In this document: positions 1 to 22,225 of the stretch, piece after piece
Numbering within the stretch: position 1 is the first letter of the stretch
Layout: the number at the start of each line of letters is the position of its first letter
Virus record (IMG/VR): IMGVR_UViG_3300049783_000444
Location: 1-22,225 of that record
Source: a virus
Length of the DNA: 22,225 nucleotides
Direction: 5' to 3' (one strand)
The notes under the pieces: generated by a model
What the model was told of the DNA's origin: nothing
Databases searched by the model: none
The model's input: only the letters and a program-made list of their open reading frames with translations
Translations under genes and position numbers: made by a program

Positions 1-119
1 GGCTACTACAGTTTAACGATGGGGGGGGGGGGGTAACCTTGTGTCATACTGAAGATTTATGTGTCCTGAGGGCAACAAATGAGAAAATAGCGACATGAAC
101 AGGTGTCATTCTACCCCAG

Positions 120-146
120 AAACTGACTGTATGTTTTTGTAAGGAG
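120..146 (+). promoter_or_regulatory. Candidate shared regulatory motif, copy 1
   Basis: AAACTGACTGTATGT (120-134) matches AAACTGACTATACGT (9041-9055) at 13 of 15 bases. The likeness continues more weakly for 12 further bases, ending in AGGA in both. Both copies lie in non-coding DNA on the same strand. A phage promoter or regulator site would explain this, but two copies do not define a consensus. Confidence 0.3.
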
Positions 147-155
147 TTCTCTTTA

Positions 156-216
156 CTAAGGAAGTTTCTTTAGTCTTACTCAGGAGTATAGAACTTCAGG
201 AGATTAACTTCCTTAG
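156..216. repeat. 11-bp perfect inverted repeat
   Basis: CTAAGGAAGTT (156-166) and AACTTCCTTAG (206-216) are exact reverse complements separated by 39 bases. There is no T tract after the second arm, so a simple terminator is unlikely. A cruciform, protein-binding site or origin element is possible. Confidence 0.55.
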
Positions 217-221
217 AAGAC

Positions 222-330
222 TCATGAGATAACACATGAGTAGACTCATGATACTAAAACCTGAGGATCATACTTCATGAGAAGTCTCAAGAGTCCTACA
301 AGAGTCACCACTAAGGATCATATTTCATGA
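222..330. repeat. Four TCATGA palindromes
   Basis: TCATGA occurs at 222-227, 246-251, 275-280 and 325-330, and the nine-base word GACTCATGA is repeated at 219-227 and 243-251. Such clustering in non-coding DNA suggests an operator or iteron-like array. Caution: the same hexamer also occurs in coding parts of the window, with three copies between 834 and 860. Confidence 0.4.
261..330 (+). repeat. 20-base direct repeat, two copies 50 bp apart
   Basis: CTGAGGATCATACTTCATGA at 261-280 recurs as CTAAGGATCATATTTCATGA at 311-330, differing at two positions, with start points exactly 50 bases apart. Both differences are transitions. The function is unknown. Confidence 0.65.
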
Positions 331-446
331 TGCTCTAACCTCCTTAGTTTTTGGGTAGTAATGACATTAGATATTGACTTCAGGTTCCAACTACTGTAGT
401 TAAGAATCATACGAAATAACAAATAACATAACCTAGGAGAATACCA

Positions 447-593
447 ATGCTTACATTTGAAGAATGGTACAAGAGGCAATACCCAGACTTAGACCCTGAT
501 GCAGATGACTTATATGAGCAATTCAAGGGGTGCTATACTCACGGATATAACTACGGTGTGTGGATGACTCTAACAGATGGTCCAGAGTTGTAG
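447..593 (+). CDS. Hypothetical small acidic protein (48 aa)
   Basis: The first plausible gene. The ATG at 447 follows a good ribosome-binding site, AGGAGA at 435-440, six bases upstream. The 48-residue product is acidic and rich in Tyr and Asp, with no membrane segment or Cys motif. It reads MLTFEEWYKRQ at the start and ends GPEL. No family is recognised. It sits directly upstream of the tRNA gene, so the two may share a transcript. The strong ribosome-binding site and fitting spacing support it despite its size. Confidence 0.6.
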   Translation: MLTFEEWYKRQYPDLDPDADDLYEQFKGCYTHGYNYGVWMTLTDGPEL

Positions 594-611
594 TCTCTAG
601 AGAATAACAAA

Positions 612-686
612 GGAAGTAGAGTGTGAAGGTTGCACGCAGCGCTCATAACGCTTGTAGATCGGGTTCAATTCCCCATGCTTCCACCA
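612..686 (+). tRNA. tRNA with CAT anticodon (Met or Ile2)
   Basis: A full cloverleaf can be drawn. The acceptor stem is GGAAGTA with TGCTTCC (one G-T pair). The D stem is GTGT/GCAC with a GG-containing loop. The anticodon arm CAGCG-CTCATAA-CGCTT has four good pairs, a mismatch at the base, and anticodon CAT. The variable loop has five bases. The T arm has loop TTCAATT, with one C-C mismatch in its stem. The discriminator is A and the terminal CCA is encoded. G1-C72 pairing argues against a normal initiator tRNA, so this is elongator Met or, if the wobble C is modified to lysidine, Ile(AUA). Confidence 0.85.
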
Positions 687-745
687 AGGATTACCACGCA
701 AGCTATAACACTTGCTTTTCGCAAAAGAAAGCCAAATGGCTTGCC
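686..745 (+). repeat. Partial echo of the tRNA plus short hairpins
   Basis: From 686 to 715 the sequence resembles the D-loop to anticodon part of the tRNA (626-655) if small gaps are allowed: AAGG, then CACGCA, then GCT-ATAAC-CTTG recur in the same order, exactly 60 bases downstream. It does not fold into a tRNA. Three very short hairpins follow one another: GCAAG/CTTGC (698-715), CTTTT/AAAAG (715-727) and AGCC/GGCT (730-741). A decayed tandem duplication of the tRNA is the simplest reading. Confidence 0.35.
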
Positions 746-762
746 TAGGAGACACTATTCAA

Positions 763-1026
763 ATGACAGAAGTTAACCCTGAGATACGCAACCGTATTCG
801 TCTAGCTGTTGCAGCATATGCTTATGAGTATTGTCATGACTCAATCATGATCGATCATGAGTTTGACGAGTTGTCTCTAAAGATAGACCCTGAGGCTGAC
901 ACAGGTAATGCTTTACTAGATAACTTCTTTAGGTTACACTTTGAGCCATCTACAGGAATGTGGATTAGGAATCATCCTGAGAAAGAAAAGATCATGATGT
1001 TATACTATCAATATTACAAAGGATAA
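763..1026 (+). CDS. Conserved hypothetical phage protein (87 aa)
   Basis: The start at 763 (MTEVNPEIR) is chosen because AGGAGA lies at 747-752. A TTG at 712 and an ATG at 736 are in frame, but the sequence before 763 looks like the tRNA-derived leader. The 87-residue protein is predicted to be helical, with an N-terminal segment (EIRNRIRLAVAAYAYEY) followed by HEFDELSLKIDP and a GNALLDNFF...GMWI pattern. The layout resembles a small protein seen in other alphaproteobacterial phages (recollection, not searched). It has no membrane segment and no known catalytic motif. Its 5' part contains three TCATGA words. Confidence 0.75.
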   Translation: MTEVNPEIRNRIRLAVAAYAYEYCHDSIMIDHEFDELSLKIDPEADTGNALLDNFFRLHFEPSTGMWIRNHPEKEKIMMLYYQYYKG

Positions 1027-1031
1027 CCACT

Positions 1032-1196
1032 ATGAACGCAGCAGTATTAGTCATTGTCCTACACGGGCAAGTAACATGTGAGCCTTACGTAAGAAGCGAC
1101 CTTATACCTGAAGCTGCTGAGGTGTATTGTATGGCAGCGGATAGGGCACCAGAGGCTACACTAAGGCCACAAATGAGACCAACAGGAGAAGAGTAA
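1032..1196 (+). CDS. Hypothetical small protein (54 aa)
   Basis: ATG at 1032 lies five bases after the previous stop, and the gene ends at 1196, where TAATG overlaps the next start by one base. The N-terminus (NAAVLVIVL) is hydrophobic and is followed by two Cys (16 and 33). This could be a short exported or membrane-associated peptide, but the hydrophobic stretch is only about nine residues. No family is recognised. The tight junctions on both sides support it as real. Confidence 0.55.
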   Translation: MNAAVLVIVLHGQVTCEPYVRSDLIPEAAEVYCMAADRAPEATLRPQMRPTGEE

Positions 1197-1357
1197 TGAC
1201 TGAGGCATGTGACGAATGTAAGGATTTCCCTATGCAAACAGATTGCACAGGTTTAACTGAGGAAGCTCCTTGTCCATATGGTGAGGAAATCACAGGTAAT
1301 CTTACGCCATGTAACTGCTGTGAAGAACAACAACAAAGATGTAGGGAAGATATCTAA
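1196..1357 (+). CDS. Cys-rich microprotein (53 aa)
   Basis: Overlaps both neighbours by one base (TAATG at each end), typical of translational coupling into thyX. The 53-residue product has eight Cys, at positions 5, 8, 17, 26, 39, 41, 42 and 49, including CxxC and CxCC arrangements. It is acidic overall, with a run of three Gln near the end. Zinc binding is a reasonable guess from the Cys content. No named family is recognised. Confidence 0.6.
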   Translation: MTEACDECKDFPMQTDCTGLTEEAPCPYGEEITGNLTPCNCCEEQQQRCREDI

Positions 1358-2262
1358 TGACTAACCAGATAATCGTACAACTAAACCCTGACGTACCACC
1401 CACAGGGTCAGACCTTGGCATTGTTAACGCAGCACGTAAGTCCTTTGGTAGACGCAGTGAGTGGGAGTATGTTCACCCAGACGGCACCATATGGAATACA
1501 GTTGAGGAGATTCAGTCTTACTATCAGATAGATGACGACGGGGTACAGACTTGGGTAACTAGGCAACTCAAGGATAAAGACAAACGGTTGCTTGAGTTCC
1601 TAGCGCGGGGTATGACTGCTGCTGACTTTGATGAGTTTCTTAAGGTGGTTGCAGAAGCAGGTTCAGATGTGTCAGGGGGGTGGCAGGACGAGGAAGAGAT
1701 ACTCTCTAAACTCCTATGGCAATGGCGCAACACACCTACGCATGACACACCGTTCAACCACGGGTTCTTCTCCTTTGAGGTTAAGGCGCCTATCTTTGTA
1801 GCACGACACTTGGTTAAGCATGAGTACCTTATCATGAGTGAGTACTCACGTAGGTACATCACTGATGACGTAGAGTTCTACACACCTGAGGTATGGCGTA
1901 AGGCTGCTGCTGATGTTAAGCAGGGTAGCTCTGATGAGGCTGTGACAAGACTACAGGTAGGGGAAGACTTAAGTTATGACCTTCAAGGTATCGTAGGTAT
2001 GAAGGTTGAGAGTATGCAGATACTATATAAACAGCTTATCCTATCTGGAGTAGCACCTGAGCAAGCACGTATGGTATTACCTCAGTCTCTCATGACGTCG
2101 TGGACATGGAGTGGTACACTAGGAGCCTTTGCTAATATGTGTAAGCTACGGTTGAGCAGTGACACACAGGCTGAGACACGGGTTGTAGCTCAGGCTGTAT
2201 ACGAAGAGTTGAAGAAGCAGTTCCCTGTGGCTGCACCATTGTTGGTCGAAGGGGTACTATAG
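1357..2262 (+). CDS. thyX: Flavin-dependent thymidylate synthase ThyX
   Basis: Makes dTMP from dUMP using methylene-tetrahydrofolate, FAD and NADPH, which supplies thymidine for phage DNA. The protein has 301 residues, somewhat longer than the usual 220-250. Conserved blocks are visible: FNHGFFSFEVKAPIFVARHLVKH (about 133-155), the signature region at 154-167 ending SEYSRRY, ARMVLPQSLMT (237-247), and the C-terminal QAETR (271-275), which corresponds to the family's Q-x-E-x-R element. The signature differs from the usual RHRxxSxNExSxRY: Lys for the first Arg, Glu for the second, Ile for the first Ser, Ser for Asn. It starts in a TAATG overlap with the preceding Cys-rich gene and is followed without a gap by the next ATG. 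Confidence 0.92.
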   Translation: MTNQIIVQLNPDVPPTGSDLGIVNAARKSFGRRSEWEYVHPDGTIWNTVEEIQSYYQIDDDGVQTWVTRQLKDKDKRLLEFLARGMTAADFDEFLKVVAEAGSDVSGGWQDEEEILSKLLWQWRNTPTHDTPFNHGFFSFEVKAPIFVARHLVKHEYLIMSEYSRRYITDDVEFYTPEVWRKAAADVKQGSSDEAVTRLQVGEDLSYDLQGIVGMKVESMQILYKQLILSGVAPEQARMVLPQSLMTSWTWSGTLGAFANMCKLRLSSDTQAETRVVAQAVYEELKKQFPVAAPLLVEGVL

Positions 2263-2439
2263 ATGGACGAAGAACACTATGCAGACTGGGAGTGGCAACC
2301 ACTTGATCGAATGCCAGATGGTTGTAATGAGGTATCTATCAAGAATACCAAAGGAGATGTAATTGAGATGTGTTCTTGTGACTACTGGTGGAAGTCTGAC
2401 GATGATAAGGCAGGGTTTACATCCTTCCGTTACACATAA
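2263..2439 (+). CDS. Hypothetical small acidic protein (58 aa)
   Basis: ATG follows the thyX stop with no intervening base, so it is likely translated by re-initiation. The 58-residue protein is rich in Asp, Glu and Trp (DWEWQ, YWWKSDDD) and has a central CNEVSIKNTKGDVIEMCSC stretch with three Cys. No family is recognised. The size and the Trp/Asp-rich ends are typical of phage accessory microproteins. Confidence 0.6.
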   Translation: MDEEHYADWEWQPLDRMPDGCNEVSIKNTKGDVIEMCSCDYWWKSDDDKAGFTSFRYT

Positions 2440-2454
2440 TTAAGGAGTGATCTG

Positions 2455-2634
2455 ATGTACGTGTATATTAAAGTAAAGCCTAACTATATTACTGGTGAAA
2501 ATCAAATGTATGTTGAGGTAGAGGGTATTGACTCTTATGGTAACAGTGGGACAGACTACGATATTATTACCAGAGAGATGTTACTAGCGGTTTTGGGTGA
2601 TTCACATCTAGAGGTATTAAAGAAACAGGAGTGA
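2455..2634 (+). CDS. Hypothetical small protein (59 aa)
   Basis: A strong site, AAGGAG at 2442-2447, lies eight bases before the ATG at 2455. The 59-residue product begins MYVYIKVKPNYITG and is probably beta-rich at its start and helical at its end (EMLLAVLGD...LEVLKKQE). No Cys and no membrane segment. No family is recognised. The next gene begins five bases after its stop. Confidence 0.6.
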   Translation: MYVYIKVKPNYITGENQMYVEVEGIDSYGNSGTDYDIITREMLLAVLGDSHLEVLKKQE

Positions 2635-2638
2635 TACA

Positions 2639-2767
2639 ATGGACTACCAAGGTAACAGTAGGCTTGGGTCTTACAAACGTTGCAAATGTGGTTATGCAGA
2701 CTTTGATACCGACTGGGGTAAAACCTGTAAAAACTGCGGTAAATCAAAAGAGCCTGAGAAGGATTAA
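2639..2767 (+). CDS. Zinc-ribbon microprotein (42 aa)
   Basis: A 42-residue protein with a CxC at 15/17 and a CxxC at 30/33, separated by 12 residues containing DFDTDWGK. This is the layout of a minimal zinc ribbon. It is basic at both ends. Its stop (2765-2767) is one base before the next start at 2769. A longer reading frame covers the same bases in another phase, but the paired Cys motif and tight spacing favour this one. A DNA- or RNA-binding or adaptor role is possible but unproven. Confidence 0.6.
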   Translation: MDYQGNSRLGSYKRCKCGYADFDTDWGKTCKNCGKSKEPEKD

Positions 2768-2768
2768 G

Positions 2769-3032
2769 ATGATGACATGGAATACAAACATGAGTGAAGC
2801 CCCAAGGGGAGCCACAGAAACTAAGGAGATTACACACTGGAAGTCTGGTAAGCCATTTACTAAAGCTATTACTATCAAGAGACCCATACTACTGTCGGTA
2901 TCAGGTGAGGTAATCCAGTCGTACTGGTCTGACCTAAGAAATACATGGTGTGGTATCTCTGATGATGAGACACCGGATGCTTGGATGCTTTGGCCTGAGC
3001 CTTATGATGTAGGTGGGGAGTCTGACCAGTGA
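2769..3032 (+). CDS. Hypothetical protein (87 aa)
   Basis: The start at 2769 follows GAGAAGG (2756-2762) at a spacing of six bases. The frame stays open back to about 2631, but that part overlaps the zinc-ribbon gene in another phase. Further in-frame ATGs are at 2772 and 2790. The protein has a central segment with HWKSGKPF and an extended C-terminal part rich in Trp and Pro (WMLWPEPYD). No family is recognised. It ends in a GTGA overlap with the next gene. Confidence 0.6.
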   Translation: MMTWNTNMSEAPRGATETKEITHWKSGKPFTKAITIKRPILLSVSGEVIQSYWSDLRNTWCGISDDETPDAWMLWPEPYDVGGESDQ

Positions 3033-3223
3033 CCAACGCAGACATGAGTGAAATCCAGCACATCGCCGATGGCGGATCATGGTGCCTAGACGGTCGCAAG
3101 GAGCGAAAGCTGGCAAGGTTGGGTTACATAGAAACACGGGCGGGGCAGTATGGTTGGTTTGCGACGGAAAAGGGGCGTCTGGTTGTGACCCCTACAATTA
3201 CACCAAAAGAGGAGGGCAAGTGA
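3029..3223 (+). CDS. Possible winged-helix microprotein (64 aa)
   Basis: The GTG start at 3029 overlaps the upstream TGA (GTGA), with GGGGAG eight bases before it. An ATG at 3044 is a possible alternative. The pattern KERKLARLGYIETRAG...WFATEKGRLVV resembles the recognition helix and wing of small winged-helix proteins (helix, then loop with Gly, then T-x-K-G-R-x-L). This is inference from the pattern. The gene is richer in G+C (about 56% over 3041-3180) than the next gene (about 44%), which suggests a separate origin. Confidence 0.65.
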   Translation: MTNADMSEIQHIADGGSWCLDGRKERKLARLGYIETRAGQYGWFATEKGRLVVTPTITPKEEGK

Positions 3224-3378
3224 TGCAGTACAAGATTGCCAGAGAGCCTACTGTAGGTCTTCTTGAAGCTTCTGTTAAGTTCTATTTCCTTTCAGAGGGA
3301 TGGGAGCTTCAAGGGGGTGTATCTTACGACGGTTCCTGTTATACACAAGCTGTTGTACTCAAGAGGATTAACACATGA
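3223..3378 (+). CDS. DUF1737-like protein (51 aa)
   Basis: ATG at 3223 overlaps the previous stop (TGATG) and is preceded by GAGGAGG. The frame extends upstream to 3079, but the overlap and ribosome-binding site define 3223. The product has the DUF1737 pattern: YKI..EPTVGLLEASV, then EGWELQGGVS, then a C-terminal TQAVVLK. These proteins are about 50-60 residues and are found in bacteria and phages; their function is unknown. It overlaps the primase-helicase start by four bases (ATGA). Confidence 0.75.
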   Translation: MQYKIAREPTVGLLEASVKFYFLSEGWELQGGVSYDGSCYTQAVVLKRINT

Positions 3379-5117
3379 CTGAACTGAGGAATCAACCATG
3401 CCCACACCTAGAATGTGGATCATCTGATGCCTTCGGGTTTGACCCAGACAAAGGTTATGGCGGATGCTTCTCTTGCGGCAATGGCTACCCTAGCAAGGGA
3501 ATGACAATACATGGGTGGGCTAAGGATAAATACCCATTGAAACCTATGAAGCCTCGTGCTGTTGGGGACTCACCATGGGAGACTAAAGAAGAACAAGAGG
3601 CAAACAACTATTGGGATAATTACGTGATGGACACAGATGATATTGATGAGATTGCAGATGTACTTGAGGAGGATGTCTATGAGGCAGTTGGATTTGTCAA
3701 AGAAGCTAAGGTATCAGATAGAAATATCCTTAGTAGCACTTTCAAACACTTCGGTGTTCAGGTGTATACAGATGACAATGATGTAGTAATTAAGCATGTG
3801 TATCCTTACCCAGCAGGGGGTACCAAGACACGCCTATGTCTACACAAGAAACCTAAGAAGTTCCCTTGTGATGGTGACATCAGCAGTCTCTTCGGCCTTA
3901 ACTTGTTTCCACCCTCTAGTAGTCGTCAAGTGACTGTGACTGAGGGTGAATGTGATGCTATGGCAGTCTGGCAGATGATCCAAGGGGGAGGCTATACTAA
4001 CCCAGTGGTGTCAGTCCCTAGTGCTACAGTTGGTGCTAAGGTATGGGCTAATGTTAAGAGCTACCTTGATAGCTTCGATAAGATCATCCTGAGTGTTGAT
4101 AATGATAAGGCTGGTAATGAACTAGCTGAGACTATGGCTAAGATGTTCTTGGGTAAGGTCTACAGGGTCAATCATGGCCTACACAAGGATGCTAATGACT
4201 TCCTTATGGCTGGGCAAGGGGATGCTTTTAAGAAGGCTTGGTGGGCAGCTAAGAAGGTCAAAGATGAGAGCATCCTGAGTAATCCTGATGACTACATCAA
4301 TCTATACAAAGAAAGCCCTGACTTCGAGTATTTCAAGACGGGTATTCCTGAGTTAGATCGTAAGATGCTGGGGATTTGCAAAGGGTATATCACTCTGATT
4401 CAATCTCCTACAGGTCTTGGGAAGTCTGAGGTTATGCGGTATCTGGAGTATCAACTACTGAAGAACTCAGACTATCGTGTAGCATCATGTCGTAAGGAGG
4501 AGCCAAAGGTTCGTTCACTGCTAGGTCTAGTGTCATATGACTTGGGTACTAATGTTACACTTAAGAAGTTCATTGATGAGAAGGGCCTAGATGATGAGGT
4601 ACAGGAGTCTATCACTAGCCTGACACAGGATGAACGCTTTGTAACCTTTAGTATTGATGAGACACAGACTAATGATGAAACTATGTCACAGTTGAATTAC
4701 CTAATCTCAGCTATGGATATTGACTACTTGTTTATCGAGCCAATTCAGGATATCGTATCTGGAGCTAATGCTAGTGAGAAGGAAGGGAAGCTATCTGATC
4801 TATTCACTCGTATGGGTAACATGTGTGGTGATACTGGGGTTGGTATCGTAGTTATCGCACATGAAAACACACAGGGGGGTGCTATGTATTCCTCTATGAT
4901 TACTAAGAAGGCTGGTTTCAAGATTATCCTAAGGGGTGACAGAGAGAGTGATGACCCTACGGAGCGCAACAGAACTTATGTTGAGATTAAGGAAAAGAAT
5001 CGTACAGGGCTAGGGTTTGGACCTGCTGGGGCTGTTGACTTCGACATAGAAACGTATATGTTAACACCAGTGGTTCATCATGAGCCGCCTACACCAGACA
5101 AAACAGGAGGTTGGTGA
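3375..5117 (+). CDS. Primase-helicase (T7 gp4-like)
   Basis: A bifunctional replication protein of 580 residues. It makes RNA primers and unwinds the fork ahead of the family A polymerase. The N-terminal zinc module has C9, C14, C31 and C34. The TOPRIM primase fold shows EGECD (190-194) and DND (242-244). The RecA-like helicase domain begins near TGIPELDRKM, with Walker A SPTGLGKS (344-351), a Walker B-like DYLFIEPIQDI, and the late elements VVIAHENTQG and a Gln/Arg-rich C-terminal part ending near EKNRTGLGF. Its length is close to T7 gp4 (566). It begins in an ATGA overlap with the DUF1737 gene. The DnaB-family helicase assignment is from these motifs. Confidence 0.95.
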   Translation: MTELRNQPCPHLECGSSDAFGFDPDKGYGGCFSCGNGYPSKGMTIHGWAKDKYPLKPMKPRAVGDSPWETKEEQEANNYWDNYVMDTDDIDEIADVLEEDVYEAVGFVKEAKVSDRNILSSTFKHFGVQVYTDDNDVVIKHVYPYPAGGTKTRLCLHKKPKKFPCDGDISSLFGLNLFPPSSSRQVTVTEGECDAMAVWQMIQGGGYTNPVVSVPSATVGAKVWANVKSYLDSFDKIILSVDNDKAGNELAETMAKMFLGKVYRVNHGLHKDANDFLMAGQGDAFKKAWWAAKKVKDESILSNPDDYINLYKESPDFEYFKTGIPELDRKMLGICKGYITLIQSPTGLGKSEVMRYLEYQLLKNSDYRVASCRKEEPKVRSLLGLVSYDLGTNVTLKKFIDEKGLDDEVQESITSLTQDERFVTFSIDETQTNDETMSQLNYLISAMDIDYLFIEPIQDIVSGANASEKEGKLSDLFTRMGNMCGDTGVGIVVIAHENTQGGAMYSSMITKKAGFKIILRGDRESDDPTERNRTYVEIKEKNRTGLGFGPAGAVDFDIETYMLTPVVHHEPPTPDKTGGW

Positions 5118-5118
5118 T

Positions 5119-5466
5119 ATGAACATTAGTGAGATTATAACAGAACTACGTAGGTTTTCTGGGGAAACCCCTGTAACACTGAAGTATAACGACGTAGAGG
5201 GTAATTGGGGTGACCTAGATTCTTACCGAGGTTATTACGCAGAGCTTGCGGTAGACACAGGTAGGTCCGAGGTTAAAGATGTAAACCATGTTATTAAAGC
5301 TCTAGATGAGGCAGATGGATTAACTTTTACGGGTTACAAGGGTGGGGAGTTCATGATGTCAGGCAACACTGATCTATATTGGGCTGAATATGGTAATCTA
5401 GGGCCAATAGCATCAAAAGTTTACCAGCGCGACGGACAAGTTTACATAGAGTTTGAAGAGGAATAA
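5119..5466 (+). CDS. Conserved hypothetical phage protein (115 aa)
   Basis: AGGAGG at 5105-5110 lies eight bases before the ATG at 5119, which decides the start over an in-frame upstream ATG at 5080. The protein has an N-terminal helix (ISEIITELRRF), a SYRGYYAELAVD block, a helix (VNHVIKALDEAD), then GYKGGEFMMSGNTDLYWAEYG. This arrangement (SYRGxY...GYKGGxxxM) recalls a small conserved phage protein of unknown role. It has no catalytic signature. It sits between the primase-helicase and the exonuclease. Confidence 0.8.
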   Translation: MNISEIITELRRFSGETPVTLKYNDVEGNWGDLDSYRGYYAELAVDTGRSEVKDVNHVIKALDEADGLTFTGYKGGEFMMSGNTDLYWAEYGNLGPIASKVYQRDGQVYIEFEEE

Positions 5467-5470
5467 TGAC

Positions 5471-5797
5471 ATGACTAAAACTAAAGAACTACCAGTGAAT
5501 ATCGAGACATGGGTTACTGCGCTTGAGAGTGGTGAGTATGACCAGTGTGAAGGGGCCTTGTATGATGGTGAGGGCTATTGTTGTTTAGGGGTGTACGCTA
5601 TAGCAGTCTTGGGTTATGAGGATGAGGCTATTTTAAGCTGTTCGTCTGGTACTGACAATTCGGGGCCAACGGAAGTCTACCATGAGATAAAGGAGTCTAT
5701 GTACATATGGTGCTACGAAGATGGCATAGCAATGAATGACTCTGGTGAATCTTCTTTCATAGATATTGCTAAGATGATCCGAAAAGCTTACACATAG
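5471..5797 (+). CDS. Conserved hypothetical phage protein (108 aa)
   Basis: The start at 5471 has GAGGAA seven to nine bases upstream; an in-frame TTG at 5453 is less likely. The N-terminus holds W..ALESGEYDQCEGALYDGEGYCCLGV, a pattern I associate with a widespread phage protein of unknown function (ALxSGxYxQ...CCLGV). The C-terminal half, FIDIAKMIRKAYT, is helical. The two adjacent Cys (CC) are part of the conserved motif. It lies just upstream of the exonuclease and probably shares its transcript. Confidence 0.75.
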   Translation: MTKTKELPVNIETWVTALESGEYDQCEGALYDGEGYCCLGVYAIAVLGYEDEAILSCSSGTDNSGPTEVYHEIKESMYIWCYEDGIAMNDSGESSFIDIAKMIRKAYT

Positions 5798-5808
5798 GGA
5801 GAGTTCTA

Positions 5809-6300
5809 ATGACTAAGAAGGTAGTAGTGATTGACACAGAAGGCGATGGACTATCTCATGATGCTACTATCTTTCACGTCATGGGTTGGACATATGATGG
5901 GTTGACAGTGGAGACTACCCACAGTGAGTTTCACATGAAGTGTATGCTGGAGGAATGGCTACGGGATGACTACAAGATTGTCATTCATAATGCCATGAGA
6001 CATGATGTGTCACTCTTCATGAGGGTACTTGATATCCACCTGCCAGTTAGTTCCTATGTAGATACTCTGGCATTATCATGGACACTAAATCATGATAAGT
6101 CTAAACATGGCCTAGGGGAATATGGGGAATACTTCGGTGTACCTAAGCCTGATGTGGAGTTCTGGAGTATTCAAGAGGGACAGACACAAGATGAGTTTCA
6201 GGAGATCATGCGCAATCGTGTGACTGAGGATGTGAAGATCAACTGGATGCTATGGAAACAACTAGAGGGTAAGTTAGGAGAGCTTTATGGGACTATCTAA
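5809..6300 (+). CDS. Free-standing 3'-5' exonuclease of a split DNA polymerase
   Basis: A DnaQ-like proofreading domain of 163 residues. Exo I is DTEGDG, with D9 and E11. Exo II is HNAMRHD, with D66. A VDTLALS block (84-90) and a GLGEYGEYFG region follow. Exo III is RVTED with the acidic D141. The usual Exo III Tyr, four residues before the Asp, is replaced by Arg137. The four metal-binding acidic residues expected from T7 polymerase (D5, E7, D65, D174) all have counterparts. The order and content match the N-terminal part of T7-type family A polymerase, whose polymerase domain here is a separate gene at 7361. It most likely acts with that polymerase as a proofreading partner. Confidence 0.88.
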   Translation: MTKKVVVIDTEGDGLSHDATIFHVMGWTYDGLTVETTHSEFHMKCMLEEWLRDDYKIVIHNAMRHDVSLFMRVLDIHLPVSSYVDTLALSWTLNHDKSKHGLGEYGEYFGVPKPDVEFWSIQEGQTQDEFQEIMRNRVTEDVKINWMLWKQLEGKLGELYGTI

Positions 6301-6643
6301 TGAGAGTATTCGTGAGAAGATTGCGGATGTACTTGGGGGAGAATATGAATGTACCCTTGACCAAATGTACGATATTGCAGACGCTATCGTAGCTGCACTA
6401 CCATCAATGGTTAATCCTCTTGTGTGGGTCCACAGTTACGATGGGGATAACATTCACGACACTAAGTGTAAGTATGTAGTTGATGTGAATGACAGTGGTG
6501 GAAGACTCTGGGTATTGGCTAAGGGTTTTCGTGGTGGTGTTTCTGACATTGGTTACTACCCTAGCGCAGCAATAGCTCAAGCAGCAGCAGATACAGATCA
6601 TGTTGCTGATGTCATGGAAGCACTTACAGGAGAGACACAATGA
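6287..6643 (+). CDS. Hypothetical protein with REKIA module (118 aa)
   Basis: The start overlaps the exonuclease end by 14 bases; AGGAG lies about six bases before it. The N-terminus has a SIREKIADVL...MYDIADAIVAAL pattern, a helical module that recurs twice in the next gene. The C-terminal half (VWVHSYDGDN...YYPSAAIAQAAADTDHVADVMEAL) resembles small phage proteins that end in an A-x-A-A-x-x-D helix. The function is unknown. It is one of three genes between the exonuclease and polymerase halves. Confidence 0.8.
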   Translation: MGLSNESIREKIADVLGGEYECTLDQMYDIADAIVAALPSMVNPLVWVHSYDGDNIHDTKCKYVVDVNDSGGRLWVLAKGFRGGVSDIGYYPSAAIAQAAADTDHVADVMEALTGETQ

Positions 6644-6924
6644 AAATGCGTGAGAAGCTTGTACTAGCAATGAATAGCCATGATACACAAGCACGTGTAC
6701 ATGCTGCTATAGATGACTTTGAATATGTTGATGGTCACATGGATCATTTACACACGCTTCACGCAGACGCTATCATAGAAGCACTATTTAACACAGATAT
6801 GCGTGAGAAGATTGCAGGTATTATTGATGACTGCCAAGCATTTTGCAATGAAGATGTAATGCCGTACTATTGCGCAGACAAAATAACGGCAGCATTTACA
6901 GGGGATACACATGGGACTATCTGA
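6640..6924 (+). CDS. Hypothetical protein with two REKI modules (94 aa)
   Basis: Starts in an ATGA overlap and has AGGAGAG upstream. The protein appears to be two related modules. The first runs from MREKLVLAM to LHADAIIEALF and the second from MREKIAGII to CADKITAAF. Each has a basic-acidic REK start and an A-D-x-I-x-x-A-[LF] end. The central part is His-rich (DGHMDHLHTLHAD). The repeated units may be helical hairpins. The function is unknown. It ends GTI-stop inside the next gene's start, a junction repeated from the previous gene pair. Confidence 0.75.
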   Translation: MKMREKLVLAMNSHDTQARVHAAIDDFEYVDGHMDHLHTLHADAIIEALFNTDMREKIAGIIDDCQAFCNEDVMPYYCADKITAAFTGDTHGTI

Positions 6925-7357
6925 AACAATTACAGATATAGACATCAGGCTTGGTAAAGAGAAACGTGATCTACTAGAGGAATATAATAGCAAGTTTAGC
7001 TGGTTTAACGAAAATACATTGGCTGACGTAGTAGACATAGCAAGTGCTGATCTAGAGATTGAACGACAGAAAATCTTAAGTAGGCTTATCGACATACGTG
7101 ATTACTTCAAGGATAGGGTCAATAACCCTCATGACAGAGAGTTGGTGAGGTTGGGTGTAATACGACAGCTTTATATCTTAGGTGTACCTTGGGTAACCTA
7201 TGGGCAAGGGCTAGTGCTTTTTAATGATACTAAGATTGATAAGCCAATAATCTATGCTCTACAAAGTGGCAAGTGGAGGGTCAAAGGTAAACAGATTTGG
7301 TATCGCTCTGGTGGTGTACAAAAGTTTATAGAAAAGTATATACGGGATAAGGAGTAA
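6911..7357 (+). CDS. Hypothetical coiled-coil protein (148 aa)
   Basis: ATG at 6911 is preceded by AGGGGAT and overlaps the upstream gene by 14 bases. Residues 5-70 are strongly charged and helical (IRLGKEKRDLLEEYNSKF...LEIERQKILSRLIDIRDYFKD), suggesting a coiled coil. The C-terminal half (VPWVTYGQGLVLFNDTKID...GKWRVKGKQIWYRSGG) looks beta-rich. No family is recognised. It directly precedes the polymerase gene, so a replication accessory role is plausible from position only. Confidence 0.75.
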   Translation: MGLSETITDIDIRLGKEKRDLLEEYNSKFSWFNENTLADVVDIASADLEIERQKILSRLIDIRDYFKDRVNNPHDRELVRLGVIRQLYILGVPWVTYGQGLVLFNDTKIDKPIIYALQSGKWRVKGKQIWYRSGGVQKFIEKYIRDKE

Positions 7358-7360
7358 TGT

Positions 7361-8980
7361 ATGACCCATGATCGCAAGAGTAACCTACATGATGACGCAT
7401 GGAAATACTGTGCTTACCTAAGCTTCAAGATGGACTGCGCTAGAGAGCAAGAGGAGGTACGCTGGTCCTTCCTACGTGATAAGGCACAGGGGCACTTCGA
7501 TGACCTCACAGTGCAGCAAGGGGCTAAGACTACTGAGCTTGCAAAGGCTATGCCTAAGAAGGCTGTCACTAGAATTGCTACTATGCCTAAGGAGATGTTT
7601 AACCAAGCTGTGACTAAGGTTGTGACTAAGCCTAAGTCTATGTACAAAGCTGATGGTACTCTTAGTGTAATGGGCACCAAGTGGAATCATCTGCTGGATA
7701 GCATGTCATTACCTAGGGATACTACGGACCCTATCACTGTTGAGGTTAAACCTGAGACACCATCACTTAACTCCTACAAATGGTATCACTTGCTCAAGTC
7801 GGAGAACATGCCAAGTGATACTGTAGGGCCTATCACAGTGGTAACTGGGTATGTCGATGGCAACCCTAAGGGTCATGCTCAAGTTAAGGCATGGTTATAC
7901 TCTTTGAATTGGGTCCCGTGTACCTTTAAGCACTCACGGGATGACGATGGTGAGCCTAAGGTGATTGAGCAGATCAGGTATATCAAGGGACATGACAGGG
8001 AGGGTGAACTATGTGATAGCGTCAAGAGACTAGCTAAGAAAGACCCAGCAGTAGATGTCCTAGATGGCCTCACTGTATTAACACACAGGCTGGGGTTCTT
8101 TAAGAGTATGCTTGAGAATTGTGTAGTAGATAACGATGGGTCTACATGGTTACGTGCTGAGGTAGGTGGGCTGACGAATACACTGAGGTTTAAGCATAAG
8201 AAGCCTCTAGCTAACCTACCAGCAGTTGGCAAGGCATGGGGTCAGGAGATACGAGATTGTCTAGTGGTACCTAATGAAAAGACTCAGGTACTCTGTGGGT
8301 TTGATATGGTGTCATTGGAAAGCACCACTAAGAAGCACTACATGTATCCTCATGATCCAGCCTATGTTGATGAGATGTCTACAGAGGGATTTGATGAGCA
8401 TTTGGACCTAGCTAAACACGCAGGGTACATCACACAGGTGGATATTGATGAGTATGCACAGGGTACACGACCAGATGTTAAGGAGGTACGTTCTAAGTTT
8501 AAGCCAGCGAACTACGCATGTGTTTACGGCGTGAAGGAGACTACGTTATCTCGACAGACTGGCATGAAGAAAGCTGAGTGTGTCACACTAATCAATGCCT
8601 ATTGGGATCGCAACTGGGCAGTCAAAGCTGTGGCGAAGGGTATCTTCACTAAAGAGACCAAGGATGGCAAGAAATGGCTCAAGAATCCAGTGTCAGGCTT
8701 CTGGTATTCACTGCGATACGATAAGGATATCTGGAGTACAACCAACCAAGGTACAGGTGTCTATTGCTTTGACAAGATGATTGCCATTGTGAGGGGCAAG
8801 GGAATTAAGTTCAACGGACAGTTTCATGATGAGGGGGCATATGCTGTTACTAAGGGTGCGGAGGATGATAACGATAAGCTGCTCAGGTCTTGCGTAGATA
8901 AGCTAAACGATCAACTAAAGTTAAACGTGCCATTAGATATTGATTCACAATATGGGGCAACTTATGGGGGTGTACACTAA
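7361..8980 (+). CDS. Family A DNA polymerase lacking the exonuclease domain
   Basis: The replicative polymerase in 539 residues, against about 704 for T7 gp5; the missing part is the exonuclease encoded at 5809. Motif A is FDMVSLES, with D315. Motif B is R377-x3-K381-x3-Y385 with YG at 389-390, exactly the O-helix spacing. Motif C is HDE at 489-491. The N-terminal 165 residues hold repeats: KKAVTRIATMPKEMF then NQAVTKVVTKPKSMY (66-95), and a 21-residue unit at 107-127 recurring at 140-160. Residues about 164-205 (VDGNPKGHAQVKAWLYSLNW) match the start of the thumb in related enzymes. The start follows AAGGAG at 7349-7354. The protein ends DIDSQYGATYGGVH. Confidence 0.95.
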   Translation: MTHDRKSNLHDDAWKYCAYLSFKMDCAREQEEVRWSFLRDKAQGHFDDLTVQQGAKTTELAKAMPKKAVTRIATMPKEMFNQAVTKVVTKPKSMYKADGTLSVMGTKWNHLLDSMSLPRDTTDPITVEVKPETPSLNSYKWYHLLKSENMPSDTVGPITVVTGYVDGNPKGHAQVKAWLYSLNWVPCTFKHSRDDDGEPKVIEQIRYIKGHDREGELCDSVKRLAKKDPAVDVLDGLTVLTHRLGFFKSMLENCVVDNDGSTWLRAEVGGLTNTLRFKHKKPLANLPAVGKAWGQEIRDCLVVPNEKTQVLCGFDMVSLESTTKKHYMYPHDPAYVDEMSTEGFDEHLDLAKHAGYITQVDIDEYAQGTRPDVKEVRSKFKPANYACVYGVKETTLSRQTGMKKAECVTLINAYWDRNWAVKAVAKGIFTKETKDGKKWLKNPVSGFWYSLRYDKDIWSTTNQGTGVYCFDKMIAIVRGKGIKFNGQFHDEGAYAVTKGAEDDNDKLLRSCVDKLNDQLKLNVPLDIDSQYGATYGGVH

Positions 8981-9074
8981 TGGTGACATAAAAGCAACAC
9001 AAGAAGTTAATAATAATTAAATAGTGATGATTACACTTGTAAACTGACTATACGTACATGAGAGGATAGACACT
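8981..9074 (+). promoter_or_regulatory. Intergenic gap with candidate motif copy 2
   Basis: This is the longest gap inside the replication block. It is A+T-rich (ATAATAATTAAATAG around 9010-9023), then has AAACTGACTATACGT at 9041-9055, related to 120-134, and a GAGAGGA site before the next ATG. A new transcript or a processing site beginning here would fit. No convincing sigma-70 pair at the right spacing was found. Confidence 0.4.
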
Positions 9075-9287
9075 ATGGAATATGACGCTGAGTTGCATAA
9101 CTACGAAGAGAACCACTATAGCGACACAAAAAGTTTTTACACTGGAAATATTTATGCTGACACTAAGGGTAGGTTTTGTAATGGAGCAATAATCAGGACT
9201 AGCCTTAGTGTAAAAGTTGAAGATGGTATCCTACACACGCTGAACACACGCTATAAACTAGTAAACAAACCCGAAGGAAATAACTAA
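9075..9287 (+). CDS. Hypothetical small protein (70 aa)
   Basis: First gene after the intergenic gap, with GAGAGG at 9060-9065 before the ATG. The 70-residue product is rich in Tyr and Asn, with alternating beta-like strands (KSFYTGNIYADTKGRFCNGAIIRTSLSVKVEDG). No family is recognised. It overlaps the SSB start by one base (TAATG), which suggests co-translation with the SSB. Confidence 0.65.
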   Translation: MEYDAELHNYEENHYSDTKSFYTGNIYADTKGRFCNGAIIRTSLSVKVEDGILHTLNTRYKLVNKPEGNN

Positions 9288-9793
9288 TGGCTATTATTAA
9301 AATCGAAGGCATCCCTATCAAGTGGGCAAAAATGACTGAGGATGACCGAGACATGGGGCCTGAGGATGGCTCAGATGTAGCTCTTAAGATCGAAGCAAAA
9401 CAGGGGCAATACACAGTTGACCTCATGTTGAGCGCCGAGAAGAAAGCTGAGTTTATTGCTGCGGGTATCCCGACTAAAGGTCTCGTAGGGCAGAACTATA
9501 AGAAAGACAAGAATGGCGAAGATTACTACTATGCTAAAGCACCGCACTTTAATCCGTTGTTCAAAGACCCAGCCACAGGTGAGCAAGGAGTTCTCATTGG
9601 ACCACCTAAGATTTGGCAGACAGTAGATGGTGAAGTAGTACCTTGGGTAATCTCTGATCATGGTAAGCTAGGGAATGGTACAGTGGTTACAGCGAAGTTC
9701 AATGTGTATAAGCAGTCGATTGTGCAGTTGATTGGCCTGATGATTGAAGAGCATGTGCCTTTTGAAGGTGGTGGTGATGATGGCGGGTGGTGA
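9287..9793 (+). CDS. Single-stranded DNA-binding protein (T7 gp2.5-like)
   Basis: A protein of 168 residues placed between the polymerase and the 5'-3' exonuclease. It has a beta-rich body (IEGIPIKWAKM, VALKIEAKQGQYTVDLMLS, GNGTVVTAKFNVYKQ) typical of an OB fold, and an acidic glycine-rich tail ending GGGDDGGW. T7 gp2.5 and other SSBs end in an acidic tail with a terminal aromatic residue that contacts polymerase and helicase; here the residue is Trp rather than Phe. The family also conserves the YYYAKAPHFNP stretch around residues 80-91 in my reading. It would coat single strands and coordinate the replisome. Confidence 0.85.
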   Translation: MAIIKIEGIPIKWAKMTEDDRDMGPEDGSDVALKIEAKQGQYTVDLMLSAEKKAEFIAAGIPTKGLVGQNYKKDKNGEDYYYAKAPHFNPLFKDPATGEQGVLIGPPKIWQTVDGEVVPWVISDHGKLGNGTVVTAKFNVYKQSIVQLIGLMIEEHVPFEGGGDDGGW

Positions 9794-9794
9794 T

Positions 9795-9944
9795 ATGGTA
9801 GAGGATCAAGTGACTATCCCTAAGAAATACTATGATGATCTTAGGGAGGCTTACTTTTGGCTTCAAGCACTAGAAAGTGCTGGTGTAGACAACTGGGATG
9901 GCATTAGCTTTGCCCAAGAACTTTTAGGGGATAACAACCAATGA
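9795..9944 (+). CDS. Conserved small protein (49 aa)
   Basis: The chosen ATG at 9795 is one base after the SSB stop; an in-frame ATG at 9780 inside the SSB tail is possible. The pattern VTIPKKYYDDLREAYFWLQALESAGVDNWDG..FA matches a common small phage protein (ALxxAGVDNWxG), predicted to be a helical hairpin. The function is unknown. It ends in an ATGA overlap with the next gene. Confidence 0.7.
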   Translation: MVEDQVTIPKKYYDDLREAYFWLQALESAGVDNWDGISFAQELLGDNNQ

Positions 9945-10174
9945 CTACAATTACAATCACAAGCGTACCAAGCCCTGAGGATAAAGCACTGGGGTTTGAA
10001 CCAACGGTACTGCTATCATTTGATGATGTAGATGATGCTGTTGCGTTGGCCTATGTCTTCTCAGTGGCGTCACGTGCCATCGGGTATACATACATTGATA
10101 GCTGTATCCTGATGGATACTAATGACACTACTTGGGACTCTGAGGAGTTCATGGGTACAACCTTTGAGGAATAA
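9941..10174 (+). CDS. Hypothetical acidic protein (77 aa)
   Basis: Begins in an ATGA overlap. The 77-residue protein is strongly acidic (FDDVDDAV, TNDTTWDSEEF, FEE at the end) and probably mixes strands (TITITSVPS) with one helix (AVALAYVFSVASRAIG). No family is recognised. A DNA-mimic role is possible for a protein this acidic, but nothing shows it. Its last bases include a 14-base word repeated at the end of the next gene. Confidence 0.7.
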   Translation: MTTITITSVPSPEDKALGFEPTVLLSFDDVDDAVALAYVFSVASRAIGYTYIDSCILMDTNDTTWDSEEFMGTTFEE

Positions 10175-10182
10175 GAGGTGAC

Positions 10183-10383
10183 ATGATGTTCAATAATTGT
10201 ATTCATAATATAACAGGATATGCCCCATTTAACCTTAAGAAGTTCCCAATGTTGATAGAGGTTGGCGATGGTATGGGGGTTAAGAAAATCTTGTGTGATG
10301 CACCAAGTGATATACCTCAAGAGACTGACTTTATAATTCTTGAGGCACCCGCTGTGTCGTGGTTTACGGGGGACAACCTTTGA
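10183..10383 (+). CDS. Hypothetical small protein (66 aa)
   Basis: AAGAGGTG lies just before the tandem ATGs at 10183 and 10186. The 66-residue protein has no clear motif; it contains FNLKKFPMLIEVGDGMGVKKIL and a proline- and aromatic-rich end (APAVSWFTGDNL). No family is recognised. Its end carries ACAACCTTTGAGGA, the same word as at 10157-10170 but read in another frame, and this word provides the ribosome-binding site for the next gene. Confidence 0.65.
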   Translation: MMFNNCIHNITGYAPFNLKKFPMLIEVGDGMGVKKILCDAPSDIPQETDFIILEAPAVSWFTGDNL

Positions 10384-10395
10384 GGAGTAAAGCAA

Positions 10396-10629
10396 ATGGC
10401 AATTAACATTGACTTAGCTGGGGCTATGGATAAGATTACCCCTGAGATGTATGAGATTGCATCACGACACATGACAGATGTGTATATTGACAGGTGTGAT
10501 ATCTATAAAGTTTTCTGTGAGGATATTCTGGGGATTAGTCTACAGGAGATATCTAATGCTGATCTTAGGTCAACTTTGGATGAAGGTTATAACCCTATAG
10601 AAAAATCCTTGTACGGTTTGCTTAAATGA
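10396..10629 (+). CDS. Hypothetical protein (77 aa)
   Basis: GAGGAG at 10382-10387 precedes the ATG by eight bases. The 77-residue product is mostly helical (LAGAMDKITPEMYEIASRHMTDVYID) with two Cys in the middle. It ends EKSLYGLLK and overlaps the 5'-3' exonuclease by four bases (ATGA). No family is recognised. Confidence 0.7.
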   Translation: MAINIDLAGAMDKITPEMYEIASRHMTDVYIDRCDIYKVFCEDILGISLQEISNADLRSTLDEGYNPIEKSLYGLLK

Positions 10630-11396
10630 CAGTTAAAGATTTCACAGTATTAGTTGATGGGGACGTTGTAGCATACCGCGCAGCGTGTTCCCCCATCAGA
10701 ACCTTCAACAGGTTTACACAGGAGGAGGACAAGCGACCACCAACAAAATCAGAAGCCATTGCTAAAGTAGATACCCTCATGATTGAACTACTTGAGGGGG
10801 CCACTGGTAAGGATATCCTACAGAATATCCCATGTGAAACCTTTATCACTGGTAAGACTAACTTCAGGCATGACTATGCTGTTACTGCGCCATACAAAGG
10901 TAACCGTGCTGAGACAGTCAAACCTGAGTTTCTACCAGAGTGTAGGGTATATCTTAGGCTCAAGTATAATGCTACCCTAAGCGTCAATGAGGAAGCTGAT
11001 GATCTACTGGCGATTAGGGCTACTGAATTAGGGCCTGATGCAGCCTGTATTGCCTCAACTGATAAGGATATGTTGCAGGTCAATTGCTGGCAATGGAATA
11101 TCACTAAGAAGGTCTTAACCTATGTTGAGCCTTTCGAGGGGCTACGATGGTTCTATGGGCAGTTGATCGAAGGTGATCGTGCTGATAATATCATGGGTGT
11201 TCGTAACATTGGGCCTAAGAAGCGTGAGAAGATTCTAGCGGAGTGTACAGATGAGATTGACTTGTACAATGCTTGTGTGGCAACTTTCATGGCTAGTGGT
11301 TTGACTGAGGGAGAGTCAATAGATAGGCTACTAGAGAACGGCAGATTGGCATGGCTTAGACGTGTGCCTGAACAGATATGGAGACCTTTTACATGA
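10626..11396 (+). CDS. 5'-3' exonuclease (FEN/T7 gp6-like)
   Basis: A nuclease of 256 residues that removes 5' ends, RNA primers and host DNA. The metal-binding acidic residues are visible: D11/D13 (LVDGDVVAYRA), E123/D125/D126 (NEEADDLLAI), D146/D148 (STDKDM) and D184/D187 (EGDRADNI). The last pair precedes the helix-three-turn-helix DNA-binding element GVRNIGPKKREKIL. The helical-arch residues YKGNR (90-94) are also present. The length fits phage FEN enzymes (T7 gp6 has about 300 residues). It starts in an ATGA overlap and ends in one with the next gene. Together with endonuclease I it would degrade host DNA to recycle nucleotides. Confidence 0.92.
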   Translation: MTVKDFTVLVDGDVVAYRAACSPIRTFNRFTQEEDKRPPTKSEAIAKVDTLMIELLEGATGKDILQNIPCETFITGKTNFRHDYAVTAPYKGNRAETVKPEFLPECRVYLRLKYNATLSVNEEADDLLAIRATELGPDAACIASTDKDMLQVNCWQWNITKKVLTYVEPFEGLRWFYGQLIEGDRADNIMGVRNIGPKKREKILAECTDEIDLYNACVATFMASGLTEGESIDRLLENGRLAWLRRVPEQIWRPFT

Positions 11397-11716
11397 AACT
11401 AGTGATACTCGAAAGTCCATATGCAGGGGATGTATCTGCAAATGAAGACTACGCAAGACTGTGTGTACGTGATAGCCTAAGTCGTGGTGAGGCTCCTATA
11501 GCATCTCACTTGTTATACACTCAGCCAACCATTTTAGATGACACAGTACCAGAGGAAAGGCAATGGGGTATTGACGCAGGTTTAGCTTGGGGTAAGGTAG
11601 CTGAGGCAACTGTTGTTTATGCAGACTTGGGTATCTCAAATGGTATGCGATATGGTGTCAACAATGCTATTGATGCGGATCGTCCTGTGGAATTTAGAAA
11701 GCTGGGGGGTTATTAG
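11393..11716 (+). CDS. Nucleoside 2-deoxyribosyltransferase-like protein (DUF4406/DUF7768 type)
   Basis: The start at 11393 (MKLVILESPYAGD) is preferred over an in-frame ATG at 11378 because it gives a clean start at the first strand of the fold and an ATGA overlap; GGAG lies nine bases upstream. The pattern is typical: VILESPYAGDVSANEDYARLCV (strand and helix), EAPIASHLLYTQ, then DAGLAWGKVAEATVVYADLGISNGM. The last part resembles the D-x-G-x-S-x-G-M nucleotide-binding turn of this Rossmann-like family. Phage members may act in nucleotide salvage or base handling, but the substrate is unknown. Confidence 0.72.
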   Translation: MKLVILESPYAGDVSANEDYARLCVRDSLSRGEAPIASHLLYTQPTILDDTVPEERQWGIDAGLAWGKVAEATVVYADLGISNGMRYGVNNAIDADRPVEFRKLGGY

Positions 11717-11717
11717 T

Positions 11718-11933
11718 ATGACAGATAAAGACGCATTTGGAGAATGGCTAGAGAACCCATCAGGTGTACCTAACAAGAGCAACAGGGAGAACCTATATGA
11801 CGCAGCCTATGAAGGTGTCAATGGAGCTAGGCTTGAGGAGCTACTCAGGGGAGCCTTTGTAGATGGCACATGGTACAGCATTATGGTAGATGAGCAGTGT
11901 TACACAGGAGAGGATAATGCCACCCAAGAATAA
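11718..11933 (+). CDS. Hypothetical small protein (71 aa)
   Basis: ATG at 11718 lies one base after the preceding stop (TAGTATG). The frame is open further upstream, but that part is inside the previous gene. The 71-residue protein is acidic and helical (AFGEWLENPSG, NRENLYDAAYEGVNGARLEELLRGAF) and ends VDEQCYTGEDNATQE. No family is recognised. Its last 17 bases overlap the endonuclease I start. Confidence 0.65.
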   Translation: MTDKDAFGEWLENPSGVPNKSNRENLYDAAYEGVNGARLEELLRGAFVDGTWYSIMVDEQCYTGEDNATQE

Positions 11934-12333
11934 GCTCTCACGTAGGGCACTAGCTATCAAGAATGGGTACAAGAGTGGTCTAGAGGATAACATAGCTGAT
12001 CAACTGAAGGCACTAGGTAAGCCTGTGAACTATGAGACTAGGAAGATCAAGTGGGATGACCACATGCTGCGTAGTTATACACCGGACTTCAATCTAGAGA
12101 ATGGCATCATCATTGAGTCTAAGGGTCGCTTCACAGCATCAGACAGGCGTAAGCATGTGGAGATACAAAGGCAGTACCCTGAGCTAGATATTAGGTTTGT
12201 CTTTACAAATAGCAGGTCATACTATAGTGCTAAGACTACAGCTAATCGAAAGACATACGGGGACTGGTGTGATGCTAATGGGTTCAAGTATGCTGACAAG
12301 TTGATACCACAAGAGTGGATTGATGAGGGTTAA
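11917..12333 (+). CDS. Endonuclease I (T7 gp3-like Holliday junction resolvase)
   Basis: The start at 11917 (MPPKNKLSRR) is preceded by AGGAGAGG; an in-frame upstream ATG at 11890 is less likely. The product has 138 residues, close to T7 gp3 (149). The active-site pattern is complete: SGLEDNIADQL with E23, NYE with E40, YTPDF with D57, and ESKG with E67 and K69. T7 residues E20, E35, D55, E65 and K67 are the counterparts. The C-terminal half (YPELDIRFVFTNSRSYY...TYGDWCDANGFKYAD) matches the family. It cleaves branched DNA during packaging and breaks down host DNA. Confidence 0.95.
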   Translation: MPPKNKLSRRALAIKNGYKSGLEDNIADQLKALGKPVNYETRKIKWDDHMLRSYTPDFNLENGIIIESKGRFTASDRRKHVEIQRQYPELDIRFVFTNSRSYYSAKTTANRKTYGDWCDANGFKYADKLIPQEWIDEG

Positions 12334-12348
12334 CAAAGGAGAATTGAT

Positions 12349-12540
12349 ATGAGTGACACTATTTTTGTACTAACAGGGCAAACTGACAGTGGCGACGATA
12401 TTGGACCTTATGCTTGGTCAACAGAACCCACTGATGGTCAAGTTATGGCAGTGTTTGTGCGTGATATTCCAGAGGAGGTTGAAGCGGGGTGTTGTGATTG
12501 GTGGAGTGTGGAAAAGGTTGTACTAGAGAAGGAGACTTAA
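12349..12540 (+). CDS. Hypothetical acidic protein (63 aa)
   Basis: AAAGGAGAA at 12335-12343 is a strong ribosome-binding site. The 63-residue product reads IFVLTGQTDSGDDIGPYAW with PTDGQVMAVFVRDIPEE, a layout seen in small phage proteins (TxSGD..GP..W...PT). It is acidic, with CC near the end. The function is unknown. Confidence 0.7.
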   Translation: MSDTIFVLTGQTDSGDDIGPYAWSTEPTDGQVMAVFVRDIPEEVEAGCCDWWSVEKVVLEKET

Positions 12541-12541
12541 T

Positions 12542-12739
12542 ATGGAAACTATAGCTAAAATCTTAGGCGCAATTGCAGTAGCCCTGTTGATTGGAGCAGC
12601 TACATCTTATGTACTAATGCTTCTTTGGGGGTTTGTCTTAGTCCCACTAGGTGTACCAGCACTGACATTCCTCCAGACATGGGGACTGATGATCTTGCTA
12701 GGTGTACTTGGGGGTATTCTTCGGGGGAATAGCAAATGA
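12542..12739 (+). CDS. Small membrane protein (65 aa)
   Basis: Two hydrophobic segments are clear: about 5-32 (AKILGAIAVALLIGAATSYV, then LMLLWGFV) and about 42-58 (FLQTWGLMILLGVLGGIL). The end is short and basic (RGNSK). It begins one base after the previous stop and ends in an ATGA overlap with the next gene. It could be an early inner-membrane protein, for example in superinfection exclusion, but its position in the replication block, not the lysis block, argues against a holin. Confidence 0.7.
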   Translation: METIAKILGAIAVALLIGAATSYVLMLLWGFVLVPLGVPALTFLQTWGLMILLGVLGGILRGNSK

Positions 12740-13176
12740 CCTCACAAGGGAAAACAGCAGATAAGGGGTTGCTGGAACCCACAGAAAAAGAGAGGGTAGC
12801 AGCACGGCAAAGACAATATAGGTTGGACAACGGTAACGCTTGCACGTTTAAGTATGAGAAAACTATGAAAGGTAAGCTTATGCGTACCTATCGCAACATG
12901 GAGTCTCGTGTTAAAGGTATGCAAGAGGCTAAAGCACATTTGTATGAGGGCCTTTCCCTGCTAGAGAGAGAAGTTTTTTATGCTTGGTCGCTAGGTGACA
13001 AAGATTTCATTTCGATATTTAATGGATGGGTTAGCTCAGACTACGACAACAAACTGTCACCATCTATTGACCGTATTAACACAAACCTTGGTTATACCCT
13101 TGATAATATTAGGTGGTTGACCCACTCACATAACTCCAGTCTTACAAGTAGAAACAGGAAACATAATGAAAAGTAA
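12736..13176 (+). CDS. HNH-type endonuclease-like protein (146 aa)
   Basis: Basic throughout. The C-terminal block SPSIDRINTNLGYTLDNIRWLTHSHN (about 109-134) matches the core of phage HNH-like nucleases, in which D-R-I, G-Y, N and W are conserved. The N-terminal part (TMKGKLMRTYRNMESRVKGMQ) also recalls that family. A canonical first His of an HNH motif is not obvious, so activity is uncertain. It starts in an ATGA overlap and itself overlaps the phosphoesterase start by 11 bases. It may be a mobile homing-type nuclease or a resident DNA-degrading enzyme. Confidence 0.65.
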   Translation: MTSQGKTADKGLLEPTEKERVAARQRQYRLDNGNACTFKYEKTMKGKLMRTYRNMESRVKGMQEAKAHLYEGLSLLEREVFYAWSLGDKDFISIFNGWVSSDYDNKLSPSIDRINTNLGYTLDNIRWLTHSHNSSLTSRNRKHNEK

Positions 13177-13945
13177 AACATATATCATTGCCCCTGACCC
13201 ACATGCTCATCCAGACTTTAGTAATGAGAGGGCTGACTGGTTAGGCAAGTTGATACTAGACATACGCCCTGATGTTGTAGTTAACATGGGTGACACTTTT
13301 GACATGCCTAGTTTAAGCTCCTTTGACAAAGGTAAGGCTTCCTTCCAAGGTGCTTCTTATGAGAAAGATATCAACTCAGGTATTGACTTCCTAGACCGCA
13401 TGTGGCACCCTATTCGCAAGGCCAAGAAGAAGAAACCGAAGTCTGTGTATCTGTATGCAAACCACGAACGCCGTTTAGATAAGGTACTAGAGTATCAGCC
13501 TGAGTTGAGCGGGAGTAAGTATGGGATCAGTAAAAAAGACTATTGCTTAGATGACTATCACAATGTCGTGGTAGATTATAACGGGCAAACCCCCGGAATT
13601 TATCAATCTGATGGCATTAACTTTGCACACTTTATGGTATCAGGTGTGATGGGTCGTCCCATTGGTGGGGATAATGCTGCTAGGACCCTTTTGTCTAAGA
13701 CCCATTCATCTTGTATCGTTGCTCATTCTCATTTGGTGGATTATGCTGTTCATTCAAGTCCAGATGGTAAAAAGACTATGGGTCTTGTCGCAGGAGTTTA
13801 CACAGACTACCAATCACCTTGGGCTGGCAATGTCCAAAACCTGTGGTGGTCAGGCGTACAAATACTACGGTCTGTTGAAGGTGGCACCTTTGATCCTAGT
13901 TTCATCAGCCTTGAGGCGTTACGGAGGGAATATGGGCAAACGTGA
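13166..13945 (+). CDS. Calcineurin-like metallophosphoesterase
   Basis: A two-metal phosphoesterase of 259 residues. The motifs, in order, are PDPHAH (D11, H13), NMGDTFD (D43 and D46), ANHER (N99, H100, E101) and AHSH (H187, H189). This is the metallophosphoesterase set with NHE in place of GNHE and AHSH in place of GHSH. Phage members are placed near DNA metabolism genes; the substrate (nucleotide, 2',3'-cyclic phosphate, DNA end) cannot be read from sequence. AGGAA lies nine bases before the start. It overlaps the methyltransferase gene by 14 bases. Confidence 0.85.
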   Translation: MKSKTYIIAPDPHAHPDFSNERADWLGKLILDIRPDVVVNMGDTFDMPSLSSFDKGKASFQGASYEKDINSGIDFLDRMWHPIRKAKKKKPKSVYLYANHERRLDKVLEYQPELSGSKYGISKKDYCLDDYHNVVVDYNGQTPGIYQSDGINFAHFMVSGVMGRPIGGDNAARTLLSKTHSSCIVAHSHLVDYAVHSSPDGKKTMGLVAGVYTDYQSPWAGNVQNLWWSGVQILRSVEGGTFDPSFISLEALRREYGQT

Positions 13946-14480
13946 AACTGTAAAGAAACCTAAGTCACCACGAGACTTCTATGCTACAATTGATCCTGAT
14001 GCTGTTAAACCTCTAATACCTTTTCTTGCTGACTACATTACATATGCTGAACCTTGTGTTGGCAATGGTGATTTGGTTAAACAAATGAGTGCGTATGGTT
14101 TACAATGTTGTCACACGAGTGATATCTCATCAGATCAATACCAAGAGTGGGACGCTTCAGATATACCTCTTGAATTTCTATTAGCGTATGGCCCAGATTG
14201 CATTATTACTAACCCGCCATTTTCTAAGGCTCTGCTACTGCCTATTATGGATCACCTCATGTGTTCTGGGTTACCACTATGGTTGCTACTACCAGCGGAT
14301 ATCATGCACAATAAATACATGAGTCCATACATGAGGAAGTGCAAGACAGTTGTATCAGTGGGTCGCTTATGCTGGTTTCCAGATGAGGTTACAGGTAAGA
14401 TGGTCAAAGGGGTTGACAACTATCAATGGATGGAGTTCGTAAGCTATGAAACACCAACAACATTCCACGGAAGGATGTAA
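13932..14480 (+). CDS. DNA adenine methyltransferase-like protein
   Basis: The start at 13932 (MGKRETVKKP) is set by GGAGGG just upstream; the frame is open further left to 13662, but that part lies inside the phosphoesterase gene. The product has 182 residues. It has the SAM-binding motif YAEPCVGNGDL (E40 to L48) and catalytic NPPF (94-97), followed by LWLLLPADIMHN and VVSVGRLCWFPDE. These are hallmarks of an N6-adenine (or N4-cytosine) class I methyltransferase. It is short, with no recognisable target-recognition domain. It could protect phage DNA from host restriction, but the target sequence is unknown. Confidence 0.8.
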   Translation: MGKRETVKKPKSPRDFYATIDPDAVKPLIPFLADYITYAEPCVGNGDLVKQMSAYGLQCCHTSDISSDQYQEWDASDIPLEFLLAYGPDCIITNPPFSKALLLPIMDHLMCSGLPLWLLLPADIMHNKYMSPYMRKCKTVVSVGRLCWFPDEVTGKMVKGVDNYQWMEFVSYETPTTFHGRM

Positions 14481-14481
14481 T

Positions 14482-14922
14482 ATGACTACTAGAGCAGCTA
14501 AACTACAGGAGGACTTGTTTCCATTGCCTGTGTATCTCAAGACAACATATGAGATGGTACGAGAGTTTACTAAGGCTATGGGGCAACCGCTAGACGCAGA
14601 TATCTCTATTGAACAGGAGATTTATAACCTAGGTAACACTAGTGAGATTATGTCGTTACGCTACAGACTTATCGAAGAAGAAGTTGAGGAGTTCATGACC
14701 TCTGATAACTACGAGAATATGCTAAAGGAGCTAATGGATATCAAGTATGTCATCGATGGCTTCTGCGCTACCTTCGGGTGGGACGCTGATGAAGCTTTCT
14801 ATAGAGTGCATGAGAGTAACATGAGTAAGCTAGGGGACGATGGAAAGCCTGTGTATCGTGCAGATGGCAAGGTTACTAAGGGTCCTAACTACAAGCCATG
14901 TGACCTGAGTGACCTAGTATGA
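14482..14922 (+). CDS. MazG-like nucleotide pyrophosphohydrolase
   Basis: The start at 14482 follows GGAAGG (14469-14474) and lies one base after the preceding stop; an in-frame ATG at 14446 lies inside the methyltransferase. The product has 146 residues. The all-alpha pyrophosphohydrolase signature EExxE...ExxD is visible as RLIEEEVEEF (E66, E67, E70) and ELMDIKYVIDG (E83, D86), followed by DEAFYRVHESNMSKLG and the tail KVTKGPNYKPCDL. These enzymes hydrolyse nucleoside triphosphates to monophosphates. In phages they may clean up noncanonical dNTPs or alter (p)ppGpp levels; which applies here is unknown. The gene overlaps the next by four bases. Confidence 0.85.
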   Translation: MTTRAAKLQEDLFPLPVYLKTTYEMVREFTKAMGQPLDADISIEQEIYNLGNTSEIMSLRYRLIEEEVEEFMTSDNYENMLKELMDIKYVIDGFCATFGWDADEAFYRVHESNMSKLGDDGKPVYRADGKVTKGPNYKPCDLSDLV

Positions 14923-15089
14923 TTGTCTATAGTAAAGCGGCTGAGAAGTACCCTGATGGTACTACAAAGACTTTCTACCCAGACAAACCTTGGCTCAACT
15001 CTTATGGATATTCACACCGTGATTACCGATGTCAAGAGTGTGGGGAATATGAGTGTGACCCTAATGGTATTGGTCACTATAGAGGATAA
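14919..15089 (+). CDS. Small zinc-ribbon-like protein (56 aa)
   Basis: Starts in an ATGA overlap with the MazG-like gene. The 56-residue product has CQECGEYEC (C38, C41, C46) after a Tyr/Pro-rich N-terminal half, which looks like half of a zinc ribbon; an His at 33 or 53 might complete the site. No family is recognised. Its tight coupling supports it as expressed. Confidence 0.6.
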   Translation: MIVYSKAAEKYPDGTTKTFYPDKPWLNSYGYSHRDYRCQECGEYECDPNGIGHYRG

Positions 15090-15092
15090 ACA

Positions 15093-15230
15093 ATGATCAC
15101 AAAGTACATTGCCATATGGAAACACAGGAAACAAACACGTAAGGAACTAGAGTCATTGACAGACAGGGAGTTGTATGACATAGGTATCTTACGATGTAAC
15201 ATCAACAGAGTTGTAAAGGGATTAGACTAA
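15093..15230 (+). CDS. DUF1127-family small protein (45 aa)
   Basis: The 45-residue protein shows the complete DUF1127 pattern: a basic start (WKHRKQTRKEL), then SLTDRELYDIGILR, then an I-N-R-V end. In Alphaproteobacteria these small arginine-rich proteins are abundant. Rhodobacter CcaF1 of this family binds RNA and affects small-RNA maturation and RNA turnover. A phage copy might change host RNA decay or stress responses; that is inference. The start is three bases after the previous stop, with GAGGA just upstream. The gene shares one base with the next (TAATG). Confidence 0.8.
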   Translation: MITKYIAIWKHRKQTRKELESLTDRELYDIGILRCNINRVVKGLD

Positions 15231-15370
15231 TGGAACTATATATTATCGTAGCGGTTGTCTGTGCTGGCCTAGGCTATGCAATAGCAACTGAGGAGAATAA
15301 GGTCATGGGGACTATCCTAGGTGGATTGCTTGGGCCTATCGGTGTAATCGTTGCAGCTATCTTGAAATGA
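15230..15370 (+). CDS. Small membrane protein (46 aa)
   Basis: TAATG overlap with the DUF1127 gene, so probably co-translated with it. The 46 residues form two hydrophobic helices: about 3-19 (LYIIVAVVCAGLGYAIA) and 28-45 (TILGGLLGPIGVIVAAIL), joined by a charged turn (TEENKVM). The GLLGPIG turn recalls small bacterial and phage inner-membrane proteins of unknown function. No family is named. Confidence 0.65.
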   Translation: MELYIIVAVVCAGLGYAIATEENKVMGTILGGLLGPIGVIVAAILK

Positions 15371-15388
15371 AGAACAAAGGGGTGACAC

Positions 15389-15586
15389 ATGATTATTAAA
15401 ACAGTAGGCTATCCACAAGAGGTGGAACAGATGCTTCGTAGGGTTATTGAGGGTAAAGGCTCGGATGATGAAAGTATTAGTATCTTCTGTTGGCAGGTGC
15501 TTAACCGTTGGGATCACGATAGAGGTACCAGTGAAGCTGAATACACAGTGAACACTAGTCTAGATAACAAAGGAAATAATACATGA
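15389..15586 (+). CDS. Hypothetical small protein (65 aa)
   Basis: AAAGGGG about six bases before the ATG at 15389. The 65-residue product has a helical first half (YPQEVEQMLRRVIEGKG) and FCWQVLNRWDHDRG in the middle. No family is recognised. It overlaps the nrdJ start by four bases (ATGA), so it may regulate or simply precede nrdJ translation. Confidence 0.65.
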   Translation: MIIKTVGYPQEVEQMLRRVIEGKGSDDESISIFCWQVLNRWDHDRGTSEAEYTVNTSLDNKGNNT

Positions 15587-17637
15587 GTAATAATAACTAC
15601 GGCATGAGTGACTATATGCAGTTCATCGCAATCTCTCGTTATGCGCGATGGCTAGAAGATGAAAACCGACGAGAAAACTGGGGAGAGACTGTAGATCGTT
15701 ATATGCGTAATGTTGTCATGCCTAGTCTAGTAAGGAACACTGCATGGCCTGACTTTAGGGTTGGCTGGATTGAGGGTGCTCCAGAACTATACAATGAGAT
15801 TGAACAAGCTATCCTTGGTCTAGAGGTCTGCGGTAGTATGCGTTCGCTGATGACTGCTGGTGCTGCTGCTGAACGTGATAACACTTGTATGTACAACTGC
15901 GCATACCTAGCAGTGGATAACGTAGTGGCATTCGATGAAGCTATGTTTATTCTACTGTGTGGCACAGGTGTAGGGTTCTCAGTAGAGCGTCAGTCAGTCT
16001 CTAAACTACCTGATGTTCCACAAGTGTTTAGCCCTAGTGGTGATACTGTTGTAGTAGATGACTCTAAGGAGGGTTGGGCTAAGGCACTTCGTAAGGTGAT
16101 TAAGTCGCTGTATGCTGGTGAGTTACCACAATGGGATGTATCTAAGGTCCGTCCTGCTGGAGCTAAACTTAAGACATTCGGTGGTCGTGCTAGTGGTCCT
16201 GCACCATTGATTGACTTGTTCAACTTCGTGACAGCTATCTTCAAAGGTGCTGCTGGTCGTAAGCTAAGTTCTATTGAGTGTCATGACATCATGTGTAAGA
16301 TTGGTGAAGTTGTTGTAGTTGGTGGTGTTCGTCGGTCAGCTATGATTAGCCTTAGTAATCTCTCTGATGATCGTATGCGTTATGCTAAGAGTGGAGACTG
16401 GAGTCTTAATTCTGGTCACCGTGGACTAGCTAATAACTCTGTAGCTTACACTGAGAAGCCTGATGCTATGTCATTCATGCGCGAGTGGGTTGCATTAGCT
16501 GAGAGTGGCTCAGGTGAACGGGGTATCTTCAATCGAGTGGCATCTAAGGTACAAGCAGCTAAGAATGGTCGCCGTGATAACAATTATGAGTTCGGCACTA
16601 ACCCATGTAGCGAGATCATCCTACGTCCTAATCAATTCTGTAATCTGACAGAGGTAGTTGTACGAGCAACAGACACATTTGATGATCTTAAGCGTAAGGT
16701 TCGACTAGCGACTATCCTAGGTACTATCCAAGCTACATACACTAAGTTCCCCTATCTGCGTAAGATTTGGGCTGACAACACTGAGGAAGAACGATTGCTT
16801 GGTGTGTCATTGACTGGTATTATGGATCATAAGTGGTTGTCAGGTAATTATGAGAAAGGTTATCAAGAGGAGGTACGTGGTTATGATGTACCATACACTA
16901 GCTCAAAGGATGAAGATTGGTTCTTGGGGGATGTAAAAGGCAAGGACGGGTATGATCTTGAGTTTGTACTGCATCTATTAAAGCGAGTAGCTATTGACAC
17001 TAACAAAGAATGGGCTGAGAAGTTAGGCATCCCACAATCAACAGCTATTACTTGTGTAAAACCAAGTGGTACTGTATCTCAGCTAGTAGACTCAGCAAGT
17101 GGTATTCACACTCGTTACTCACCATACTACATACGTACAGTCAGAGGAGACAATAAAGACCCCATCACTGAGTTCATGATTGCACAAGGTATCCCTAATG
17201 AGCCTGACGTAATGAAGCCTGATGGTACTACAGTGTTTAGCTTCCCGACTAAATCACCTGATGGTGCTATTGTTACTTCAGACATGAGTGCTATCCAACA
17301 GCTAGAGATGTGGCTTACCTACCAGCGTCATTGGTGTGAACACAAGCCTAGTGTGACCATCAGTATTCGACCCGATGAATGGTTTGATGTTGGTGCATTT
17401 GTCTACAAGCATTTCGATGAGATGTCAGGGGTATCTTTCTTGCCTTTCTCTGAGCATACATATCAACAGGCTCCATATCAGGAGATAACTAAGGAGGCTT
17501 ATGATGCAGCACTAGAGTTGATGCCTAAGAGTATTGACTGGACGAAGCTGTCAGAGTATGAGACTGAGGATCACACTAAGGGTTCAAGTACATTTGCATG
17601 TGTTGGCGGTACATGTGAGATCGTAGATTTGACATAA
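15583..17637 (+). CDS. nrdJ: Class II (adenosylcobalamin-dependent) ribonucleotide reductase
   Basis: Reduces ribonucleotides to deoxyribonucleotides using coenzyme B12, without oxygen dependence. At 684 residues it is a little shorter than the monomeric Lactobacillus leichmannii enzyme (739). The catalytic set is present: C106 (NCAYLAVD), C342 and E344 (NPCSE), N340, and C353 (QFCNLTEV). C342 and C353 are 11 residues apart, as are C408 and C419 in the reference enzyme. The C-terminal redox pair C673/C678 (ACVGGTCEIV) is intact. The sequence resembles the monomeric triphosphate reductase branch. The host must supply or make B12. It starts in an ATGA overlap and its end is followed by a non-coding stretch and a hairpin. 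Confidence 0.95.
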   Translation: MSNNNYGMSDYMQFIAISRYARWLEDENRRENWGETVDRYMRNVVMPSLVRNTAWPDFRVGWIEGAPELYNEIEQAILGLEVCGSMRSLMTAGAAAERDNTCMYNCAYLAVDNVVAFDEAMFILLCGTGVGFSVERQSVSKLPDVPQVFSPSGDTVVVDDSKEGWAKALRKVIKSLYAGELPQWDVSKVRPAGAKLKTFGGRASGPAPLIDLFNFVTAIFKGAAGRKLSSIECHDIMCKIGEVVVVGGVRRSAMISLSNLSDDRMRYAKSGDWSLNSGHRGLANNSVAYTEKPDAMSFMREWVALAESGSGERGIFNRVASKVQAAKNGRRDNNYEFGTNPCSEIILRPNQFCNLTEVVVRATDTFDDLKRKVRLATILGTIQATYTKFPYLRKIWADNTEEERLLGVSLTGIMDHKWLSGNYEKGYQEEVRGYDVPYTSSKDEDWFLGDVKGKDGYDLEFVLHLLKRVAIDTNKEWAEKLGIPQSTAITCVKPSGTVSQLVDSASGIHTRYSPYYIRTVRGDNKDPITEFMIAQGIPNEPDVMKPDGTTVFSFPTKSPDGAIVTSDMSAIQQLEMWLTYQRHWCEHKPSVTISIRPDEWFDVGAFVYKHFDEMSGVSFLPFSEHTYQQAPYQEITKEAYDAALELMPKSIDWTKLSEYETEDHTKGSSTFACVGGTCEIVDLT

Positions 17638-17739
17638 GTTTGTACTAGTGATATAAGAGTTTAGTGGTGCCACAATAGTGAGGCTTGTGGTTAAATGGAG
17701 GTAAATGAGGAATCAGCAGCCACTACTTTAATAAACAGC

Positions 17740-17776
17740 AAAGGCCCAACACCTGCTTGACAAGTGTTGGGCCTTT
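17740..17776. terminator. 13-bp perfect hairpin after nrdJ
   Basis: AAAGGCCCAACAC (17740-17752) pairs perfectly with GTGTTGGGCCTTT (17764-17776) around an 11-base loop. The stem is very stable. The T run is only the TTT that ends the stem, with GTGTATCG after it, so as a rho-independent terminator it is incomplete. It may slow or end transcription after nrdJ, protect the mRNA 3' end, or act as an RNase processing site. The rest of 17638-17818 shows no convincing gene. Confidence 0.7.
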
Positions 17777-17818
17777 GTGTATCGTGAGTATATAGAATCA
17801 GTTACAGGAGAGAGACTA

Positions 17819-18043
17819 ATGAAATCTACAAAATGTGACAAAGGTAATACTAGTGAACTACAATTCCCTAAGCTGATGATTAACAGCGCTGGTGGTGATG
17901 TAGTTTTTATGACATCTTCACGTACTGGAACTGTAGTTTATTCAGGTAACTTTGAGCTAGGCTATACATCTAGTGGTTGGAATACACGTTACTTCAAAGA
18001 CTACTCAGGTACAATCACACTGGAGAACACTAATGACCACTAA
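17819..18043 (+). CDS. Hypothetical phage protein (74 aa)
   Basis: AGGAG at 17806-17810 sits eight bases before the ATG at 17819, preferred over an in-frame GTG at 17777 that falls just after the hairpin. The 74-residue product is beta-rich: LQFPKLMINSAGGDVVFMT, GTVVYSGNFELGYTSSGWNTRYFKDYSGTITL. The YPxLM...GxVV...GxGTVV...G layout is familiar from small phage proteins; the function is unknown. It overlaps the next gene by 11 bases. Confidence 0.75.
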   Translation: MKSTKCDKGNTSELQFPKLMINSAGGDVVFMTSSRTGTVVYSGNFELGYTSSGWNTRYFKDYSGTITLENTNDH

Positions 18044-18758
18044 GCAAACACCTAAGACATTTCAAGATATGGATACCAAGGTAGGCGACATGCTTACTTG
18101 TGTTGATGGGGACAATGATATATACACTACTGGAAAAGCCTATGAGGTCCTTGAGGGTGGCCTAAATGATAACTGGGGTCCACGATCCTTTTGTGATACC
18201 ACATCATCAACCTTTGTACATATTAAGGAGGACACAGTGACTAATCTAAAGTATAAGGTAGGGGATACCGTAGTAATCACAGGTAACAATAGTAGTCATG
18301 GGTTCGATATAGGATCAGATGTAGTTATCTGGAAGATTATTGGCGGTTCTTACAGTTGGTACGTTGGTCGTGACGAAGCGGATAACATTTGGTATTTTGA
18401 TGACTCAGAGTGTACACTAGCTATCCGAGAGGAGATGACACCAGTAGTTAACAAGACATCATCAGGAGGCCCTAGTACATACTACGATATGCCATATAGC
18501 ACATGGATCACCACTAATGATCAGATGGAATATCTAGCAGAACACAAGTGGGGTAAATATGCAATCCACCTCAAGGATATCTTCAAGGGTCTCTGCCGAT
18601 GGGGTGACAAGAGTGGCACTACAGTTGAGTATGACTCACGTAAGATCATCTACTATGGATGTCGTGTGCTGATGATGGTAGTAGGTGCTGCTGAGTTACG
18701 TGTGTATCTTAATGAGTTGCTCGATGATAAGCAATTTCAGGTGAAAGGGGATGACTAA
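18033..18758 (+). CDS. Multi-domain hypothetical phage protein (241 aa)
   Basis: The ATG at 18033 has GGAG seven bases upstream; the open frame before it lies inside the previous gene. The N-terminal 135 residues seem to hold two SH3-like modules, each starting KVGD (residues 16-19 and 75-78) and followed by alternating hydrophobic strands. The C-terminal part (150-215) reads YYDMPYSTWITTNDQMEY...WGKYAIHLKDIFKGLCRWGDKSGT...YDSRKIIYYGCR. The C-terminal block resembles a helical phage domain reminiscent of DUF3310 (G-N-x-x-K-Y-x-x-R-x-G-x-K) but not close enough to assign. It overlaps the next gene's start. Confidence 0.75.
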   Translation: MTTKQTPKTFQDMDTKVGDMLTCVDGDNDIYTTGKAYEVLEGGLNDNWGPRSFCDTTSSTFVHIKEDTVTNLKYKVGDTVVITGNNSSHGFDIGSDVVIWKIIGGSYSWYVGRDEADNIWYFDDSECTLAIREEMTPVVNKTSSGGPSTYYDMPYSTWITTNDQMEYLAEHKWGKYAIHLKDIFKGLCRWGDKSGTTVEYDSRKIIYYGCRVLMMVVGAAELRVYLNELLDDKQFQVKGDD

Positions 18759-19141
18759 TGACAGACCGTAAAGATGCACTAGTTGAGTTGCTAGCTAAGG
18801 TTGAGGCGGGTTGGCCCTCTTACTATGATGTAGAGAACATCGTTCTGGTGATGTTCCCAAATGATATCGGGTTCCAACTGACGCCAGAGGCGCTGCGCAT
18901 TTTAAACGCCTACCACGGCTCACTAGACGCGGCCAAGGAACTGCATGAGGCGGTGTTAGGTGTCGGGTTTAACTACTCAATCCACAAGGATAGTGCATCT
19001 GTTATGACTTGGGCACATACAGTTGAAGGTAAGACGTTCAATGCTACAAACGCCAACCCAGCCCGCGCATGGCTAATCGCAATCCTCAAGGCCCTTATAG
19101 CGGGTGAAAACACTAACGACAACCTCAAAGGAGAAGACTAA
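18758..19141 (+). CDS. Phage ABA-sandwich domain protein (127 aa)
   Basis: TAATG overlap with the previous stop. The second half matches the phage ABA-sandwich domain: SLDAAKELHEAVLG, YSIHKDSASVMTWAH, then FNATNANPARAWLIAILKAL. The family's SLDAAL...W and A-x-x-P-A-x-A-L-x-x-A-x-L pattern is recalled here. Its function is unknown; members are common in alphaproteobacterial phages. The central part is richer in G+C (about 54% over 18841-18980) than most of the window, which suggests recent acquisition. The next gene also begins with a TAATG overlap. Confidence 0.75.
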   Translation: MTDRKDALVELLAKVEAGWPSYYDVENIVLVMFPNDIGFQLTPEALRILNAYHGSLDAAKELHEAVLGVGFNYSIHKDSASVMTWAHTVEGKTFNATNANPARAWLIAILKALIAGENTNDNLKGED

Positions 19142-19326
19142 TGTTTAGCGTTATACTACTAATGTGTTCAATGGAGAATGGCAAGTGTGTTAGCTTTAGC
19201 CCACCTGAGGAACAGTTCCCCAGTGAGCAAGCCTGTGTTTACTTCGCTGATGAGCTACGGTATCGTGTGATGACCCAAGGGGATGATAACATGGCAGTTG
19301 ACTATCGGTGTATTAACTGGGGGTAG
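19141..19326 (+). CDS. Hypothetical small Cys-containing protein (61 aa)
   Basis: A TAATG overlap links it to the previous gene. The 61-residue product starts MFSVILLMCSMENGKCVSF and has four Cys (9, 16, 32, 57). The hydrophobic start is too short for a confident signal peptide. The pattern LLxCs...C...FxSExxC...Y.C resembles small phage proteins of unknown function; disulfides in the periplasm would be one explanation. Confidence 0.6.
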   Translation: MFSVILLMCSMENGKCVSFSPPEEQFPSEQACVYFADELRYRVMTQGDDNMAVDYRCINWG

Positions 19327-19330
19327 GCGC

Positions 19331-19594
19331 GTGAGTATTAAGTCCCCTATGAACACAGGTATAAAAGATGGTAAACTGGTGATAGACATGGAGGAGGCTA
19401 ATGAATTATGGAATGATATGTCAAAAGACCAGCAATACGAAATGATGTGTATTTTGTTTGAGCCAATGATGGAGAAGGCAACAAAGATGCAGCGTGCATT
19501 ACATAAAGTACTTGAGGCAGCAGAGGCAGATAAAAGTTACCTGTGTTATGAACTTGCTCTGGCAGGGTTGATTACAATTACTTCAAAAGGCTAA
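19331..19594 (+). CDS. Hypothetical helical protein (87 aa)
   Basis: The GTG at 19331 is four bases after the previous stop, with GGGGGT at 19319-19324; an ATG at 19349 is the alternative. The product is highly helical and acidic: DMEEANELWNDMSKDQQYEMMCILFEPMMEKATKMQRALHKVLEAAEADKSYLCYELALAG. No family is recognised. It is the last plus-strand gene before the terminator. Confidence 0.65.
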   Translation: MSIKSPMNTGIKDGKLVIDMEEANELWNDMSKDQQYEMMCILFEPMMEKATKMQRALHKVLEAAEADKSYLCYELALAGLITITSKG

Positions 19595-19602
19595 AACGAG
19601 AT

Positions 19603-19642
19603 AAGCCCAAGTAGTCCATCACAGGATTACTTGGGCTTTTTC
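19603..19642 (+). terminator. Rho-independent terminator ending the plus-strand block
   Basis: AAGCCCAAGTAGTCC (19603-19617) pairs with GGATTACTTGGGCTT (19624-19638) with one G-T pair and a six-base loop, followed by a T run (19637-19641). The stem ends eight bases after the last plus-strand stop. It separates the converging plus and minus blocks. The opposite strand has only a weak T-rich stretch a few bases after the stem, so weak bidirectional action is possible. Confidence 0.88.
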
Positions 19643-19649
19643 ATTTGTA

Positions 19650-19898
19650 TCACTTCTTAGGCTTCTTAACCTGACATGCCCCATCAAAACCACCGATGAG
19701 TAATACCCCAGTCTGCAATGACATGGGACCACCATCAGCTAGTAAAGCATCAGCATGATCACTCACCAGAGGCTCTAGGGATGTACACACAGCCCTCACA
19801 GGCACTACAGGGTCTACTGTCCTACTGTTGCCTATCGAGCAGCCACTGACGAGCAGCATTAGCATCAGGGGTAACCCTACGGACTTCATCAATTGCAT
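19650..19898 (-). CDS. o-spanin (Rz1-like outer-membrane lipoprotein)
   Basis: The start at 19898 is chosen because AGAGGA lies six bases upstream on the minus strand; an in-frame ATG at 19928 would only lengthen the N-terminus. A short hydrophobic signal (MKSVGLPLMLMLL) precedes the lipobox LVSGCS, so the Cys is likely lipidated after signal peptidase II cleavage. The 82-residue protein overlaps the 3' end of the i-spanin gene in another frame, the classic Rz/Rz1 arrangement. Together the pair fuses the inner and outer membranes at the last step of lysis. The mature part ends QVKKPKK. Confidence 0.82.
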   Translation of the reverse strand: MQLMKSVGLPLMLMLLVSGCSIGNSRTVDPVVPVRAVCTSLEPLVSDHADALLADGGPMSLQTGVLLIGGFDGACQVKKPKK

Positions 19899-20082
19899 TA
19901 TTAGTCCTCTCAGTTGTACGAAAGTCATCCTGCACCTGTTCTATCTTGATATCCTTCAAGAGACTGTCTCTTGCACCATTCTGTATAGACTTGGTTGTCA
20001 GGAAGAGTACCACTATAACAGCTAAGGCAATACCCACAGTCTTTCCCAGTTTCGTAGTCAGGAAGCCAACAATGTTTATCAT
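19822..20082 (-). CDS. i-spanin (Rz-like inner-membrane protein)
   Basis: An 86-residue protein with an N-terminal membrane segment (about 12-30, LGKTVGIALAVIVVLFLTT), then a charged, probably coiled-coil periplasmic part (IKIEQVQDDFRTTERTNNAIDEVRRV) ending ANAARQWLLDRQQ. This topology and the overlapping lipoprotein gene identify an Rz-type i-spanin. It starts in an ATGA overlap with the small membrane protein upstream. The A-x-x-WLxxR end is common in such proteins. Confidence 0.85.
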   Translation of the reverse strand: MINIVGFLTTKLGKTVGIALAVIVVLFLTTKSIQNGARDSLLKDIKIEQVQDDFRTTERTNNAIDEVRRVTPDANAARQWLLDRQQ

Positions 20083-20288
20083 CTCTCATCACCTTTGATA
20101 ACCTCATTAGTAGCTGGACCAGTCTTACCCCACCAGTCTAATCCTAGGGCTAGTCCAATGTATGCAAATGCTGGCATCACTACAACCCCAAGAGCTTCTA
20201 CACGAGACACTGATAGATATACTAACCAGAGGAATACTACCACAGCTAGTTCTCTCTTGTAAGTCTTGTTAGTCTTTGGCGTAGTCAT
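20079..20288 (-). CDS. Small membrane protein, holin candidate (69 aa)
   Basis: AGGAG lies seven bases before the ATG on the minus strand. A basic N-terminus (TPKTNKTYKR) is followed by two hydrophobic segments, about 13-27 (ELAVVVFLWLVYLSV) and 32-50 (ALGVVVMPAFAYIGLALGL), and a polar tail. This topology in a lysis cassette, next to the i-spanin, fits a holin or antiholin, but small size alone does not prove it. The separate protein at 20405 is the other candidate. Confidence 0.65.
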   Translation of the reverse strand: MTTPKTNKTYKRELAVVVFLWLVYLSVSRVEALGVVVMPAFAYIGLALGLDWWGKTGPATNEVIKGDER

Positions 20289-20397
20289 TGGAAGTCTCCT
20301 GTTGATGTATGTGGTAGCCTCCTAGATAATTATTAGAGATATACACATAGGGGGTTATTAGGAATGTGGTGCATAGGAAAAACCCTAGTAATAGCAT
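20269..20397 (-). CDS. Possible tiny membrane peptide (42 aa)
   Basis: An ATG at 20397 opens 42 codons reading MLLLGFFLCTTFLITPYVYI..., with a hydrophobic first 20 residues and a polar end (HQQETSNDYAKD). It fills an otherwise empty gap in the lysis cassette and overlaps the next gene. No good ribosome-binding site precedes it, and it could be a chance frame. It is listed because lysis regions often hold such peptides. Confidence 0.3.
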   Translation of the reverse strand: MLLLGFFLCTTFLITPYVYISNNYLGGYHIHQQETSNDYAKD

Positions 20398-20404
20398 CTT
20401 GAGG

Positions 20405-20599
20405 TTACTCGCCAATTGAACCACCTGACATGACCCAAGCCACTACAATGGAAATTAGGCCACCGCCAATCATCCATAAGCCTCTGTTGATACCACCACT
20501 GAGGTTCGCTAGTTTCTCTTTGTCGTTATCTCGATCTTTCCTAAGCACTGCCACTAGTAATTCTAAGTCTCGCAACCTCTGTAGTGTATCATCAGCCAT
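20405..20599 (-). CDS. Small membrane protein with coiled coil (holin/XhlA-like)
   Basis: A 64-residue protein. The first half is charged and helical (LQRLRDLELLVAVLRKDRDNDKEKLANLSGG), and the second half is one hydrophobic segment (GLWMIGGGLISIVVAWVMSG). Soluble coiled coil followed by a C-terminal membrane anchor recalls hemolysin XhlA-type phage proteins that work with holins. It lies directly after the endolysin gene in the direction of transcription. The holin/antiholin role is inferred from topology and context. Confidence 0.7.
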   Translation of the reverse strand: MADDTLQRLRDLELLVAVLRKDRDNDKEKLANLSGGINRGLWMIGGGLISIVVAWVMSGGSIGE

Positions 20600-20617
20600 C
20601 TTGTGTATCCTTAGATA

Positions 20618-21085
20618 TTACTTCTTGGGGTAGTGAGACTCAGGCAATTCAAAATGAACCCAGTCGATAAAGCTATGGTCTGTATGTTGACCATCACCAT
20701 CCCAGTCTGCGCCCCACCTAATAGGAATACCTAGTTCATATGATGCAGCAATAACACTTGTACCAATCTCTTGATAGTTCTCGTAGTCATCCTTATTAGA
20801 GATTGTATAGCGATCCTCAGCACCAGAAGTATCCCACGAGATACCACCATCTTTCCACATCCATAGGTCAACAGCATGACTGTAGCCATTGTTCAGGAGG
20901 TGCCTAGAGTTCATCGTTTTAGATTTACCCTCACGCACATACTTCCGTTGTGTAGCTAGTGTACGTACACCGCAACCTACTAGGAAGTCTACCTCAGTAA
21001 TCTTGATAGCTCTATGGATTACCCGCACTAGATCAGGGTGTACCCCAATTAGGGTATTCAGGGACCTATTCGAGAGATTAAACAT
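20618..21085 (-). CDS. Endolysin, M15-family peptidase (VanY/D-Ala-D-Ala type)
   Basis: A peptidoglycan peptidase of 155 residues. The start at 21085 (MFNLSNRSLN) is chosen over an in-frame GTG at 21094 because GGTGATC, complementary to the 3' end of 16S rRNA, lies just before it. The metal-binding residues are H62 (SRH), D73 (HAVD) and H144 (DWVHFEL), with D141 nearby. The S-x-H to D spacing is four residues longer than in T5 endolysin (NNGYSHAVDL). It cuts peptide links in the cell wall, as T5 Lys does (L-alanyl-D-glutamate peptidase). There is no signal peptide, so it needs a holin. Confidence 0.88.
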   Translation of the reverse strand: MFNLSNRSLNTLIGVHPDLVRVIHRAIKITEVDFLVGCGVRTLATQRKYVREGKSKTMNSRHLLNNGYSHAVDLWMWKDGGISWDTSGAEDRYTISNKDDYENYQEIGTSVIAASYELGIPIRWGADWDGDGQHTDHSFIDWVHFELPESHYPKK

Positions 21086-21121
21086 TGTGATCACCAGCTT
21101 TCATTTGTATATTCTCTTGGT

Positions 21122-21400
21122 TTATTCTGCTTGGGCACGATCAAGAGTTTTCCTAGCGTTGTGAACCTGTTTAGTCCATGCCCCAGCGCAATGGTCATCA
21201 TCGAGGAAAAACACACGGTTAATGAAGTCACGACGCTTGGCCCACTTAGGGTCTGTTTTACCGTCTATGTATGCTCTTGAACTTGTCGTCTGGTGAGTTG
21301 ACCCATTAAATACCACAACGTTTAGGAGTGTACTGAAGAACCCCGCAATCATATCCCAGATACGCCCTAATACATACAATGTGCGCTTCAGGTGATTCAC
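21122..21400 (-). CDS. Conserved small phage protein (92 aa)
   Basis: The GTG at 21400 overlaps the preceding stop (GTGA); an in-frame TTG at 21406 is the alternative. The protein begins MNHLKRTLYVLGRIWDMIAG, and the middle reads NVVVFNGSTHQTTSSRAYIDG, followed by RRDFINRVFFLDDDHCAGAW. This NxxxFxGxxxxTxSxRA...INxxFFxxDHC pattern is shared by small proteins next to lysis genes in many phages; the function is unknown. The D-D-D-H-C could bind a metal, but this is speculation. Confidence 0.75.
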   Translation of the reverse strand: MNHLKRTLYVLGRIWDMIAGFFSTLLNVVVFNGSTHQTTSSRAYIDGKTDPKWAKRRDFINRVFFLDDDHCAGAWTKQVHNARKTLDRAQAE

Positions 21401-22014
21401 GGCCAACCCGCCTGTAGGTCAATTGCATTAAGTTCCGAAATGTTGGACGCTGCCAAAACACTTGCCGAAAGTGACGCTTCATTCGAGAAACACGCTTGAA
21501 CGTGCAATTCCACAGCGTCAGCCGCCGCGATTATTGTTGATGCGTCTAACGTGCCGAATGTGCCAGCGCCAAACTTCCAGTTCGCAATCTCATATAATGA
21601 ATCTGTCGATGCCTTGACGTAAGCCGCAGTGAGTTTGGCTTGTGTTGTTCGATCTGTGGCAATCGGCGTTCCACCAATCGTTGTTCCGCTGCCTTCTTTG
21701 GTCCAGCGAATGTCGGCTAGATCAGCAAGTTGTGCAGCTTTGGCCGTGTCAAGTTCGGCTGTCGTTTCTGCCCTGACCGTCCAGTCCCAACGCCACCCGT
21801 CCGAATCTATAATCGGCTCTGCATCCCTCACCGCAATCTGCCCAGCGCTGACCGTTGGCACGGCAACGTTTTCGACAAGCAAAGCACCAAAATTAGCGAA
21901 AGTTGCTGCGCTAATGTCACGAGGAAAACTTGATCTTGGGTTATCTCGTTTAAGGTCGCGTTCGGTGTATGGGAATTGCTCGATTATCCCTCCACTGGCT
22001 TTGATAAAAAGCAT
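21397..22014 (-). CDS. DUF4376-containing, tail-fibre-assembly-like protein (205 aa)
   Basis: AAAGG lies seven bases before the ATG on the minus strand. The N-terminal part (MLFIKASGGIIEQFPYTERDLKRDNPRSSFP) resembles phage tail-fibre assembly or tail proteins that begin with a Y-x-x-x-D-L-x-x-x-x-P segment. The C-terminal part (about 95-200: DLADIRWTKEGSGTTIGGTPIATDRTTQAKLTAAYVKA..., FSNEASLSASVLAA) matches DUF4376 (R..EE..G.....I.TD..SQ..L..A). Together these suggest a role in attaching or folding the receptor-binding fibre. G+C content and codon use are higher than in the lysis genes to the left, consistent with modular exchange. Confidence 0.75.
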   Translation of the reverse strand: MLFIKASGGIIEQFPYTERDLKRDNPRSSFPRDISAATFANFGALLVENVAVPTVSAGQIAVRDAEPIIDSDGWRWDWTVRAETTAELDTAKAAQLADLADIRWTKEGSGTTIGGTPIATDRTTQAKLTAAYVKASTDSLYEIANWKFGAGTFGTLDASTIIAAADAVELHVQACFSNEASLSASVLAASNISELNAIDLQAGWP

Positions 22015-22026
22015 GTTTTAACCTTT

Positions 22027-22224
22027 CTAAAGTGTAGATGTTATGGACATCAGGCCACCTTCTGCTCGATCTCCTCCCCCAGACGCGAACGTCACTGAGC
22101 CAGTAGCGCCAGCCGCGGCCTGTACTTTGTAATGAACGCCAACAGAAGCGAGGAACCCAGATGCGGGAGCAACCGCCGAAATGGTGGTAAATCCTGCGGT
22201 AGCCAGCGTCATTGCCCATTCCGC
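22027..22224 (-). CDS. C-terminal end of a probable tail/appendage protein (partial)
   Basis: The frame runs off the right edge with no start inside; the last bases read A-E-W-A before the first internal Met, so the visible 66 residues are the C-terminus of a longer protein. The visible part is rich in Ala, Gly, Ser and Thr (VAPASGFLASVGVHYKVQAAAGATGSVTFASGGGDRAEGG), typical of the beta-structured end of fibre or decoration proteins. G+C is about 58% over 22081-22220. Placement directly before the DUF4376 gene supports a tail-fibre link. No family can be assigned from this fragment. Confidence 0.6.
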   Translation of the reverse strand, partial: AEWAMTLATAGFTTISAVAPASGFLASVGVHYKVQAAAGATGSVTFASGGGDRAEGGLMSITSTL

Positions 22225-22225
22225 T

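Follow-up and report, generated by a model that had tools for sequence, protein, structure and literature searches.

We analysed a 22,225-base stretch of viral DNA (the window), which is the full IMG/VR record IMGVR_UViG_3300049783_000444; a full record does not imply a complete genome. The window contains a run of genes on one strand in the order mazG, orf56, DUF1127, a gene for a protein with two predicted membrane segments (the 2TM protein), orf65 and nrdJ (Table 1). The DUF1127 reading frame is intact, from the ATG at 15093 to a stop codon that ends at 15230. A ribosome-site-like GAGG stretch lies a few bases before the ATG (tatagaggataaacaATG). The predicted product is MITKYIAIWKHRKQTRKELESLTDRELYDIGILRCNINRVVKGLD.

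Table 1. Genes and other features in and around the mazG-nrdJ run of the window.
Feature	Position	Strand	Evidence and remarks
DNA-methyltransferase-like gene, before mazG	13776-14480	+	phrog_799, E 6e-24; recurs beside the cassette in other loci
MazG-like nucleotide pyrophosphohydrolase, 146 aa, at the head of the cassette	14482-14922	+	PF01503, E 4e-8; phrog_671, E 4e-35
orf56, orphan, 56 aa	14919-15089	+	shares 4 bases (ATGA) with the end of mazG
DUF1127 protein, 45 aa	15093-15230	+	PF06568; phrog_26566; shuffle control; AlphaFold2 model
2TM protein, 46 aa, two predicted membrane segments	15230-15370	+	hydropathy; start overlaps the DUF1127 stop (TAATG)
orf65, orphan, 65 aa	15389-15586	+	3' end overlaps the start of nrdJ
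nrdJ, adenosylcobalamin-dependent (class II) ribonucleotide reductase, 684 aa	15583-17637	+	phrog_367, E 1e-179; PF02867, PF21995
Terminator-like hairpin, strong, 18-pair stem	17739-17777	.	about 100 bases past nrdJ; T-rich tail

We found that this reading frame encodes a genuine DUF1127 (YjiS-like) protein. A preliminary description of the window, made from its letters, had named it as such, and a profile search confirmed this: residues 9-36 matched positions 8-35 of the 37 in PF06568 with 36.7 bits (E 3.4e-9), compared to a curated cut-off of 23.3 bits. The score in a profile search of the whole record was 35.5 bits. The protein also matched PHROG 26566 (E 3.7e-7), a group of unknown function. 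As a control, we built a profile from other phage DUF1127 proteins alone and used it to score the window protein and shuffles of its residues. The window protein scored 54.6 bits, the best of 9,941 scored shuffles reached 10.8, and the next ORF of the window reached 7.4.

The protein has the features of a short DUF1127 protein, a class that consists of the domain only (about 45-54 residues). It contains the DREL-DIG-R-I core of the small, basic, arginine-rich members, and residues L19, D24, E26, L27, D29, G31, I32, R34 and I37 are invariant between it and its phage relatives. An AlphaFold2 model made from an alignment of 25 relatives (mean pLDDT 88.5) predicts a small helical fold, with a long helix (residues 2-21) and two short helices (24-29 and 34-41) that flank the DIG turn. 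No DUF1127 structure was found among solved structures, searched by sequence and by fold, and the family has been described as having none (PMC12501420). Among predicted viral structures (BFVD), the model resembled YjiS-like proteins of Agrobacterium phage Atu_ph07 and of uncultured Caudovirales (Foldseek probability 0.97-1.00, TMq 0.66-0.88). In contrast to the window, these belong to large or unrelated phages, and nrdJ is not beside the Atu_ph07 gene. The matching proteins carry no functional annotation.

The preliminary description had placed the gene in an operon between a MazG-like gene and nrdJ. The same-strand run bears this out, but the DUF1127 gene touches neither neighbor: three extra small ORFs are inserted, orf56 on the mazG side and the 2TM ORF and orf65 on the nrdJ side. 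The TAATG junction that it reported between DUF1127 and a 46-codon ORF with two hydrophobic segments is present. We found no family match for orf56 and none above cut-off for orf65, and neither had relatives in the viral contigs searched. The 2TM protein gave a sub-threshold match to the PF05433 glycine zipper (E 0.003). The hairpin past nrdJ is the probable end of the mazG-nrdJ run. It recalls the bidirectional terminator between the two arms of cobaviruses.

The window comes from a distant relative of the roseophages, judging from its primase/helicase and DNA polymerase. The closest relatives of the primase/helicase are in Roseobacter phages CRP-6, ICBM2, CRP-5 and CRP-4 (36-43% identity). 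The DNA polymerase is closest to those of an oyster-associated phage contig and CRP-6 (45-46%), followed by those of Pseudomonas and Salinivibrio phages (about 40%). From this relatedness, the hosts of the virus are probably alphaproteobacteria, and probably marine ones. The family A DNA polymerase is split in the window: exonuclease and polymerase parts are separate ORFs (5809-6300 and 7361-8980) that match adjoining ranges of phrog_17, with three small ORFs in between. The window also has a predicted tRNA at 612-683 on the + strand (Rfam, 38 bits; gathering threshold, 29), which is absent from ARAGORN output.

We surveyed DUF1127 in phage genomes, as the preliminary description had suggested, and found that a slot before nrdJ recurs. 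Among isolates, DUF1127 lies behind mazG and before nrdJ in P12053L, SIO1, ICBM1, CRP-4 and CRP-6 (Cobavirinae and relatives) and in CRP-403 (Autographiviridae); CRP-6 has one additional gene between DUF1127 and nrdJ. In CRP-5 and CRP-118 (Autographiviridae), DUF1127 is immediately upstream of nrdJ, judged from coordinates. The PF06568 cut-off was passed by 11 of the 12 phage records tested. The exception is ICBM2, in which mazG overlaps nrdJ directly with no DUF1127 between them. The DUF1127 genes in the isolate cassettes are annotated as hypothetical, and that of SIO1 has no annotation; it lies between gp19 and the ribonucleotide reductase gene (AF189021.1 20022-20132; positions 3501-3611 of locus L004).

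The slot is also frequent in uncultivated viruses. Of 77 IMG/VR loci found through nrdJ and with enough upstream sequence, 23 had DUF1127 upstream, 43 had mazG only, and 11 had neither. A search seeded with DUF1127 gave 77 new loci. DUF1127 was flanked by mazG and nrdJ in 45 of these, but this figure carries a bias, as many cassette sequences were in the alignment from which the search pattern was made. Of the others, one had mazG alone on the contig, 11 had nrdJ shortly upstream, and 20 had neither. Glutaredoxin and phoH genes often follow mazG, DUF1127 and nrdJ in the relatives. Their association with DUF1127 itself was weak or absent when tested: phoH occurred in 24/40 loci with DUF1127 and 11/34 without it (p 0.02), a weak effect that was gone after allowing for relatedness.

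Two other stretches in the collection are worth recording. In locus L037, a GIY-YIG-type homing endonuclease-like ORF (9520-9996) with an NrdJ-like N-terminus (MSNYLPTDYQSFI), recognized by eye, directly precedes nrdJ and looks like an insertion at the start of that gene. In CRP-13, a DUF1127-like stretch (MW514247.1 49328-49402; locus L286) precedes the small terminase gene. We considered whether this was a DUF1127 gene annotated as terminase small subunit and dropped the idea, as the stretch is within an unannotated gap and ends in the first bases of the terminase gene.

The packing of the cassettes might indicate that DUF1127 acts on its neighbors. A four-base overlap joins mazG to DUF1127 in 45/76 cassettes, and ATGA occurs at the DUF1127 stop in 48/76. 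Such overlaps on both sides would give synthesis matched to that of MazG and NrdJ. The small basic protein could then bind NrdJ, MazG or their mRNA and tune dNTP synthesis. Consistent with this, the linkage was not seen in cells: we examined 80 cellular DUF1127 loci, each up to about 8 kb long, and in no case was a relative of nrdJ or mazG nearby. However, 43 of the 66 loci with mazG and nrdJ lack DUF1127, and ICBM2 couples the two genes without it. Some phages also carry DUF1127 far from nrdJ, which means that the protein need not have a role tied to nucleotides, and the core motif kept in phages is that of cellular DUF1127 proteins without a ribonucleotide reductase neighbor. We therefore consider a direct action on NrdJ or MazG unlikely.

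We found that DUF1127 in the phage cassettes is under purifying selection. The median pairwise dN/dS was 0.20, and all usable pairs (201/201) were below 1. The gene is nonetheless dispensable. On the NrdJ tree, the presence of an upstream DUF1127 changed 22 times (best tree), with at least 13 changes on well-supported branches, although recombination of nrdJ itself could inflate this count. Thus, phage DUF1127 is a selected but accessory gene. These results bear on whether DUF1127 could be a passenger, that is, a host gene captured without a selected function. The copy in the window would fit such a history, as it is a diverged singleton that the tree does not put in the main phage lineage. 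In contrast, the selection within the phage lineage, the reuse of one slot across phage families with repeated gain and loss, and the intact frame and motif make a passenger very unlikely.

Most of the cassette proteins group together on a long branch (support 90/99), as a lineage specific to phages. They carry two signatures, TW..HR (57/59 proteins) and I[DN].[LM][VI]W..[ED] (52/59), each found in 0/86 cellular proteins. The proteins of SIO1, P12053L, CRP-4, CRP-6, ICBM1 and CRP-403 are about 58-66 residues long and have both signatures. The window protein shares with them the place between mazG and nrdJ and a score above the PF06568 cut-off. It differs in being only 45 residues long, with no C-terminal extension, and in lacking the signatures (IWKHR instead of TW..HR). 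In a tree based on 48 columns, it fell outside the phage lineage, among cellular and other phage sequences, but forcing it into the main phage lineage was not rejected with these 48 columns (AU test, p 0.48). Two histories are compatible with this: the copy in the window may belong to the main lineage and have been shortened, or it may have been captured separately into the same slot.

The preliminary description had further suggested that the DUF1127 protein and the coupled 2TM protein may form a unit. The 2TM protein might, for example, bring DUF1127 to a membrane kinase or transporter. The TAATG coupling in the window is consistent with this, and small membrane proteins are encoded directly behind DUF1127 elsewhere: in L037 and L046 (two related 2TM proteins whose genes begin before the DUF1127 gene has ended), in L111/L112, in L156/L157/L161/L167, and in CRP-7 and CRP-603. 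Among small genes behind DUF1127, 7/18 encode membrane proteins, compared to 96/1080 in the background (p 7e-4, uncorrected for relatedness). This excess is only a lead, since several of the seven are mutually related. In contrast, the 2TM protein of the window is an orphan: it had no relative in the phage collection, and a test for kinship with the 2TM protein of L046 found none that is recognizable. In most cassettes, nrdJ and not a membrane gene lies directly behind DUF1127, and in another lineage an acidic soluble protein takes that place. The case for the pair in the window is weak, and we think a membrane-tethered unit distinctly unlikely.

Two families of small coupled genes behind DUF1127 were seen in other loci. 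Where nrdJ lies upstream, an acidic protein of 53-68 residues (MSEEEQLDEMIxEMFE...DIFKxIFSDAVKMTI) is coupled behind DUF1127 (L105 4332-4514, L107 6156-6344, L108, L110, L118, L134, L147 and L158); it might bind the DUF1127 protein, which is basic. The genes coupled to DUF1127 in L156, L157, L161 and L167 encode a family of 64-78 residues with a single membrane segment and the motif GESAGRARAAAELxRQGYxEEA.

Few families of small bacterial proteins are as large as DUF1127. Its biochemistry is disputed, with RNA and sensor kinases as the proposed binding partners. CcaF1 of Rhodobacter binds many RNAs and, with RNase E, alters their stability (PMC10253847). In contrast, no RNA association was detected for YjiS of Salmonella, and single arginine and DIGL substitutions in YjiS were neutral in the phenotype assayed (PMC11707872). 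The sensor kinase PhoR is a binding partner of DUF1127 proteins from Agrobacterium and E. coli, and control of pstS in Agrobacterium is restored by members of the family from S. meliloti, R. sphaeroides (CcaF1) and E. coli (PMC12501420). YjiS is described as membrane-located and as binding the sensor kinase SsrA in the discussion of the same paper (PMC12501420).

The closest cellular parallels to the window protein include the short stand-alone proteins SDP1-3 of Agrobacterium tumefaciens and YjiS of E. coli and Salmonella (47-54 residues), which have the same DREL-DIG core. They differ in being chromosomal, outside phage operons, and in having experimental binding to PhoR (and to SsrA for Salmonella YjiS). 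CcaF1 (RSP_6037 of Rhodobacter sphaeroides, 71 residues) has the common core, is small and basic, and comes from a possible host family. Unlike the window protein, it is cellular and longer, is co-transcribed with CcsR sRNAs, has experimental RNA binding, and is in no nucleotide operon.

The preliminary description had proposed that the phage copy gives direct control of host RNA turnover. A factor of the CcaF1 type would bind host or phage RNAs and steer RNase E, so that decay of host transcripts feeds NrdJ, or it would act in maturation of regulatory RNAs. The example of CcaF1, a Rhodobacter relative from the likely host family with RNA binding and an effect with RNase E (PMC10253847), speaks for this, as does the context of a nucleotide-recycling operon (MazG, NrdJ, PhoH). 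The window protein is 11% arginine with a net charge of +4, and in both properties the phage proteins resemble cellular DUF1127 proteins, yet these properties do not separate the models. Against it are the results with YjiS, which showed no association with RNA and tolerated the arginine and DIGL substitutions (PMC11707872), and the activity of CcaF1 in the PhoR pathway as well (PMC12501420). An Rfam scan of the window recognized no known sRNA family beside the gene, the sole match being the tRNA far off at 612-683. Where CcaF1 has CcsR sRNAs, the intervals behind DUF1127 in the window are filled by the 2TM ORF, orf65 and nrdJ. A host-directed role is plausible, because the gene is in the mazG-nrdJ operon and is kept by selection in many related phages. 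Nothing in the sequence tells RNA binding and kinase binding apart, and we consider direct control of host RNA turnover possible but rather doubtful.

Conservation of the slot in related phages suggests that the protein is used in adjusting host phosphate or RNA management during replication. Based on these results, we tentatively propose that phage DUF1127 is a mimic of a host regulator that tunes phosphate or nucleotide supply, likeliest through a sensor kinase such as PhoR; we regard this as a fair possibility, short of probable. We slightly favor the sensor-kinase route because this activity was common to all DUF1127 proteins in the Agrobacterium complementation and because it fits an operon for nucleotides and phosphorus. 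The alphaproteobacterial genomes tested contain 3-8 copies of DUF1127, and in each a single kinase stands out as phoR-like, with scores (280-330 bits) just below the curated 334. With such genes, the target network would be present in hosts of this kind.

In the mechanism that we propose, DUF1127 would be an accessory member of the phage dNTP-supply operon, made together with MazG and NrdJ. The protein would imitate or compete with the host's own short DUF1127 proteins and dock on a sensor kinase in the membrane, at an acidic surface that faces the cytoplasm, with PhoR as the best candidate. The host phosphate response might thereby be shifted during the burst of nucleotide synthesis. The direction of the effect must be assumed, since the DUF1127 proteins known to date act as repressors of phosphate uptake, and a phage would not obviously benefit from such repression. 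PhoR might be held in its phosphatase state, so that the starvation program is not triggered. Alternatively, host DUF1127 copies might be displaced, so that uptake stays on.

We also entertain a broader scenario, which we consider rather doubtful. Alphaproteobacterial phages may have repeatedly recruited DUF1127, as a central node of host control, into the dNTP operon to command a host sensor kinase (phosphate control), some lineages with a dedicated small membrane partner, and the window would then be an independent second recruitment to that slot.

The window protein adds a member to a known family. Phage DUF1127 proteins are already in databases under DUF1127 or YjiS-like names, and some are grouped in PHROG 26566. 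In the published open-access papers that we searched, we found no paper treating phage DUF1127 proteins and no experiment on any of them. Papers on cobaviruses and Autographiviridae roseophages discuss MazG, ribonucleotide reductase, glutaredoxin and PhoH, with DUF1127 unmentioned. As far as searched, a selected phage DUF1127 lineage in a fixed operon slot is undescribed. Such a gene, present also in culturable roseophages, could offer an independent test of the activity of the domain on the Pho regulon, RNA decay and dNTP pools. With it, a regulatory gene would join the recognized toolkit of phages for phosphorus and nucleotides in the ocean.
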